Assembly (NCBI RefSeq): GCF_008040165.1
Contig: NZ_VRUR01000002.1
Location: forward strand, 1,488,001-1,552,000
Direction: 5' to 3'
Source of the DNA: Flagellimonas hymeniacidonis
Lineage (GTDB): Bacteria > Bacteroidota > Bacteroidia > Flavobacteriales > Flavobacteriaceae
Length of the DNA: 64,000 bases
Every line of letters begins with the position of its first letter. The first letter of the stretch is position 1. The notes beneath the pieces were generated by a model. The model saw nothing but the letters and a program-made list of their open reading frames with translations, was not told the DNA's origin and made no database searches. A program made the position numbers and the translations under genes. Positions 1-64,000 of this stretch are shown here, piece after piece.

Positions 1-697
1 TAGTGGCATAGGTATCCTTTACAATAGGCGTTGAGGACAACTTTCTGGTCCTACTTCCTTCTGCGAAGAGACTCAAAACTCTTGAAAGTGATTTAGTGAT
101 TGGGTCAACAAGGCCAATATCCTTTAAATAAACTATTGACTTAACATGTTTGGCTAGCCTACTTATTGGAGTATCTAAGGACAGTCTATTTGAGTGTTTA
201 TATTCTGACCTCTCAAGATCATCCGTAAAACGCATATAAATAACAACATGGTCCATTTCTTTAAAAATATCCCTATAAGCCTGGATAAGATGTAGCTGAT
301 CGGCCAAATCATAACCAGCATAGCCAAACTCGTAGACCTTGATGGAATCTCCTAGGCTTCTTTCTATCTTTTGACCTAGAGAACGGTGGTAATCTTGATG
401 AAATCCTTCTATGAAGGAATCTCCGACCAACGCAATATATTTTTCTGGGTCTTTAATATCATATTGGTCGTAAACCGAATTAAACCCAAAAGAATTAATT
501 CGATAATGCCCAACATTCTGCCTCCTATTGCCTACCACAGAATAGTCTTCTTGATTGGACATCCACCTTTCCACCTGCCGATCATCTAAAAACCGTACTG
601 GTCTTTCATTGTGTAGATGAAAAATGCGAACCAGAAGTTCTAAACACAGAAAGAACAAAAGCACATATATAACAAAACGCTTGAGTAGCTTTATCAT
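1..697 (-). CDS. SGNH/GDSL-like protein, partial (C-terminus outside window)
   Basis: An ATG at 697 opens a reading frame that stays open for 232 codons to the window edge, so the C-terminus is missing. The first ~25 residues are a basic stretch followed by a hydrophobic helix, either a signal anchor or a signal peptide. Residues 91-97 read VGDSFIE, the GDS block of SGNH hydrolases and AlgX/AlgJ-type acetylation partners. The gene starts 2 nt after the stop of the MBOAT acyltransferase, and such pairs commonly O-acetylate exported polysaccharide. A role in periplasmic acyl transfer is inferred from this pairing. The distal Asp-His of the catalytic triad would lie outside the window and cannot be checked. 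Confidence 0.75.
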   Translation of the reverse strand, partial: MIKLLKRFVIYVLLFFLCLELLVRIFHLHNERPVRFLDDRQVERWMSNQEDYSVVGNRRQNVGHYRINSFGFNSVYDQYDIKDPEKYIALVGDSFIEGFHQDYHRSLGQKIERSLGDSIKVYEFGYAGYDLADQLHLIQAYRDIFKEMDHVVIYMRFTDDLERSEYKHSNRLSLDTPISRLAKHVKSIVYLKDIGLVDPITKSLSRVLSLFAEGSRTRKLSSTPIVKDTYAT

Positions 698-699
698 AA

Positions 700-2148
700 T
701 TAAAATTGAAAATATATAAATGATCTATCCACACCATCATCATAAAACAGTATAATCAGCAACAACAAGCATAGATAACACACCAGTCTTAAAAAACGAT
801 ATTTAAATCCCAGTGGATTCCGCTCGTCTTTCCGAATACCGTATTCAAAAAGTACAAAACAGGTTAACAAGATATAATAATCAATCATTCGATATCCTCT
901 AGGATGCAGGTACGAATCCCAAGAAAAATGGAGTAGTAAACGTTCAAAATAACAAAAAGCATCACTCAGTGTTTCGCTCCTAAAAAAAATCCAGCCCAAA
1001 GTAACTAAACTAAAAGTACATATCATACGGGGGGCTTCTGAAAGAAGGTTTGAAAAAGATTTTAAAACATTAGAGGTACCCAAATACCTTCTGTTGCTTT
1101 TAAGATAAAAAAGAGGTAAAAACAAAATAGCATGGAACAAACCCCAGACAACATAAGTCCAATTAGCACCATGCCATAACCCACTAACCAAGAAAATTAC
1201 AAAGATGTTTCTTACTACAAAAATTCTTCTAATTTTAGATCCCCCTAAAGGAATGTATAGGTAATCGCGGAACCAAGTAGATAATGATATATGCCACCTG
1301 CGCCAAAATTCAGCTATATTGCGAGAGAAATACGGAAACTTAAAATTGGACATGAGCTCAATACCAAAAAGCTTAGCTGTTCCGATTGCAATGTCGGAGT
1401 ATCCTGAAAAATCGCCATAAATCTGAAAACCAAAAAAAAGAGCTCCAAGTACCAAGGTTGAGGAGGGGTACGAAGCGTGATTAAGAAAAATATCATCGAC
1501 AATTGGCGCTAAAGCGTCAGCAATTGCAACTTTTTTAAAGAGTCCCCATAGCATTAAGCGTAACCCTTCTATTTGCTGTTTGTATAAAAATTTACGAGGA
1601 TTAACTATCTGTGGTAGTAACCTAGATGCCCTTTCAATTGGGCCGGCTACCAGTTGTGGAAAAAAAGCTACAAAGGTTGCAAAAGAAATTAAACTGTTTG
1701 TAGGCTCCAGGTTTCTACGGTAGATATCAAGTGAATAGGAGAGTGTCTGGAATGTATAAAATGAAATGCCCACTGGAAGTATAACTTTTAGCATCCAAGA
1801 TGACTCCAATTGAAAGCCGAAAAAAGCAAAGGAGGCCACAAAAGAATCCACAAAAAAATTGAAGTACTTAAAAAAAACCAAGATTCCAATATTAAACCCA
1901 ATACTTATACCCAAGTAAAGACGTTTTTTTTGCTGTGATCCTGAATAATAAATTGCTCTGCCTACGATAAAATCTACGAGTGTAGAAATGAGGATTAGAG
2001 ACAAAAATCGGTAGTCCCACCATCCATAGAACAAGTAACTAGCGACAAGAAGCCATACATTCTTTTGCTTGGTTTCACGAAAAAAAATCCAATAAGCCAA
2101 ATATACGATGGGAAGAAAAACAAAAAAATCCAAACTATTGAACAACAT
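700..2148 (-). CDS. MBOAT family O-acyltransferase (AlgI/PatA-like)
   Basis: 482 residues with about ten to twelve hydrophobic segments, the usual size for AlgI-type membrane-bound O-acyltransferases. The family signature is clear: NIAEFWRRWHISLS at 277-290, then LWHGANW at 324-330 with the conserved histidine H326. These enzymes pass acyl groups, usually acetyl, across the inner membrane to extracytoplasmic glycans with help from an SGNH partner. The next gene downstream encodes such a partner. The gene follows the methyltransferase by 12 nt, in what looks like one transcript with the carbamoyltransferase. The acceptor glycan is unknown. Confidence 0.9.
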   Translation of the reverse strand: MLFNSLDFFVFLPIVYLAYWIFFRETKQKNVWLLVASYLFYGWWDYRFLSLILISTLVDFIVGRAIYYSGSQQKKRLYLGISIGFNIGILVFFKYFNFFVDSFVASFAFFGFQLESSWMLKVILPVGISFYTFQTLSYSLDIYRRNLEPTNSLISFATFVAFFPQLVAGPIERASRLLPQIVNPRKFLYKQQIEGLRLMLWGLFKKVAIADALAPIVDDIFLNHASYPSSTLVLGALFFGFQIYGDFSGYSDIAIGTAKLFGIELMSNFKFPYFSRNIAEFWRRWHISLSTWFRDYLYIPLGGSKIRRIFVVRNIFVIFLVSGLWHGANWTYVVWGLFHAILFLPLFYLKSNRRYLGTSNVLKSFSNLLSEAPRMICTFSLVTLGWIFFRSETLSDAFCYFERLLLHFSWDSYLHPRGYRMIDYYILLTCFVLFEYGIRKDERNPLGFKYRFLRLVCYLCLLLLIILFYDDGVDRSFIYFQF

Positions 2149-2160
2149 AATTATATACTG

Positions 2161-2889
2161 TTACAACTGTTTCTTACAGATTAAATATATGTTTGGCCAA
2201 TTCTTAGGGGACAATTGTGCCCCTTGATAAGAATTCAATACCTCAAATCCCACTTCTTTGAAAAGTTCGTTCATTTCCTCTAGACGATACCATTGGATAC
2301 AAAACTGATCTTTTTTAAAAAACCTGTAGTTGATTTTACCATCGATGACAAGTTCTGGGATACCTCTGTATTTGGGTTTTGTTCCTTGAAGCAAAAGTGC
2401 TATTTTTCTTAGGAAAAGTAACACTCCATTATACCATCTGGCATTGAAATCCATAAAACTGAAAACATATATTGCCTTATCGCTACCCACTCTAATTGCT
2501 TCTTCTAAAGCTTTCGGTAATTCCGAATGGGGTACCATACTAAGTATCTGTTGAAAGTAAAACAGATAATCAAATTTTGAATCTTCATAACAGGTAAGTT
2601 CAATTGCATTGGCTTGAACAAAATCCACTTTGGAGTTAAGCTCATTTGCCCGATGTTTTGCTTTTGACACCATAGCCTCTATGATATCAAAGGCGTAAAC
2701 ATTTTTAACACCCAAGGATTCCAAATAGAAAGCTATTACACCAGATCCTGTGCCTGCTTCCATGGCCTTACAATTCATTTTTTTAAGCACTTGACCAATA
2801 AGTTTTTTTTCTGTCGTGTTGACATGAGATCTATCAATCCAGTTATTGATTGTATGTGTTTCATAATTCTCTGAAAAAAAACTTTCCAT
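2161..2889 (-). CDS. class I SAM-dependent methyltransferase
   Basis: 242 residues. The glycine-rich SAM motif AMEAGTGSGVIAFYL lies near residues 41-55, followed by an acidic residue at the end of strand 2 (FDI) and the segment FVQANAIEL that normally contacts the adenine. There is no signal peptide, so it is cytoplasmic. It sits between a carbamoyltransferase and an O-acyltransferase, so a sugar or lipid-linked sugar is the likely substrate, but nothing in the sequence fixes it. Confidence 0.8.
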   Translation of the reverse strand: MESFFSENYETHTINNWIDRSHVNTTEKKLIGQVLKKMNCKAMEAGTGSGVIAFYLESLGVKNVYAFDIIEAMVSKAKHRANELNSKVDFVQANAIELTCYEDSKFDYLFYFQQILSMVPHSELPKALEEAIRVGSDKAIYVFSFMDFNARWYNGVLLFLRKIALLLQGTKPKYRGIPELVIDGKINYRFFKKDQFCIQWYRLEEMNELFKEVGFEVLNSYQGAQLSPKNWPNIYLICKKQL

Positions 2890-2904
2890 ATGGTATAAAG
2901 TTAT

Positions 2905-4593
2905 CTACTTAACAAGTACATAGTTTCCAATTACCAAAGCATCCAACCCTGTGGAATAATAACATCTTATGGCATCCTTTGGGGATTCTACCACAGGTTC
3001 TCCTTGAATATTGAAACTAGTATTTAGTACTACAGGAACTCCTGTTTTTGTGCCCAGTTTTTGAATCACATCGTAATATCTAGGATGCAGTTCCTTTTTT
3101 ACCGTTTGAAGACGTGCGCTTCCATCCACATGAGTTACCGCAGGGATAACACTTTGCTTTTCTGGCAGTACATTACATACTTTCAGCATAAATGGCGCTT
3201 CTACTTCAAGGTCAAAAAATTCATCCTTTGCTTCTACAATTGCTGAGGGAGCAAAAGGACGATATGCCTCTCGAAATTTAACCTCAGAGTTTATTTTGTC
3301 TTTCATATCAGGAAAAGCAGGATTTGCCAAAATACTTCTGCTTCCCAAAGCCCTTGGGCCAATCTCCATCTTACCTTGGAACCACCCTATGATTTTACCT
3401 TTTTCTAATAAAGAAGCGGCTTCTTCACAGATATCTTCACAATATTCGTAATCCAGTTTGGCTCCCTTTAGAACTTTCTCTATCTCTTCGTTGGTATAGC
3501 CTGTACCTACATAAGGGTCCATATGCTCAAAGTTTCGATCTTTCTTAAATATGCCATTATAAAGGTAATAAGCCGCCCCAATAGCTGTGCCATTATCACC
3601 AGCAGCAGGCATTACATAAATATCTTTAAACTGACTTTCGCGGACTATACGTCCATTCATAACACTATTCAAAGAAACACCTCCAGAAATGACAAGGTAA
3701 TCCGCTTTCGTTTTTTTATGCAGTATATCACACATTTCCAAAACTCTATCTTCCAATACTCTTTGAAAAGCTGCAGCCAAGTCCTTGTGACGATCTTCAA
3801 AATCTTCCCCATGTTTTCTACCTTTACCAAATGTATTGTAAAATTTGGGTGATAATCTTCGCCATCCCATGTTCTGAAAGTTAAAATAGCTAAGGTCAAA
3901 GTGCAATTGACCTTTTTTATCTACCCTTACCATTTTAGCTACTTTTTCTCTATAAATCTCTGGGTTTCCCATTGGTGCCAACCCCATGGTCTTCCCTTCA
4001 TCGTAACTTGTTCTAAACCCGCAGAACTGGGTAATTGATTCATAAAAGGATCCAAGTGAGTGGGGAAAGAAGGATTCACCAAGGCATTGCACCTCATTAT
4101 CTTTTCCATAACCTAACCAAGTAGTCGCCCATTCACCAGAGCCATCAATTCCCAATAAGGCTGCCTCTTTGTAAGGTGAAACAAAGAAAGATCCTGGGGC
4201 ATGACTATAATGATGAGGGATAAAGTGAACCTCTGGACCTTCTTTTTTATTATTGTAGTGGTACTTATACCAATTCCAAAAACCCTTTTGTTTGTTATAA
4301 GCGTGAACAAACTCGTGGTTGATGAATGGTTTTACAGTCTTTAGATTTTTTATAGAGTGGAATAACTTTTTGCTCAGGTTATGACTGGGCTTAATGGATA
4401 CCGCAATATGATCAATATCTGAATAACTAAGTCCAGCTATTTTAAGGCAACGAGATATTGCCATTTGTGGGAAAACACGAGTATGCTTATCCCTGTTTAA
4501 TCGTTCTTCTTCTATAGCAGCAATTAGCTGACCATCCACAACAATACATGCGGTAGAGTCGTGAAAATAGTAATTAAGTCCAAGTATAATCAT
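2905..4593 (-). CDS. NodU/CmcH-type carbamoyltransferase
   Basis: 562 residues, normal for the NodU/CmcH/TobZ family, which move a carbamoyl group from carbamoyl phosphate via carbamoyl-AMP to hydroxyls of sugars or antibiotics. The N-terminal Kae1-like domain opens with GLNYYFHDSTACIV and has the metal-binding cluster HHYSHAPGSFF at 127-137. The C-terminal domain contains GPRALGSRSILANP and LNTSFNIQGEPVV, typical of the family. It lies upstream of the methyltransferase and MBOAT genes (15 nt gap), so carbamoylation of the same surface glycan is likely. About 100 nt without a gene separates it from cysN. Confidence 0.9.
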   Translation of the reverse strand: MIILGLNYYFHDSTACIVVDGQLIAAIEEERLNRDKHTRVFPQMAISRCLKIAGLSYSDIDHIAVSIKPSHNLSKKLFHSIKNLKTVKPFINHEFVHAYNKQKGFWNWYKYHYNNKKEGPEVHFIPHHYSHAPGSFFVSPYKEAALLGIDGSGEWATTWLGYGKDNEVQCLGESFFPHSLGSFYESITQFCGFRTSYDEGKTMGLAPMGNPEIYREKVAKMVRVDKKGQLHFDLSYFNFQNMGWRRLSPKFYNTFGKGRKHGEDFEDRHKDLAAAFQRVLEDRVLEMCDILHKKTKADYLVISGGVSLNSVMNGRIVRESQFKDIYVMPAAGDNGTAIGAAYYLYNGIFKKDRNFEHMDPYVGTGYTNEEIEKVLKGAKLDYEYCEDICEEAASLLEKGKIIGWFQGKMEIGPRALGSRSILANPAFPDMKDKINSEVKFREAYRPFAPSAIVEAKDEFFDLEVEAPFMLKVCNVLPEKQSVIPAVTHVDGSARLQTVKKELHPRYYDVIQKLGTKTGVPVVLNTSFNIQGEPVVESPKDAIRCYYSTGLDALVIGNYVLVK

Positions 4594-4693
4594 AATAAAT
4601 AATGTTAGTTAGGCATTTAAAAACAAGTTGAGAATTTTCTTTCAAGTATAATTTTTACAAATAAGTCTATGAATGTCAATACTTTTATGCAAA

Positions 4694-5947
4694 CTAAATA
4701 ATCATTCCAGCAGCTACAGTTTCATTAGTACTTTCATCCACCAAAATTATGCTTCCAGTCAACCTATTCTCACGGTATGAATCCACCATAAGCGGTTTTA
4801 CGGTTCTTAGTTTAACTTTGCCAATTTCGTTCATTCCAAGAGAGGAAGCATCTTTTATCCTTGAAAGAGTGTTAACATCAATTTTGTAAATAATCTCCTT
4901 AATCATGCCAGTTTGAGCATTAGTTGTATGTCTCACGATATATTTCGTTTTTAATCTTATTTCTTCTTTATTCAACCAGCAAAGCATTACTTCCAAATCT
5001 TGAACAGCCTCAGGCTTATTTTTTGAACGCACTAGCATGTCCCCCCTTCCAACATCAATATCATCCTCCAAAGTAACGGCAATTGACATTGGTGCAAAAG
5101 CCTCTCTTAAATTGCCCGAAGGACCATTGATTGACTTAACCTTAGATGAAAATCCAGAAGGCATCGCAGTAATTGAATCGCCTACTCTTAAAATCCCACT
5201 GGCCAAGCGACCAGCATAACCTCTATAATCAATAAAATCATCGCTCTGTGGCCTTAAAACAGTTTGCACAGGAAATCTAGTGTCCACCTTATTTATGTCA
5301 CTTCCAATGTGCATAGTCTCCAGAATGTGTAGTAAAGGAGAACCGTTAAACCATTCCATATTCTGGGAACGTTCAACCACATTATCACCGAACAAAGCGC
5401 TTATTGGTACAAAACGAACATCTTGAACAAAAAGTTTTGAGGAAAAGTCTTCAAACTCACCAACAATATTGTCGTACACATCTTCCTTATAGTCTACCAA
5501 ATCCATTTTGTTTATGCAGACAATCAAGTGAGGGATTTGAAGTAATGAGGCAATAAAAGAGTGGCGTTTTGTCTGTTCAATAACCCCATGTCTTGCATCA
5601 ACTAAAATTATTGCAACGTTTGCCGTTGATGCGCCAGTAACCATATTTCTTGTATATTGAATATGACCAGGAGTGTCTGCTATTATAAACTTTCTTTTTG
5701 GTGTTGTAAAGTATCTGTAAGCAACATCAATAGTGATTCCTTGTTCCCTTTCATCCTTAAGGCCGTCAGTAAATAATGCAAGGTCTATTTGCTCATGTCC
5801 TTTTTTTGTACTTGTTTCTTTAACTGATTTAAGTTGGTCCTCAAAAATAGATTTGGAATCATATAAAAGCCGTCCAATCAAAGTGCTTTTTCCATCATCA
5901 ACACTTCCAGCTGTAGTAAATCTTAATAGTTGATTGTTCATTTCCAT
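4694..5947 (-). CDS. cysN: sulfate adenylyltransferase subunit 1 (GTPase)
   Basis: Large GTPase subunit of ATP sulfurylase, which with CysD makes APS from ATP and sulfate. It shows GSVDDGKST (P-loop), DTPGHIQY (G3) and NKMD (G4), followed by EF-Tu-like beta-barrel domains. The open frame reaches back to 6013 inside cysD. The ATG at 5947 is preferred because it follows the cysD stop by 7 nt and starts just ahead of the conserved RFTTAGSVDDGKST block. That gives 417 residues, close to CysN proteins lacking a fused kinase. The kinase is encoded separately by cysC. Confidence 0.93.
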   Translation of the reverse strand: MEMNNQLLRFTTAGSVDDGKSTLIGRLLYDSKSIFEDQLKSVKETSTKKGHEQIDLALFTDGLKDEREQGITIDVAYRYFTTPKRKFIIADTPGHIQYTRNMVTGASTANVAIILVDARHGVIEQTKRHSFIASLLQIPHLIVCINKMDLVDYKEDVYDNIVGEFEDFSSKLFVQDVRFVPISALFGDNVVERSQNMEWFNGSPLLHILETMHIGSDINKVDTRFPVQTVLRPQSDDFIDYRGYAGRLASGILRVGDSITAMPSGFSSKVKSINGPSGNLREAFAPMSIAVTLEDDIDVGRGDMLVRSKNKPEAVQDLEVMLCWLNKEEIRLKTKYIVRHTTNAQTGMIKEIIYKIDVNTLSRIKDASSLGMNEIGKVKLRTVKPLMVDSYRENRLTGSIILVDESTNETVAAGMII

Positions 5948-5954
5948 ACTGTAT

Positions 5955-6860
5955 TTAAAAGTACCCTTGTTTTTTTCTATCCTCCATTGCAGTTTCTGAG
6001 CGTTTGTCATCACTCCGATTACCCCGCTCAGTTTGTCTCATAGCGGAGACTTCTTGGACAATTTTTTCTAAAGAATCGGCATCTGACTCAATACCTCCAG
6101 TAATAGTAATATCGCCTAAAGTTCTAAATCTGATTTTTTTGGTTTCTATTATCTCGTTTTCTTCGAGCCTTAAAAATTCAGATTTTGGAATCCAAGAATC
6201 GTTCCTCCATACTACTTCCCTATCATGAGCTAAGTATAGTGAGGGAATAGAAATTTGCTCCCGTTTTATGTAATTCCATACATCCATTTCAGTCCAATTA
6301 CTTATTGGAAATACCCTAAAGTGTTCCCCTTCGAAACATTTTCCATTAAAAAGATTCCATAGCTCAGGACGTTGATTCTTAGGGTCCCATTGACCAAACT
6401 CATCTCTATGTGAAAAAAAACGTTCCTTTGCCCTTGCCTTTTCCTCATCTCTTCTTCCACCCCCAATGGCACAGTCAACATTATTTTCTTCTATAGCATC
6501 CAAGAGTGTTGTGATTTGTAGGGCGTTGCGGGTCGCGTTCTTCCCTTTTTCTTCCTTTACTCTACCTCCATCTATCGATTCTTGTACTGATCCCACTATT
6601 AGTCTAACACCCAATTCTTTAATTAAGTCATCTCTAAATTTTATAGTTTCAGGAAAATTATGGCCCGTATCGACATGCATAAATGCGAAAGGAATTTTGC
6701 TTGGATAAAATGCTTTTTTTGCAAGATGCGATACAAGGATGGAATCTTTTCCTCCCGAGAACAGGAGCACAGGATTTTGAAATTGGGCACAAACTTCCCG
6801 TAACACATAAATTGCCTCAGATTCAAGTTCATCCAAATAATTTAAATGGTAGTTATTCAT
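5955..6860 (-). CDS. cysD: sulfate adenylyltransferase subunit 2
   Basis: 301 residues, the standard CysD length. The PP-loop SGGKDS at 35-40 binds ATP pyrophosphate, and GGGRRDEEKARAKER and DPKNQRPELWNL are hallmarks of CysD that separate it from PAPS reductase (CysH). It forms the catalytic adenylyl-transfer subunit with CysN. It lies one base after cysC and 7 nt before cysN, in a tight cysQ-DUF2061-cysC-cysD-cysN order. Confidence 0.95.
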   Translation of the reverse strand: MNNYHLNYLDELESEAIYVLREVCAQFQNPVLLFSGGKDSILVSHLAKKAFYPSKIPFAFMHVDTGHNFPETIKFRDDLIKELGVRLIVGSVQESIDGGRVKEEKGKNATRNALQITTLLDAIEENNVDCAIGGGRRDEEKARAKERFFSHRDEFGQWDPKNQRPELWNLFNGKCFEGEHFRVFPISNWTEMDVWNYIKREQISIPSLYLAHDREVVWRNDSWIPKSEFLRLEENEIIETKKIRFRTLGDITITGGIESDADSLEKIVQEVSAMRQTERGNRSDDKRSETAMEDRKKQGYF

Positions 6861-6861
6861 T

Positions 6862-7455
6862 TTAGCGTAATTGTAATTTTTTCGAAATTATTGACAATAT
6901 AAGATTAGTAGATTCGTGAACTGTACTTTCATTTGATATGGTAACATCTGGATTTACAGGAGTTTCATAAGGGGCTGATACTCCAGTTAAATCTGAGATT
7001 TTACCTTCTCTGGCCATTTTATATAAACCTTTTACATCTCTTCTCTCACATTCCTCTAAGGTTGTATCAACAAAAACCTCAACATAGTTTTCAAAACCAA
7101 CCGTTTCTCTTATAAACATTCTGTCTCTGTTGTATGGGGCTACAAATGCTGCAAGTACTACAACACCTGCATCTACAAATAATTTTGATATCTCACCTAT
7201 TCTTCTGTTATTTTCTGACCTATCATCCGGACTAAATGAGAGTCCTTTATTAATTCCCTTTCTGATATTATCACCATCTAAAACATATGTTCTTATGCCC
7301 ATGCCGAACAATTGTTGTTCTAATGCATTCGCTAGAGTAGATTTTCCCGACCCTGATAACCCGGTAAAAAAAACCAAAAAAGAATTATGGCTATTTAATT
7401 GCCTCCTTTGACGAACATCTACTTTGTATCTGTGCTCGGTAATATTTTTTTCCAT
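6862..7455 (-). CDS. cysC: adenylylsulfate kinase
   Basis: 197 residues. The P-loop GLSGSGKST is at 32-40 and the family segment VLDGDNIRKGINKGLSFSPDD follows. It phosphorylates APS to PAPS, the donor for sulfotransferases. The start lies 37 nt inside the DUF2061 gene. It is kept because the residues before the P-loop (MEKNITEHRYKV) match the usual N-terminal arm of the family. No PAPS reductase gene is visible nearby, so the product may feed sulfation as well as, or instead of, cysteine synthesis. Confidence 0.95.
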   Translation of the reverse strand: MEKNITEHRYKVDVRQRRQLNSHNSFLVFFTGLSGSGKSTLANALEQQLFGMGIRTYVLDGDNIRKGINKGLSFSPDDRSENNRRIGEISKLFVDAGVVVLAAFVAPYNRDRMFIRETVGFENYVEVFVDTTLEECERRDVKGLYKMAREGKISDLTGVSAPYETPVNPDVTISNESTVHESTNLILSIISKKLQLR

Positions 7456-7868
7456 TTTCTCGCTCTATTTCTTTTGTCCAATCCAAAGTTTATTTTATAC
7501 CAAACTCGTTCATGAAAATAATATAAAAACATCTTAGTTAGAACTTCAGCCAATCCAACTTTTAAACCAATAATTGGATTCCCAGATATAAACCAGGACA
7601 GAAGCATTGTGTCAATAGTTCCTATGAATCTCCAAGTAATGGATTTAATTAAGTGCCTTCGATGGCTACTTGTTATATTTATTCTAAGCCAAACTCTTTC
7701 ATGCACATAATATAAAATCATTTTAGTAACCATCTCCGAAAACCCAATTTTAAGACCTATGAGGGGGTTTCCAGAAATCAACCATGATAAGAGGAACGTA
7801 TCTATCGTGCCAACTACTCTCCAAGTCACAGTTTTAGCAATATGTCTTTTGTAAGATACTTTTCTCAT
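7419..7868 (-). CDS. tandem DUF2061 membrane protein
   Basis: 149 residues formed by two copies of one DUF2061 unit, at about 12-60 and 75-123. The copies match at about 34 of 48 positions by eye. Each contains TWR..GTIDT.LLSW.ISGNP and ends in HERVW, with a short hydrophobic helix. DUF2061 proteins are small membrane proteins of unknown role, often found beside sulfate-activation genes. The start codon overlaps the cysQ stop by one base (TAATG), and the end overlaps cysC by 37 nt, which indicates tight translational coupling. Function unknown. Confidence 0.85.
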   Translation of the reverse strand: MRKVSYKRHIAKTVTWRVVGTIDTFLLSWLISGNPLIGLKIGFSEMVTKMILYYVHERVWLRINITSSHRRHLIKSITWRFIGTIDTMLLSWFISGNPIIGLKVGLAEVLTKMFLYYFHERVWYKINFGLDKRNRARKWKKILPSTDTK

Positions 7869-8674
7869 TATCTTCTGACAATAAAGTGACTATTTAATAG
7901 ATTTTCTTTGTTGTACAATAAAGGTTCGCCTGTTTCTTTTGAAATTACTTTTATTCCTACTGCGTTACAGATAGCTTGTCCTGCTGCTGTATCCCATTCC
8001 ATGGTAGGTGCAAATCTAGGGTACACATCTGCCTTACCCTCTGCAACCAGACAAAACTTTAGAGAACTACCTTTAGAAACTATTTCAACATTACTATAAG
8101 TAGTGCTAAGTTTGGTTACGAATTCTTCAGTCTCTTTGTTCATGTGAGACCTACTACCAACAATTTTAATGGTATTTTCAATTCTTTTTCTAGGAGTTAT
8201 CTCATTTGTTTTTGACATCATTTGACCACTAAATTCATGATTTACATCCAGGGTTACTTTATATGCCTTCGCTTCTTCAGAGTCCGAAAAGAAAAGCTCC
8301 TTGGTTACTGGGACATAAATCACACCCAGGATTGGCGTATTATTTGAAACCAAAGCAATATTCACAGTAAATTCACCATTTCTTTTGATAAATTCTTTTG
8401 TACCATCTAGAGGGTCCACTACCCAACATGTTTCCCATTTACCTCTAGCATCATAGCTAAGGTTTTTATTTTCCTCGCTGATTATAGGAATATTTGTTCG
8501 TTGCAAAAACTTAAGTATTTCTGTATTTGATGCTATATCAGCTTTAGTAATTGGTGAATTATCCAGTTTTTGATTGAAAACAATCTCATCATCTTCCTCA
8601 TATATTTTTAGAATAGCTTTTCCAGCTCTTATTGATGCTTTTATAGCAACATCCAAAAGATATGTTTTATCCAT
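7868..8674 (-). CDS. cysQ: 3'(2'),5'-bisphosphate nucleotidase
   Basis: 268 residues of the inositol-monophosphatase superfamily. It has ISEEN (65-69), DPLDGTKEF (87-95) and EWDTAAGQAI, the three metal-binding motifs, and the KEF extension is typical of CysQ. It hydrolyses PAP, the by-product of PAPS use by sulfotransferases or PAPS reductase, to AMP. It is first in the run that continues into DUF2061, cysC, cysD and cysN, so PAPS making and PAP clearing are coupled. Confidence 0.93.
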   Translation of the reverse strand: MDKTYLLDVAIKASIRAGKAILKIYEEDDEIVFNQKLDNSPITKADIASNTEILKFLQRTNIPIISEENKNLSYDARGKWETCWVVDPLDGTKEFIKRNGEFTVNIALVSNNTPILGVIYVPVTKELFFSDSEEAKAYKVTLDVNHEFSGQMMSKTNEITPRKRIENTIKIVGSRSHMNKETEEFVTKLSTTYSNVEIVSKGSSLKFCLVAEGKADVYPRFAPTMEWDTAAGQAICNAVGIKVISKETGEPLLYNKENLLNSHFIVRR

Positions 8675-8713
8675 TTAATATGTTTTTTGACAAGTCATCC
8701 CTTGCTTTCAATT

Positions 8714-9889
8714 TTATTTATTACTTAAAATTTTAAACGCAGACCTTCTATTTTCACTATGCTTCTTCTCTGGACATGGAGTATCATCATCACATTCATT
8801 TGTCAGCCTAGTTTCACCAAATGCATCATATTTAATCCTTTCTTCAGAAATTCCCTTAGAGATTATATATTCAACCGTTCGTTTTGCTCTTTTTTCAGAT
8901 AGCCATTGATTGTATTTATCTGTTCCTCTGGAATCTGTATGTGCAGAAACTTCTATTGCCAAACTTGGAGAATTCTCTAGTATACCCACCAACTTATCTA
9001 AAACTTTTTTATCGGCGATGGAAAGATAGGATGAGTTTAATTTAAAATAGACTCTACCAAGATTCCTTACTTCATTTTCAATTTTAGCTCGCCTGGCATC
9101 TTCAGCATCCTTCTTGGCTTTTTCAGCTGCCAGTCTTGCCGCTTCTTTCTCTCTTTCCAATCGTTCTGCTAATAAACGGGCCTCTTCATCCGCTTTTTGC
9201 TTTGCAGCAATGGAGTCTTGAACTCTTTGTTGTTCTTTCTCCATTTCTTGCAACAATGCTAACTTCTCCTCTCCTTTTCTTGAAAGCCCTTTTTTAACAT
9301 CAAATCGATAGGCAACACCAACTGCATGCTGAATATGATTACTTGCATTTTCGGTATCCATGGCCCATTTTCCAGTTGTATTGAAATCTAACCCCCAATG
9401 GTCGGAAAACCATGTTCTAAAACCCAAAACCGCATTGTATGTACCTCTTCCTTGATTGTTAGCATCCGTATAGCCCGCACCAATACCAATATATGGATCA
9501 AAAAATCCCATTTCTCCTAAAATCATATTAAGGTCATAGCTTATTCTAAAATCCAAACCAAAATAATCAACATCGGCAGGGTTTACCACATTATCAACGA
9601 TTTTTCCTTCTTTATATTTATTGTACGTTCCGATAGCTTCAAGCCCTAGACCATTATCAAAATAACGGCCAACACTAATGCGGGAAGGAAAGGGAACTGC
9701 GTGCCAACCATCTTTAATGTCAAATAAATTCCCGAATTCATCTCCGGAATCATCCACTATGTTTATTCCTAAGGATACCATCCAAGAACTCTTAACTATA
9801 CTATCTTTTTTTGTCAATTGGACTTCTTGGGAGGAACTCGCCAATGACCATAAAAATAATACTGCTAATGCCAGTTTCGTAGATTTCAT
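8714..9889 (-). CDS. OmpA family outer-membrane protein
   Basis: 391 residues. A signal peptide (about 1-20) is followed by an eight-stranded-type outer-membrane barrel (about 35-205). A charged, coiled-coil linker rich in K, E and A follows (about 205-270). The C-terminal OmpA peptidoglycan-binding domain (about 275-390) includes VSAHTDSRGTDKYNQWLSEKRA. An acidic Cys-containing loop, NECDDDTPC, sits in the C-terminal domain and may hold a disulfide or calcium. The predicted role is anchoring the outer membrane to peptidoglycan. A TAATTTTG box on the minus strand at 9916-9923 may be its -7 element. It is separated from cysQ by 39 nt. Confidence 0.9.
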   Translation of the reverse strand: MKSTKLALAVLFLWSLASSSQEVQLTKKDSIVKSSWMVSLGINIVDDSGDEFGNLFDIKDGWHAVPFPSRISVGRYFDNGLGLEAIGTYNKYKEGKIVDNVVNPADVDYFGLDFRISYDLNMILGEMGFFDPYIGIGAGYTDANNQGRGTYNAVLGFRTWFSDHWGLDFNTTGKWAMDTENASNHIQHAVGVAYRFDVKKGLSRKGEEKLALLQEMEKEQQRVQDSIAAKQKADEEARLLAERLEREKEAARLAAEKAKKDAEDARRAKIENEVRNLGRVYFKLNSSYLSIADKKVLDKLVGILENSPSLAIEVSAHTDSRGTDKYNQWLSEKRAKRTVEYIISKGISEERIKYDAFGETRLTNECDDDTPCPEKKHSENRRSAFKILSNK

Positions 9890-10011
9890 TCTGTGTGATT
9901 TGAGGTTATCACAAACAAAATTAATTCAACACCATAAAAATTCGTCTATTGTACTTTAAAGTGCTTTAATTCTCGATAAGAAGCTTAAAAAAGTGAAAAG
10001 TCTAATTTGAT

Positions 10012-10464
10012 CTACCAATCTTTCTTCCGAAAATCCACTTTTTTGGAAGTTTGTGGGATTTTATAAATGTAGAAAGGATACGAAATAATTTGGTTCTCGG
10101 ATTTGGTCGTATCACTTAGTGCTATGGATATCACCATTTCGCCATCAGATTCACTTTCTTTTCTTACTATAGGAGATACTGTGCTGTTCTGAGGACCCAA
10201 ACATACTATAAGTAATGAGTTTTCAGAGAAATTTATGGAAGGAACTGGTAGTCCAGGTTTTCGGGTTTGATTTATCTTGCCATAGAAGCTACGCAAAGAT
10301 TTTTCATCTTGTATTATACTAGCTTCAAATGCATCAATGCCGCTATAGCCGTCATGATCGATTAGAATCATATTTTCATCTTGCTGTTCTGCTTCTGATT
10401 GTCCTTCCTTTTGTGCTTTGCATGAAGTAAGGCAGGCTAGTAATATGATAATAACATGTTTCAC
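10012..10464 (-). CDS. small lipoprotein, weakly PrcB-like
   Basis: 150 residues with a lipoprotein signal ending LTSC at about 12-15. The rest is soluble. The segment NFSENSLLIVCLGPQNSTVSP followed by a C-terminal strand pair (ISYPFYIYKIPQ) resembles the PrcB C-terminal-type domain found in Bacteroidota lipoproteins. That match is by eye and weak. The start lies 3 nt after the bshA stop, so the two are probably co-transcribed. No function can be named. Confidence 0.65.
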   Translation of the reverse strand: MKHVIIILLACLTSCKAQKEGQSEAEQQDENMILIDHDGYSGIDAFEASIIQDEKSLRSFYGKINQTRKPGLPVPSINFSENSLLIVCLGPQNSTVSPIVRKESESDGEMVISIALSDTTKSENQIISYPFYIYKIPQTSKKVDFRKKDW

Positions 10465-10467
10465 TAA

Positions 10468-11610
10468 TCAATAGGTGTTTTTAAAACGATATTTATAGGC
10501 CTTCTCATAAACCTCTTCATATATTGGTAAGATATGAATGATATCGAATTTTGAAGCAACTTTGAACGCACTTTCCTTAAAGTTCTCCAAAACATCGTCA
10601 TCTTTTAGTAAATACAGCGCTTTTTCTGCCATAGTATCCACATCTCCAACATCAGCAAGAAATCCTGAGACACCATCCTTATTCACTTCTGGAATACCTC
10701 CTGTATTACTTGAAATCACAGGAACCCTATTTATCATTGCTTCCAAAGCCGCTAAACCAAAACTCTCTGATTTGGATGGCAGTAAGAACAAATCTGAAAA
10801 GCAAAGTATCCGGTCAATTTCGTTGCTATTACCCAAAAACACTACCTTTTCTTTAATTCCAAGGTCATCACAAAGCTGTTCGGCCATTTCCTTTTCTGGT
10901 CCTTCGCCCACCATCATTAATTTGGCTGGAATTTCCTTCTGAATACGGTCGAAAACCTTAATCACATCCGGAATACGCTTTACGTTTCTAAAATTACTGA
11001 TGTGGGTCACGATACGTTCATCATCATTGGCCATTAAAGAACGCTGACAATCTGTGTAATCTGGACTGTACTTTGTAATATCAATAAAGTTAGGTATCAC
11101 TTCAATCTCTTTTTCTATATTAAAGATTTTTAGCGTACTGCGTTTTAAATCTTCCGAAACCGAAGTCACTATATCCGACTTATTTATACTAAAAGTAACA
11201 GCGGGTTTATAGAATGGGTGTTTGCCCACCAATGTGATATCCGTACCATGAAGTGTGGTGATCATAGGTATAAAAATACCTTCTTCCTGAAGCATTTTTT
11301 TGGCCATATACCCTGCATAAGCATGTGGTATAGCATAGTGCACATGTAAAACCTCTATTCCATAGAACTTAATGGTATCTACTAACTTACTTGACAATGC
11401 CAACTCGTATGGCTGGTATTGAAAAAGTGGATACTCTGGGACATGGACCTCATGAAAATGAATGTTATTCCCCAACAGGTCTAAACGTACAGGTTGTTTA
11501 TAGGTTATAAAATGAACTTCATGACCTCTTTCAGCCAGTGCTAGTCCCAATTCCGTGGCAACAACGCCACTACCTCCAAAAGTGGGGTAACATACAATTG
11601 CTATCTTCAT
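10468..11610 (-). CDS. bshA: N-acetyl-alpha-D-glucosaminyl L-malate synthase
   Basis: 380-residue GT4 glycosyltransferase. The N-terminus CYPTFGGSGVVATELGLALA is diagnostic for BshA, which joins UDP-GlcNAc and L-malate in the first step of bacillithiol synthesis. The C-terminal Rossmann half has PSKSESFGLAALEAM, with the EX7E-type nucleotide-sugar motif of GT4 enzymes. The other bacillithiol genes (bshB, bshC) are not in the window. It is read towards the small lipoprotein gene. Confidence 0.93.
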   Translation of the reverse strand: MKIAIVCYPTFGGSGVVATELGLALAERGHEVHFITYKQPVRLDLLGNNIHFHEVHVPEYPLFQYQPYELALSSKLVDTIKFYGIEVLHVHYAIPHAYAGYMAKKMLQEEGIFIPMITTLHGTDITLVGKHPFYKPAVTFSINKSDIVTSVSEDLKRSTLKIFNIEKEIEVIPNFIDITKYSPDYTDCQRSLMANDDERIVTHISNFRNVKRIPDVIKVFDRIQKEIPAKLMMVGEGPEKEMAEQLCDDLGIKEKVVFLGNSNEIDRILCFSDLFLLPSKSESFGLAALEAMINRVPVISSNTGGIPEVNKDGVSGFLADVGDVDTMAEKALYLLKDDDVLENFKESAFKVASKFDIIHILPIYEEVYEKAYKYRFKNTY

Positions 11611-11639
11611 AAGAGCAAATCTAAAGCAATATTTACTTT

Positions 11640-14555
11640 TTAATTTATAATAGAATCATAAATCGCTTGCTGGATTCTTGTTCGCAATCCAGATTTCACC
11701 AACAGTGTATTGCTTGCTGTAGGGTATGTTCTGTTGGATAAAAAAACATATACAAGCTCCTCGTCTGGGTCTGCCCATGTGTAAGTTCCAGTAAAACCAC
11801 TATGTCCAAAACTTTTTCTTGAAACACATCCGCAGGTAGGTCCTTTTTCTTTTAATTGAGGTTTGTCAAAACCTACTCCCCTCCTTACATCCTTATGGCA
11901 AAAATAACAGGTGTTGAATTTTTTTATGGTTCGTTCGTCTAAAAACCGTTTACCTCCATAAATACCTCCCTGTAAATACATTTGCATAATCTTGGCAACA
12001 TCGTTGGCATTGCTAAACAGCCCAGCATGACCTCCTACTCCACCCTGCATGGCCGCTCCCATATCGTGCACATATCCTTGAACGGTTTGATATCTAAAAT
12101 ATTTATCCTCTTCGGATGGCACAATCTCTTGTTTTGGAAATTTTTCAAGAGGATTAAAAGCAGTATGCTGTAATCCCATTGGGGTATATAAAAATTCGTT
12201 GATCAAGGCGTCAATGGATTTTCCATAAGACTCTTCAATATATTTTTTGAATATATAGTAAGCCACATCGCTATAACGGTATCGATTGGACTTCAAACTC
12301 TGTCTGCCTATTCTATTATAAATAGAATCTTTATAGGCATCTGTTAAATACAGATTATCCGCCACCTTAAAAGAAAAACCATTTGTAGGTTGATTTCTGT
12401 AGAAATCTGAAGAGGGTTTTCTGTTTTTGGTCAACGTATCGATATAAAATGCTATCCAAGCCGGAAGCCGGCCATAGTGGGAAAGTGCTTTTAAAACCGT
12501 TACATCCTTTAATTCTGAGGACTCATATTCCGGAACCAGTTCTTGAAACGTATTATTCAGGGCAATTTTGCCCTCTTCCTCCATCTTCATGATTAGAGGT
12601 AACGTGGATAGAATTTTGGTCAATGAAGCTAAATCATAGATATGCCCTTCGCTAATTTCATCTTCTGAAGTGTATGTAGGTTTCCCAAAACTCTTATTAT
12701 ATATGACCTTTCCTCTTTTTGCTATTAGTACCTGAGCTCCTGGGTACATTAGAGAGTCCAAACCAGCAGTAACCAAACTATCTACAATAGCCAACTTATC
12801 TGAGTTTAACCCAACTCTTTCAGGAATACTATAACCCAAGCGCAAAAGTGGCTTTAATTTAACCCCAGTATTCACCGGAAACTCTGGGTTGGTGGAAACA
12901 GGCAATCTCCCATCAGCTCCAATAGCCCCAAAAATTACCTCAGCAGCTTTTTCTTGTGCAATAGCACTGTTTTGGTATGCCATCACTAGCCCATCTATGG
13001 TATTGAAACTAGTTATATCTGAAAGTGCGTAGGGTTTTGCGAACAATGTAAGCACAGTATTACTAGTCCTAAGTCTAGAAATCTCCTGTAACCAAAATAG
13101 CTCGTTTTTCGAGAATTTATAGGATTTCCAAGGACTTTTATTACTCTTATGAAGGCCAATAATCACCAAATTAAAATCTGAAAGCTGGGTTCTATAGCCT
13201 GCGGCATCTTTTGCACTGATCTTAGTTACTTTAGCGTATTGGTTTAATGCTCTGAAAAATGTATATCCAGAATCATCTCCAAAGTTTACGTAGGCAATTT
13301 TTTTGTTTTCCAACTTCTTTATGGGCAGAAGGGAAAAATTATTTTTAACCACTGTAATCGCATTTTCAATGGCTTCTTCATAGACCACATCATTTTCAAT
13401 TCCATTTAAGTCTTCATAAAGATTTTCCAATGCAATTGGCCGATACTTATGTAATCCCGCCTTATACTTGGCTAATAAAATCTTTTTAACAGAAGTAGAA
13501 AGTCGTTCTTCAGAAATGATACCGTTATTAAACGATTCCTCCATTTTTTGTTTTGCCTTTAGCACATTTTCTGGCATTAAAAGCAAATCATTCCCGGCAA
13601 GAAAAGCTTGAAGTTCTACCTCCCCTTCTGGTGCAAACTGGGAAACAGCCTTCATGTTTAAGGCATCGGTTATGGTCAATCCTTCAAATCCTAATTCGGT
13701 TTGTAATAATCCAGATATCACTTGTTCTGATAAGGTAGACGGCAAGCCTTCTCTCATAATTTCCACACTGGGAACATCTAAATGGGCAACCATAACCGAA
13801 CTTAATCCGGCATTAATGAGTTCCTTGAAAGGATACAGTTCGATTGAATCCAATCGCTTTTTTGAAGAGTTGATAATAGGCAACGCCTTGTGGGAATCTG
13901 TTGCAGTATCCCCATGCCCGGGAAAATGTTTGCCACAGGATAAAACCCCCGCACGTTCCATTCCCTTCATAAAAGCAATACCCTGCTTGGATACATTTAA
14001 GGGATCCTCACCAAAAGAACGGTTCCCAATAATGGGATTCTTAGGATTGTTGTTCACATCTATATCTGGCGCAAAATTGATGTGCACTCCTAGCCTTTTT
14101 GCATGTTTCCCTACTTGAAAGCCAACTTTTTCGACTATTGAGCTATCCCTTATTGCTCCTAGCGTCATATTCCATGGGAAAGCATAGGTAGAATCTAAAC
14201 GCATCGCCAAGCCCCATTCGGCGTCCATACCAATTAACAATGGAGTTTTGGAAATTGACTGATACTCATTAGTGAGTTTTGCCTGCCTGTTCGGACCTCC
14301 AGTGGAAAATATAACCCCTCCAATATTATGGGCTTTTATAAGCTCTTTTATGTTGTCCGTGGCACTCTTGCTTTGATTTGAAGCAACACTGACCATAAAT
14401 AGCTGCCCTATTCTTTCGCTCACAGACATACTATCATATTGGGCATTAACCCAACTGTTTTGCGCAACGGAATCTGTGGTGATTAATGGACTTTTTTGAC
14501 CATTAACCCCTAAGAACATCAGTAAGAAAAGGAGAAAGTAAAGGTTTATCCGCAT
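11640..14555 (-). CDS. GH3 beta-N-acetylglucosaminidase fused to serine hydrolase
   Basis: 971 residues with a signal peptide (about 1-19). Residues about 40-370 form a GH3 NagZ-like barrel: KHFPGHGDTATDSH at 209-222 carries the His/Asp general-acid pair, and D297 in TDALNM is the expected nucleophile. Residues 390-570 resemble a GH3 C-terminal sandwich. Residues about 585-960 are a class C beta-lactamase/DD-peptidase-like domain with S644-L-T-K647, Y760-S-D and H917-S-G. The pairing suggests trimming of exported peptidoglycan or muropeptides. A Cys-rich insert (C882, C885, C907, C909) precedes the HSG motif. Fusions of this kind are known in Bacteroidota. Confidence 0.9.
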   Translation of the reverse strand: MRINLYFLLFLLMFLGVNGQKSPLITTDSVAQNSWVNAQYDSMSVSERIGQLFMVSVASNQSKSATDNIKELIKAHNIGGVIFSTGGPNRQAKLTNEYQSISKTPLLIGMDAEWGLAMRLDSTYAFPWNMTLGAIRDSSIVEKVGFQVGKHAKRLGVHINFAPDIDVNNNPKNPIIGNRSFGEDPLNVSKQGIAFMKGMERAGVLSCGKHFPGHGDTATDSHKALPIINSSKKRLDSIELYPFKELINAGLSSVMVAHLDVPSVEIMREGLPSTLSEQVISGLLQTELGFEGLTITDALNMKAVSQFAPEGEVELQAFLAGNDLLLMPENVLKAKQKMEESFNNGIISEERLSTSVKKILLAKYKAGLHKYRPIALENLYEDLNGIENDVVYEEAIENAITVVKNNFSLLPIKKLENKKIAYVNFGDDSGYTFFRALNQYAKVTKISAKDAAGYRTQLSDFNLVIIGLHKSNKSPWKSYKFSKNELFWLQEISRLRTSNTVLTLFAKPYALSDITSFNTIDGLVMAYQNSAIAQEKAAEVIFGAIGADGRLPVSTNPEFPVNTGVKLKPLLRLGYSIPERVGLNSDKLAIVDSLVTAGLDSLMYPGAQVLIAKRGKVIYNKSFGKPTYTSEDEISEGHIYDLASLTKILSTLPLIMKMEEEGKIALNNTFQELVPEYESSELKDVTVLKALSHYGRLPAWIAFYIDTLTKNRKPSSDFYRNQPTNGFSFKVADNLYLTDAYKDSIYNRIGRQSLKSNRYRYSDVAYYIFKKYIEESYGKSIDALINEFLYTPMGLQHTAFNPLEKFPKQEIVPSEEDKYFRYQTVQGYVHDMGAAMQGGVGGHAGLFSNANDVAKIMQMYLQGGIYGGKRFLDERTIKKFNTCYFCHKDVRRGVGFDKPQLKEKGPTCGCVSRKSFGHSGFTGTYTWADPDEELVYVFLSNRTYPTASNTLLVKSGLRTRIQQAIYDSIIN

Positions 14556-14643
14556 AAAATCTTGTCTAGGACATGAACTTACAGCTGATAAAAATATTGT
14601 ATTTCATCGAGGAAAGTATCGTATTTAGGATAATTTAAGGAGA

Positions 14644-15126
14644 TTATACAAATCTTGAGTGCCAACTTTCGCTTGCTGGTACCTCCCAATGTTCCATATA
14701 TTCTAGTTTATTGGCTACCAGATTATTGAACACAATAGTGTTTTTTGAGATGGATTTTTGCTTTGCCATTTTTTTAAAATCTTGCAATGATTTGTAAGAC
14801 ACGTATTCTCCCTGTTTAAAAGAAACATTCATCCGGTCTAAAAGATTCACTTTGTACTTTTTCTCCAAGTTTTGAATGAAATGTACAGACGCATCTATGG
14901 AACAACCTGAAGCACTGGCATTGGTTTGGTCTAACCCTATGATGATAAACCTCTTGTACTTTATTTCAAATCCAGCTTCCAATTCACTTCCATGGGCTGT
15001 CCATTCTTTTAAAAACCCAGTTAAGTTTTCTTCAACTTCCTGTAATTCTTCATCACTTAGGCTTCTATTGGACTGATAAATCCATATTCTAGCATTATCA
15101 GGAAGCTTTTCAAAAGGTACTACCAT
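14644..15126 (-). CDS. conserved Bacteroidota hypothetical protein
   Basis: 160 residues, soluble, without signal peptide or membrane helix. Related proteins are sometimes labelled ABC transporter ATPase, but no Walker A, Walker B or signature motif is visible here. The sequence opens VPFEKLPDNARIWIYQSNR and has a central IIIGLDQTNASASGCSIDASV. This gives a small alpha/beta fold with one conserved-looking cysteine. It is last in a likely run with the LamG-like and iron-sulfur genes (29 nt gap). Function unknown. Confidence 0.7.
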   Translation of the reverse strand: MVVPFEKLPDNARIWIYQSNRSLSDEELQEVEENLTGFLKEWTAHGSELEAGFEIKYKRFIIIGLDQTNASASGCSIDASVHFIQNLEKKYKVNLLDRMNVSFKQGEYVSYKSLQDFKKMAKQKSISKNTIVFNNLVANKLEYMEHWEVPASESWHSRFV

Positions 15127-15155
15127 GAATTTATATTTATATAATGTGCGCTAAA

Positions 15156-16010
15156 TCAGTTTATAATTGATTTCAAGCCATCTTTGGTATTAAAAATAAG
15201 TGTAATTTCTTCTGTGCCCAGCAGCCTATTAAACACGGCTAACTCATCCAAGAGGCCAATATAGTTTAATCCGAGCATCATATTTGCTTTTTCCTCCTCC
15301 CAGGTAAACGGATCTGTAATAGTAGGTGATGTTCCCATACTTTTGCCATTAACAAACAATTCCGAGCTTCCTTTTTCAGTATTCAATTCGGAAAAGTTAA
15401 TAACGATGTGTGTCCAATCCCCTCTTCTAAATGGTGGTTCTTTAACCCATACCAATCTTTTTTCAAAATCAGGATTGTCATCAGGCCCCAAGCCTTTTGG
15501 GTTCCAGACTTCCAAATCCCCCAATACGCCTAAACGAAAGCTTCTGGGGTTATCCTTGGTAAAGTCTACCCACATGGAAGCATCATTATAGTTGACATCC
15601 GTAATCTGGATGGGATCACAATAGCCGGGTTCTAAGTCCTTTGCTGGGTCCAGTTGCAGCCAGAGTGATACAGAACCACTCCAATTTTCCTTGGAATACC
15701 CCATATTTTTAGCTGCTTTAAAAAAGGTAATCATCTTACCTTTCTTTTTGAAATCCAGTGCATCTCCAGATAATCCTTTGCCTTTGGCCACTACTACATC
15801 TGGATTCAATAAGCCTGGTTGCGCATTTTCTATATTCTTTCGCAGATCGGCAGTGTAAATACTTTTATCCCCCATGGCGATATCCGCAGAGGTTCCGCTA
15901 TCAAATGAGGCATAAAATAATACATCATCAGCCAATTTATTTTCAATAGTAAACGCTAGCATCAAAATAAAAGCAGTAATGAGACAAGCGTATTTTAGAA
16001 TATGTTTCAT
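15156..16010 (-). CDS. secreted LamG/concanavalin-like domain protein
   Basis: 284 residues with a signal peptide (about 1-25, hydrophobic core LITAFILMLAFTI). The body is one LamG/laminin-G-type jelly roll: DVLFYASFDSG near the start, GSVSLWLQLDP in the middle, GDWTHIVINFSE with SELFVNGKSMG, and IGLLDELAVFNRLLGTEEI at the end. Such domains bind sugars or calcium; no catalytic domain is attached. It lies 27 nt downstream of the iron-sulfur protein gene. Substrate or partner unknown. Confidence 0.75.
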   Translation of the reverse strand: MKHILKYACLITAFILMLAFTIENKLADDVLFYASFDSGTSADIAMGDKSIYTADLRKNIENAQPGLLNPDVVVAKGKGLSGDALDFKKKGKMITFFKAAKNMGYSKENWSGSVSLWLQLDPAKDLEPGYCDPIQITDVNYNDASMWVDFTKDNPRSFRLGVLGDLEVWNPKGLGPDDNPDFEKRLVWVKEPPFRRGDWTHIVINFSELNTEKGSSELFVNGKSMGTSPTITDPFTWEEEKANMMLGLNYIGLLDELAVFNRLLGTEEITLIFNTKDGLKSIIN

Positions 16011-16037
16011 AATACTGTGTAATACGTTATTTTTTAT

Positions 16038-16829
16038 TTATAAATCCTCAGCATTGGCAATAAGTTCTGCTACATCCAAAACGGTAACACTTCCCTCTTT
16101 TTCGTGCGCTTTAATTCCGTCCGTCATCATTGTATTGCAATATGGACAGCCTGTTGCAATAATATCTGGATTGGTTTCCAATGCATCTTTTGTACGCAAT
16201 ACATTGATATCCATGTCTCCCTTTTCCGGTTCTTTGAACATTTGTGCACCTCCTGCACCACAGCATAGCGCTGTTTTTTTATGCCGCTTCATCTCTACAA
16301 TAGTCGCATTGGTTTTCTTAAGAACCTCTCTTGGTGCATCATAAACTGAGTTCGCTCTCCCTAAATAACAAGGATCGTGGAATGTAATTCGTTTTTCTTT
16401 GTAAAATGTACCTTCAACGGACAAACGTCCATTATCCAATAACTCTTTTATGAATTGTGTATGGTGAACAACATCATAGTTTCCGCCTAAACTTGGGTAT
16501 TCATTTTTCAACGTATTGAAAGAATGTGGGTCGCAGGTTACGATCCGCTTTACTTCGTAGCCATTTAAAACTTCTATATTCATCATAGCCTGCATCTGGA
16601 ATAAGAATTCATTGCCTGCACGCTTGGCCACATCTCCAGTGCAACTTTCCTCCGACCCCAAAACCGCAAACTCAACGTTGGCCTTATTCAATATTTTCAC
16701 AAAAGCTCTAGAAATCTTTTTAGCCCTATCATCGTAGCTGCCAGCAGAACCTACCCAAAACAATATTTCAGGCTGTGCACCCTCGGCCATAAATGCTTCC
16801 ATGGTTTTCACCTTAAGTTCCTCACTCAT
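16038..16829 (-). CDS. CCG-domain (Fe-S) cluster protein
   Basis: 263 residues. It has two cysteine-rich CCG-type modules as in heterodisulfide reductase subunit B, LutA and GlpC: TCDPHSFN...FHDPCYLGRAN, then ALCCGAGGAQMF...GCPYCNTMM. These bind a non-cubane [4Fe-4S] cluster. It lies 10 nt downstream of a membrane ferredoxin-like subunit, so the two probably form an electron-transfer complex at the inner membrane. The substrate is not known. Confidence 0.85.
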   Translation of the reverse strand: MSEELKVKTMEAFMAEGAQPEILFWVGSAGSYDDRAKKISRAFVKILNKANVEFAVLGSEESCTGDVAKRAGNEFLFQMQAMMNIEVLNGYEVKRIVTCDPHSFNTLKNEYPSLGGNYDVVHHTQFIKELLDNGRLSVEGTFYKEKRITFHDPCYLGRANSVYDAPREVLKKTNATIVEMKRHKKTALCCGAGGAQMFKEPEKGDMDINVLRTKDALETNPDIIATGCPYCNTMMTDGIKAHEKEGSVTVLDVAELIANAEDL

Positions 16830-16839
16830 AATTCTAGAT

Positions 16840-18162
16840 TTATTCGTTTACCCAGTTTAAACGATCCATTTGATTATATGGCCATGGCGCGCCATTGTTT
16901 TCAATATTGGACATCATATTGTTTAGTTCCATAGGTGCTGCAGATTGTTCCATCACCAAAAATCGTCTCATTTCCAGAATAATGGATAGCGGGTCTATAC
17001 TTACTGGGCAGGCTTGTACACAAGCATTGCAGGTAGTACATGCCCATAATTCTTCATGGCTAATATAATCTCCCAACAATTGTTTTCCATCTGGAACAAA
17101 TTCACCTTTATTGGCATCCATGTTTTTACCCACTTCTTCCAAACGGTCACGGGTATCCATCATTATTTTTCTAGGGGAAAGCTTTTTCCCTGTCTGATTT
17201 GCCGGACATTCCGAAGTACATCTACCACATTCCGTGCAGGTATAGGCATTGAGCAATTGCACCCAATTTAAATCCATGACATCTGATGCTCCAAATTTCT
17301 CAGGCTCTGGTGCATCTTCAGGTGGAGCGGCGAACGGATCAGCTAATGGGTCCATCATCAATTTTACCTCATTGGTAACTGCCTCTACATTATTAAATGC
17401 TCCTTGTGGTTTTAGCTTACCATAGTAGGTATTTGGAAAGGCTAATAGAATATGTAAATGTTTAGAATAGTATAGATAATTTAAAAAAGACAATATTCCT
17501 ACAATATGTAACCACCAAGCCGTACGTTCAATACCTATTAAACTCGAAATTGACATGCCATCAAATAAGGGGGCAATCATTTGGCTTATAGGAAAGGCAC
17601 CTGCTTTTGTATAATGTGCAGCATCCAACTGTTGTAATTGAAAATCGGCAGCATTCATGGTTAGGAATAAAAGCATGAGTACCAATTCAATGTACAAAAT
17701 CATGTTGCCGTCTTTTTTAGGCCAACCCTCCATTTCTGGCTTAAGAAATCGCTGAAGTTTTATGATATTCCTCCTTATCCAAAATATTACCACAGCAACA
17801 ATAACAAGCAATGCCAATATTTCAAAAGAGCCTATTAGAAAATCGTACAAAGTACCTAACGGAGCAAACACACGGTGAGTGCCCAACACCCCATCAATGA
17901 TGATTTCCAAGACTTCAATATTGATGATGATAAACCCCACGTATACAATAATATGCATGAGGCCAGCGATTGGGCGAACCACCATTTTCGTTTGCCCTAA
18001 AGCAATTTTGGCCATGTTTTTCCAGCGTTGGGAAGCATTATCGCTAACATCAACAGCTTTTCCCAACTTGATGTTTCTTGACAATTTTTTAATATTCCTT
18101 ACGAAAAAACCTATTCCGGCAATCAGGATTAAGGTAAAAAGAATATTAGGCAAGTACTCCAT
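16840..18162 (-). CDS. membrane-bound 4Fe-4S oxidoreductase subunit
   Basis: 440 residues. Hydrophobic helices lie at about 4-22, 68-90, 108-130, 155-172 and 213-232. A cytoplasmic-type double ferredoxin domain follows, with C309, C312, C315, C319 (CTECGRCTSECP) and C375, C378, C381, C385 (CTTCNACVQACP). The pattern is that of HdrE/HdrC-like or NarI/HdrC fusion proteins. Histidines in the helices (H70, H219) could bind heme b. It starts 3 nt after mlaD and is followed by its CCG-type partner. The physiological electron donor and acceptor are unknown. Confidence 0.85.
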   Translation of the reverse strand: MEYLPNILFTLILIAGIGFFVRNIKKLSRNIKLGKAVDVSDNASQRWKNMAKIALGQTKMVVRPIAGLMHIIVYVGFIIINIEVLEIIIDGVLGTHRVFAPLGTLYDFLIGSFEILALLVIVAVVIFWIRRNIIKLQRFLKPEMEGWPKKDGNMILYIELVLMLLFLTMNAADFQLQQLDAAHYTKAGAFPISQMIAPLFDGMSISSLIGIERTAWWLHIVGILSFLNYLYYSKHLHILLAFPNTYYGKLKPQGAFNNVEAVTNEVKLMMDPLADPFAAPPEDAPEPEKFGASDVMDLNWVQLLNAYTCTECGRCTSECPANQTGKKLSPRKIMMDTRDRLEEVGKNMDANKGEFVPDGKQLLGDYISHEELWACTTCNACVQACPVSIDPLSIILEMRRFLVMEQSAAPMELNNMMSNIENNGAPWPYNQMDRLNWVNE

Positions 18163-18165
18163 ATA

Positions 18166-19152
18166 TTAATTCTGGTTTTGTGCAGCAGGATCATTCTCCG
18201 GAAGCTCATATTCCTTTTGCTTTTTTCCGAAGACAGAGACATTTACGTAGCGTTTTGGATTTAATCTAAAATCTTGCAACAAAAGATCTAACTCTTTTGA
18301 AGCGGCCGTTAAATTTTCGTATAATTTATCGTCTTGGGTAAGTTTGCCCAATGAGCCTTCCCCTTTTTCAATTTTTCCGAGCACTGAATTCAAACGTTCC
18401 ACCGTAGTTTTAAAGTTGGAAACCGTTTCCGCAAGTCCCGCATTTGCCAGCGAATCTGAAAGTTTAGAAAAATTAGTGGTGATATTGTCAACATTTTTCA
18501 ATGAACTATCCAATTGTTCTTTGTTGCTTTCTAAAAGCGTGTTTAACTTATCTGCACTTCCTTTAAATGAATTTACCAGAGCGTTAAGACCTGAAATGCT
18601 TTGTCTCAATTCCATTCTGGTTCGATCATCCAACACATCATTAATATTCATTAACAAAGAATCTGCATGGGACACTGCACCCTCAACCTTCATTTGCAAA
18701 GGTGTTAGCTTTTGCTGTACCAATTCGGTGAGTCCAGGTTTTGTGTCCGTTGTTAAAGTATCTCCTGATTGTACATTGGATGCTCCATCAAAAACGGGTC
18801 TGATTTGAATTCCTTTTCCACCAATAATACCCGTATCATACAGCTCCGCTTTGCTGTTTTTGGAAAATTGGAAGTCGTCGCTTATAGAAAGAGTGACCAA
18901 TAGTTTCCCAGAGGTATCTTTAAATCGAATACTGATTACATTCCCAACGGTGAGTCCGTTAATAGAAACTTGTGTTCCTGGTTGAAGACCACCGACATGA
19001 TCATACACCGCATATAATGTTTTGTTGTTTTCAAAAAGTGAAGAGGACTTTAGATAACTCAACCCGAAAATTAGTGCTAAGATTCCTGTAAGTACTATAA
19101 TCCCAGTTTTGATTTCCCTGGTTAGTTTCAAAAGATTCAGTTTACTGTTCAA
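18166..19152 (-). CDS. mlaD: MlaD/MCE family protein
   Basis: 328 residues. One N-terminal helix (about 16-32) is followed by an MCE domain (about 38-115: YAVYDHVGGLQPGTQVSINGLTVGNV) and a long amphipathic coiled-coil tail. This is the substrate-binding subunit of a phospholipid transport system between inner and outer membrane. The open frame begins with TTG at 19152. A second TTG at 19131 would give MKLTREIKTGI, the more usual family start. A TAATTTTG box at 19154-19161 (minus strand) sits only 2 nt before the first TTG, which favours the inner start. The Mla ATPase and permease are not in the window. Confidence 0.85.
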   Translation of the reverse strand: MNSKLNLLKLTREIKTGIIVLTGILALIFGLSYLKSSSLFENNKTLYAVYDHVGGLQPGTQVSINGLTVGNVISIRFKDTSGKLLVTLSISDDFQFSKNSKAELYDTGIIGGKGIQIRPVFDGASNVQSGDTLTTDTKPGLTELVQQKLTPLQMKVEGAVSHADSLLMNINDVLDDRTRMELRQSISGLNALVNSFKGSADKLNTLLESNKEQLDSSLKNVDNITTNFSKLSDSLANAGLAETVSNFKTTVERLNSVLGKIEKGEGSLGKLTQDDKLYENLTAASKELDLLLQDFRLNPKRYVNVSVFGKKQKEYELPENDPAAQNQN

Positions 19153-19197
19153 ACAAAATTAGGAATATTTTTGAGAAGGCAGCACCCTTATTTATTC

Positions 19198-20397
19198 CTA
19201 TTTAAGGGCTTCCTTTAATGTAATTCTTGTCCCATTCCTGTACGCAACAATATAAGAAGTGGTATACCCTTTGGCATCCGCTCGGGTTTTTAGGTTTTTA
19301 GCTTCATTATAAGAGCTGGCATTACCATACATATAGCGATAAAGATTCTTAATTGGTTCCTTGGACAGCATATCCAGCCCTCTAAAATTGGCTTCCCTCA
19401 AAGGAATATTCTTGGCACTAGCCATCAACTGTACTTTAAAAATTACTCCTGTTTTAGGAGGCGCATCCTTTTTCTGGGTAACAGGAACCGTTTTGGCCTG
19501 TGAGACCGATGCGGATGCTGTTTCTGTATCTGATTTTTCTTGCTCTTTCTTTGTAGTGGTATGAACGGCTCCAGAGCTATCCTCTATTACAACGGGTGTA
19601 TCTTCAATGTCAAAACCGTTTGAAATATCGGTCTTGTATGCAATAACAGCTTGTGCAATGGCCTTACCCATTTCGGATTGGCCTTTTTTGGAATTTAAAT
19701 ACCCTCCCTCTGTTTTGTTGGTTAAAAACCCAGTTTCTACCAAAACACTCGGCATAAAAGTTTGATGCAACACTATAAATCCTGCTTGCTTTACTTTTCT
19801 GTCCTTTCTTTTTAATCTTTTGGTAAAATTATCTTGAAGTTTTTTGCCAAGCATAATGCTTTGTTCCAAAAACTCCTCTTGCATAATGGTAAGCCCTATT
19901 ACAGATTCGGGAGAATTAATATCATATTCAGCATAGCGCTGTTCATAATCATCTTCTAAGTAAATTACCGAGTTTTCCTTTTTCGCCACCTCAAAGTTTT
20001 GCCTGTTGGCATGAAGTCCCAATACAAAGGTACCCGCCCCGTGAGCATCTGACGTATGCGAATCGCAATGTACAGAAACAAAAAGATCCGCATTGGCTTG
20101 ATTCGCTATTTCACCGCGAACGAAAAGATCAACAAAGGTGTCGTCCTTTCTGGTGTAAACAACTTTAATATCTGGGTTTTTCGCTAATTCTTCACCTGCC
20201 TTCAAGACAATACCCAATGCAATATTTTTTTCCAAGTACCCATTTCCAAGGTTTCCGGGATCATGGCCGCCATGACCTGCATCTAAAACAACAACAAACT
20301 TATCTTTTGGTGGTACTTCGGTATCATTTTTGGTGAATGAAGCCAAGGGAAGTACAGCGAGTAGAACAATTAAAAAAGCTAATCGACTTTTATTCAT
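19198..20397 (-). CDS. N-acetylmuramoyl-L-alanine amidase (Amidase_3) with SPOR-like tail
   Basis: 399 residues from the ATG at 20397. The open frame runs back to 20532, but the ATG gives a proper signal peptide (MNKSRLAFLIVLLAVL). The zinc amidase domain spans about 35-250, with LDAGHGGHDPGN, a glutamate in GYLEKN, SVHCDSH, and the catalytic glutamate in VETGFLTN. It cleaves the amide between MurNAc and L-Ala in the periplasm. A low-complexity linker (about 255-310) leads to a C-terminal SPOR-like domain, which would recruit it to denuded septal glycan. It is divergent from lptD. Confidence 0.93.
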   Translation of the reverse strand: MNKSRLAFLIVLLAVLPLASFTKNDTEVPPKDKFVVVLDAGHGGHDPGNLGNGYLEKNIALGIVLKAGEELAKNPDIKVVYTRKDDTFVDLFVRGEIANQANADLFVSVHCDSHTSDAHGAGTFVLGLHANRQNFEVAKKENSVIYLEDDYEQRYAEYDINSPESVIGLTIMQEEFLEQSIMLGKKLQDNFTKRLKRKDRKVKQAGFIVLHQTFMPSVLVETGFLTNKTEGGYLNSKKGQSEMGKAIAQAVIAYKTDISNGFDIEDTPVVIEDSSGAVHTTTKKEQEKSDTETASASVSQAKTVPVTQKKDAPPKTGVIFKVQLMASAKNIPLREANFRGLDMLSKEPIKNLYRYMYGNASSYNEAKNLKTRADAKGYTTSYIVAYRNGTRITLKEALK

Positions 20398-20506
20398 AGA
20401 ACAGTGTAATAATAGCATTCTGGAATGGTTAAAAATATTGTAATCCCCAATCAACAGAACAAAAAATATATGTAAGTTTGAGCCCAAAAACTGCGCCAAA
20501 CTAGCA

Positions 20507-20537
20507 CAAAAATAGGATATATCACGTTGCAATCAAA
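20507..20537 (-). promoter_or_regulatory. sigma-A-type promoter of the amidase gene
   Basis: On the minus strand, TTTG (20537-20534) is followed after exactly 19 nt by TATTTTTG (20514-20507). This matches the Bacteroidota consensus TTTG-N19-TAnnTTTG. Transcription should begin near 20500, about 100 nt upstream of the amidase ATG. The -33 box lies inside the first codons of the divergent lptD. Confidence 0.65.
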
Positions 20538-23214
20538 CAAACATCTTTTAGTTTTCCTATTTGTCCTTCTTGTTAGTGCCTTAAATTCAAGAGCTCAGGA
20601 AGACCGTATTATACCCCTACCTATCAAGCCAATACAGGACAGTATTACGGCTCCACTGCTGCCTCCCAATATTCTTAACGACTCCATTACCGTTGATAGC
20701 ACGGAGGTTGATTCCGTCCAAGGCAAGCAACCACTTTTATTGGATAAAATAAAATACAAAGCAAAGGACTATGTAAAACTTAGTCAGAAAGATAATAAAA
20801 TCTATCTGTACAATGAAGCTGAAATCTATTATCAGGACACTGAGCTCAAAGCGGGTGTAATTGTAATGGATTACATTAAAAATGAGGTCTATGCAGGAAG
20901 ATTACAGGATTCTACAGGTACATATTCGCAACTACCCTATTTTAAACAAGGAACAAACGAAGTGCGACCAGATTCCATCAGATTCAATTTTGACACCCAA
21001 AAAGCGCTAATTTGGAATTCCAGGACCGAACAGCAGGCAGGTTTGGGACAACTTGGTAGTGACGCAATGAAGGTATATGCGGAAATTACAAAAAAGGAAA
21101 ACGATTCGGTGTACTTTCTAAGTGAAGGAAAGCTCACTACCTCTAAGGACACTATCGACCCCGATTATTATATTAGAATTAGAAAGGCAAAGTTTGTTCC
21201 CAAAAAGAAGATTATTGCCGGGTTTAGTAACATTTATATTGTGGATGTGCCCACTCCTGTAGCATTGCCTTTTGCGTATTTCCCTTTAACAACAGGACGC
21301 AGTGCTGGGCTAATTTTTCCAACCTTTGGTAATGATCCCAATAGAGGTTATTTTCTTCAGAATGGCGGGTATTATTTACCGATAAGTGATTATGTGGATT
21401 TAAGTCTTACTGGGGATTTTTATACAAACGGCAGTTACGGTTTCAGGGGACAGTCTATTTATTCAAAGCGATATCGGTTTAGAGGGAATATCAATTTCAG
21501 CTATGAAAACCTTATTCAGAGCCAGAAAGGTTTCGATGATTTTAGCCGAAGTAGTAATTACAATATACAAATTAGGCATACGCAAGATGCCAAAGCAAGT
21601 CCAAATTCGCGTTTTTCCGCTTCGGTTAACCTTGGTAGCAGTCAGTTTTTCACCAACTCCCTAAATCAGGTCAATAGGTCTAATACACAGACCAATACCT
21701 TTGCTTCGTCCATAAGTTATTCCAAGACTTTTCCGGCGTATCCATCGGTCAATACCAGTTTAACCTTAACACATTCGCAAAACTCCAGGACTCAAGCCAT
21801 CACTATGTCATTACCAACGTTTCAGGCAAGTATGGAACGGATTTTCCCCTTTGCAAAACGAGACGGTATTAAAAAGGGAATTGTTCAAAATGTGAACTTT
21901 CAATACGATGTAAACGCCCAAAATAGTATTACTACTACCGAGGAGGACTTTTTTACTAGTGCTATGTTTGAAAATGCCAGGGTTGGGGCAAGACATCGTA
22001 TCCCCATTGCAACCAACTTTAAAGTTGCTAAATATTTAAGCGTTAGTTTAAATGGGAGTTACGAGGACGTTTGGACCCTTGAAACAATCAGTAGAAGGTT
22101 TGACCAAGATGAACAGGCAGTGGTAACTGATACCATTCCAGGTTTTGATAGATTTAATCGCTACAATTTAGGTGCGAGCATTGGTACGGTTGTTTATGGT
22201 ACTTTTAATTTTGGCGAGGATAAAAAAATACAGGCTTTGCGACATGTAATGCGGCCCTCTATAAGTTACTCTTATGCACCCTCTTTTGAGCAATTTTATG
22301 ATACCTATGCTGATGCTGATGGCGAAGAGGTGCAGTTTACTCCTTTTGAAACCAGTATTTATGGAAGGCCTTCATTAAGCAAAAGTAATTCCATGAGTTT
22401 TTCTTTGCAGAACACGTTGGAGGCAAAAGTTAGATCCAAGGATTCCACGGCTACAGAACCAAGAAAGGTAAGTATTCTAAGTAACCTTACGCTTTCCACT
22501 AGCTACAATTTTGAAGCAGATTCATTAAAATTAAGTCCTGTAAATCTTAGCGGAGGTACAGAAATCATTAAAAACGTACCCATAAACTTCTCCGCTACAT
22601 TGGATCCATATGCCATTGATAATAACGGAAGAAGAATCAATACATTCAATGTGAGCAATGGTGGCGGGCTATTACGGTTGACCTCAGCTAGGATCAACAC
22701 TGGCTTCTCCCTAAAAAGCGATATGTTCAAAAAAGGGGGAAACAAATCAAATGAAGATACAGAAACGGAAGACCCAGATTATGGTGCTAACCCATTTGAG
22801 TTGGAGGGAGCTCGTGATGGAGAGCCGTTTTTTAAACGAGAGAATCCGGACAGCGATGAGGTAGATAACCCGTTATTTGGAAATAAAATTCCGTGGGATA
22901 TGAGATTTACCTACGTCGCTACCTATAACAATAGTAATCGGCAGAAAGAAATCACAAATCACTCTTTAATGTTTTCGGGCAATGTGCAGCTTTCCCCTAA
23001 ATGGGAAGTAGGTTTTAACTCTGGTTATGACCTTAAGAACAAAGGGTTTGCCGATACTCGATTAAACTTCAAGAGAGATTTAAATAGTTTCCGGTTAAGT
23101 TTTGATTGGACTCCCTTTGGAAGGTTTGAGCGATGGTACTTCTTCATCGGAATAAAGAGTTCCATTCTTAGCGATCTAAAATGGGAAAATAGAAGTCAGC
23201 CGTTTAGCAGGTGA
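20527..23214 (+). CDS. lptD: LPS-assembly protein LptD
   Basis: 895 residues, the size of Bacteroidota LptD. A signal peptide ends near residue 23 (NSRAQ). An OstA-type beta-jellyroll (about 55-240) includes NEAEIYYQDTELKAGVIVMDY, and a large C-terminal barrel rich in alternating aromatic strands follows. It inserts lipopolysaccharide into the outer leaflet together with LptE. The start is TTG: an in-frame TAG lies four codons upstream and there is no ATG or GTG between. An AGGA stretch sits about 9 nt before the TTG. Divergent from the amidase gene. Confidence 0.92.
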   Translation: MQSNKHLLVFLFVLLVSALNSRAQEDRIIPLPIKPIQDSITAPLLPPNILNDSITVDSTEVDSVQGKQPLLLDKIKYKAKDYVKLSQKDNKIYLYNEAEIYYQDTELKAGVIVMDYIKNEVYAGRLQDSTGTYSQLPYFKQGTNEVRPDSIRFNFDTQKALIWNSRTEQQAGLGQLGSDAMKVYAEITKKENDSVYFLSEGKLTTSKDTIDPDYYIRIRKAKFVPKKKIIAGFSNIYIVDVPTPVALPFAYFPLTTGRSAGLIFPTFGNDPNRGYFLQNGGYYLPISDYVDLSLTGDFYTNGSYGFRGQSIYSKRYRFRGNINFSYENLIQSQKGFDDFSRSSNYNIQIRHTQDAKASPNSRFSASVNLGSSQFFTNSLNQVNRSNTQTNTFASSISYSKTFPAYPSVNTSLTLTHSQNSRTQAITMSLPTFQASMERIFPFAKRDGIKKGIVQNVNFQYDVNAQNSITTTEEDFFTSAMFENARVGARHRIPIATNFKVAKYLSVSLNGSYEDVWTLETISRRFDQDEQAVVTDTIPGFDRFNRYNLGASIGTVVYGTFNFGEDKKIQALRHVMRPSISYSYAPSFEQFYDTYADADGEEVQFTPFETSIYGRPSLSKSNSMSFSLQNTLEAKVRSKDSTATEPRKVSILSNLTLSTSYNFEADSLKLSPVNLSGGTEIIKNVPINFSATLDPYAIDNNGRRINTFNVSNGGGLLRLTSARINTGFSLKSDMFKKGGNKSNEDTETEDPDYGANPFELEGARDGEPFFKRENPDSDEVDNPLFGNKIPWDMRFTYVATYNNSNRQKEITNHSLMFSGNVQLSPKWEVGFNSGYDLKNKGFADTRLNFKRDLNSFRLSFDWTPFGRFERWYFFIGIKSSILSDLKWENRSQPFSR

Positions 23215-23266
23215 TAATGTATAATTAAATAACTTGGCAAACTAAGCATCAATAAATACTGTATCA

Positions 23267-23647
23267 ATGAAAAAAATTATCAATACTCCCAATGCTCCAG
23301 CTCCGATAGGACCTTATAATCAAGCAGTCCTTATTAAGGATACCTTATATATTTCTGGACAAATTCCTATTGATCCGGCTACTGGGAACTTGGTTGAAGG
23401 TGATATTAAAGCTGAAACCAAGCAGTCCATGGAGAATCTAAAAGCAATTCTTTCCGAAGCCCAAATGACCTTTGAGCATGTAGTAAAAACTTCGATTTTC
23501 ATAAACGACATGAATCAGTTTTCTCAAATAAACGAGGTATACGGACGCTATTTTGATGCTGCCACAGCACCGGCTAGGGAAACTGTAGAAGTTGCCAATC
23601 TCCCAAAGTTTGTTAACGTGGAGATTTCTATGATTGCGGTTAAATAG
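23267..23647 (+). CDS. ridA: RidA/YjgF enamine-imine deaminase
   Basis: 126 residues, the standard length. It has APAPIGPYNQAV at the start, LYISGQIPIDPATG, and the catalytic arginine in TAPARETVEVANLPKFVNVEI. It hydrolyses reactive 2-aminoacrylate and other imines from PLP enzymes in the cytoplasm. The gene ends 8 nt inside the end of the convergent kinase gene. Confidence 0.95.
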   Translation: MKKIINTPNAPAPIGPYNQAVLIKDTLYISGQIPIDPATGNLVEGDIKAETKQSMENLKAILSEAQMTFEHVVKTSIFINDMNQFSQINEVYGRYFDAATAPARETVEVANLPKFVNVEISMIAVK

Positions 23648-24491
23648 TCTCTTGATGAAATTCCACCAGTCCTTCAATAGGACGTCTGCGAACAACACCT
23701 AAAATTAAATCGTTACGTTCTAATACTGTAGCAAGTTCATCTTTAAGGAAATGGGCTATACTACCAACAAAACTTATAGGGACTTTTGTAGCAAGTTCAA
23801 ATTGCATAATGTAATTGTTCACAAACTGCTGTAATCCTTTGTCGATTACTCCTCGGCAATACGGATGTTCTTTGTTTTCAATGATAAAACGGGCGAAAGT
23901 GGCCAAATAGGTATTGGGGTTAGGCTGTTTGTACAAATTTTCCTTTATAACATCAGCTTCTAAATTGTATTCCTTGGCAAATTTAATTCCCAAGTCCTGA
24001 GGCATTTTATGAAAATAATAATCTCTTAATAGCTTTCTACCGAAAAAATTCCCACTTCCATCATCCATCAATATATAACCCAACGAGGTTACTTTTTGAA
24101 ATAGTTGATGACCATCATAATAACTACAGTTAGAGCCAGTACCCAGAATACAGACAATGCCTTGATGTCCTATCTTGGTGGTCGCGTAAATTGCGGCAAA
24201 AGTGTCTTCTCTTACCTCAGTTTTTGCATTTGGAAAGAAATCCTTAAAAATATCCTTTAAAAAAATCTTCATTCTATCAGTGCCACAGCCAGCTCCGTAG
24301 AAATATAAATGACTTACATCTTCCCTGTTTTTAGAAAGCTCAAAATTATTGGCTAGCCTATCCTCAATCACTTCACGGGTCAGCACTTCTGGGCTAAGGC
24401 CTAGTGTTTGAGTAAGAAATAATTGTTTTCCGCTATCATTTAGGGCAATCCAATCAGACTTGGTTGCTCCACTATCAACAATCAGTATCAT
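23640..24491 (-). CDS. BadF/BadG/BcrA/BcrD-type ATPase (GlcNAc kinase-like)
   Basis: 283 residues of the ASKHA fold. VDSGATKSDWIAL at 4-16 is the first phosphate loop. CILGTGSNCSYYDG is the second, and the adenosine segment SFVGSIAHFLKDEL lies near the C-terminus. Bacteroidota proteins of this size group with N-acetylglucosamine/glucosamine kinases; this substrate is inferred. A strong hairpin separates it from gapA upstream, so it is probably expressed apart from the glycolytic pair. Confidence 0.75.
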   Translation of the reverse strand: MILIVDSGATKSDWIALNDSGKQLFLTQTLGLSPEVLTREVIEDRLANNFELSKNREDVSHLYFYGAGCGTDRMKIFLKDIFKDFFPNAKTEVREDTFAAIYATTKIGHQGIVCILGTGSNCSYYDGHQLFQKVTSLGYILMDDGSGNFFGRKLLRDYYFHKMPQDLGIKFAKEYNLEADVIKENLYKQPNPNTYLATFARFIIENKEHPYCRGVIDKGLQQFVNNYIMQFELATKVPISFVGSIAHFLKDELATVLERNDLILGVVRRRPIEGLVEFHQETI

Positions 24492-24507
24492 AGGCTGAAT
24501 TTTAAAG

Positions 24508-24542
24508 AATCCTGGAATAGAATATGAGCCTATTCCAGGATT
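24508..24542 (-). terminator. hairpin terminator downstream of gapA
   Basis: A perfect 13-bp inverted repeat (24508-24520 and 24530-24542, arms AATCCTGGAATAG/CTATTCCAGGATT) with a 9-nt loop. It lies 18 nt beyond the gapA stop on the minus strand and before the kinase start. The T-run is short on both strands, so termination strength is uncertain. Confidence 0.6.
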
Positions 24543-24560
24543 TTCTTGTAAGATTATAAA

Positions 24561-25580
<1,020 letters not shown>

Positions 25581-25583
25581 TTA

Positions 25584-26570
25584 TTATGTAGTCATTATAT
25601 CTGAAACTCGCACGAGTTCCTCATCAATTTCCGTATGTGCCTTTATCGCCTCACTAATTGGGGTAAGGATAAGGTTGTTATCTCTTATTCCTACCATATA
25701 GTTGGATTTTCCCTCTAGGAGACTTTCCACTGCCTTTACTCCCATTCTACTCGCCAAAACCCTATCAAAACAAGTTGGATTTCCTCCTCTTTGCATATGT
25801 CCCAAAACGGATACGCGGACATCATATATAGGTAAATGTTCTTCCACATATTCTTTTAGCTCAAAAACATTTTTACCGATTTTGTCACCTTCAGCAACAA
25901 TAACAATACTGGAAGATTTTCCCGATTTTTTACTTCTTTTTAGAGACTCCAGCAAACGTTCCAATCCGAGATTTTGTTCAGGGATTAGAATTTCCTCTGC
26001 GCCAGCACCAACGCCTGCGTTAAGTGCAATATGTCCGACATCCCGTCCCATCACTTCAACAAAGAAAAGACGGTTATGCGAACTGGCCGTATCCCTAATT
26101 TTATCTATAACTTCGACAACTGTATTTATAGCTGTGTCAAAACCAATTGTATAAGTGGATCCTAAAATATCATTATCTATAGTTCCAGGCATTCCCATTA
26201 CAGGAAAGTTATATTCTTCATTAAAGGCCAAAGCACCTGCAAAGCTTCCGTTACCACCGATCACAACAAAGGCATCAATACCTTCTTTTTTTAACTGGTC
26301 ATAGGCTTTTTTTCTACCCTCTTTGGTACGGAAATCTTCGCATCGGGCGGATTTTAAAATAGTTCCTCCTTTGTTAATAATGTTGTTTACACTACGAGCG
26401 TCCAAAGGCTTAAAATCTCCTTCAATCATTCCTTGATATCCTCTATAGACACCAACGCATTCTATTTTTAAATAAGCACAGGTACGAACTACCGATCTGA
26501 TCCCAGCATTCATTCCTGGAGAATCACCACCTGATGTAAGTACTGCTATTTTCTTAATTTCTGTAGCCAT
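25584..26570 (-). CDS. pfkA: 6-phosphofructokinase (ATP type)
   Basis: 328 residues, typical of bacterial PFK-A. The ATP loop GGDSPGMNAGIRS is at 14-26, GGNGSFAGA is present, and PGTIDNDI carries the catalytic aspartate. MGRDVGHIALNAG and QRGGNPTCFDR bind the sugar phosphate and effector. The glycine of GGNGS, where PPi-dependent enzymes carry a different residue, points to ATP use. First gene of the pfkA-gapA pair. Confidence 0.97.
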   Translation of the reverse strand: MATEIKKIAVLTSGGDSPGMNAGIRSVVRTCAYLKIECVGVYRGYQGMIEGDFKPLDARSVNNIINKGGTILKSARCEDFRTKEGRKKAYDQLKKEGIDAFVVIGGNGSFAGALAFNEEYNFPVMGMPGTIDNDILGSTYTIGFDTAINTVVEVIDKIRDTASSHNRLFFVEVMGRDVGHIALNAGVGAGAEEILIPEQNLGLERLLESLKRSKKSGKSSSIVIVAEGDKIGKNVFELKEYVEEHLPIYDVRVSVLGHMQRGGNPTCFDRVLASRMGVKAVESLLEGKSNYMVGIRDNNLILTPISEAIKAHTEIDEELVRVSDIMTT

Positions 26571-26587
26571 TCAAAATTTTAAAGGGT

Positions 26588-26595
26588 CAAAACTA
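26588..26595 (-). promoter_or_regulatory. pfkA: candidate -7 box for pfkA-gapA
   Basis: TAGTTTTG on the minus strand fits TAnnTTTG and would place the start of transcription near 26581, about 11 nt before the pfkA ATG. There is no TTTG at the expected -33 distance, so the call is tentative. Confidence 0.35.
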
Positions 26596-26650
26596 GGAAA
26601 CTTTATTTAATTATTGAATCACATAATAACTTATTTGTTTTCAGGCGTTT

Positions 26651-26666
26651 TCGCAAACGTTTTCGT
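26651..26666 (-). promoter_or_regulatory. LacI/GalR-family operator-like palindrome
   Basis: TCGCAAACGTTTTCGT on the plus strand. The core CGCAAACGTTTTCG is a CG-centred palindrome broken at one base pair and resembles the operators of LacI/GalR regulators such as E. coli PurR. It lies 81-96 nt upstream of pfkA, between pfkA and the end of tamB. It matches the site upstream of xylB at 14 of 16 positions. Confidence 0.6.
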
Positions 26667-26701
26667 AAAAATTTTGTTGAAAAATTGCTAAAAACGTAAC
26701 G

Positions 26702-29700
26702 CTACTTGGGTAACTTTTTGGCTGTATTGCCCTTAGGAACAAATCGGATAAGACTATCCTTTCCCATAATATCTGTGGCTTGATTTTCGACTTTGGGAGT
26801 TATCTTTTTTTCTTTCTTTTTGAATACTCTCTGCATTAATTCCTTAAAACTGCCAAAATCAACCTGATAGGAGAGTCCTACACCTTGTGTATAACCCTGT
26901 CTTTCTGCAAGAAATTGTTGTATTTGATTTTCTCTGTTAAAAATTTTGGCACTTAATGTCCCTTCTTCATTTAGAAGCACCTGAACTTCCACATCTCCTG
27001 CCACCACGCTCTCAGAAACACCTCCTACCGGCACTCCTACTCTTCCATTTACCAAAATTCTATCGGATATTTGAGTGGAAACGGTCACCCCTATTCTATT
27101 TTCCGTCTGAATGTCAGCGCTGGTGTCCAAATAACCTTGTTCATAAGAAAGTCCTAAATTGAATTTATCATTATCTCCAGCCAGTATTTGGTTAAGTAGT
27201 CCTGATGCCGTTTGAATCAAGTTACCTGTAACCGCTTGTTGGTTTATCCCCGTTTGTTCATTTACAAAAGTTCCTTGAGCTAACAGGAAGAAAGCATTTC
27301 GCTCTTTTACGGTTGGATCTTGGAGTCTATATTCCAATTCTGACTGCACCACAGAGTTAGTCCCTGGAAAATCAATATCAAAATTAATGTTTGGACTTTC
27401 AAGTTCTCCATCTAAACGTACCACAACTTCTGTGGGAATTCTTGAACTATACCCTTGATTATCCAATAGAGGAGCAGGGTTGGCATTAAGGGCATAAACA
27501 GCCTCCAAATTAAGCTGAGCAGCTAATGGATCTCGTTCCCAAAGAATGGTACCTCCGGGGCGTACCTGGAATTTTTTATCAATAACACCACCATACTTAA
27601 AATTGTATTCACCAGTTACTGCAACAAATTCCCCATACATATTGAATTTCCCGTTGGTATTGATTTCTATCAACAGAATTCCTTCTCCGGTACCTTTTAA
27701 GGAACTTCCAGTACTCTGATCTACTACAATTTCCACTTCTGCTTCTGGTGTTACTGCCAAATCAAAGGCCATTTCCAAGCCTTGGTAATCCTTAAGTACA
27801 CGCTGTTCTTCGAAAGACTCGGTACTACCTTTCTCTATGAAATTAATAAAGGAATAATCCCCCACACTGGTTACATCGCTAAGTGGGATTTTTAAAGAGG
27901 TGCCCCTTGCCGTTGTTGCATCTACCGCGATGGTAAGTGCATCTGTTGATCCATATATACTGCCGGTCCCATTTATAAAACCCGTTCCGTAATACAAAGC
28001 TTCTTCATCAAATCCTGTATTCAAAATCATAAAACGATTGTTCTTGGTATCCACATCTAAATCTAAAGACCAATCTCCAAAAGCGGTATGGTTAATAGTG
28101 CCATCCAACGTAGCTGTGGTTCCTTCGGCAACATCAGAAAGTTCAATATTTTCAAAATAAAAGGTTTGGTCAAAAAGACGAACACGGGAATACGGTGCAA
28201 AATCATAATCCACATTAAGGTATGGAATACCGATACCAGCATCTGTTAAACTCAATGTTCCATTTATAGATGGATTGGCAACGTTTCCAGTAATCTTTGC
28301 AAATCCACTCACCTTACCTCTAATATTGGATATTACTCCATCTCCCAGTGGACTAAATGGTTCAAGGTCAAAATCGGTAAGGTTTGCGGCTATATCCAAA
28401 CGCCGTTCATTGTTTATGTTGGTTACCTTCCCGTTTAGACTCAACTTTTCTTTACCATTATTGTTCAACCATGTGCTTACTCCAAACTGGGTAAGGTCGT
28501 TATTTCCGAAGATCCCGATTTCCAAATCGCCCAACCTTCTATTGTTAACACTGAAGTTTCGAACATTTAAACTAGAGGTCGGTAAATATTTACCATCTTT
28601 TTGCAGAATATTGAGAAATCCATCTACATACCCATCCAACTTTAGGCTGTCAATAGCCGGGGTTATCTTGTTAAGGGAAACTATCTTAAACTGAAGGTCC
28701 AAATCTTTATAGGTAGAATCGGCCAACTCCCCTCTTAACCTGATCTGTTCTTCATTATTATTATCCATTACAACATCTTCAATTCTTATACTATCCAATG
28801 TTCTGTTGATAATGACCTTATTTTTATTATTTCCCCGCTTGTTCAGCACCCAGGTGTTTCCTTTGAAATTTACATCGGACTTTTTTAGTCCTATCACCGA
28901 TTTGTTTTCTTCATTAAAAGTGTGATAGAAATTTAAATTATAGCTGTCATTAAACTCACTTCCTCCTTTAAATTCCGTTCTAAAAAACAAGGTGTCTTTT
29001 AGTGTGGTATTGATGAGGTTGAAATCTTTTACATCATAATAGACAGTGGACATATCTTCAACCGATATGAATGTATTAAAGAGTGGGTTCTTATTATCAA
29101 TCTTCAGCTCAATATTATCAAAATCGTTTCCAAAAGCTTCTATACTGGGTGATTTAAAGGTAAGTTTGAAGTCTCCTTCGTCCGAAATGATGTTTCCCCT
29201 AATAAAAGTGTTAGGGTCAAAAACAACTTCTGGAAAAAAGACATCCACAATTTTATTATAAATCTTAAAATTGAAGTTGAGCCTTTGTCCTTCGGAAATC
29301 TCAAAAGGTTTGTAGTTGGTATAAATGCTTCCGACGGAATTTTGCACCAATTTTCCAATCTCCATCACCTTAAATTTTCCTTTGACATAGCCTGTGATGA
29401 TATCTGGTGAATTTATTTCTACAGTACGTAGGGTATCTGTATCAAAAGAGGAGGTAACAGAAAAATCTTCAAAATAATAGGTGTCGTTCTTATTCTGATA
29501 GGTTGTATTGGAAAACCGAATTTGTCCTTCAATATTGTCGAGTGTGGTTCCAACAATATCCATATTTAAATCTCCTTTAAAAACAGATACACTATCATTG
29601 ATAAAGTTCAATTTTTTGAAATCGGCATGAGCTACCGAGGCTATAAAATTGAAATTGTTTGCATTTTCCCCAAAATCCGCCAATCCCTTAAAATCAAATT

Positions 29701-31141
29701 GAAAATTCTCGTCTTTACTTACTAATGAACCATCAAATAATTTTTCTTTTAGAATTCCTGATACTTTAAGGTCATTATATTCATAATTGTTGAACTCCAA
29801 CTTGTAGACCTCTCCAATAACCTCTGTGTTCAGATATTCAGCTATAAAACCTTTCCCTTCCACATTCACATCCATAGTGGCTAAGCCCAACTGGTCATTT
29901 GGTACAAATTTTCCCAAATCAAAATCTATAAGTGATACAAAACCAATGTAACTGGCATCATCTATGGTTTGAATATTGGTCATCTGCAAATCGGTGTAGC
30001 TGCTACCTATGGCAGTGTTTAGGTTAATCTGTACATCTAGTGAGGTCTCCGTCACTTCAGCATCGCCACGAATGGTAAACTGACCCAATCTTTGTATTGA
30101 AGAAGGAACATTTTTTCCAAAAATATTAGGTAATAATGATCTTAATTGATAATAACTGGAAGTTAGGTTGTCAATATCTGACCGCATAATAAATGGAGCT
30201 TCTTGACTAAACATATTGTCAAATTCAAAATCGCCTCTAATTCCCGTATTCTCTGATTGAACAAAAAGCTCTTCAACTTTTAATCTGTTTAACACCCCAC
30301 TTATATTCCCAGCAAAGGATACCACCTTGTCTTTTCCAAACTCGTTGTAAAATGAATTTACATCATTAAGTGCGACGGTAGATTCATTAAAACTGGCCTC
30401 TACATTGACCCTATCTAAAAATTCAGCAAAATCCTCTCTATTATAATTGAATACCAGACCCCCTCTCAGTTTAGATTCTCCAGTTTGAATTCTGAGAGAA
30501 TCAAATCGCATCTGCTTTTTGGTGTATTTAAAGTTCGTGGACAACTCTTCCAATTGTATGCCCCTTTTGCTCATCAATGATAGCGCTTCAATCCCCAATG
30601 TTACTTCAGGTCCCAATATTTGGAAGTCCTTTGCCAAGACTTCAATATTGGTAAAACTCAAGATTTCCTGTGACTCTGAATTTTCGTCAATAAGTTTAAA
30701 CCTACCATCAGAAATTTCTATTTCATCAGAAGACATAAAAAAAGGCGGTGTACCTGGTGCTCTGGGTTGTCCGTCATCAAGCTTGGCCACAAACACATCT
30801 AAATTGGTATCCCGTTCTCCTTTATAGGTTTTTAAATTAAAGAACAGTCCATCTACATCAATATCGCCAAACTCCATTTTCCCATTGGCCATATTTCTTA
30901 TGTTTAAAATGGAAGTGGTCAATTTTTCAATATAAGCTAGGGTGTCCTTTTGGTAATCTTCAACATAAATGCCCTTTAAGCCCGTATTTAAATTGAATAG
31001 GGATAAGCTAAGACGGTCTATGGAGATATTGGTGCCAAATTCTTCGTTAAGGGATTTTGTGGCATATTTGGCCATTTTGGTCTGCACTGCAGGAATTGAT
31101 AAAATTAAGGAGCCCAATACCATGATTAGCAAGATTGCCAA
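26702..31141 (-). CDS. tamB: TamB/AsmA-like translocation and assembly protein
   Basis: 1479 residues. A hydrophobic N-terminal anchor leads into AVQTKMAKYATKSLNEEFGTNISIDRL, the usual start of Bacteroidota TamB. A very long repetitive beta-rich body follows, and the C-terminal DUF490 domain includes GGTILWERDPLAAQLNLEAVY. It is thought to bridge inner and outer membrane and carry lipids or help outer-membrane protein assembly. The first usable start is TTG at 31141; the frame stays open for 15 more codons upstream (to a TAA) without an ATG or GTG, so the true start is uncertain. Divergent from tsaD. Confidence 0.9.
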   Translation of the reverse strand: MAILLIMVLGSLILSIPAVQTKMAKYATKSLNEEFGTNISIDRLSLSLFNLNTGLKGIYVEDYQKDTLAYIEKLTTSILNIRNMANGKMEFGDIDVDGLFFNLKTYKGERDTNLDVFVAKLDDGQPRAPGTPPFFMSSDEIEISDGRFKLIDENSESQEILSFTNIEVLAKDFQILGPEVTLGIEALSLMSKRGIQLEELSTNFKYTKKQMRFDSLRIQTGESKLRGGLVFNYNREDFAEFLDRVNVEASFNESTVALNDVNSFYNEFGKDKVVSFAGNISGVLNRLKVEELFVQSENTGIRGDFEFDNMFSQEAPFIMRSDIDNLTSSYYQLRSLLPNIFGKNVPSSIQRLGQFTIRGDAEVTETSLDVQINLNTAIGSSYTDLQMTNIQTIDDASYIGFVSLIDFDLGKFVPNDQLGLATMDVNVEGKGFIAEYLNTEVIGEVYKLEFNNYEYNDLKVSGILKEKLFDGSLVSKDENFQFDFKGLADFGENANNFNFIASVAHADFKKLNFINDSVSVFKGDLNMDIVGTTLDNIEGQIRFSNTTYQNKNDTYYFEDFSVTSSFDTDTLRTVEINSPDIITGYVKGKFKVMEIGKLVQNSVGSIYTNYKPFEISEGQRLNFNFKIYNKIVDVFFPEVVFDPNTFIRGNIISDEGDFKLTFKSPSIEAFGNDFDNIELKIDNKNPLFNTFISVEDMSTVYYDVKDFNLINTTLKDTLFFRTEFKGGSEFNDSYNLNFYHTFNEENKSVIGLKKSDVNFKGNTWVLNKRGNNKNKVIINRTLDSIRIEDVVMDNNNEEQIRLRGELADSTYKDLDLQFKIVSLNKITPAIDSLKLDGYVDGFLNILQKDGKYLPTSSLNVRNFSVNNRRLGDLEIGIFGNNDLTQFGVSTWLNNNGKEKLSLNGKVTNINNERRLDIAANLTDFDLEPFSPLGDGVISNIRGKVSGFAKITGNVANPSINGTLSLTDAGIGIPYLNVDYDFAPYSRVRLFDQTFYFENIELSDVAEGTTATLDGTINHTAFGDWSLDLDVDTKNNRFMILNTGFDEEALYYGTGFINGTGSIYGSTDALTIAVDATTARGTSLKIPLSDVTSVGDYSFINFIEKGSTESFEEQRVLKDYQGLEMAFDLAVTPEAEVEIVVDQSTGSSLKGTGEGILLIEINTNGKFNMYGEFVAVTGEYNFKYGGVIDKKFQVRPGGTILWERDPLAAQLNLEAVYALNANPAPLLDNQGYSSRIPTEVVVRLDGELESPNINFDIDFPGTNSVVQSELEYRLQDPTVKERNAFFLLAQGTFVNEQTGINQQAVTGNLIQTASGLLNQILAGDNDKFNLGLSYEQGYLDTSADIQTENRIGVTVSTQISDRILVNGRVGVPVGGVSESVVAGDVEVQVLLNEEGTLSAKIFNRENQIQQFLAERQGYTQGVGLSYQVDFGSFKELMQRVFKKKEKKITPKVENQATDIMGKDSLIRFVPKGNTAKKLPK

Positions 31142-31191
31142 TAGTAATCGTAACAGTATTTTCCTTAGTTTTCTGATAGGGCTTTATGTTT

Positions 31192-31199
31192 TACCTTTG
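31192..31199 (+). promoter_or_regulatory. tsaD: candidate -7 box for tsaD
   Basis: TACCTTTG fits TAnnTTTG and lies 26 nt before the GTG start of tsaD, in the 84-nt gap between divergent tamB and tsaD. No clear -33 TTTG is seen at 19 nt, so the assignment is tentative. Confidence 0.4.
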
Positions 31200-31225
31200 C
31201 TTGACCAATTTTTGTTCCAAAACCT

Positions 31226-32254
31226 GTGGCAAATAAAAAAAATTACATTCTTGCAATAGAATCTTCTTGTGATGATACTTCTGCAGCCGTTTTGTGCAAT
31301 ACAAAAGTGCTAAGCAATGTGGTGGCAACACAAGAAATACACAAGCAATATGGGGGTGTTGTTCCAGAATTAGCATCCAGAGCCCATCAACAAAATATTG
31401 TTCCAGTGGTACATCAAGCCTTGGCCAAAGCAAATATCGATAAAAAACAACTATCTGCCATAGCTTTTACAAGAGGTCCAGGACTTATGGGCTCTTTATT
31501 GGTGGGAACTTCTTTTGCCAAGTCATTGGCCTTGGGTCTTGACATTCCATTAATTGAAGTAAACCATATGGAAGCTCATATTTTGGCACACTTTATTGAT
31601 GATGAAAGCATGACTGCACCTGAGTTCCCTTTTTTGGGCATGACGATAAGTGGAGGGCATACGCAAATTGTTAGGGTAAACAGTTATTTTGATATGGAAG
31701 TGCTAGGCGAAACATTGGATGATGCGGTAGGCGAAGCTTTTGATAAAAGTGCCAAATTAATGGGGTTGCCTTATCCTGGTGGACCATTAGTAGACAAAAA
31801 TGCACAACTTGGGAATCCAAGAGCGTTCGACTTTCCAAAACCTAAGGTTGAAGGGCTTAATTTTAGTTTTAGTGGATTAAAGACTAGTATTCTATACTTT
31901 CTAAAGCGTGAAACCAAAAAAAATCCTGACTTTGTGGATGAGAACATCAACGATATCTGTGCTTCCGTTCAGTATACCATATTGGAAATTTTAATGGACA
32001 AACTCAAACTTGCCGTAAAGCAAACTGGGATTCAACACATCGCAATTGGCGGTGGGGTTGCCGCCAACTCAGGTATTCGAAAAAGGTTAAAAGATGCGGA
32101 GAAGGAACTGGGATGGACAACATATATTCCTAAATTTCAATATTGTACAGATAATGCGGGTATGATTGGCATTGTAGGGTATTTAAAATTTCTAGAAGGG
32201 CAATTCACCAATCAAAGCGTTGGGGCCAAAGCCAGATATGCGATTGGAAGTTGA
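31226..32254 (+). CDS. tsaD: tRNA N6-threonylcarbamoyladenosine transferase TsaD
   Basis: 342 residues. The Kae1/TsaD signature is complete: LAIESSCDDTSAAVL at the start, the metal-binding NHMEAHILAHF, SGGHTQIV, GGVAANSGIRKRL and the CTDNAGMIG end block. It transfers threonylcarbamoyl to A37 of ANN-decoding tRNAs together with TsaB and TsaE. The start codon is GTG; no ATG exists between it and the first conserved residues. It is read together with the TfoX-like and rsmE genes downstream. Confidence 0.96.
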   Translation: MANKKNYILAIESSCDDTSAAVLCNTKVLSNVVATQEIHKQYGGVVPELASRAHQQNIVPVVHQALAKANIDKKQLSAIAFTRGPGLMGSLLVGTSFAKSLALGLDIPLIEVNHMEAHILAHFIDDESMTAPEFPFLGMTISGGHTQIVRVNSYFDMEVLGETLDDAVGEAFDKSAKLMGLPYPGGPLVDKNAQLGNPRAFDFPKPKVEGLNFSFSGLKTSILYFLKRETKKNPDFVDENINDICASVQYTILEILMDKLKLAVKQTGIQHIAIGGGVAANSGIRKRLKDAEKELGWTTYIPKFQYCTDNAGMIGIVGYLKFLEGQFTNQSVGAKARYAIGS

Positions 32255-32291
32255 TGGTTAAATCTTTACCTTTTTACGTTCAAACATAAGA

Positions 32292-32618
32292 ATGGCATAC
32301 AACGAAGAACTAGCAAGCAGAATTCGGCATGCATTAACAATGTTTCCGGAAGAATTTACCGAAAAGAAAATGTTCGGGGGAATAGCCTTTTTACATCAAG
32401 GAAAAATGACCGTTGGTCCAGTAAAGAATGATCTAATGGTTCGTGTTGTAGGACATAAAATGCCAGACATCTTAACACATGACTTTGTAAGGCCTATGGA
32501 TTTTACAGGTAAACCCATGAAAGAGTTTATTTTTGTCTCTCCTGAGGGTTATAAAACCGAAGAACAACTTCAAAACTGGATTGAATTGGGTTTGGAGCAC
32601 GCAAAAAGTAAACTATAA
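32292..32618 (+). CDS. TfoX N-terminal domain protein
   Basis: 108 residues consisting of one TfoX_N domain: EKKMFGGIAFLHQGKMTVG near 24-42 and LMVRVVGHKMPDIL. Full TfoX/Sxy competence regulators also have a C-terminal helix-hairpin domain, which is missing here. Stand-alone versions are common and have no settled role. It lies 37 nt after tsaD and 3 nt before rsmE. Confidence 0.85.
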   Translation: MAYNEELASRIRHALTMFPEEFTEKKMFGGIAFLHQGKMTVGPVKNDLMVRVVGHKMPDILTHDFVRPMDFTGKPMKEFIFVSPEGYKTEEQLQNWIELGLEHAKSKL

Positions 32619-32621
32619 TTT

Positions 32622-33329
32622 ATGCAACTCTTTTACAATCCTTCACTGGACAATAGCTCTAAACAATTCTTTTTCACAGCTGAGGAAAGCAAACATATCC
32701 TAAAAGTATTGCGAAAGAAAGAGGGAGATGTTTTACACATCACCAATGGCAAGGGATATTTGTTTAAAGCGGAAATTCTAATCACTGATTTACAAAAATG
32801 TAAAGCACAAGTAATTTCCACCAAAAAAAGCATTCCCAAACGATACGCCCTGCATCTTGCCGTGGCACCAACCAAAATGAACGATCGCTACGAATGGTTT
32901 TTGGAAAAGGCCACAGAAATAGGAGTGGATGAAATAACACCCATTATTTGTGAACATTCCGAGCGTAAGGTGGTAAAGTTAGAGCGCATGGAGCGTGTGT
33001 TGCAATCAGCAATGAAACAGTCGTTGCAAACCCGTTTGCCCAAATTGAACCCCCCAATTTCTTACAAAGATTTTATGCGTCAAGAAATGGACAGCCTAAA
33101 ATTTATTGCGCACTGTGGTGAAGGTGAAAAAATGGAACTAAAAAGAAGAGTGGCAGCAGACAGAGACCTTGTTATTCTTATAGGCCCTGAAGGTGACTTT
33201 TCAAAAACCGAAATAAGTTTAGCATATTCTAAAGGTTTTGTGCCTGTATCCCTAGGAAACAATCGCTTACGAACTGAAACAGCGGCAATTGTAGCATGTA
33301 CAACTGTCGTCATTATCAATAGCTATTAA
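32622..33329 (+). CDS. rsmE: 16S rRNA (uracil(1498)-N3)-methyltransferase
   Basis: 235 residues of the SPOUT fold. An N-terminal PUA-like domain contains HILKVLRKKEGD. The C-terminal knot has EWFLEKATEIGVDEI, IGPEGDFSKTEI and SLGNNRLRTETAAI, which form the SAM pocket. It methylates U1498 in helix 44 of 16S rRNA. It ends 4 nt inside the convergent DUF1223 gene. Confidence 0.96.
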   Translation: MQLFYNPSLDNSSKQFFFTAEESKHILKVLRKKEGDVLHITNGKGYLFKAEILITDLQKCKAQVISTKKSIPKRYALHLAVAPTKMNDRYEWFLEKATEIGVDEITPIICEHSERKVVKLERMERVLQSAMKQSLQTRLPKLNPPISYKDFMRQEMDSLKFIAHCGEGEKMELKRRVAADRDLVILIGPEGDFSKTEISLAYSKGFVPVSLGNNRLRTETAAIVACTTVVIINSY

Positions 33330-34111
33330 CGCACAATTGGTGCTTTGATTGCTCCAGTAATATCAAGGTTATCGGCTTCAATAAGAACCATGAGGGTCAA
33401 ATTATCATTCGAGGACACTAACTTAGGAATCGCTATTGAGGATGTACCTTTTTGAGTGGTAACAGGAATATACTTTTCTGCCACAACGATATTGCTGTTC
33501 TTTAAAACCCTGTTTCTATTTTCCCCTCTTTTAACCGAGGTAGTGCGCTCATCCAATACCAAAACAACCCTAAGCTGCTTGTTGGTAAAATCCCCATCAA
33601 CCGTATAATCAAATGATATTGAACTCCCACTTGTTTTCTTTACATCAAGATTTATTGCATTTGCTGCTTTTTTTGTTTTGTATACATTCAGTTTGGAATA
33701 CATTTTCGATTGGTTAGAACCAACAAAGTGCTCTTTACCATTAATAACCAACTGAGGAGTATAATTGCTTCTATATCTAAACTTACTATTGTAATCCCTT
33801 TGCTTTTTTGTATAGACAGATTTACTAAAAGGATCTTCCCAACCTATATAGTTCCAATAGTCCACATGATAAGACAACGCATACACATTTTCAGGGTATT
33901 CCTTTTTTACCTTTTCCAAGAGTACATCGGCTGGTGGGCAACTAGAACACCCTTGTGAGGTAAACAACTCTAAAACTATGGAAGGCATATATGCCTCACT
34001 TTTAACAACGCTATTTTTCTCTTCTGCTATGTTTTCTTGTTTACCAGTATAAAATGCCATCAGAGACATTCCTATAAAGACCATGGTAGGAATTATGATT
34101 TTTTTAAACAT
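33326..34111 (-). CDS. DUF1223 thioredoxin-fold periplasmic protein
   Basis: 261 residues. An N-terminal hydrophobic segment serves as signal peptide or anchor (about 4-22). The DUF1223 domain begins LELFTSQGCSSCPPADVLL with a CxxC pair at C55 and C58. It continues with YALSYHVDYWNYIGWEDPFS and SNYTPQLVINGKEHFVGSN. The fold is thioredoxin-like, so a periplasmic redox role is plausible but unproven. It is convergent with rsmE and divergent from the DUF4159 gene. Confidence 0.85.
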   Translation of the reverse strand: MFKKIIIPTMVFIGMSLMAFYTGKQENIAEEKNSVVKSEAYMPSIVLELFTSQGCSSCPPADVLLEKVKKEYPENVYALSYHVDYWNYIGWEDPFSKSVYTKKQRDYNSKFRYRSNYTPQLVINGKEHFVGSNQSKMYSKLNVYKTKKAANAINLDVKKTSGSSISFDYTVDGDFTNKQLRVVLVLDERTTSVKRGENRNRVLKNSNIVVAEKYIPVTTQKGTSSIAIPKLVSSNDNLTLMVLIEADNLDITGAIKAPIVR

Positions 34112-34119
34112 GAATACTG

Positions 34120-34127
34120 TATTTTTG
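34120..34127 (+). promoter_or_regulatory. candidate -7 box for the DUF4159 gene
   Basis: TATTTTTG fits TAnnTTTG and lies 23 nt before the preferred ATG at 34151. It supports starting the DUF4159 gene there and not at the upstream ATG at 34037, which lies inside the divergent DUF1223 gene. Confidence 0.45.
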
Positions 34128-34150
34128 ATTTCTTAGTTATTCGTGGGAAA

Positions 34151-34801
34151 ATGAAACAACTTACCAAGCTGTGTGGTTTTTTAACTTTTTTTGTGATAAG
34201 CCTATGTCACGGTCAAGAAATAGCTGTATTGAAATACGGTGGTGGTGGGGATTGGTATTCTAACCCAACAGCTCTGCCAAACTTAATACAGTTTTGCAAT
34301 AGTAACATAGGCACAAAAATTAATCCAAAACCAGAAACCGTGGAAGCCGGTAGTGTTTCCATTTTCCAATACCCCTACATTCATATGACAGGGCACGGAA
34401 ATGTCTTTTTTACAAATGAAGAAGCGGAAAACTTAAGAACTTACCTAATGTCGGGTGGTTTTTTGCATATTGATGATAATTATGGCATGGAGCCTTATTT
34501 GAGGAGGGAACTAGAAAAAGTATTTCCAAATAAGCAATTACGAGAACTCGGCGGTGATCATCCTATTTTTAATCAGAAGTATAAATTCCCAGCCGGCTTG
34601 CCCAAAATCCATGAGCATGATGGCAAAAGACCACAAGCTTTGGGCATTTTTGATGAAGGGAGATTACTACTACTCTTTACCTTTGAAAGTGATTTAGGAG
34701 ATGGCTGGGAAGATCCTTCCGTACATAACGACCCAGAAGAGGTCAGGCTAAAAGCACTCCAAATGGGAGCCAATATTGTAGAATATGCCTTTAAAAGCTA
34801 G
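34151..34801 (+). CDS. DUF4159 secreted protein
   Basis: 216 residues from the ATG at 34151; the frame is open back to 34037 but only this start gives a signal peptide (about 1-21, ending CHGQE). The DUF4159 domain follows: LKYGGGGDWYSNPTALPNL, TGHGNVFFTNEEAENLRTYL, GGFLHIDDNYGMEP and GDHPIF. It resembles glutamine amidotransferase-like folds without catalytic residues. The AI-2E-type permease gene begins 3 nt after its stop. Function unknown. Confidence 0.85.
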   Translation: MKQLTKLCGFLTFFVISLCHGQEIAVLKYGGGGDWYSNPTALPNLIQFCNSNIGTKINPKPETVEAGSVSIFQYPYIHMTGHGNVFFTNEEAENLRTYLMSGGFLHIDDNYGMEPYLRRELEKVFPNKQLRELGGDHPIFNQKYKFPAGLPKIHEHDGKRPQALGIFDEGRLLLLFTFESDLGDGWEDPSVHNDPEEVRLKALQMGANIVEYAFKS

Positions 34802-34804
34802 TTT

Positions 34805-35905
34805 ATGACTTCAAAAATAATAGCCAATGGAATTTTAAGGGCGGTAACCATTATTGTAGGGGTTGTTCTTTTAGCCTATTTTTTATTTAAGATTCAATCC
34901 GTTTTGGCTTATCTGGCCATTGCAGCGGTAATTGCACTTTTAGGGAGGCCTGTAGTGCTTTTTTTAAGGCGAAAATTAAAATTTCCCAATACCCTTGCCG
35001 TGATAGTTACAATGGTTTTTATGCTAGCCATTTTTCTTGGAATTTTAGCACTCTTTATTCCTTTGATTTCCGAACAGAGTAAAAACTTATCCCTTCTAGA
35101 TATTGAAGCTTTAAAAGCCGATGTAAATACACTCTATTTACAAATTCTTGAATATTTTGGTGCTACTACAGCTAATGTTACCCATTTGATTGAAGACTCG
35201 GATTTGGAGAAAAATGTATTGGAAGGGTTGGATTTGGGATTCATACCAAACTTCCTTAATTCATTTGTGAACACCTTAAGTAATTTTAGCATTGGTCTTT
35301 TTTCCGTTCTTTTTATATCCTTTTTCTTTTTGAAGGACAGCAAACTTTTTCAAAATGGGATGTTGACTTTTGTTCCAGACAATAAAGAAAGTAATTTGGT
35401 GAAATCTGTTGATAAAATCAATGGATTATTATCCCGATATTTTGCAGGAATCCTACTTCAACTTTTTATTTTATTCGTTATTTATACCATTGCACTTTTG
35501 ATTGCTGGTGTCGAAAATGCCATTGTAATTGCATTCCTTTGCGCGCTCTTTAATATCATTCCATACATTGGTCCAATCATTGGTGGTGCAATCATGATAA
35601 CGTTGACGATGACCAGTTTTCTAGGGGCAGATTTTAGTACTATAATTTTGCCCAAAGCGCTATACGTTTTTATAGGTCTGATCATTGGTCAACTTATTGA
35701 CAATTTCTTTTCCCAACCTTTCATTTTTTCAACAAGTGTAAAATCACATCCTTTAGAAATTTTTCTTGTGATCATCATTGCTGGACTTGTTTTTGGTGTT
35801 GTTGGCATGGTGGTAGCAGTACCCGGATATACTGCAATAAAAGTGATTTTAAAAGAGTTTTTGGCTGAAAATTCAGTAGTGAAAAAGTTGACTAAAAACT
35901 TATAG
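34805..35905 (+). CDS. AI-2E family transporter
   Basis: 366 residues with about seven to eight helices. It shows the family layout: two N-terminal helix pairs, a soluble middle part (about 95-150) and a C-terminal cluster with NIIPYIGPIIGGAIM and VFGVVGMVVAVPGYTAIKV. The family includes the TqsA autoinducer-2 exporter and sodium/proton antiporters, so the substrate cannot be told. It is 3 nt after the DUF4159 gene. Confidence 0.88.
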   Translation: MTSKIIANGILRAVTIIVGVVLLAYFLFKIQSVLAYLAIAAVIALLGRPVVLFLRRKLKFPNTLAVIVTMVFMLAIFLGILALFIPLISEQSKNLSLLDIEALKADVNTLYLQILEYFGATTANVTHLIEDSDLEKNVLEGLDLGFIPNFLNSFVNTLSNFSIGLFSVLFISFFFLKDSKLFQNGMLTFVPDNKESNLVKSVDKINGLLSRYFAGILLQLFILFVIYTIALLIAGVENAIVIAFLCALFNIIPYIGPIIGGAIMITLTMTSFLGADFSTIILPKALYVFIGLIIGQLIDNFFSQPFIFSTSVKSHPLEIFLVIIIAGLVFGVVGMVVAVPGYTAIKVILKEFLAENSVVKKLTKNL

Positions 35906-35912
35906 TTTTAGT

Positions 35913-37091
35913 TTGAATGAGCATATTTTAAATACTGGTGTACAGAATTTTATAAATAAAAATTGGAATGCTGACATCATGTCAGTTTTACTAAAAAAGC
36001 AACTTTTTGAAGGAATTTCGCAAAAAGAGTTGGCTGAACAGCTAGAAGCAAAAAAAAAGTGCAAGGACAAACTCCCCTCTTGGTTTAATACCGCTAACAT
36101 TTATTACCCAAACAAACTCAATATTGAGCAAACGAGTTCAGAACAAACAGCTCGTTACAAATCCAAACTTATCAGCGGGGAAACACTCTTGGATTTGACG
36201 GGTGGATTTGGTGTTGATACTTACTCCTTTTCAAAACAATTTGCTGCTGTTTTTCATTGCGAAATCAATCAAGAATTAAGTGAAATTGCAAAACATAATT
36301 TTGAAATACTTGATCAACACAATATCACGTGTATTTCTGAAAATGGTCTTCAATTTCTCAAAAGTACCATTCAAAAATTTGACTGGATTTACATTGACCC
36401 TTCCCGAAGAGATGATGCAAAAGGAAAAGTTTTTTTGTTAAAAGATTGTTTGCCCAATCTACCTGAAAATCTTTCTTTTCTCTTTGAGAAAACCAAGTAT
36501 GTTTTGATTAAAGCTTCTCCCCTTTTGGATATTTCCCAAAGCATTAAAGAACTGGATTTTGTAAAGGAAGTCCATATAGTGGCTATCAACAATGAGGTGA
36601 AGGAGTTGCTTTATATTTTGGAATACGATTTTAAACGAGAGACTACTGTCCATGCTGTAAACCTCACCCAAGATAAAGAAGTTCATTTTAGTTTTGCGCT
36701 GCAGGGAGAATCAGCTTCGATTATAGCATGTGGTTCTCCAGAAAATTATTTGTACGAACCCAATTCCGCTATTTTAAAATCTGGAGGGTTTAAATCTGTA
36801 GCGAAAGCCTATGACGTGAAAAAGCTACACCAACATTCGCATCTATATACCTCTAACTCTTTGGTTGATTTTCCTGGAAGAAAATTTGAAATAAGGAATA
36901 TTCTCCCCTATTCTAAAAATGCACTAAAAGAATTAAAGCTTTCCAAAGCCAATATCACTACTAGAAATTTCCCTATATCTGTGGCAGAACTGCGCAAGAA
37001 ACATAAGATTAAAGATGGTGGGGATGTTTATTTGTTTTTTACCACGAACCTGAACAGTGAACTTGTGGTTCTCATGTGTAAAAAACCTTAG
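35913..37091 (+). CDS. class I SAM methyltransferase with THUMP-like domain
   Basis: 392 residues. An N-terminal helical part (about 1-85) includes LLKKQLFEGISQKELAEQLEAK. A methyltransferase domain follows with LLDLTGGFGVDTYSF as motif I and WIYIDPSRRD as motif IV. The C-terminal part (about 320-390) resembles the THUMP-like domain. Related proteins are suspected RNA methyltransferases; the target is unknown. The start is TTG, 7 nt after the transporter stop; an ATG at 35917 is out of frame. It ends 4 nt inside the convergent VanX-like gene. Confidence 0.8.
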   Translation: MNEHILNTGVQNFINKNWNADIMSVLLKKQLFEGISQKELAEQLEAKKKCKDKLPSWFNTANIYYPNKLNIEQTSSEQTARYKSKLISGETLLDLTGGFGVDTYSFSKQFAAVFHCEINQELSEIAKHNFEILDQHNITCISENGLQFLKSTIQKFDWIYIDPSRRDDAKGKVFLLKDCLPNLPENLSFLFEKTKYVLIKASPLLDISQSIKELDFVKEVHIVAINNEVKELLYILEYDFKRETTVHAVNLTQDKEVHFSFALQGESASIIACGSPENYLYEPNSAILKSGGFKSVAKAYDVKKLHQHSHLYTSNSLVDFPGRKFEIRNILPYSKNALKELKLSKANITTRNFPISVAELRKKHKIKDGGDVYLFFTTNLNSELVVLMCKKP

Positions 37092-37798
37092 TCTTTACAT
37101 TCCCATTTAAAATTGGCCACTTTATCATTGGAGCCAGCCGAGAGATTGTAATGCCACCATTCCGTTCTAATGGACCAAAAACCATGGGCCTCCATCGTTT
37201 CTTTTAGAAGTTTTCGATTGGACAATATTTCTTCTGGTAAATCCAAATTGTCGTGGTATGCCCTTTTTCCAAAAAAATCAAAGTCAGTTCCCATATCCAA
37301 TTCATTACCTTCTAAATCAACCAGAGTAATATCCACTGCTCCTCCTTTATTATGGATAGATCCCTTTATCGGGTTTGCAACATATTGCGGATTTGGAACA
37401 ATCTCCCACATTTTGTATTGGACAGAATTTGGTCTATAACAATCGAAGAATTTTATTTTTACTCCCTTTTTTATAAAATCCCTATTCGCTTTAATCAATG
37501 CTTTAGCTGTCTTAACTCTAGTATAGCACTCCGCACAATCGTATACTTTTGCCTTTAGAAAATTATTTTCTGTGGCATAACGCAAGTCATACGCAAAGGC
37601 TTCACTATAATCAGCCAAACGAACAAAAGTGGTATCGGCCATGCCTTCAAACGTTTTTAGCTTTTTTTCCGGAACGGGAGCCACCTCAACCAAAGGTTCA
37701 ATTTTCTCCTGGGTTTCTAGAACCTTTTGTTTTTTAACTACTTCTTGCCGACAGCCAAAGAGAACCAAGGCAATTAAAAAAAATAGATGATGTTTCAT
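37088..37798 (-). CDS. VanX-like D-Ala-D-Ala dipeptidase lipoprotein (M15D)
   Basis: 236 residues with a lipoprotein signal ending LFGC (C16). The M15 peptidase core has SIHNKGGAVDITLVD (zinc His and Asp) and TEWWHYN (catalytic Glu and zinc His). VanX-type enzymes cut D-Ala-D-Ala. In Bacteroidota they are common household lipoproteins, and there are no vanS, vanR, vanH or vanA genes around, so peptidoglycan turnover is more likely than drug resistance. It is followed after 5 nt upstream by the hydrolase gene. Confidence 0.88.
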   Translation of the reverse strand: MKHHLFFLIALVLFGCRQEVVKKQKVLETQEKIEPLVEVAPVPEKKLKTFEGMADTTFVRLADYSEAFAYDLRYATENNFLKAKVYDCAECYTRVKTAKALIKANRDFIKKGVKIKFFDCYRPNSVQYKMWEIVPNPQYVANPIKGSIHNKGGAVDITLVDLEGNELDMGTDFDFFGKRAYHDNLDLPEEILSNRKLLKETMEAHGFWSIRTEWWHYNLSAGSNDKVANFKWECKD

Positions 37799-37803
37799 TT
37801 AAT

Positions 37804-38529
37804 TCATTCCTGTTTTTGGGCTGTTAACCATTCGTACAATTCTTCCGTGGTATAGGCCCTACCCCATGAATTATGCCCTACATCTTTATATCTAGTGTAC
37901 CTCACATCATAATTCATTTCTTTGAGCTTGGCTACCATTTTATCAGATTCTTCAACAGAAATTACCTCATCTCGGTCTCCATGAAATACCCAAATGGGCA
38001 TTTTCTTATTAATCCAATGGGCATAAGGCAAAGGAGCCATTCCGCATACCACGGCCAGTGCTGCGAACTTTTTAGGGTATTGTGTGGCCAATTCCCAAGA
38101 CGCACTTCCTCCCCTACTTAAGCCGCTTAGGTAAATTCGTTTTTTATCAACGTTGCTGGTTTCTACAATAGAATCTAGCAGTTTCATAATTGCCTCTGTA
38201 TTCCACCACTTTCTCCTGTAAGGATTTTGGGGCGCTAGTACTAAAAAGGGGAACTGTTTCCCTTCGACCAAAAGTTTAGGGGGTCCGTTCTTTTTTATTT
38301 CTTCGAGCTTGGCGCCCGACTCGCCTCCGCCATGTAAGAAAAGCAATAGCCCAAATCCTTCTTCTTTATCTGATTCATAACCCTCGGGATAGTATAAATA
38401 ATACTTTAGGTTTTCAGTTGTCACGGTTTGCAGCTCATCCTCAATAAGTTGGGACTGTGCTGAACAAGATTCAAAGAGAAATAAGGTACAACAGAAAAGG
38501 GCTTTTAGCAAAAAATAGGGCTTTTTCAT
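37804..38529 (-). CDS. secreted alpha/beta hydrolase (dienelactone/phospholipase-like)
   Basis: 241 residues with a signal peptide and possible lipobox (ESC, C22). The hydrolase core has FLHGGGESG as oxyanion loop and the nucleophile elbow GLSRGG with S138. An aspartate follows in FHGDRDEVI, and a histidine in VGHNSWG. Proteins of this shape include feruloyl and acetyl esterases and prolyl-oligopeptidase-like esterases. Its substrate is not evident. It reads into the VanX-like gene with a 5-nt gap and may share its transcript. Confidence 0.8.
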   Translation of the reverse strand: MKKPYFLLKALFCCTLFLFESCSAQSQLIEDELQTVTTENLKYYLYYPEGYESDKEEGFGLLLFLHGGGESGAKLEEIKKNGPPKLLVEGKQFPFLVLAPQNPYRRKWWNTEAIMKLLDSIVETSNVDKKRIYLSGLSRGGSASWELATQYPKKFAALAVVCGMAPLPYAHWINKKMPIWVFHGDRDEVISVEESDKMVAKLKEMNYDVRYTRYKDVGHNSWGRAYTTEELYEWLTAQKQE

Positions 38530-38537
38530 GTCCTAAG

Positions 38538-39059
38538 TTACAAAAGTTTGTCTGCTATTTCTCTCCAAGAATTTGCGCGGTCAAATCCTTGGGTGTTAAC
38601 ATTGTGTGGGGATGTAAATATGATGGTCTTGCCTTTAAAACTATCCAAATTATAACTGCGGTCATCAATGAGTACGTCTCCTTTTAAAATATGCTTATCT
38701 CCGCATAGGATTCGCTTTTGCCAAGGAATAAAGGGAAAGAACTCATCCAGCCAATCAGACTTTTCCCTGAGCGAGTTTGGAAATTGAGTGGCAGCTGAGG
38801 CGATATAAACTTCATGTTTTTTGCTTAGTTCCGCCATTACTTCTTGACTGTCTGGAATGACTTTAAGGTCTTGAAAAAAACCTATTTGCCATGCATGATT
38901 TTTAATACTTTTCTGATGTGCTTCTGGTACACATTGCCATGCTTCTTTCCCAAGGCATTCTTCTATTCTAAGTGCTGCGTTGAACTCTTTGTTATACAAT
39001 TCTATATGTGCTCCATACGTATCAGCAAGCACTTCGTCCATATCTACAAATAAGGTCAT
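38538..39059 (-). CDS. 5'(3')-deoxyribonucleotidase (NT5C-like)
   Basis: 173 residues of the HAD superfamily. FVDMDEVLAD carries the nucleophile D6 and acid/base D8. EVYIASAATQFPNSLREK is motif II, and KGDVLIDDRSYNLDSF is motif IV with the metal aspartates. The family removes phosphate from deoxynucleoside monophosphates. It is 8 nt upstream of the hydrolase gene. The 111 nt between it and lacI hold no recognisable site. Confidence 0.85.
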   Translation of the reverse strand: MTLFVDMDEVLADTYGAHIELYNKEFNAALRIEECLGKEAWQCVPEAHQKSIKNHAWQIGFFQDLKVIPDSQEVMAELSKKHEVYIASAATQFPNSLREKSDWLDEFFPFIPWQKRILCGDKHILKGDVLIDDRSYNLDSFKGKTIIFTSPHNVNTQGFDRANSWREIADKLL

Positions 39060-39170
39060 TTAAAAAATTTTAAGTTCCGAAGGAATGAAAAATGAATGTA
39101 TTTACAAACTGTAAAAGGAAAAGATAATTGTAAGTTAATCTTTAATCATAACGAAATGGGGGCCTTTCTT

Positions 39171-40208
39171 TTAATAAGACGATGAATTTCCCAGAATCTT
39201 TTTTGTTGAATCTCGTTCTATTAAACTGGTTTTTACAAGTTTTGTGGTGTAGGGCATATCTCCTTCTTTCTCAATGCGATCAATAAGTATATTTGCCGCT
39301 TGTTCACCTATATACTGACCATGTTGACTTACCATGGTCAAGGCTGGTGAAACATACTTTGAGAGACGTCCATTGGTAAATCCAACAATAGATATTTCTT
39401 TAGGTACTTCAATGTCTTTCGATTTTAAGATATTAAGGGTATCTACCGCGGTAATTTCATCCAAGGCTATAATGGCATCAATTTCTTTATTATCCAATAG
39501 TAAGGATATCAATAATTGTAAATCGTCATTTTTTCTTACCTCAACAATAAGTCTTTCATCATATTCTACACCATTTTCCTTGAGTGCTTTCTTGTAACCA
39601 TCAACTCTCAATTTTCCAACACTAGAATTATATATAGCAGAAACTATTACAATTCTTTTACATCCCGTTTTTAACAAATGCTTAGTTGTCTTGTAACCTG
39701 CTTCAAAATCATCAACAACGACCTTGTCGCAATCTACCTCTTCTGAAACTCTATCAAACATCACTAAAGGAATTTGGTTCTCAATCAAATTTTGAAGGTG
39801 TTCGACATTTCCTTTGGCCTGTGTTTCTTCAGATAAAGATAGAATAAGGCCTTCTACTGTTCCTGTACTCAACAACTCTACTGTCTTTAGTTCTTTCAAG
39901 TAAGATTCATCCGAAATACAACTTATAATGCTGTAGCCTCTAGAATTTGCCGTCTTTTCAATTCCGTAAAAAACTAGTGTGAAAAAATAATTAAGAATAT
40001 TGGGCACTATTACCCCAATGGTCTTTGTGTTTTTTTTTAGCAAACTAAGGGCAACATGATTTGGTCTGTAATGGTGTTCTTTGGCATATTTCTGAATTTT
40101 TTCCTTTAGCTCCTTACTGATTTCATGACTGTCATTGACTGCTTTTGAAACCGTAGAAATGGATACTCCAAAATTGGCTGCAATATCTTTTAAAGCTATC
40201 TTTTTCAT
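39171..40208 (-). CDS. LacI/GalR family transcriptional regulator
   Basis: 345 residues. The N-terminal helix-turn-helix reads LKDIAANFGVSISTVSKAVN (6-25), with the hinge around NHVALSLLKK. A periplasmic-binding-protein-like effector domain follows (about 60-340: TIGVIVPNILNYFFTL, IVGFTNGRLSKYVSPALTMVSQ). It is the last gene of the xylose operon, 2 nt after the GH26-like gene, so it likely senses xylose or a xylo-oligosaccharide. The half-sites upstream of xylB are the natural operator candidate. The pfkA site may be bound by it or by a paralogue elsewhere. Confidence 0.92.
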   Translation of the reverse strand: MKKIALKDIAANFGVSISTVSKAVNDSHEISKELKEKIQKYAKEHHYRPNHVALSLLKKNTKTIGVIVPNILNYFFTLVFYGIEKTANSRGYSIISCISDESYLKELKTVELLSTGTVEGLILSLSEETQAKGNVEHLQNLIENQIPLVMFDRVSEEVDCDKVVVDDFEAGYKTTKHLLKTGCKRIVIVSAIYNSSVGKLRVDGYKKALKENGVEYDERLIVEVRKNDDLQLLISLLLDNKEIDAIIALDEITAVDTLNILKSKDIEVPKEISIVGFTNGRLSKYVSPALTMVSQHGQYIGEQAANILIDRIEKEGDMPYTTKLVKTSLIERDSTKKILGNSSSY

Positions 40209-40210
40209 AA

Positions 40211-41341
40211 TTATTTATTGTTATACAATTTATCGTATAACTCTTCTGAAGACAGAATAAAAGGTGCTCTTGAGGTTCGCTCTCTCCATCTTCTACTTAT
40301 AGTGTCGCTTAATTGCAGGCGAGCATCAATTTTTTTAAAAGTTGGGTTTTGGAGCCACATAGGGTGGGAATCCCAATGGCAGTTAATATAGTGCACAGCC
40401 TTTACCACGTCAAGATTAGTATTAATAGTATTGAAAAAAGGTAAAAACCACTCATCCCATGCCATTTGAGCCTGTCTAGGGTTTGACAATTGCATTTCTT
40501 TAGTGATTCCTTGGTTTTCTTTTGGGTCCCAGACTAAATCAGAAGATGTTGGTGTAGCTTCGGCTATAAATACTGGCTTCCCTTTAGATCTTGCAAATTC
40601 AATCATTTTTTGCTTTTTCCATCCATTGAAAAAAGAGAATCCCAACCAATCTACGTAATCATCGCCAGGGTACCATTTTTCCAAATGCTTTTGGTCAGGA
40701 GCCATAGTCCCCGAAGATTGCCAAACATATGCAGTATTGTTAACCCCTCTTGCTCTTAATTTGTCAACAATATGCTTGTAAGCCGCAATGGCGGACTTTC
40801 TATCATAATGGTTCCAAGGGCCGTCAAATTCGTAAGCGATACGCAAGAATACTGGTCTATTTCCTAAAGAAATTAAAAAATCTCCAAATTTATCAATATA
40901 CATATCATGGGTGCCGTCCGCTACCCTTTTTTCATGGTTCACAAATTGCAGACCAATGGCTAAAGCCATATTGGAATAATCAGGGTCATTATGCTGTAAC
41001 ATGGCATTATAGTCATTATCCCCCCAATCATGTGTTTCCCAAAGTCCATCCAATCCACGTTGTCTTCGGTAAAAAGAATATTCTCCTGGGTTTATATTTG
41101 TGTAAGTAGTCCATCCCGCAGGTTTATCAAAATGGTTCAAATATCCATCATTATATTCCTCTAACCCCCCAACGGCTTCCAGTTCTTGACCAACAAATAG
41201 TAGAACTCCTTCTTTTGGTTCAAATTTGGCCAACTTACGTTTTCCGTTTTCCGCTGGAGTCGCAGATATTTCTTGTTGTTTGATGGGTTTGCAGGTGACC
41301 AGCAGAAAAAGAACCAAAATGGATATAAGTGTATTTTTCAT
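40211..41341 (-). CDS. GH26-like glycoside hydrolase lipoprotein
   Basis: 376 residues with a lipoprotein signal (LLVTC, C17). The body looks like a (beta/alpha)8 clan-A hydrolase. RIAYEFDGPWN gives R167 and the candidate acid/base E171, and VFIAEATP gives the candidate nucleophile E261, spaced about 90 residues as in GH26. GH26 contains beta-mannanases and beta-1,3-xylanases. Its place between a sugar symporter and a LacI gene in a xylose operon makes a xylan-type substrate more likely than mannan. The family call is by motif only. Confidence 0.65.
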   Translation of the reverse strand: MKNTLISILVLFLLVTCKPIKQQEISATPAENGKRKLAKFEPKEGVLLFVGQELEAVGGLEEYNDGYLNHFDKPAGWTTYTNINPGEYSFYRRQRGLDGLWETHDWGDNDYNAMLQHNDPDYSNMALAIGLQFVNHEKRVADGTHDMYIDKFGDFLISLGNRPVFLRIAYEFDGPWNHYDRKSAIAAYKHIVDKLRARGVNNTAYVWQSSGTMAPDQKHLEKWYPGDDYVDWLGFSFFNGWKKQKMIEFARSKGKPVFIAEATPTSSDLVWDPKENQGITKEMQLSNPRQAQMAWDEWFLPFFNTINTNLDVVKAVHYINCHWDSHPMWLQNPTFKKIDARLQLSDTISRRWRERTSRAPFILSSEELYDKLYNNK

Positions 41342-41349
41342 AATTCGTT

Positions 41350-42966
41350 TTATCCAGTGAAGTATGATAAAACCAAAACGACTATCACAATCAAAAATAC
41401 TGAAAGTATAATGTCAATAGCTGATATACTTTCTTTGTTCAATTGTTTGTCTTGGGCGCTTAACGTGCCAAAAGAAAGCCCTTTAATAAGCGAGTAATCT
41501 GGTGGATTGGTAGCAAGACTAACACTGATACAGATAACAACCGAAAGGATAAACATAAAGATGGCCATATGCGCAAAATTGATTGTTGCAAAAGTTAAAA
41601 GGGCACCTGATAAATCAGTTTGGTATATTTCTGCTAAAATCCTTAGTGCAGCCATCAATAATCCTGAGAACAGGGTTACAATCGCAGCTTTTGAATTTAC
41701 CCTCTTCCATATCACTCCTAACAAGAAAACTGCTGTTATGGGCGGAGCTATATACGATTGAACACTTTGTAAATATTGGTACAATACCCCGCCCCCTATT
41801 TTTTCCATGATTGGAATCCAAATAATTCCGAGAACTACTACAATGGAAGTCGCAATTTTACCAACATTTAAAAGCTTTTTCTCCTCGGTTAACGGTTTTA
41901 ATTTTTTATAGATATCTATAGTGAAAATTGTAGAGCAAGAGTTAAAAACCGATGCTAATGAACTCATTAAGGCAGCCATTAACCCTCCAGCAACCAATCC
42001 TTTTAAGCCAACAGGTAAAAGTGTTTTTACCAATACCGGGAATACTTCATCACTTTTCTCATAGGTAAGTACTCCTTGCTTGGCGAGGGCAAAAGCTATG
42101 ATACCTGGTATTAAAAAGATGAAAATGGGCAGTAGTTTCAAATAGGCTCCAAAAATGGCACCACGCCTACCGATTTTAATATTATTCGCCGCTAAGGTTC
42201 TTTGAACTATATATTGATCAGTACACCAATACCAAACCCCCACAATTGTTCCTCCTATGAGCATTCCTGTCCATGGAAAATCTGGATCAGATATTGGGCG
42301 CCACATATTAAAATGTTCGCTACCGGCAACAAGTCGGAGTTCTTCCCAACCTCCTACTTTCTCCAACCCTAGGTAGGTTATAATCAAAGAGCCAGCAATC
42401 AGAATTATTGTTTGTAATGTTTCGGTATAAATAACTGCTTTCATTCCTCCAATAACGGTATACGCTCCTGTAAAAATCACAATACCTATTGCTCCATACC
42501 AAAAAGGAATTCCTAACAATTCCGAGACCACGATTCCACCTGCATAAATGGTTACGGAAACCTTGGTGATGACATAACCCACCAATGAGAATACTGAAAG
42601 AAACCATCTAGATCGGCTATCAAAACGTTTCTCTAAAAATTCGGGCATAGTAAAGGCCTTACTTCTGAAATAGAAAGGAAGGAACAACCAACCCAAAAGC
42701 AATACAATCCAAGCATGCAGCTCGTAATGTGCCATTGGCATGCCAGATTCCGCACCTGTACCTGCAAGCCCTACAACATGTTCAGAACCAATATTAGAAG
42801 CAAAAATGGAAGCACCGATGACAAACCAGCCAACATTTCTGCCGGCTAAAAAATAGTCTTCCGTATTCTTGTTCTTTTGAAGCACCACCCAAACAGCTAC
42901 CCCAATGAGGGCTGCAAGGTATGCTCCCAAAACCCACCAATCAGCTGTTTCTAATATTGATTCCAT
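41350..42966 (-). CDS. sodium:solute symporter (SSS/SGLT-like), probable xylose importer
   Basis: 538 residues with about 13-14 membrane helices. It has GASIFASNIGSEHVVGLAGTG near the start (sodium site helix), YLPFYFRSKAFTMPEFLEKRF-like loop features and WYWCTDQYIVQRTLAA, which are typical of SGLT-type sugar carriers. It lies 9 nt after xylA and 8 nt before the GH26-like gene. Sodium-driven xylose or xylobiose uptake is inferred from that context. Confidence 0.88.
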   Translation of the reverse strand: MESILETADWWVLGAYLAALIGVAVWVVLQKNKNTEDYFLAGRNVGWFVIGASIFASNIGSEHVVGLAGTGAESGMPMAHYELHAWIVLLLGWLFLPFYFRSKAFTMPEFLEKRFDSRSRWFLSVFSLVGYVITKVSVTIYAGGIVVSELLGIPFWYGAIGIVIFTGAYTVIGGMKAVIYTETLQTIILIAGSLIITYLGLEKVGGWEELRLVAGSEHFNMWRPISDPDFPWTGMLIGGTIVGVWYWCTDQYIVQRTLAANNIKIGRRGAIFGAYLKLLPIFIFLIPGIIAFALAKQGVLTYEKSDEVFPVLVKTLLPVGLKGLVAGGLMAALMSSLASVFNSCSTIFTIDIYKKLKPLTEEKKLLNVGKIATSIVVVLGIIWIPIMEKIGGGVLYQYLQSVQSYIAPPITAVFLLGVIWKRVNSKAAIVTLFSGLLMAALRILAEIYQTDLSGALLTFATINFAHMAIFMFILSVVICISVSLATNPPDYSLIKGLSFGTLSAQDKQLNKESISAIDIILSVFLIVIVVLVLSYFTG

Positions 42967-42975
42967 GTTTAAGGT

Positions 42976-44301
42976 TTACGAATATTGATTTAATATGTTT
43001 TCAAACAACTCTTGTTTTCCACTGATTTGTTCTGGTTCACCATTTTTACCTGCATACTCATACAAATCCGTTAGTGATAATTTTCCCTGAGCAAATTCTG
43101 AACCTTTTCCCTTTGTAAACGAGGAATATCTAGTATCTAACAAAGACTGATAGGGCGAATTTTCCAATACGGCATTCGCAATTAAAAGTGCTCTTGCAAA
43201 TGTATCTGCGCCGCCAATGTGTGCATGAAAAATGTCTTCTAAATCTGTTGAATTTCGTCTTGTCTTAGCATCAAAATTTACGCCACCTCCTTGCAGTCCT
43301 CCAGATTTCAGAAAAACAAGCATGGCTTCAGCAGTTTCCATGACATTATTCGGGAATTGATCCGTGTCCCAACCATTTTGATAATCCCCTCTATTAGCAT
43401 CAATACTTCCGAGCATACCTGCATTAGCTGCCACCTGAAGTTCATGCTGGAACGTGTGCTGTGCCAACGTTGCGTGATTTACTTCTATATTTAATTTGAA
43501 ATCATTTTCGAGTCCATACTCCCTAAGTGAATTGATTGATGTGGCCGCATCAAAATCGTATTGATGTTTTGTGGGTTCCATAGGTTTCGGCTCTACAAAA
43601 AAGACTCCTTTAAAACCTTGGCTTCTGGCATAATCTTTTGCCATGTTCAAAAAACGTCCGATATTGTCTTGCTCCAATTTCATGTCGGTGTTCAAGAGAG
43701 ACATATAGCCTTCGCGTCCTCCCCAGAACACATAATTTTCACCTCCAAGGGCAATTGTAGCATCCAAGGCAATTTTAATTTGTGCCCCTGCTCTTGCCAC
43801 CACATCAAAATTTGGATTGGAAGCCGCACCGTTCATATACCTAGGATTAGAAAAGCAATTAGCAGTTCCCCAGAGTAATTTAACTCCCGAAGCTTCCTGT
43901 TTTTGTTTGAGGTATTCCACAGTTTTTTGAACTCTCTTTTCAGATTCAGCAAGTGTAGCTCCTTCATCTACAAGGTCATGATCATGGAAACAATAATAAT
44001 CAAAACCCATTTTTGTGATGAACTCAAAAGCGGCATCTGCCTTATCTTCTGCAGCTTTTATAGGATCAGAAGCTGTTGACCAAGGAAAAACCTTAGTTCC
44101 AGGGCCAAAAGGATCTCCGCCAGTACCGCATAAGGTGTGCCAATACGCTACCGCAAATTTGAAATGCTCACGCATGGTTTTACCAGCTACAACTTGGTCT
44201 GGATTATAAAACTTAAATGCCATAGGATTATCAGAGTTCTTGCCCTCATATTTTATTTCTCCTATCCCTTTGAAAAATTCTTTATCTCCTAAAAGTGCCA
44301 T
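42976..44301 (-). CDS. xylA: xylose isomerase
   Basis: 441 residues, the group II length. The catalytic [16 protein letters not shown] block, [34 protein letters not shown] and [18 protein letters not shown] supply the two metal sites. [17 protein letters not shown] follows. It converts D-xylose to D-xylulose in the cytoplasm. It follows xylB by 8 nt and precedes the symporter gene. Confidence 0.97.
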
Positions 44302-44309
44302 TCTAAATA

Positions 44310-45791
44310 CTATTTGTTTATTATTAATCCGAGTTCTTTTTTCCAGTCATTATATGCCTTCTGGTATTGTTCTCTATCCTTAAAAGGCATATAGGTCATT
44401 ACATGGTCGTTTTTCATGAAAGATGAAAAAGTATCATATCCATTTGATGCTATTGTGCATGCTCTAGCCGCTCCAACCGCGCCAGTGGTATTATATATTT
44501 CAATCTCTTGTTGAATTAGGGTAGCAATGGTATTCGCAAATATTTCAGAACGGAACAGATTATCATTTCCAGCCCTGATTACTTTAGCTTCAATACCGTC
44601 AGATTTCATAAGCTCAATACCATAGATAAATGAGAAGGCTATGCCCTCCAATGCCGCCCTACATATATGTGCTTTTGAATGTCTGTTTAGATTAAGGTTA
44701 ACGATTCTGGTTCCAATGTCTTGGTTTAAGAGCATTCGTTCGGCTCCGTTACCAAATGGAATAAGACAAACACCATCAGATCCAATTTCAATTTCAGAAG
44801 CCAACATATTCATTTCTTCATAAGAAGTCACTGCCAAGTTATTTAATAACCATCTATACTGAATTCCTGCGCCGTTGATACAAAGTAGTTTACCAATATT
44901 CTTTGCAATGTTTTTTTGATAATTGACATGCGCAAAATTGTTCACACGAGAACTCTCTTTGACTGAAAGGTTATTGGTTATGGCATATACTACTCCTGAC
45001 GTGCCACCTGTTGCTGCCACTTCACCCGGATGGAACACATTTAATGAAAGTGCATTGTTGGGTTGATCCCCTGCTCTATACAAAATCGGAGTCCCTTCTA
45101 ACAATCCACTTTCTTCCGCCCCTTTTGCAGAAACTTTTCCTTGATTGCCAAAAGTGTCAACAACCTCTGGAACTAAATTCTGTGGTATTTGAAAGTGATT
45201 TAATATATCTTCTGAAATAGCATCTTTTTTAAAATCCCAAAAAATACCTTCTGATAAGCCTGAGATAGTCGTGTTTATGGCATTAGAAAAGCGATAAGCA
45301 AGGTAATCGCCGGGTAACATGAATTTGGATACTTGTTTAAAAATTTCCGGTTCATGTTCTTTTACCCAACCCAATTTTGATGCAGTAAAATTGGATGGGG
45401 AATTCAACAGATTTTCATCACATGCAAGCTCTCCTATTTCTTGATAGGCCTTATTACCAATTTCCACTGCCCGACTATCACACCAAATTATGGATTTACG
45501 CAAAGGCTCCCCCTTTTCATCAACAATGACCAAACCATGCATTTGATAAGCAATGCCTATTCCAACAATATCTTTTTCTGCAACATTATGGGTCTTTTTA
45601 ATTTTTTTGATTCCCTTACAAACAAAGTCCCACCAATCTTCTGGTTTTTGTTCGGCCCATCCTTTTTGAAGAGCATACATGGACATTTCTTCTTCAGGCT
45701 CTTGAACAACTCCTATGTTCTTTCCGCTACTGCGTTCCACCAAAGCTATCTTAACTGATGAGCTGCCTAAATCTATTCCTAAATAATACAT
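44310..45791 (-). CDS. xylB: xylulokinase
   Basis: 493 residues of the FGGY kinase family. The N-terminal phosphate loop is [13 protein letters not shown], and [10 protein letters not shown] with [10 protein letters not shown] follow. [12 protein letters not shown] marks the substrate pocket with the catalytic aspartate, and [11 protein letters not shown] is the second phosphate loop. It makes D-xylulose-5-phosphate for the pentose-phosphate pathway. It is the first gene of the operon, which runs xylB-xylA-symporter-GH26-lacI with gaps of 2-9 nt. Confidence 0.96.
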
Positions 45792-45816
45792 AGATTCCTA
45801 AATTGTTGGACTTACT

Positions 45817-45824
45817 CAAATTTA
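45817..45824 (-). promoter_or_regulatory. xylB: candidate -7 box for the xylB operon
   Basis: TAAATTTG on the minus strand fits TAnnTTTG and lies 25 nt before the xylB ATG. No TTTG is present 19 nt upstream. The operator-like half-sites lie about 150 bp further upstream, which is far for simple repression, so another promoter nearer to them is possible. Confidence 0.35.
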
Positions 45825-45955
45825 AAGAATGCTTGTTCTAAAAAGGGAGTTGAGGTTGTAATTTAATCAGGAAGGAGGCTAAGCAGTAATTCGCTAAGTA
45901 TATTCAAAATATCATAACTATTTTATAATCATACAGTTATAAACAATTTTAGAAT

Positions 45956-45982
45956 ACGAAAACTTTTCGAAAAGGTTTTCGT
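45956..45982 (-). promoter_or_regulatory. LacI-type operator cluster upstream of xylB
   Basis: Three nearby CGAAAA/TTTTCG half-sites form overlapping palindromes: CGAAAACTTTTCG (45957-45969) and CGAAAAGGTTTTCG (45968-45981), with a perfect 12-bp core CTTTTCGAAAAG (45963-45974). This is the form expected for a LacI/GalR-family dimer or pair of dimers. The operon it precedes ends in a lacI gene, which suggests autoregulation. Confidence 0.6.
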
Positions 45983-46055
45983 GATTTTTGGTGTAAATAC
46001 AATTTTCAGCCTTTATTGTTTCAATTAGGATGGGTTGGGAATCATTTTAAATAAT

Positions 46056-46121
46056 AAAAGACATTCTTATCCTTATTCTGACAATTATCATATTTTGCGC
46101 ATAACCCCTGAATTACTTTTG
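46056..46121 (+). promoter_or_regulatory. shared regulatory element and promoter, copy A
   Basis: The element starts with AAAAGACATTCTTATCCTT (46056-46074). A Crp/Fnr-type dyad TGACAATTATCA follows (46079-46090), then a -7 box TACTTTTG (46114-46121). The dyad and the box are 23 nt apart, exactly as in copy B near 50.1 kb, and the first 46 nt match copy B at 39 positions. The dyad centre lies about 40 nt upstream of the predicted transcription start, the place of a class II activator. No TTTG -33 box is needed or seen. Confidence 0.65.
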
Positions 46122-46125
46122 GATT

Positions 46126-46503
46126 GTGAAAAAAATCGCAATCATATTATTCTCGATTTCAATTTTGGGAAAACCCCTATACCCTATTGCAGAGTATATC
46201 ACAAACTATGACTATATCGTGAACAACCTATGCGAGAATAAAAACAAACCAGCATTAAATTGCGATGGAAAATGCTACCTCTCCAAACTATTGGCACAAG
46301 AGTCCAAGCAAAGTGAAGAAAATCCGTTCGGAGAAAAACAATCCCAAACCGAAGTACAACATATTTTCTTCTACAAATTAACTTCTCAAATTGATTTTGG
46401 GGAGGATTTATCACAAGCATCAAAAGACAATTTCGAAATTGTTTCCTTATTGATTTCAACTCCATTTATTTCAGAGATTTCTGAACCGCCAGAAGCATCC
46501 TAA
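46126..46503 (+). CDS. small exported Cys-motif protein, first of the copper set
   Basis: 125 residues. A signal-peptide-like start (MKKIAIILFSISIL) leads into LCENKNKPALNCDGKCYLSKLL, with C36, C46 and C50 (C-x9-C-x3-C). Small Bacteroidota proteins with this CxGKC motif often sit before TonB receptors for metals, but have no assigned role; metal binding is inferred. The start is GTG and lies only 4 nt after the -7 box, so the message may be leaderless. It is 96 nt upstream of the copper receptor gene and shares its likely promoter. Confidence 0.7.
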   Translation: MKKIAIILFSISILGKPLYPIAEYITNYDYIVNNLCENKNKPALNCDGKCYLSKLLAQESKQSEENPFGEKQSQTEVQHIFFYKLTSQIDFGEDLSQASKDNFEIVSLLISTPFISEISEPPEAS

Positions 46504-46599
46504 TTCAGCTTTTTGTACTTGCTTTTTTATTCGGATGGTTTTCTCATCCAAAGAAAGCATGTACCCTTCATCTTTTGAATTAGTCTAAAATACAATCTT

Positions 46600-48669
46600 A
46601 TGAAAACCGAATATAGCATTGGGCTTCACCATTCTATTATAGGTGCGATAAAAGGCAAAAAAATAGTTTTTGCAGTCCTGTTGTCCATAATATTTCATTG
46701 GCAAAGTGCTGCCCAAGAACCAAAAGTAGTTTTAGTGACAGATTCTATATTGCCTGTGCACTTAGAGGAGGTAATTGTAATTTCCTCTTACAACAAAGCA
46801 TTGGAACATAAGTCACATCACAAACCCTTATCCACTTTAGATGAGTATCTAGAATCCTCAAAAAAAGTGAACATGATTAAAAGAGGTGCATACGCGTGGG
46901 AACCGGTCCTCAATGATATGAGTTCAGAGCGCCTATCCGTAACCATTGACGGCATGCGTGTTTTTGGTGCATGTACGGATAAAATGGATCCAATAACTTC
47001 TTATGTTGATGTTTCTAATCTCTCCGATGTTCATGTGGCATCTGGTCAACAGGGTGCAGAACAAGGAGCAACTATAGGGGGTGCTATTGATTTAAGATTG
47101 GAGAAAAGTAATTTTATTCCCAAAGGATGGGTGGGTTCTGTTGAGACTGGTGGTGAAACCAATAACGAAGCTCAAATTATAGGTGGCGAACTGAATTACT
47201 CCGACGAAGCATTTTATATTGACACCGATATTATTTATAGAAAGGCCGAAAACTATACGGCAGGTGGTGGTGAAGAGGTTGCATTCTCTCAATTTGAAAA
47301 ATACAATATATCCGCTAATGCAGGCTACAAAGTTTCAGATGATCAGCAACTATTGGCCAGTTTCATCTATGATGAAGCTAGGGATGTGGGCTACCCCGCC
47401 CTACCTATGGACGTCTCATTGGCAAGAGCATTTATTGGTTCCATAAGCTGGAAACAGTCCAACTTTATAGGTGATTTAAAAAACTGGGAAACCAAGCTAT
47501 ACGCAAATTCCATAACACATATTATGGATGATAGCCAAAGACCAGATGTGCCCATACGAATGGATATGCCTGGATGAAGTGATACCTACGGCTACTACTC
47601 TCAAACAGAACTTACACTGAACCGCCATAAGTTTTTACTAAAGTTGGATGGTTTCTACAATCGCTCCTTGGCCGAAATGACCATGTATCCCAACAATCCA
47701 AATGAGCAGGAAATGTTCATGCTAACTTGGCCAGATGTACGTACCGTAAATTCAGGTTTTTACGCTGAAGACGAAATCAGTCTCAAAGAAAGTTCCTTAA
47801 AACTTTCAACAAGATTGGCGATACAGGGTTTCAATGTGGCAGATGAATTTGGGCTCAACAGTCTTAGAATTTTTTATCCCGAAATGAATCAAAGACAGAC
47901 TCGCTTTCTAAAAAGTGTTTCCGCAGCTTATCATAGAAAATTCAAAACATTCCATATAAACGGTGGACTATCCTATGGTGATCGTGCACCTTCTGTTTCG
48001 GAAGGTTTTGGGTTTTATCTGTTCAATAGTTTTGACAACCATGATTATATAGGTGACCCCGATTTAAAAAATGAAAAGGCCATTGAAACCAATGTCAAAG
48101 TATCATTGCCCCTTAAAAAAATAAATATAGGCCTTGAGGCTAATTACTTTCATACTATGGATTTTATCATCGGAGAGGTAAATCCAGATTTGAGTGTTAT
48201 GACCATTGGTGCTGAAGGGGTCAAAGTCTATAAGAATTTGGAATATGCCGATCTATACAACATTTCTTTGGACACCAAATATGAGATTACCCCAGAACTC
48301 CTTTGGACAGGATTAATATCCTACCATAGAGGAACAGATCAGGATGGTCAAAATCTGCCTTTTATAAGTCCAATAGCCTATAATTCAATGGTGCAATATA
48401 CCTCTGGAACTTTTTCAGGTTCACTTACGATGCGCGGAGCTGCAGATCAAGTAAACTTCAATCCAGTTTTTGGAGAAGACCTTAGTAATGCTTACACCGT
48501 TTTTTCAATGGCATTGGGTAAATCGTTCCCTGTAAACAATGATACTGTTTATGTAAAAGCAGGAGTGGAAAATATTTTTGACGAATTCTATTCCACATAT
48601 ACAGATTGGAACAATATACCGCGTATGGGCCGTAATTTTTTTATGACCATTTCTTATGCAATCAATTAA
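46600..48669 (+). pseudogene. OprC/NosA-like TonB-dependent copper receptor, interrupted by in-frame TGA
   Basis: One frame of 690 codons, full length for the family, broken only by TGA at 47575-47577 (codon 326). The N-terminal half has a signal sequence (about 20-38), a plug with LEEVIVISSYN and TIDGMRVFGACTDKMDP, and GQQGAEQGATIGGAIDL. The C-terminal half continues the barrel and ends in a terminal Phe-rich strand (RNFFMTISYAIN). C125-x3-M129 and H307-x-M309 match the CxxxM and HxM copper ligands described for Pseudomonas OprC. Both lie before the stop. It may be a true nonsense mutation, a sequencing error, or a readthrough. It would import copper for NosZ. Confidence 0.8.
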
Positions 48670-48703
48670 AATCAAAAACAATAATCATACTATAAACAAC
48701 ATA

Positions 48704-49561
48704 ATGAAAACAATTAAAATCTTATTTACCGCACTTATATTATCAATGACCCTTTTCTCTTGTTCAGATAATGATAATGATGACCCCATTCCAATATCCG
48801 AAAATCCGCTAGAGGATTATAATATGTTGACCAGCTTTAAAGCCAACAATCATAGTGTAGAAATTTATTCTGAACAACAACAGTTTTCGGTAGGTTATAA
48901 CGAGCTATTCTTCAGGATTAAGGACAAGGTTTCTGATAGCTATATCAGCAATGCAGATGTTTCTTGGATGCCCATGATGCATATGACCGAGATGACCCAT
49001 TCCTGTCCAAAATCTTCAGTTTCAACAATCGAAGATAAGTCAGTTTATACTGGTTATGTGGTATTTCAAATGGCTGGAAATGCAAATGAATATTGGGAAC
49101 TTACCCTGGAATATACCGTTGAAGGGCAAACGTACAATGCAACAGAACGCATAGAAGTTAATGCCCCTACAGATGGTAAAAAGACAGTAAACGTATTTAT
49201 GGGAAGCGATGATACTAGGTATGTCTTGGCTATGATGCCCATAATACCGGAAGTTGCGGTCAATGACTTTTCAGCTCAGCTCTTTAAAATGGAAAACATG
49301 ATGTCATTCCCGGTTGTAAAAAATTACAAAGTACATATTGATCCAAGAATGCCTGGCATGGGTAACCATAGCTCACCAAACAATGAAAACCTCATTTTTG
49401 ACACATCTTCAGATACTTACATGGGAAAATTATCCTTAACCATGACGGGCTATTGGAAAATAAATCTAAAATTGGAAAATGAAGTTGGTGAGGTTTTAAA
49501 GGGAGAAGACATCACAGAGGAAAATGAAAGTAGTAGCCTATTTTTTGAGTTAGAGTTCTAA
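48704..49561 (+). CDS. Met/His-rich lipoprotein, YtkA/FixH-like, probable copper binder
   Basis: 285 residues from the ATG at 48704; the frame opens at 48656 inside the receptor gene, but only this start gives a lipoprotein signal (LFSC, C20). Two similar beta domains follow. The first carries WMPMMHMTEMTHSCP at 88-102, the second PRMPGMGNH at 214-222. Such Met/His clusters bind Cu(I) in periplasmic carriers. It lies 34 nt after the copper receptor and before a terminator, so it closes the copper set. The domain name rests on general resemblance only. Confidence 0.75.
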   Translation: MKTIKILFTALILSMTLFSCSDNDNDDPIPISENPLEDYNMLTSFKANNHSVEIYSEQQQFSVGYNELFFRIKDKVSDSYISNADVSWMPMMHMTEMTHSCPKSSVSTIEDKSVYTGYVVFQMAGNANEYWELTLEYTVEGQTYNATERIEVNAPTDGKKTVNVFMGSDDTRYVLAMMPIIPEVAVNDFSAQLFKMENMMSFPVVKNYKVHIDPRMPGMGNHSSPNNENLIFDTSSDTYMGKLSLTMTGYWKINLKLENEVGEVLKGEDITEENESSSLFFELEF

Positions 49562-49592
49562 ACTATAATTCCGTTTTATTGTTTGTTTAAAA

Positions 49593-49620
49593 GGCCATCC
49601 AAAAAAAGGATGGTCTTTTT
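49593..49620 (+). terminator. rho-independent terminator after the copper set
   Basis: An 8-bp stem GGCCATCC/GGATGGTC with one G-T pair, a 7-A loop and five T. It ends the plus-strand copper set. The opposite strand shows the same stem, with a loop-derived run of T but few T after it, and could also help end the convergent Rrf2 gene. Confidence 0.8.
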
Positions 49621-49631
49621 ATATGAGAAAA

Positions 49632-50063
49632 TTAAAGCGGTAGAAAAGACTTTCCCGCCTTAATATCCTTTACCAAATCTCCAACCGTATTTTCTTCTAA
49701 ATTCTTTACAAAATTTACTTTAGTGTTGCCCACAAGGTCATGCATTGGGCATGGGTGTTCTGCATCACATTCCTGCAAACTAAGCATGCAAGAAGTGAGT
49801 CTATTGTCACCATCCATCACTTGAATAATCTTCATCAAAGGTGTTTTAATATTTTCTTTTGAAAGATAAAACCCCCCTCCCGGTCCCCTAACCGAAGAGA
49901 CTATATTATGTCTTGACAATTCCTGCAAAACTTTGGACAGATACGCTTTTGGAATATTCGTAGGTGTACTGATATCCTTTGCTAAAATTTTATGGTCTTC
50001 GGAAGAATTCACAGCAAGATATAGGACTGCCTTAACTGCATATTTAGAGGAGTTAGATATCAT
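49632..50063 (-). CDS. Rrf2 family iron-sulfur regulator (NsrR/IscR-like)
   Basis: 143 residues from the ATG at 50063; a longer frame starts with TTG at 50072 but adds only three residues. The winged helix has NSSKYAVKAVLYLA, LAKDISTPTNIPKAYLSKVLQEL and VRGPGGGFYLSK. C92, C99 and C105 (C-x6-C-x5-C) sit where IscR and NsrR hold their Fe-S cluster. Beside a nos cluster, a nitric-oxide or iron-sulfur-status sensor is likely. Its own -7 box TATATTTG lies on the minus strand at 50082-50089, and the shared AAAAGACAT element covers the -33 zone, which suggests autorepression. Confidence 0.88.
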   Translation of the reverse strand: MISNSSKYAVKAVLYLAVNSSEDHKILAKDISTPTNIPKAYLSKVLQELSRHNIVSSVRGPGGGFYLSKENIKTPLMKIIQVMDGDNRLTSCMLSLQECDAEHPCPMHDLVGNTKVNFVKNLEENTVGDLVKDIKAGKSFLPL

Positions 50064-50081
50064 GATGAACAAGTTTTAAAA

Positions 50082-50089
50082 CAAATATA
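50082..50089 (-). promoter_or_regulatory. candidate -7 box of the Rrf2 gene
   Basis: TATATTTG on the minus strand fits TAnnTTTG and lies 18 nt before the Rrf2 ATG. There is no TTTG at -33; that zone is occupied by the first half of the shared element. Confidence 0.5.
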
Positions 50090-50095
50090 AAGATT

Positions 50096-50161
50096 AAAAG
50101 ACATTTTTATCCTTTATATGACAATTATCATGTTTTATGCAATGACTCCATCCTAATTTTG
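50096..50161 (+). promoter_or_regulatory. shared regulatory element and promoter, copy B
   Basis: AAAAGACATTTTTATCCTT (50096-50114), the dyad TGACAATTATCA (50119-50130) and the -7 box TAATTTTG (50154-50161), with the same spacings as copy A. It drives the cytochrome c-fasciclin-nosZ set; transcription should begin near 50166, 20 nt before the ATG. Its left half lies between the divergent Rrf2 promoter and this one, so it could serve both. Confidence 0.7.
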
Positions 50162-50185
50162 AGCATTTAATAAAAATACCCTTAT

Positions 50186-50692
50186 ATGAAAATCAATATC
50201 GTATTATCAGCATTAATGTTTTCCGTACTGCTCGTAGGATGTGGTGGTAAAGAAGAAAAAAAGACAGATGGTTTTAGTGTGGATCGCAAAAAATCAACCG
50301 AAAAACCGGTAGAAACTCCAGCGGCTGATAATGAAGTTCCAGCTTCACAGAGGATTACACTAGATGAAAAAGGGGTAGGACAAATAAAATCCATTACGCT
50401 TGATCCTGAAATTGATATGGAAATGGCAGCTGCTGGAGAAGCTATATACAATACCAACTGTACCGCTTGTCACAAATTGGACAAAAGGTTCATTGGTCCA
50501 TCCCCAAGAGGAATTATGGAAAGAAGAAGCCCGGAGTGGATTATGAACATGATTCTTGATCCCAAACTGATGACTGAACAAGATCGTTGCGCTAAAGATT
50601 TATTGATTGAATTTAATGGAGCTGCAATGGCCAATCAGAATTTAACCGTGGAGGAAACCCGCGCTATCCTAGAATATTTTAGAACATTATAA
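50186..50692 (+). CDS. cytochrome c lipoprotein
   Basis: 168 residues. A lipoprotein signal ends LLVGC (C19). A charged linker (about 21-75) precedes one class I cytochrome c domain with CTACH at 92-96 and a likely axial methionine at M148 (GAAMANQ). It is the first gene of the set with nosZ and would pass electrons to NosZ from the outer face of the inner membrane. No nosR or nosC-type gene is visible, so this protein is the best donor candidate in the window. Confidence 0.9.
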   Translation: MKINIVLSALMFSVLLVGCGGKEEKKTDGFSVDRKKSTEKPVETPAADNEVPASQRITLDEKGVGQIKSITLDPEIDMEMAAAGEAIYNTNCTACHKLDKRFIGPSPRGIMERRSPEWIMNMILDPKLMTEQDRCAKDLLIEFNGAAMANQNLTVEETRAILEYFRTL

Positions 50693-50704
50693 ACTCTAAC
50701 AAAT

Positions 50705-51289
50705 ATGAAAACAGCCAATCTAAAATTTGTATTCGGCGCCGTTTTAGCACTATTAATGACTTTCGGATGTAAAAACGAGCCCAAAACTGATAATTCTACT
50801 GTATCCAATACCACAATAAATGATACAGAAGCTAACAAAGAAAAAGGTCAAGCCTTTATTGAAGACGATGGGTCAACACCCAATGTATTGCAAATAGCAA
50901 TTGGTTCACCTGACCACACTACTCTTGTAGCCGCTGTGCAAGCCGCAAACCTGGAAAATGCACTTGTAAATGCTGGACCACTTATGGTTTTTGCCCCAAC
51001 CAATGCTGCCTTTGATGCTTTGCCAGAAGGTACAGTTGAAAATTTGTTGAAACCAGAAAACAAAGATGCTTTGGCCAATATCCTTAAACATCATGTTACC
51101 GCAGGTAACTACTCTAAGGATTTTCTTAAAAGGTTTAAAAAATTAGGCCAGGCCAATGATCAGAATACCACTGTAGAAGTAAAAGGTGAAGATGTATATG
51201 TAGGAGGTGCCAAGATTATAGCCAGTGTCCCCGCAGGAAATGGCATTGTACATGTTGTGGACAAAGTGATTCTTCCACCTTCAGAGTAA
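50705..51289 (+). CDS. fasciclin (FAS1) domain lipoprotein
   Basis: 194 residues. A lipoprotein signal ends MTFGC (C22), a linker follows, and one FAS1 domain covers about 58-192 (APTNAAFDALPEGTVENLL, LKHHVTAGNYS, VHVVDKVILPP). FAS1 domains act in adhesion or scaffolding and have no known role in N2O reduction. It is 12 nt after the cytochrome gene and 40 nt before nosZ, clearly in the same transcript, so a role in assembling or holding the periplasmic complex is possible. Confidence 0.88.
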   Translation: MKTANLKFVFGAVLALLMTFGCKNEPKTDNSTVSNTTINDTEANKEKGQAFIEDDGSTPNVLQIAIGSPDHTTLVAAVQAANLENALVNAGPLMVFAPTNAAFDALPEGTVENLLKPENKDALANILKHHVTAGNYSKDFLKRFKKLGQANDQNTTVEVKGEDVYVGGAKIIASVPAGNGIVHVVDKVILPPSE

Positions 51290-51329
51290 ATCGATAATCA
51301 AAATAAGAACAAACAATAAACAGTAAAAA

Positions 51330-53291
51330 ATGAAAAAGTATAAACATTATGTATTCGCACTTCTTGGAGTGAGTCTATTGCTCGCAGGGTGTGGAAATCA
51401 AACTGGTAAAAGCTCCTCAAATGGCGCGCTATCTTCCAGTGCGGCAGAAAAAGTATATGTAGCTCCGGGAGAACAAGATGAATATTACGCATTCCTATCA
51501 GGTGGTTATAGTGGAAACCTAACCGTGTATGGTCTACCTTCAGGTAGAATGTTCAAGGAAATTCCTGTTTTTTCGCAATTCCCAACCTCAGGGTACGGAT
51601 ATTCCGAAGAAACCAAACCTATGTTAAATACTTCCTTTGGATTTGTGCCATGGGATGATGCCCACCACCCTGATATCTCTCAGACCAACGGAGAACTGGA
51701 CGGTAGATGGATTTTTATCAATGGTAACAATACCCCAAGAATTGCACGGATTAGCCTTAGCACCTTCGAAACTGAAGAAATTATAGAGGTTCCCAATAGT
51801 GCAGGTAACCATAGTTCTTCATTTATTACGGAAAACACAGAATATGTTGTTGCGGGAACACGTTTCTCAGTACCCGTTCCACAACGTGATATGCCCATAA
51901 ATGAATACAAAGGAAACTTTAAAGGTGCCTTGTCATTTATCAGTGTTGCTCCGGACAATGGAAGATTGAATCTTGAATTTCAGGTATTGATGCCAGGATT
52001 TAACTATGACCTTTCGCACCCTGGTAGAGGAAAATCGCATGGATGGTTCTTCTTCACCACATATAATACTGAAGAAGCCAATTCTTTAATGGAGGTGAAT
52101 TCCTCGCAAAACGATAAAGATTTTATTGCTGCGATCAATTGGAAGAAGATAGAAGAGTATGTAAAAAATGGAGGGGGTACCAAAATGCCTGCCAATTATG
52201 CACACAACGTTTATGATGAGCATACCCATACCGGTACTTCTACCATGAAAAAAGAAGTGTTGACCGTAGACCCAACCGAAGTTCCTGGTGCAGTTTTCTT
52301 TTTACCAACACCGAAATCACCACATGGTTGTGATGTAGACCCAACGGGGCAATATATTATCGGAAATGGAAAACTATCCGCAGACCTTACAGTACATTCA
52401 TTTGATAAAATGATAGCAGCAATTGAAGGTGAGAAATTTGACGGAGAAGCGTATGGCATTCCTATCCTTAAGTTTGAAGATGTTTTGGCTGGAACGGTAA
52501 AAAGTGGTGGATTAGGCCCACTACACACCGAATTTGATGCAAACGGAAATGCTTACACCACTTTCTTTATCTCATCAGAAGTGGTAAAATGGAAATTGGG
52601 CACATGGGAGGTTATTGACCGTAAACCTACATTCTATTCCGTAGGGCACTTAATGATTCCTGGTGGAAATTCAAGAAAACCATTTGGCAAGTATGTAGTG
52701 GCCATGAATAAAATTACCAAAGACCGTTACTTGCCTACCGGACCAGAGATGGAACACTCAGCTCAGATTTATGATATTTCTGGTGAAAAAATGGAATTAA
52801 TCTATGATTTTCCAACACATGGTGAGCCGCATTATGCTGCCGGTTGTCCCGCAGAATTATTGGCGCCCAAATCCAAGAAAATCTATAGATTGTCGGAAAA
52901 CAAACATGAATTTGCGACTATTAGTCCAAATGATGCCCGTGTAGAGCGCAATGGCAAAGAGGTCCATATTTATATGTCTACCATTCGTAGTCACTTTACT
53001 CCAGATAATATTGAAGGTATAAAAGTGGGTGATAAGGTATATTTCCATATCACCAATCACGAACAAGATTTTGATGTGCCTCATGGCTTCTCGATCATAG
53101 GACAAAATACATCAGAACTATTGGTTATGCCGGGCCAAACCAAAACCTCTATTTGGGAACCTAAGCAAGTTGGTGTATGGCCATTTTATTGTACGGATTT
53201 CTGTTCAGCGCTACACCAAGAAATGCAGGGGTATGTAAGAGTATCTCCAGCCAACTCTAATATTGAGCTCTCCTGGTCTTTGGGTGAATAA
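51330..53291 (+). CDS. nosZ: nitrous-oxide reductase, Sec-type (clade II)
   Basis: 653 residues. The signal is Sec-type with a lipobox (LLLAGC, C21), not a twin-arginine signal, so this is a clade II NosZ that is probably lipid-anchored. The seven-bladed propeller supplies CuZ histidines, for example H112-H113 (DDAHHPD), H161 (GNHSS), AHNVYDEHTH, SPHGCDVD, GPLHTEFD and GHLMIPGG. The C-terminal cupredoxin holds CuA: a histidine in DVPHGF and CTDFCSALHQEM with C621, C625, H629 and M632. It reduces N2O to N2 in the periplasm. All expected ligands appear present. Confidence 0.97.
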   Translation: MKKYKHYVFALLGVSLLLAGCGNQTGKSSSNGALSSSAAEKVYVAPGEQDEYYAFLSGGYSGNLTVYGLPSGRMFKEIPVFSQFPTSGYGYSEETKPMLNTSFGFVPWDDAHHPDISQTNGELDGRWIFINGNNTPRIARISLSTFETEEIIEVPNSAGNHSSSFITENTEYVVAGTRFSVPVPQRDMPINEYKGNFKGALSFISVAPDNGRLNLEFQVLMPGFNYDLSHPGRGKSHGWFFFTTYNTEEANSLMEVNSSQNDKDFIAAINWKKIEEYVKNGGGTKMPANYAHNVYDEHTHTGTSTMKKEVLTVDPTEVPGAVFFLPTPKSPHGCDVDPTGQYIIGNGKLSADLTVHSFDKMIAAIEGEKFDGEAYGIPILKFEDVLAGTVKSGGLGPLHTEFDANGNAYTTFFISSEVVKWKLGTWEVIDRKPTFYSVGHLMIPGGNSRKPFGKYVVAMNKITKDRYLPTGPEMEHSAQIYDISGEKMELIYDFPTHGEPHYAAGCPAELLAPKSKKIYRLSENKHEFATISPNDARVERNGKEVHIYMSTIRSHFTPDNIEGIKVGDKVYFHITNHEQDFDVPHGFSIIGQNTSELLVMPGQTKTSIWEPKQVGVWPFYCTDFCSALHQEMQGYVRVSPANSNIELSWSLGE

Positions 53292-53320
53292 GGAATTATA
53301 GATTTATTTTTTTCAAGCTT

Positions 53321-53357
53321 GAAGCGGGCAGTGCTGGAAGGTCTGTCCGCTTCTTTT
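53321..53357 (+). terminator. hairpin between nosZ and the nosB-like gene
   Basis: An 11-bp stem GAAGCGGGCAG (53321-53331) pairs with CTGTCCGCTTC (53343-53353), with one G-T pair and an 11-nt loop, followed by TTTT. It lies 30 nt after the nosZ stop. No clear promoter is seen in the 62 nt before the next gene, so it may be a partial terminator or a processing site that lowers expression of the downstream maturation genes. Confidence 0.7.
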
Positions 53358-53419
53358 ACAAATTAGAACAATCAATCAAAACTAATTTCAATTTGTAAAT
53401 AATTTAAAAGTTTTTAAAG

Positions 53420-54040
53420 ATGAAAAAAGCAAGTATCCTTATGATCGTTGGCCCTTTGTTTCTTTTAGGGTTGTATGCGTTCCCCTTATGGAATATTATG
53501 TTGGGTGCTCCTCAATATCCTGAACCTTTAGGAATGAATATCCATATTGATGGTATTCGTGATGTTAACGAGTTCGATTTGCAAAATATAGATGGCCTTA
53601 ACCATTACATAGGTATGCGAAAATTACCGAAGCCAGAAGAAATGTGGGAGTTTAGCACCTTCCCTATTATTATTGGCGGAATGGTTTTTTTGGGTGTCTT
53701 GATAGGCTTGCTGGGATATTTTAAGAAAGTAAGCTATGCATGGTTTATTGGTTGGTTCGTTGTTATGTCCATTTTAGGAGTTCTGGGCATGTACGATTTT
53801 AATGCGTGGATGGTAGACTACGGAACCAATCTAGATCCTAATGCCATCATGAAACTTTCAAACCCAGATGGCACACCAATGAGTTACAAACCACCATTAT
53901 TTGGGCACGCTAAAATGTTGAATTTTGATGTCACCTCGTTGCCATCAACAGGCGCTTGGATGATGTTCACAGGAATGATGCTGATTTTAGCAGCCTTTTT
54001 TATGGGCTGGAAAACAACTAAAAAATCTAAAACCCTTTAG
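53420..54040 (+). CDS. nosB: NosB-like integral membrane protein
   Basis: 206 residues with four hydrophobic helices (about 5-25, 78-98, 104-125, 178-197) and an extracytoplasmic loop containing LGMNIHIDGI and NIDGLNHYIGMRKLP. A membrane protein of this size directly after nosZ is a hallmark of clade II nos clusters and is called NosB there. The role is not settled; electron transfer to or assembly of NosZ has been suggested. The gene name rests on position, size and topology. Confidence 0.7.
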   Translation: MKKASILMIVGPLFLLGLYAFPLWNIMLGAPQYPEPLGMNIHIDGIRDVNEFDLQNIDGLNHYIGMRKLPKPEEMWEFSTFPIIIGGMVFLGVLIGLLGYFKKVSYAWFIGWFVVMSILGVLGMYDFNAWMVDYGTNLDPNAIMKLSNPDGTPMSYKPPLFGHAKMLNFDVTSLPSTGAWMMFTGMMLILAAFFMGWKTTKKSKTL

Positions 54041-54044
54041 ACTT

Positions 54045-54509
54045 ATGAAAGGTAAACATATCAATTTCGCTCTTATATTAATACTTCTAATAGCATCTTG
54101 TTCGATAACGCCAAAACCCATAAACTATGGTAGCGATGGATGTCATTTTTGTAGTATGACCATTGTGGACAAGCAACATGCCGCTCAATTTGTAACAGAA
54201 AAAGGCAAGGCTTTTAAGTTTGATGCTGCAGAGTGTATGATGAATCATTTAAAAGAAATTGATGTCGCAACCGTCTCGCTATTTTTGGTTAATGATTACC
54301 ATTCTCCAGGAGATTTGATTGATGCCACAAAGGCCACTTATCTTATTAGTAAAAATATTCCCAGTCCAATGGGTGAATACTTAACCGCTTTTGAATCCAA
54401 AGCAATAGCGGAAAAAGCTAGAGAACAACATGAAGGTAAGCTTTTTACTTGGACGGAATTAAGCAACCGGTTTGATGTTGGACAAGATGATAAAATTAGT
54501 CTAAAATGA
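54045..54509 (+). CDS. nosL: copper chaperone NosL lipoprotein
   Basis: 154 residues. A lipoprotein signal ends LIASC (C19). The Cu(I) site is CHFCSM at 33-38 (CxxCxM), and DAAECMMNHL matches the second conserved block. NosL delivers copper to apo-NosZ with the NosDFY complex. It starts 4 nt after the nosB-like gene and overlaps the next gene by 4 nt (ATGA). Confidence 0.93.
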   Translation: MKGKHINFALILILLIASCSITPKPINYGSDGCHFCSMTIVDKQHAAQFVTEKGKAFKFDAAECMMNHLKEIDVATVSLFLVNDYHSPGDLIDATKATYLISKNIPSPMGEYLTAFESKAIAEKAREQHEGKLFTWTELSNRFDVGQDDKISLK

Positions 54510-54970
54510 ATGAAGCCATAAAAGATTTGGACATAGACAACTGTCTTCGACTACTTGGTGAAAATTATATAGGGCGTTTAGGGTTTATCTCATATTCTTG
54601 CCCATACATTATACCTATAACCTATTTTCATGATGTGGAAGAGAAAAGCATTTTAAGCTATTCCTCTGAAGGCAATAAAATAGATGCCATGCGGAAATTT
54701 CCATCTGTATCCCTTCAAATTGATGAAATTAATACCATACAACATTGGAAATCAGTATTGATACACGGAAAATTTGAAGAACTTAAGGGGAGTACTGCAA
54801 AAAAGTACTTGAAAAAATTTTCCCAGGGAGTTCAAGAAACCATATCCAAGAAGATAGATGAAAAGCCTAAATTTATTAGTGATTTTTCAAGCAGACTAAG
54901 CGAACGAAAACTACCTATAGTTTTCAGGATTCGTATAAAGGATATTTCTGGAAAGTATCGCGCATCTTAG
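54506..54970 (+). CDS. PNPOx-like flavin-binding split-barrel protein
   Basis: 154 residues, no signal peptide. LGENYIGRLGFISYSCPYIIPITYFHD and ILSYSSEGNKIDAMRKFPSVSLQIDEI are typical of the pyridoxamine-5'-phosphate-oxidase-like split barrel that binds FMN, F420 or heme. Translation is coupled to nosL by an ATGA overlap. Such a protein has no defined part in N2O respiration; a cytoplasmic redox or sensing role is only a guess. Confidence 0.8.
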   Translation: MNEAIKDLDIDNCLRLLGENYIGRLGFISYSCPYIIPITYFHDVEEKSILSYSSEGNKIDAMRKFPSVSLQIDEINTIQHWKSVLIHGKFEELKGSTAKKYLKKFSQGVQETISKKIDEKPKFISDFSSRLSERKLPIVFRIRIKDISGKYRAS

Positions 54971-55018
54971 AGATGATAAGCTTAAGGTAAAAACCATTTT
55001 CTTAATCTAATCAATAAA

Positions 55019-55312
55019 ATGTATACAATTAAAGACACTATAAAAAACCAAGGATTTAATAAGCTGAAAGTTGAGAAAGTTGTCAAAACAAATGCTTTGG
55101 AAATATTGAGTATTACTTTGGAAAAAGATGCAATTTTCCCAGAGCATACCTCCCCTACCGATGCCCAGCTAATTGTTTTGGAAGGAGATATAGATTTTCA
55201 TATTCAAGGGAGGACTTTTCAAATAGGGGCACAAAAGCATTTTAGCTTTCCGAAGGAAATTGCGCATTGGGTTAAAGCAAATGCCAATTCAAAATTCTTG
55301 ATCATAAGATAA
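55019..55312 (+). CDS. small cupin-domain protein
   Basis: 97 residues, a single cupin barrel: FPEHTSPTDAQLIVLEGDIDFHIQGRTFQIGAQKHFSFPKEIAHWVKA. The first motif keeps one histidine and no full HxH-E-H set, so metal catalysis is doubtful. It starts 48 nt after the PNPOx-like gene and its last base is shared with nosD. Part of the nos transcript; function unknown. Confidence 0.8.
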   Translation: MYTIKDTIKNQGFNKLKVEKVVKTNALEILSITLEKDAIFPEHTSPTDAQLIVLEGDIDFHIQGRTFQIGAQKHFSFPKEIAHWVKANANSKFLIIR

Positions 55313-56550
55313 TGAAACACCTGAGCGGACTACTGGTTTTCTTAATGTTAATTTCTGGGCATACACTGTCTGCAAAAACCATTTCGGTATGTGCCTCCTG
55401 TTCTGTAAAATCTATTAAATCGGGAATCGAAATAGCGGATGCATTTGATACCCTTCTAATAAAAAAGGGAACTTATAAGGAGTTCAACATTCTTATAAAT
55501 AAGCCTTTGACCCTGCTGGGCGATAAATTTCCAGTAATTGACGGTGAAGATCAAGGGGAAATCATCAGAATCGCTTCGGACAATGTGACCATAGATGGGT
55601 TGTTCATTATCAACGTAGGGACAAGCTATACTTCAGATTACGCAGCCATTCGTGTAGTAAAAAGCGAAAACTTTCTCATTCAAAATGTGGTATTAGAAAA
55701 ATTATTTTTCGGGATTTATCTAGAAAAGTCCAATAACGGTAGGGTATACCATAACAAAATCATTGGGGACGCGGTGGATGAGTACAATTCTGGCAACGGA
55801 ATTCAGCTTTGGTACTCTAAAAATGTAGAAGTAGATCGTAATATTGTTCAGGGGGTGCGTGACGGCATTTATTTGGAGTTTTCGGATAACATCACCATCA
55901 ATAACAATATTAGTACCAACAATCTCAGGTATGGACTCCATTTTATGTTCTCTAATGATGATATCTATACTAACAATACCTTTGAGAATAATGGTGCCGG
56001 AGTTGCTGTGATGTTTTCAAAAAGGATAAAAATGGTGGGTAATACGTTTAAGAAAAATTGGGGAGCCGCAGCTTTTGGAATGCTGTTAAAAGAAATTAAT
56101 GACGCTGAAATATACGGGAACACTTTTGAGGAAAATACGATAGGCATCAATATAGAAGGCTCTAACAGAATACAATATAAAAACAACAATTTTATTAAAA
56201 ACGGATGGGCAATCAAGGTATTGGGGGCTTGTTATACCAACACCTTCTCAAAAAACAATTTTCTCTACAATTCTTTTGATATTTCCTATAACAGCAAACT
56301 CAACGATAATGTTTTTGACCAAAATTACTGGAGCAACTACACAGGATATGATTTAGACAAAAATGGAATTGGAGATGTTCCTTATAGGCCGGTAAAGCTG
56401 TTTTCCTATATTGTGAATAGAACCCCAGAAACCATTGTGCTGCTTCGTAGTCTGTTCATGGATATCATCGATTTCTCTGAAAAAGTTTCACCAGTTTTTA
56501 CTCCAGATAATCTTCTGGACGCGAATCCGCTAATGAAAAGAACAATATGA
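55312..56550 (+). CDS. nosD: NosD periplasmic copper-processing protein
   Basis: 412 residues. A signal peptide (about 1-21) precedes a right-handed parallel beta-helix of the CASH/NosD type with many N-rich turns (NNGRVYHNKI, NITINNNIS, NNLRYGLHFMFSNDD). The C-terminal NYWSNYTGYDLDKNGIGDVPYRP is a NosD hallmark. A CASC pair at C27 and C30 directly follows the signal. NosD takes copper from NosL and helps build the CuZ site, with NosF and NosY supplying ATP-driven changes. It overlaps nosF by 4 nt. Confidence 0.95.
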   Translation: MKHLSGLLVFLMLISGHTLSAKTISVCASCSVKSIKSGIEIADAFDTLLIKKGTYKEFNILINKPLTLLGDKFPVIDGEDQGEIIRIASDNVTIDGLFIINVGTSYTSDYAAIRVVKSENFLIQNVVLEKLFFGIYLEKSNNGRVYHNKIIGDAVDEYNSGNGIQLWYSKNVEVDRNIVQGVRDGIYLEFSDNITINNNISTNNLRYGLHFMFSNDDIYTNNTFENNGAGVAVMFSKRIKMVGNTFKKNWGAAAFGMLLKEINDAEIYGNTFEENTIGINIEGSNRIQYKNNNFIKNGWAIKVLGACYTNTFSKNNFLYNSFDISYNSKLNDNVFDQNYWSNYTGYDLDKNGIGDVPYRPVKLFSYIVNRTPETIVLLRSLFMDIIDFSEKVSPVFTPDNLLDANPLMKRTI

Positions 56551-57263
56551 TTCAAGTACAAGGCTTACATAAAAAGTTTAGCAAGAATCAAGTCCTAACC
56601 GGATTGGATTTAGATATTGAAAACGGGGGAATTTTTGCCATACTAGGTCCCAATGGCTCAGGTAAGACCACATTGATAAAGATTATTCTGGGGATGGTTA
56701 TCGCGGATAAAGGAGCTGTTTCTGTCTTTGGAAAGCCCATTAAAAACAAATGGAAATATCGTCAAGAAATAAAATACCTTCCACAGATTGCCAACTTTCC
56801 CAGCAACCTAAGGGTACGGGAGCTTATTAGAATGATAAAAGATTTACGCCAGCAAACTAGCGAAGAAGAGCAACTTATTGAGTTATTTGGGCTGAAACCT
56901 TTTTTGGATAAAAAACTGGCTACGCTTTCAGGAGGGACAAAGCAAAAGGTGAATATTGTTTTGGCTTTTATGTTTGATAGTCCTCTACTCATTCTTGACG
57001 AGCCAACCACCGGTTTAGATCCTTCAGCTTTAATTAGTTTAAAAGAACTTATTCAAAAAGAAAAAGAAAAAGAAAAAGGCAAAACCATTCTTGTTACCAG
57101 CCATATTATGCAATTTGTAGAAGAGGTTGCTGATGAAATTGTTTACCTGTTAGAAGGTAAAATTTATTTTAGAGGTAGCATCTCCGAACTCATGGAAAAA
57201 ACAACCCAAACTGATTTTGAACATGCCATAGCGGCCATAGCAACCAAAACGACCAATGCTTAA
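56547..57263 (+). CDS. nosF: ABC transporter ATPase NosF
   Basis: 238 residues. Walker A GPNGSGKTT at 34-42, signature TLSGGTKQKV, and Walker B LLILDEPTTGLDPS with the catalytic glutamate. It powers the NosDFY complex for NosZ maturation. It overlaps nosD by 4 nt upstream and nosY by 8 nt downstream, so the three subunits are translationally coupled. Confidence 0.95.
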   Translation: MIQVQGLHKKFSKNQVLTGLDLDIENGGIFAILGPNGSGKTTLIKIILGMVIADKGAVSVFGKPIKNKWKYRQEIKYLPQIANFPSNLRVRELIRMIKDLRQQTSEEEQLIELFGLKPFLDKKLATLSGGTKQKVNIVLAFMFDSPLLILDEPTTGLDPSALISLKELIQKEKEKEKGKTILVTSHIMQFVEEVADEIVYLLEGKIYFRGSISELMEKTTQTDFEHAIAAIATKTTNA

Positions 57264-58038
57264 AATTTTAAAATACAGTTTTTACGATTTAATGCGGAGT
57301 AGATGGAGCTATGTGTACTTTCTATTCTACTTAGCACTTGGTTTTGTGCTTCTATTCTTAAATAATGATGTATCCAAGGCTGTAATCACATTGATGAACG
57401 TGATTATTGTGTTAGTCCCTTTAATCGGGACCATCTTCGGTGTTATGTACTATTATGATTCCAAAGAATTTACCGAACTGTTGCTGGCACAACCCCTAAA
57501 GCGTTCATCTATCTTTCTGGGACAATACCTTGGCGTTGCCTGTTCTTTAACCCTTAGTTTAGTATTGGGATTAGGAATCCCATTTCTTCTGTATGGCCTC
57601 TTTAAAAGTGATGTTATCTTCGATTTTTCACTACTGCTAGTTACCGGGGCATTTTTAACTCTCATTTTTACAGCAATTGCTTTTAACATTGCCATATCCA
57701 ATGAAAATAAAATAAAAGGTTTTGGGTATGCTGTGTTAGCTTGGTTGTTTTTGGCAGTAATTTACGATGGGCTGTTTTTAATGTCGCTGATTATATTTGA
57801 AGAATATCCATTGGATTCTTTTTCCTTAGCGGCTACCATGTTGAATCCTATTGACCTTTCAAGAACCTTAATCCTTCTAAAACTGGATATATCAGCACTC
57901 CTAGGATATACAGGAGCAGTTTTTAAACAATTCTTTGGAACCAATCAAGGCCTCATCATAGCCATATTGATGTTAATTTTATGGACGGTTCTGCCCGTTT
58001 GGAGATTGGTATACAAATCAAAGAAAAAGGATTTTTAA
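57256..58038 (+). CDS. nosY: ABC-2 type permease NosY
   Basis: 260 residues with six hydrophobic helices, the ABC-2 permease layout. YYDSKEFTELLLAQPLKRSSIFLGQYLG in the first cytoplasmic loop is typical of NosY, as is the late GTNQGLIIAILMLILWTVLPVW. It joins NosF and NosD in the copper-site assembly complex. Last gene of the plus-strand nos run. Confidence 0.93.
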   Translation: MLKILKYSFYDLMRSRWSYVYFLFYLALGFVLLFLNNDVSKAVITLMNVIIVLVPLIGTIFGVMYYYDSKEFTELLLAQPLKRSSIFLGQYLGVACSLTLSLVLGLGIPFLLYGLFKSDVIFDFSLLLVTGAFLTLIFTAIAFNIAISNENKIKGFGYAVLAWLFLAVIYDGLFLMSLIIFEEYPLDSFSLAATMLNPIDLSRTLILLKLDISALLGYTGAVFKQFFGTNQGLIIAILMLILWTVLPVWRLVYKSKKKDF

Positions 58039-58110
58039 AGTCGAAATCTAGTTCGGAATATTAAATAATAGGCTTTAAATTCCTAATAGATTTGACATCT
58101 TTAGAATCTT

Positions 58111-58131
58111 CAATGCTTACAATAAGTATTG
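58111..58131 (+). terminator. weak AT-rich hairpin after nosY
   Basis: A 9-bp stem CAATGCTTA/TAAGTATTG with one G-T pair and a 3-nt loop, followed by TTTCTATTT on the plus strand. It lies between convergent nosY and the large secreted protein gene. The stem is poor in G and C, so its strength is doubtful. Confidence 0.45.
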
Positions 58132-58134
58132 TTT

Positions 58135-60792
58135 CTATTTCGTCTTTTTTGTATTCTCATTATCAAGCCAATAAATTAAATATGGAATGTTGTAGGCATG
58201 CGTCCATCCAAAAACTCGAAGACCTTGGTTAATTTCCCAATTGGTAAAGCGTCCAGCACTTTTTGGAAGATTAGACACTTTTAGTAATGCCTCATTATAT
58301 GAATCCACGGTGTTGTACTCATCGCTGTTTTTAGGCAATCTTCCCACTTCAAGTAGTTCAGCACGTATTATTGCTTCTTCAAAAAATGCTTTATGTCCGC
58401 TGAACTCATAACCAATTAACAAAGGATAAATAGTAGCCAAGTAAGACTCCATTTCGTGGTTCAATGGGGGTACATCCCTTATCCAATAGGCATGATTCAG
58501 CAGCGCTTTCTTTATCTCTTTTTTACCGGTAATCTGATAGTATTTGTACAAGCCTTGCGCAACATATGTTTGACTATATCCATATCTATCCAATAGTAAA
58601 TTTCCTCCCTGTTCTTCTTGCAACTGAAGCATTAATCCAACTCTTTCATCCAACTCTTTTTTATACTTAGTAAGTTTGGTAGCATCATATAATTCAACAA
58701 GATTTAGTACCGACAAATACAATCTTCTACCTCTTAAATCGTGTTCTCCCCATATACGTTTTAGATAAGTATCGCCTGTCATTTTAGCAACCTCCAAAGC
58801 TCGGTGATCACCACTAATATAATATGACGCGATCCACCCTTGAATCCAAACATGGGCGCTAAGCAAAGCATACCAATGTTCGTTGGCATGTCTTCTGCCA
58901 ATACCTAAATAGGGCGTTGATTCTGGTTCCTCTCTATAATCCCAAAAATCTATAGCATCATTTATCTGTCCTAAATAATTTCTTTTTTTGGGCCAATGTA
59001 CATTATCCACATCCATGGTATGTCTGCTCATGGCCTGTGCCATATGGAAGTATTTTGCATTGCCAGTTCTCATAAAATTGGTCCATAACATAAAATCAAT
59101 TGTGGGCTCATTGTTTGTCCATTGAAACCATTTTTTATTGTAGAAATATGTTTTCCCGTCGCCATAATCAAACATCCCATACCACGGCTCATTGTTTTGG
59201 TTAAATGACCACCAGTCGTATTTGTACTGCAAAGCGTTTTCAAATTGAGGATACTTATCTGAAAATGGCGCCATATTGCCATACACCTTAGAATTTGAAT
59301 ACCATTCCGGAGTTGCATGAGCTATTGGACTATTGAGTACGTAGTCCATTTTTTGATTTATAATTTTCTCAGATTGATTATCATGAAAATAGTAGAGAAA
59401 TTCCGTGGTTTTAGTGATTCCTTGAGCAAAATTGTCTAACATTCCACCGTCTGACTCTGTGTTATCACGAGCAAAACTCATAGGTCCATTTTCTAGAGGC
59501 CAAATATTTCCCAAGAGCATTTTAGAACTGGGATCAACTTCAATTCCTTTAGGATATTCCTTTAAAAAATTTTTGATTCCAATACTTACTCCTTTTTTAC
59601 CATCAGAAACATCAATCCAACCTTTTGCCCTTTGTGTTTCATTTACCACTTTTTTGCCTTTTGTTACAACTGCTTTAAATATAGATTTATCACCTGTTAG
59701 CATGTTGTCACTTTCTCCATTTTTGGATTTACTCGTATATAAACTTCTCAAGCTCTGCCCATTATTTCTTTCAGGGCCTTTTTGTAAAAGACTTATCTTT
59801 TTATTCCCATCAAAGTCGATTTTCTTAACTTCTTCTTCTAAGGATTTAGAATCCCAATTTCCAGTATAAAGCGGTAAAGAAATCTCTGCCTCATCACCAA
59901 GATGATATTTAAGCTGAAGCCCACAAGCCGCTATCTGATCATTTGGTTGTGTCCATCCAGGATCATTTGAGGTGTCTTCTGATATTATTTTCTTATTCTG
60001 GGTGGCAATATTTGCATGTTCTCCATCCTGTTTTTTATGTTTATCAGGAACACCGGTGTATGTCATCGTATGCAAAACCTTTACATATGTTTTTCCAGCA
60101 TAAGTGTGCAACCTAATGGTAAATGGCGACAGATTATTATCCTCTCTCCCATACACGTAGGTTCCTTCTACTCTAAAAATCATATGCATGGGACCAGAAC
60201 CTTTTTCTCTAAAAACTTCATTTATGATTGCTTTTGATGCATCAATACCCGAATCGTCCAAAATATCCAGAAAGGTTCCTCTTTTATTTTCAGGAGCAGA
60301 AGCTATCAGTTCATTTTCATCAAACTTGCCATTTTGATCAGAATCAAGATAAACTTCATCTAGAAATCCATTTCCCTGCTTATTTATGGAAAAGGACAAT
60401 GGTCCTGTATTTACCTTTATACCACCCCTAGGTCTCATGTTGTTTGTAGAAACTATCCTTTCTTTAGACCTCATCGGTTCAACACCTTCTCCGTATTCCA
60501 GAATATAATCAGGAGCTACTTCAGAAAAGAAGAATACCCATATCCATTTAATGCTTTCATCTGCTGGCTCCCATGAAGTCACTTCTGTTGTCTGACAAGC
60601 TATTTCTTTTCCTTTGGAGTTCAATAACCTAACATTCCCTACAGAATATAGTTCTCCTTTTGGAAACGGAATGCCAATGGTAATAGGGGCTCCTTCCACA
60701 TTGTTTTCAATGGTAATATTGAGCTCTTTGGTTTCAATAGCAAAGGTTTTTAGACCCATGCAAATCAATAATACCAGTAATGTGTTCTTCAT
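58135..60792 (-). CDS. secreted PcRGLX/YetA-like protein (PL26-type lyase candidate)
   Basis: 885 residues with a signal peptide (about 1-18). The N-terminal RIFT-barrel-like domain (about 20-120) has GAPITIGIPFPKGELYSVGNVRLL. A middle beta-sandwich (to about 440) carries an EF-hand-like DSDQNGKFDENE. The C-terminal part (about 450-880) looks like an alpha/alpha toroid with ARNDANEHWYALL-like W, H and Y positions (RRHANEHWYALLSAHVW). This layout fits the exo-rhamnogalacturonan lyase type (PL26, YetA). Family placement is by architecture and memory of motifs, so the reaction is not certain. It is last in the minus-strand carbohydrate cluster. Confidence 0.65.
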   Translation of the reverse strand: MKNTLLVLLICMGLKTFAIETKELNITIENNVEGAPITIGIPFPKGELYSVGNVRLLNSKGKEIACQTTEVTSWEPADESIKWIWVFFFSEVAPDYILEYGEGVEPMRSKERIVSTNNMRPRGGIKVNTGPLSFSINKQGNGFLDEVYLDSDQNGKFDENELIASAPENKRGTFLDILDDSGIDASKAIINEVFREKGSGPMHMIFRVEGTYVYGREDNNLSPFTIRLHTYAGKTYVKVLHTMTYTGVPDKHKKQDGEHANIATQNKKIISEDTSNDPGWTQPNDQIAACGLQLKYHLGDEAEISLPLYTGNWDSKSLEEEVKKIDFDGNKKISLLQKGPERNNGQSLRSLYTSKSKNGESDNMLTGDKSIFKAVVTKGKKVVNETQRAKGWIDVSDGKKGVSIGIKNFLKEYPKGIEVDPSSKMLLGNIWPLENGPMSFARDNTESDGGMLDNFAQGITKTTEFLYYFHDNQSEKIINQKMDYVLNSPIAHATPEWYSNSKVYGNMAPFSDKYPQFENALQYKYDWWSFNQNNEPWYGMFDYGDGKTYFYNKKWFQWTNNEPTIDFMLWTNFMRTGNAKYFHMAQAMSRHTMDVDNVHWPKKRNYLGQINDAIDFWDYREEPESTPYLGIGRRHANEHWYALLSAHVWIQGWIASYYISGDHRALEVAKMTGDTYLKRIWGEHDLRGRRLYLSVLNLVELYDATKLTKYKKELDERVGLMLQLQEEQGGNLLLDRYGYSQTYVAQGLYKYYQITGKKEIKKALLNHAYWIRDVPPLNHEMESYLATIYPLLIGYEFSGHKAFFEEAIIRAELLEVGRLPKNSDEYNTVDSYNEALLKVSNLPKSAGRFTNWEINQGLRVFGWTHAYNIPYLIYWLDNENTKKTK

Positions 60793-60851
60793 TTTTTATA
60801 TTTTTTATTTGGCACTGTATTCCCAAATGGGACTACAGTGTTTCAGAATAA

Positions 60852-61709
60852 TTATTCTTGTATTGTTACCTCTAATTTTTGAAAGCATAAACTTGCGGCT
60901 CCCAAAATGGCAGATTCTGCCAACTCTGATGTTTCTATTTTTAAATTTTTTATCTGCTCTGGATAGGCAAATAAATTTATCTTTTGATCCATAGATTGCT
61001 TAAAAAAAGAATACGCTTTGCGTATTGATCCTCCAAGGATAATAGCTTCGGGGGCAAATAGGTATAAAATCGTATTAATTGCCTCTCCCAAGTGTGTGCC
61101 AAATTCTGCGAAAGCAGTTAATGCCAAATCATCACCTTGTAATGCCCTATCATGAATCTCTTTTGCGTTCAGCCCATAATTATCAGTGAAAAAAAAGCTG
61201 CTTGTATACTGTTCCAAAATGCTGTCTTTATACGCTATCATTCCTATCTCTCCAGCTCCTGATAGAACTCCATTGTAAATTTCATTGTTGATGATTATTC
61301 CCATGCCCAGTCCAGTGCCTATAGAGAGTCCAATAAAATTTTGAAAATCTTTTCCTGTTCCATATAACTTTTCTCCCATTGCAAAGCAATTGGCATCATT
61401 GTTTATGTATACAGGAATGCTGTATCTATTTTCTAGGATGGTTTTCAAATGAACTTCTTTCCATGCAGGTATATTCTGTACATCATATACAATTCCTTTT
61501 AAAGAATCAACTATGGCCGGTACACCTACGCCTATAGCTTTGGTGTTATTGGTAATCAATCCATCAATGCAATTGAACAAAAGTTCCAGTGTTTGCTTCT
61601 CAGAATCCTCTGCATTTACAGACACAAAAGACTGACCGGTAATCGCCCCTTCTTTAACAATGCCCGCGTTGATGTTGGTACCGCCTATATCTACCCCAAG
61701 AACCTCCAT
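60852..61709 (-). CDS. ROK family sugar kinase
   Basis: 285 residues. The phosphate loop is GVDIGGTNINAG at 4-15, the catalytic aspartate lies in INNDANCFAMGE, and IGTGLGMGIIIN follows. The usual CxCGxxGC zinc motif of ROK kinases is absent; the matching region reads AYKDSILEQYTSSF, as in some Bacteroidota members. The substrate is probably a hexose or N-acetylhexosamine. It lies 8 nt after the MFS gene. Confidence 0.88.
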   Translation of the reverse strand: MEVLGVDIGGTNINAGIVKEGAITGQSFVSVNAEDSEKQTLELLFNCIDGLITNNTKAIGVGVPAIVDSLKGIVYDVQNIPAWKEVHLKTILENRYSIPVYINNDANCFAMGEKLYGTGKDFQNFIGLSIGTGLGMGIIINNEIYNGVLSGAGEIGMIAYKDSILEQYTSSFFFTDNYGLNAKEIHDRALQGDDLALTAFAEFGTHLGEAINTILYLFAPEAIILGGSIRKAYSFFKQSMDQKINLFAYPEQIKNLKIETSELAESAILGAASLCFQKLEVTIQE

Positions 61710-61717
61710 ACCCCTAG

Positions 61718-62983
61718 CTAATTACTTGGCTTATTTTTTAATTGAATGGTTTTGTTGTTCACTAAGGGTTTTGCCCAGAAACCTATAGATAGTACAAAAG
61801 CTAAAGGAATCAGTAAAAAGAACATGCCTATTTTAAGGCTTGAAACTTCACCCAATGCTCCAACCAAAAATGGAATAATCGCTCCTCCTGCTATGCCAGT
61901 GCATAAGATTCCTGAAAGCGAACCATGATTTTCTTTTACAGAATTAAGTGCAAGAGAAAAAATAACAGACCACATAACTGATATAAAGAAACCTATTGCC
62001 GGAAATGCAAAAAGAGCAACTTTATCGCTTCCTGTAAGGGCTAGAACCAAGAATACCATGGTAATAGCAGTAGCTCCTATTAAGAGTTTTCTACTATCCA
62101 TAATTTTTAACAACAATAATCCAAGTAAACAACCTACGGTTAGCATAGCCCAAAAATAGGCCACCGTATCGGCGCCAACTGTCTGAGCATCCAAACCATG
62201 ATATTGATAAAGAAATTGAGAAATCCAATTCCCTACACCCTGCTCCGTTCCTACATAACAAAAGATTCCCAGAAAAAACAGAACTGTCCATTTATTCTTT
62301 AAAAGGCTGAAATACGAGCTTGTATCACCAGCTACCTCATCTTCATTCTTTTCATATTTTGGGTATCGAGTAAGAAACACAACAGCCAATAATACAACAG
62401 CAATTACAGAAAAGATCATATATAACCCTACCCATGGTAGATTTTCAGGAACCAAATCTCTTATATAACCAGCCATTCCAAATTCATTCGAATCTGTATC
62501 AACTACATATTTATATAAAAAAGGACTCAGAAACGAAGCCAAACCAAACACCAGCTGGGCCAGAACAGAGTTGAACGCAAAATGTTCCTCTCCTCCGGCA
62601 ACCCTAAGCATTGGGTTTATAATGACTTGCAAAACTGCCATACATGAACCTAGGGCAAACAGTGTAATACTGAATACAACATAACTAGGAAAGAAAGCAA
62701 ACCCCATGGAAGCCAAAGCCATAAATAAAAATGACCATGACAATAAGGTCTTATCGCTATACTTTTCGGATAAAAACCCTGCGGGAATAGACATTACGCC
62801 ATACGCAATAAAGAAAGCAAAAGGCAATAATCCGGTCAATGTTAGACTAAGGTCAAAACTATTCTTTACATCAACAATTATCGAATTCAGTATGTTGGTT
62901 ATAAAAGATATTACAAAGAATATCAGCATCACCAAAGCTATTATATGGTAATATCTTTTTGAGGTCGTTTTTTCGCTAGCCAT
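61718..62983 (-). CDS. MFS sugar permease, FucP/NagP-like
   Basis: 421 residues with twelve hydrophobic helices. FFVISFITNILNSIIVDVKNSF near the start and FYVGTEQGVGNWISQFL in helix 7 fit the FucP-type family (proton symporters for fucose, glucose or GlcNAc). It is 8 nt before the ROK kinase and 27 nt after the PIG-L gene, so import and phosphorylation of one sugar appear coupled. The sugar is not identified. Confidence 0.85.
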   Translation of the reverse strand: MASEKTTSKRYYHIIALVMLIFFVISFITNILNSIIVDVKNSFDLSLTLTGLLPFAFFIAYGVMSIPAGFLSEKYSDKTLLSWSFLFMALASMGFAFFPSYVVFSITLFALGSCMAVLQVIINPMLRVAGGEEHFAFNSVLAQLVFGLASFLSPFLYKYVVDTDSNEFGMAGYIRDLVPENLPWVGLYMIFSVIAVVLLAVVFLTRYPKYEKNEDEVAGDTSSYFSLLKNKWTVLFFLGIFCYVGTEQGVGNWISQFLYQYHGLDAQTVGADTVAYFWAMLTVGCLLGLLLLKIMDSRKLLIGATAITMVFLVLALTGSDKVALFAFPAIGFFISVMWSVIFSLALNSVKENHGSLSGILCTGIAGGAIIPFLVGALGEVSSLKIGMFFLLIPLAFVLSIGFWAKPLVNNKTIQLKNKPSN

Positions 62984-63010
62984 TGGTTTATTGGTTTATC
63001 AGGTTGCAGT

Positions 63011-63895
63011 TTACTTTTTGCCAAGCATAGGAAAGAGTTGCTTTATTTCCTCATCAGTTGGTTGTTTTCCATATTCACATATTTCAAAAAACTCTACATG
63101 TTTAGCATTGGCTGTATTCATATTTGGGTACCATTTTTTTATGGCGCTAGCTTCCGTAGCATCCCAAGTTTTTTCTCTTGCCCACCTTTGTTTTAGCCAA
63201 TTAATTCGTTCGGCTTCTCCCGAAGGAACTTGACTCATATCCGCACCACTTACCCATGGCAACCATTCGAACATCTGAGAGTCATGAGCAGCCAAAGCTC
63301 TAACCTTTGTATCAATTACCTCATCTACAACCACTGCGATATCTTTTGAAAATGGATATGGTTTTTGAAAATTATCTTTCATATAGATAAAGACAGGATT
63401 CTTTTTTAAAGGTGGCGTATCTGGTGTTACATTGGGCACTATCACCAAATATGCGGCATCTTGAACCGCTATTCCAGCATTTCTATGATCAGGGTGGTAA
63501 TCGTTGGGGCGTAGACCCAAAACAATATCTGCATCCCATTCTCGAATTTTTCTGATTACCTGATGCCTAACATTTAAAGTTGGAATTAATTCTGCATCAT
63601 GGTTATCTAATACGTCATACTCAATTCCTAAAATTTCCGCAGCTTTTTTGGCCTCAGCGCGTCTACGTTTTCCAAGAACACCTCCACCCATACTTTGATG
63701 TCCAGCATCCCCGTTGGTCAAGGCTACGAACTTTACATTATGTCCCATTTTAGCGAATAGGGCCGCTGTACCGCCAAACTTGGAATCACAGTCATCAGGA
63801 TGGGCTCCAATAGCAATAATATTCAATACTTTTTTCTCCTGTGCTTGGACCATAAATCCAACGCACATGCAAATAATTAATAAGATATTTTTCAT
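63011..63895 (-). CDS. secreted PIG-L family deacetylase
   Basis: 294 residues with a signal peptide (about 1-18). IGAHPDDCDSKFGGTAALF carries the zinc HPDD motif and RPNDYHPDHRNAG the third zinc ligand region. The family removes N-acetyl groups from GlcNAc-type sugars; BshB of bacillithiol synthesis is a cytoplasmic relative, but the signal peptide here excludes that role. It is the first gene of the cluster with the MFS permease, ROK kinase and large secreted protein. The 105 nt upstream to the window end show no promoter I can support. Confidence 0.85.
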   Translation of the reverse strand: MKNILLIICMCVGFMVQAQEKKVLNIIAIGAHPDDCDSKFGGTAALFAKMGHNVKFVALTNGDAGHQSMGGGVLGKRRRAEAKKAAEILGIEYDVLDNHDAELIPTLNVRHQVIRKIREWDADIVLGLRPNDYHPDHRNAGIAVQDAAYLVIVPNVTPDTPPLKKNPVFIYMKDNFQKPYPFSKDIAVVVDEVIDTKVRALAAHDSQMFEWLPWVSGADMSQVPSGEAERINWLKQRWAREKTWDATEASAIKKWYPNMNTANAKHVEFFEICEYGKQPTDEEIKQLFPMLGKK

Positions 63896-64000
63896 TATAT
63901 AGTTCTTTATTTAAGGGTTTTAAACTGATAATTGACAGTACAATTTATTTATCTGAGTTCATAATTTTCAAATCAATGTATTACCATATGAAAGCATAAG

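Follow-up and report, generated by a model that had tools for sequence, protein, structure and literature searches.

The promoters of a proposed copper-uptake operon and of the cytochrome c-nosZ operon in Flagellimonas hymeniacidonis share an element made of two adjacent palindromes and a promoter box at fixed spacing. This sharing is likely explained by a two-sensor promoter module, in which an FNR-type activator would act at one palindrome (IR2) and an Rrf2-family regulator at the other (IR1). What the genomes compared show directly is where the sites lie, how they are spaced and conserved, and that they go with two classes of regulator.

The shared element and its genes

The window analyzed here is the whole stretch of 64,000 nucleotides. 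Within it, positions 46056-46101 and 50096-50141 are identical at 39 of 46 positions without gaps, as a preliminary description had pointed out, and the repeat was also recovered independently (family D4); an independent-sites model gives a chance expectation of approximately 1.1e-6 such pairs per 64 kb. Both copies are indeed intergenic, neither being overlapped by any open reading frame (ORF) of at least 80 amino acids. Many unrelated copies, the outcome named in that description as speaking against shared control, were absent from the genome (3,887,983 bases). A 41-position pattern derived from the two copies, with up to 3 mismatches allowed, matched there exactly twice and never in the backwards control, which rules out a dispersed repeat. 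The match thus stood, but its proposed length of 46 bp did not, since a TAnnTTTG box follows both copies at equal distance.

IR1 (AARGAYA-N4-TRTCYTT) lies 19 bp upstream of IR2 (ATGAY-N4-RTCAT), centre to centre, and TAnnTTTG, which we take to be the Bacteroidota −7 promoter box and from whose distance all start sites were inferred, begins 29.5 bp past the IR2 centre. Before the copper operon, on the forward strand, the proposed Rrf2 operator IR1 is AAAGACATTCTTATCCTT (46057..46074, 0 mismatches to AARGAYANNNNTRTCYTT), the proposed FNR-type activator site IR2 is CTGACAATTATCAT (46078..46091, 1 mismatch), and the −7 box TACTTTTG (46114..46121) starts 29.5 bp after the IR2 centre. The second copy sits between a divergent Rrf2 regulator gene on the reverse strand and the cytochrome c-nosZ operon on the forward strand. 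There, IR1 is common to the nos and rrf2 promoters (AAAGACATTTTTATCCTT, 50097..50114, +, 0 mismatches), and is followed by the proposed FNR-type site IR2 (ATGACAATTATCAT, 50118..50131, +, 0 mismatches) and by the nos −7 box (TAATTTTG, 50154..50161, +), again 29.5 bp after the IR2 centre; the −7 box of the rrf2 promoter (L146; TATATTTG, 50082..50089, −) is 16.5 bp from the IR1 centre.

The first gene of the proposed copper operon is an ORF for a small protein with a CxxxC motif (46126..46503, +), which has no Pfam or NCBIfam match and whose homologues adjoin nos in 16 of 80 named loci. It is followed by a TonB-dependent receptor resembling copper receptors (46600..48669, +) and by a YtkA-like lipoprotein (48704..49561, +; PF13115, E=2.3e-9). 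The receptor matches TIGR01778 weakly (E=3e-20 over its N-terminal part; 72.5 and 32.9 bits for its two fragments, far under the curated cut-off of 472.45), and its reading frame is interrupted by an in-frame TGA at 47575-47577 but unbroken in four relatives (L005, L006, L007, and L033). From these sequence features we infer a role in copper for the receptor operon. The Rrf2 family gene (49632..50072, −; PF02082, E=2.3e-27), whose product is the proposed IR1-binding protein, probably starts at the ATG at 50061-50063. The nos operon begins with a c-type cytochrome (50186..50692, +; PF00034) and continues with a fasciclin-domain lipoprotein (50705..51289, +; PF02469), a clade II, Sec-dependent nitrous-oxide reductase NosZ (51330..53291, +; TIGR04246, 929.6 bits, cut-off 625), and a NosL family protein (54045..54509, +; PF05573).

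Conservation of the site pair in relatives

The preliminary description had proposed seeking copies before nos, nor, and copper genes of relatives, and these were found, in related loci that are not independent samples: IR2 at no more than 1 mismatch stood in 76/78 nos promoters, and the IR1 core, at the same threshold, in 73/76 of those with IR2, while the reversed-region control for IR1 gave 0/93. Three loci (L020, L021, and L069) were excluded from the promoter count, either because the contig ended short of the promoter or for want of a first gene. The IR1 counts are those of the core; a longer IR1 pattern selects other sites in L009 and L032. IR1-IR2 centre distances in nos promoters were 18 (n=2), 19 (n=61), 20 (n=9), and 29 (n=1) bp. 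TAnnTTTG lay exactly 29.5 bp from the IR2 centre in 69 of the 76 IR2-bearing nos promoters, and 85 of 88 such boxes downstream of IR2 had that spacing. The 17 copper operons beside nos all carried IR2, and 16 each had the box and IR1. In a family scan, the composite was present in 49/397 genomes (51 places; backwards control, 0), spanning 44 of the 237 genera sampled. The palindromes and the −7 box accounted for most of the conservation, and the stretch from IR2 to the box carried little information. The earlier claim that copper uptake and N2O reduction are under common control thus gains comparative support from the module at the nos and copper promoters of relatives.

Both sites and the box also occur in three more CxxxC-receptor operons; two (L266 and L273) lie outside the nos flanks fetched for their genomes, and the third (L272) belongs to another genus. 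A similar site pair occurs at a regulator gene adjoining a NOR-like gene (L156). There were also exceptions: in three Arenibacter copper operons IR1 is absent and an IR2-like site remains, with the box at 30.5, the L016 copper operon is without IR1 and without the box, and two nos promoters (L081 and L082) lack IR2, although the L082 genome does carry a three-cysteine Rrf2 gene with IR1. Where CxxxC-protein operons have other partner genes, the module was absent from most homologues examined.

Candidate regulators and mode of action

For the Rrf2 gene at 49632-50072, IR1 most likely serves as an NsrR-like operator, a prediction made because IR1 precedes three-cysteine Rrf2 genes, many near the NO-damage repair gene ric, and not those without the cysteine motif. 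Among Rrf2 genes gathered by sequence pattern, IR1 at up to 1 mismatch stood before 30/33 three-cysteine genes without IR2 (27 exact), against 0/18 for genes lacking the motif; the reversed control for the 33 genes gave 4/33, with none exact. In 22 of the 30 IR1-preceded cases, ric was in the same locus, and the −7 box of ric-linked rrf2 genes was mostly 22.5-24.5 bp from the IR1 centre. One IR1-bearing Rrf2 paralogue adjoins a COX1-family gene that looks NOR-like and has no NCBIfam match. The window protein exceeds the cut-off of TIGR00738 (99.6 bits versus 73.3) and does not reach that of the NsrR equivalog NF008240 (41.7 bits versus 182), against which a ric-linked relative (L154) scored 37.9 bits. 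The three cysteines of its CX6CX5C motif are placed to hold a putative Fe-S cluster. Compared by eye, IR1 does not fit the NsrR operator gATGyAT-N5-ATrCATc given in the excerpt of PMC1274295.

Two Rrf2 genes were matched in the F. hymeniacidonis genome, the window gene and one that we label IscR-like from its sequence. Four exact IR1 matches were present, at the nos and copper promoters (intergenic) and inside ORFs at two other places. With 1 mismatch allowed, 42 matches per strand (4 exact) stood against 43 in the backwards control, and a wide IR1 regulon was not found in this genome. Among relatives, co-absence was seen in the L044 genome, where a three-cysteine Rrf2 gene and nos are both without IR1, and in the L078 genome, with no Rrf2 match and nos without IR1. 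Other loci count against this pairing. In six Arenibacter loci a nos-adjacent Rrf2 gene was not found, yet IR1 persists at nos; a different three-cysteine Rrf2 gene, itself preceded by IR1, lies in G307. In L032 the adjacent Rrf2 gene is present and IR1 matches only at 2 mismatches, and L079 has nos with IR1 but a three-cysteine Rrf2 gene (L198) without it in the same genome.

IR2 is most likely the site of an FNR-type anaerobic activator, as predicted because IR2 at the same box spacing precedes fnr, hemN, ompW, and nirK genes. With the last base of IR2 left free, IR2 plus the box at exact spacing occurred at 48 places in 7 genomes (control, 0). The 30 contexts read comprised nos (6), the copper operon (1), the fnr-like gene itself (4), and others that include hemN, ompW, nirK, and an ATP-cone reductase; IR1 accompanied IR2 and the box at 7/7 nos or copper promoters and at 0/23 of the other places. 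A single long site for one protein was ruled out, as IR1 stands without IR2 before many rrf2 genes and IR2 without IR1 at 23 of the 30 FNR-type places. Before the fnr, hemN, ompW, nirK, and nos genes, IR2 is centred near −41.5 relative to the box-inferred start sites. On its own, the IR2 dyad lacks specificity, with 6 of 11 matches in the F. hymeniacidonis genome inside ORFs, and no nirK was found in this genome by TIGR02376.

The most likely candidate for the IR2-binding protein is the CRP/FNR protein encoded near G000:C1:524671 (L160). The genome has six PF13545 matches at E≤0.001. The L160 gene promoter (with G at the dyad's last base) is among its four IR2-plus-box places, and the remaining five PF13545 genes are not. 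L160 exceeds the cut-offs of PF00027, PF13545, and PF00325, and its best NCBIfam profile is Fnr (NF008365; 107.8 bits, under the cut-off of 228). In an alignment with a solved FNR, a CxxC and a later cysteine match; the third N-terminal cysteine has no counterpart, and other cysteines are present. In an excerpted metatranscriptome study, the CRP/FNR homologue of a Flavobacteriales MAG was predicted to be MalR-like, and the excerpt reports no evidence for denitrification control by the CRP/FNR family in such organisms (PMC8510549); this prediction counts against FNR-type control of nos.

Class I and class II activator positions relative to the start site served as our reference. IR2, approximately 41.5 bp upstream of the box-inferred start site, would occupy the classical class II position, from which an FNR-type activator could switch on the operons for nosZ and copper when oxygen is low. 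IR1 has its centre approximately 60.5 bp upstream of that start site and would be the operator of the adjacent Fe-S-type Rrf2 protein, NsrR-like in its targets; it also overlies the rrf2 promoter, suggesting autorepression. Rrf2 bound there would most likely hinder the neighbouring FNR and hold nos and copper uptake down until NO (or oxygen) damaged its cluster and lifted the block. NosZ and its copper supply would then be produced jointly, at low oxygen and in the presence of nitrogen oxides. Which proteins bind, which signals they read, and whether Rrf2 lowers or raises nos expression are predictions of this scheme. A position near −60 is an unusual place for a repressor, which speaks against Rrf2 repression at nos.

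Rrf2 at IR1 might instead be a co-activator of the nos and copper promoters, acting from a class I position on FNR's face of the DNA while repressing its own gene, a reading we hold to be rather unlikely. IscR can act both as a repressor and as an activator, and an IR1 centre near −60.5 corresponds to a class I position. Moreover, where a −7 box was present and the centre distance fell outside 17-21 bp, it was 28 (nos, L222), 29 (nos, L077), 40 (L315), or 30 (L284), values equal to approximately 19 plus whole helical turns. These are four exceptions only, however. The L315 pair lies near a weak NorB match and an Rrf2 gene, and its IR1 may act solely on the divergent rrf2 promoter; in L284, another CxxxC-receptor operon, the box is at 29.5 and an exact IR1 core stands 30 bp from a different dyad, of the GTGAY type. 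Four more matches to the pattern at irregular spacings (27, 27, 33, and 39) lacked a box and were set aside, and the usual box distance of 22.5-24.5 bp at ric-linked rrf2 genes puts IR1 at the expected place of a repressor.

It is improbable that an NO-sensing DNR-type relative, and not an oxygen-sensing FNR, occupies IR2, so that the module would read NO twice. The six PF13545 matches in the genome would allow it, as would the similar sites of FNR-like regulators in the excerpt of PMC1274295, but IR2 plus the box precedes only the L160 gene among the six, the best profile of L160 is Fnr (below cut-off), and several other IR2 targets are general anaerobic genes. That IR1 merely autoregulates the divergent rrf2, with no part in nos expression, accords with its location between the two in most nos loci; this is very unlikely given that IR1 stands at equal spacing before copper operons with no upstream Rrf2 match in the locus maps and is kept before Arenibacter nos, where no adjacent rrf2 was found. 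Least credible, to the point of being negligible, is a recent promoter duplication left without selection: the copies are 4 kb apart in one locus, but the spread across genera and the concentration of conservation in the palindromes and −7 box contradict it. Beyond the favored module of an FNR-type activator and a hindering Rrf2 protein, a bolder scheme is offered tentatively and with considerable doubt. A so far undescribed Bacteroidota Rrf2 operator code, RGAYA-N4-TRTCY, might join N2O reduction, copper import, NO reduction, and Fe-S repair in one NO regulon. Rrf2 would repress its own gene and ric, yet at the nos and copper promoters it would work from class I positions, in helical register with FNR, and act on nosZ either as a co-activator or as a contact-dependent anti-activator. 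NosZ and its copper supply would then form a strict AND gate for low oxygen and NO.

Comparison with known systems

N2O reducers of clade II include many Bacteroidota and are an important biological sink for this gas. The module yields two concrete candidate operators, two candidate regulators, and a spacing rule applicable across genera. It predicts that copper import is switched on with NosZ and not by copper status alone, and makes the matching of copper supply to N2O reduction directly testable in cultivable marine strains. As excerpted, PMC6264515 describes the switching-on of nosZ as little understood outside Proteobacteria and clade II nos scaffolds, many from Flavobacteriia, as enriched in Rrf2 regulators; the excerpt is silent on binding sites, targets, promoter architecture, and any copper operon. 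Judged by titles and abstract openings, none of the papers retrieved describes an Rrf2 operator or FNR site for Bacteroidota nos.

The proposed copper receptor resembles NosA/OprC, TonB-dependent copper receptors with a CxxxM-HxM copper-binding motif in the excerpt of PMC8610252. The window receptor differs in falling below the TonB-copper profile cut-off and in its company of a CxxxC protein and a YtkA-like lipoprotein. DNR/NnrR offers a likeness in regulation, as a CRP/FNR-family regulator predicted to tie denitrification to an outer-membrane copper receptor, with nosA in the Brucella NnrR regulon (PMC1274295, in excerpt). The DNR motif is CTTGATnnnnATCAAG, compared with ATGAYNNNNRTCAT here, and the same excerpt mentions no Rrf2 operator at nosA.

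The nearest precedent is the dual control of enterobacterial hcp-hcr by FNR and NsrR (Rodionov et al. 2005, PMC1274295, in excerpt), which likewise combines an FNR-type site and an NO-responsive Rrf2-family operator, the latter predicted here, in one anaerobic promoter; enterobacterial NsrR also controls ytfE, a ric gene. Its motif gATGyAT-N5-ATrCATc lies downstream of FNR in that account, whereas AARGAYA-N4-TRTCYTT lies upstream here, mostly at 19 bp, and the targets are nosZ and copper uptake, in Bacteroidota.

Anatomy and conservation of the repeated element

The preliminary description had matched 39 of 46 positions between a stretch ahead of a putative copper operon (copy 1, 46056-46101) and one ahead of the nos operon (copy 2, 50096-50141). 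This identity was confirmed, and about 1e-6 pairs this alike are expected within the window under an independent-sites model. Both copies are indeed intergenic, with no open reading frame of at least 80 amino acids over either, and the concern that they belong to a dispersed repeat was answered by a whole-genome scan at up to 3 mismatches, which returned two matches, both of them the known copies. At the same threshold, 24 of 60 sampled genomes of the genus held at least one match (37 places in all), and 13 of these 24 held two.

Copy 1 lies upstream of genes for a small CxxxC protein, a TonB-dependent receptor, and a YtkA-like lipoprotein (46126-49561, plus strand), while copy 2 is flanked by an rrf2 gene (49632-50072, minus strand) on one side and genes for cytochrome c, a fasciclin protein, Sec-dependent NosZ, and NosL on the other. 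A weak match to a TonB-copper profile and the pairing with nos suggest the copper role of the former operon. Its receptor gene (46600-48669) is split by an in-frame TGA at 47575-47577, which we regard as a recent mutation or a sequencing error; of five relatives checked, four (L005, L006, L007, and L033) have an unbroken receptor, the stretch in the fifth (L031) being poorly bounded. Elsewhere in the window, two direct repeat copies of 159 nt, 70% alike, lie at 7489-7836, 189 bp start to start.

Relatives resolved the element into two dyads, IR1 (AARGAYA-N4-TRTCYTT) and IR2 (ATGAY-N4-RTCAT), followed by a TAnnTTTG box, the −7 box of Bacteroidota. Both window promoters show a spacing of 19 bp between the dyad centers and of 29.5 bp from the IR2 center to the start of the box. 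Among 80 named NosZ loci plus the window, 78 nos promoters were readable, and IR2 (up to 1 mismatch) was present in 76; of these, 69 had the box at exactly 29.5 and 73 the IR1 core (up to 1 mismatch), at center distances of 18 (n = 2), 19 (n = 61), 20 (n = 9), and 29 (n = 1). Seventeen adjacent copper operons displayed IR2 in all cases and the box and IR1 in 16 each; as the loci share kinship, the nos and copper counts do not represent independent events. Reversed regions yielded IR1 in 0 of 93 cases, and 85 of 88 boxes downstream of IR2 stood at 29.5. Across 71 promoters less than 85% alike, base conservation was highest over the two dyads and the box, with low values between IR2 and the box. 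Overall, comparison with the nos and copper promoters of relatives supports the proposed common control of the two operons, and the sequence evidence marks the element as a conserved regulatory module.

The CxxxC gene begins with a GTG just 4 nt past the −7 box (46114-46126). This short distance hardly varies among 15 of the 17 copper promoters; therefore, the transcript is probably leaderless, or the true start lies further on.

Occurrence of the composite across the family

A strict composite pattern matched 51 places in 49 of 397 genomes of the family, compared to none for the backwards control, and contexts were read for 35 places. The first 30 comprised 25 nos loci, one CxxxC-receptor operon in another genus (L232, the same place as L272), one nadA-like gene, one place by the NO-damage repair gene ric (L206), and two without assignment (L214 and L221). 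Five further contexts comprised two nos loci (L316 and L317), one place by an Rrf2 gene (L315), and two without assignment (L313 and L314), of which L313 has a NosY-like gene at a distance of about 1.5 kb. In L046, a locus with no copper operon, an orphan copy was seen 3′ of rrf2 at 8259-8294, as might result from a deletion that removed the operon but spared its promoter.

Candidate regulators of IR1 and IR2

IR2 (last base free) with the box at exact spacing was found at 48 places in 7 genomes (backwards control, 0), and 30 contexts were read. These included 6 nos loci, 1 copper operon, and 4 fnr-like genes, whose dyads all end in G instead of T, as well as hemN (L242), ompW, nirK, and an ATP-cone reductase; one place lies within an open reading frame, and for several an anaerobic role is not apparent. 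The OmpW and ATP-cone identities were confirmed by profile and the nirK place adjoins a TIGR02376 match, while the profile evidence for HemN comes from the own-genome gene L131, which has an upstream IR2 match without the exact box. Taken alone, the IR2 dyad lacks specificity: of 11 own-genome matches, 6 fall within open reading frames. The own-genome CRP/FNR candidate (L160) carries CENC close to its N terminus, and has Fnr as its best profile, below cut-off; its top PDB matches include FNR structures. Transcription presumably starts a few bases beyond the −7 box, which places IR2 near −41.5.

The nirK promoters of two Arenibacter genomes (L294 and L295) carry IR2 and the box at 29.5 without IR1; three other nirK loci (L296 to L298) lacked the IR2-box pair. 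A second class of CxxxC operons (L284, L285, L287, L288, L292, and L293) carries the dyad GTGAY-N4-RTCAC, with TAnnTTTG again placed at 29.5, which suggests another CRP-family regulator; in L284, an exact IR1 core lies 30 bp upstream of this dyad's center.

For IR1, Rrf2 genes were gathered from the loci by sequence pattern and the dyad was sought within 150 bp. Three-cysteine Rrf2 genes (CX6CX5C, as in the window) without IR2 nearby had IR1 (up to 1 mismatch) in 30 of 33 cases, 27 of them exact, compared to 4 of 33 and none exact in the reversed control, and ric was in the same locus for 22 of the 30. Where IR2 was nearby, IR1 was found at 61 of 63 Rrf2 genes; it was found at none of 18 without the motif, which are IscR-like by sequence and group as a single clade in a FastTree phylogeny. 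The only own-genome Rrf2 match besides the window gene is IscR-like, and the four exact IR1 matches there are the nos promoter, the copper promoter, and two within open reading frames. In the FNR scan, IR1 accompanied IR2 at 7/7 nos or copper places versus 0/23 others. Two co-absences also fit the Rrf2-IR1 pairing: nos lacks IR1 in the genome of L044, whose three-cysteine Rrf2 gene lacks it too, and in that of L078, a perhaps incomplete genome with no Rrf2 match whatsoever.

A further Rrf2 type (L156), with IR1 and IR2 upstream, has nadA/nadB-like genes on one side and, on the other, a COX1-family gene that is NOR-like by eye and has no NCBIfam match. As a NadA-like gene (by eye) at L209 also bears the composite, at a center distance of 17, the proposed NO regulon may extend to NAD synthesis.

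Exceptions, mode of action, and known regulons

Several loci depart from the pattern. Arenibacter copper operons (L269 to L271) have an IR2-like site and the box at 30.5 without IR1, the L016 copper promoter lacks IR1 and box, and the nos promoters of L081 and L082 lack IR2. In L032, Rrf2 adjoins nos, yet IR1 carries 2 mismatches; L079 has IR1 at nos, but the three-cysteine Rrf2 gene found in that genome (L198) lacks it. In six Arenibacter nos loci, tblastn detected no adjacent rrf2, yet IR1 is retained at nos, and one such genome (G307) has a ric-type Rrf2 gene with IR1; thus, any three-cysteine Rrf2 using this operator may serve nos, or the regulator may differ by lineage. Also counting against FNR control, a metatranscriptome study took the CRP/FNR homologue of a Flavobacteriales MAG for MalR-like and found no evidence that the CRP/FNR family controls denitrification in such organisms (PMC8510549).

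We propose that one module would join activation by FNR at IR2 with control by Rrf2 at IR1. Repression or anti-activation by Rrf2 is the favored prediction, because IR1 lies close upstream of many rrf2 −7 boxes (mostly 22.5 to 24.5 bp from its center) and NsrR is known as a repressor (PMC1274295). Co-activation by Rrf2 is a serious rival, as IR1 sits at −60.5 and the box-bearing spacing exceptions of 28 (L222), 29 (L077), 30 (L284), and 40 (L315) fall near whole helical turns from 19, although that of L284 involves a different dyad. Four further matches, at deviating distances of 27, 27, 33, and 39, had no box and were left out of this argument; the one at 39 has ric on its IR1 side.

In the literature searched, we found no IR1 operator, spacing rule, or copper-operon link in Flavobacteriia. 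Rrf2 genes adjoining clade II nos have already been published (PMC6264515), and published predictions place FNR and NsrR sites at hcp, ytfE under NsrR control, and nosA in an NnrR regulon of Brucella (PMC1274295).
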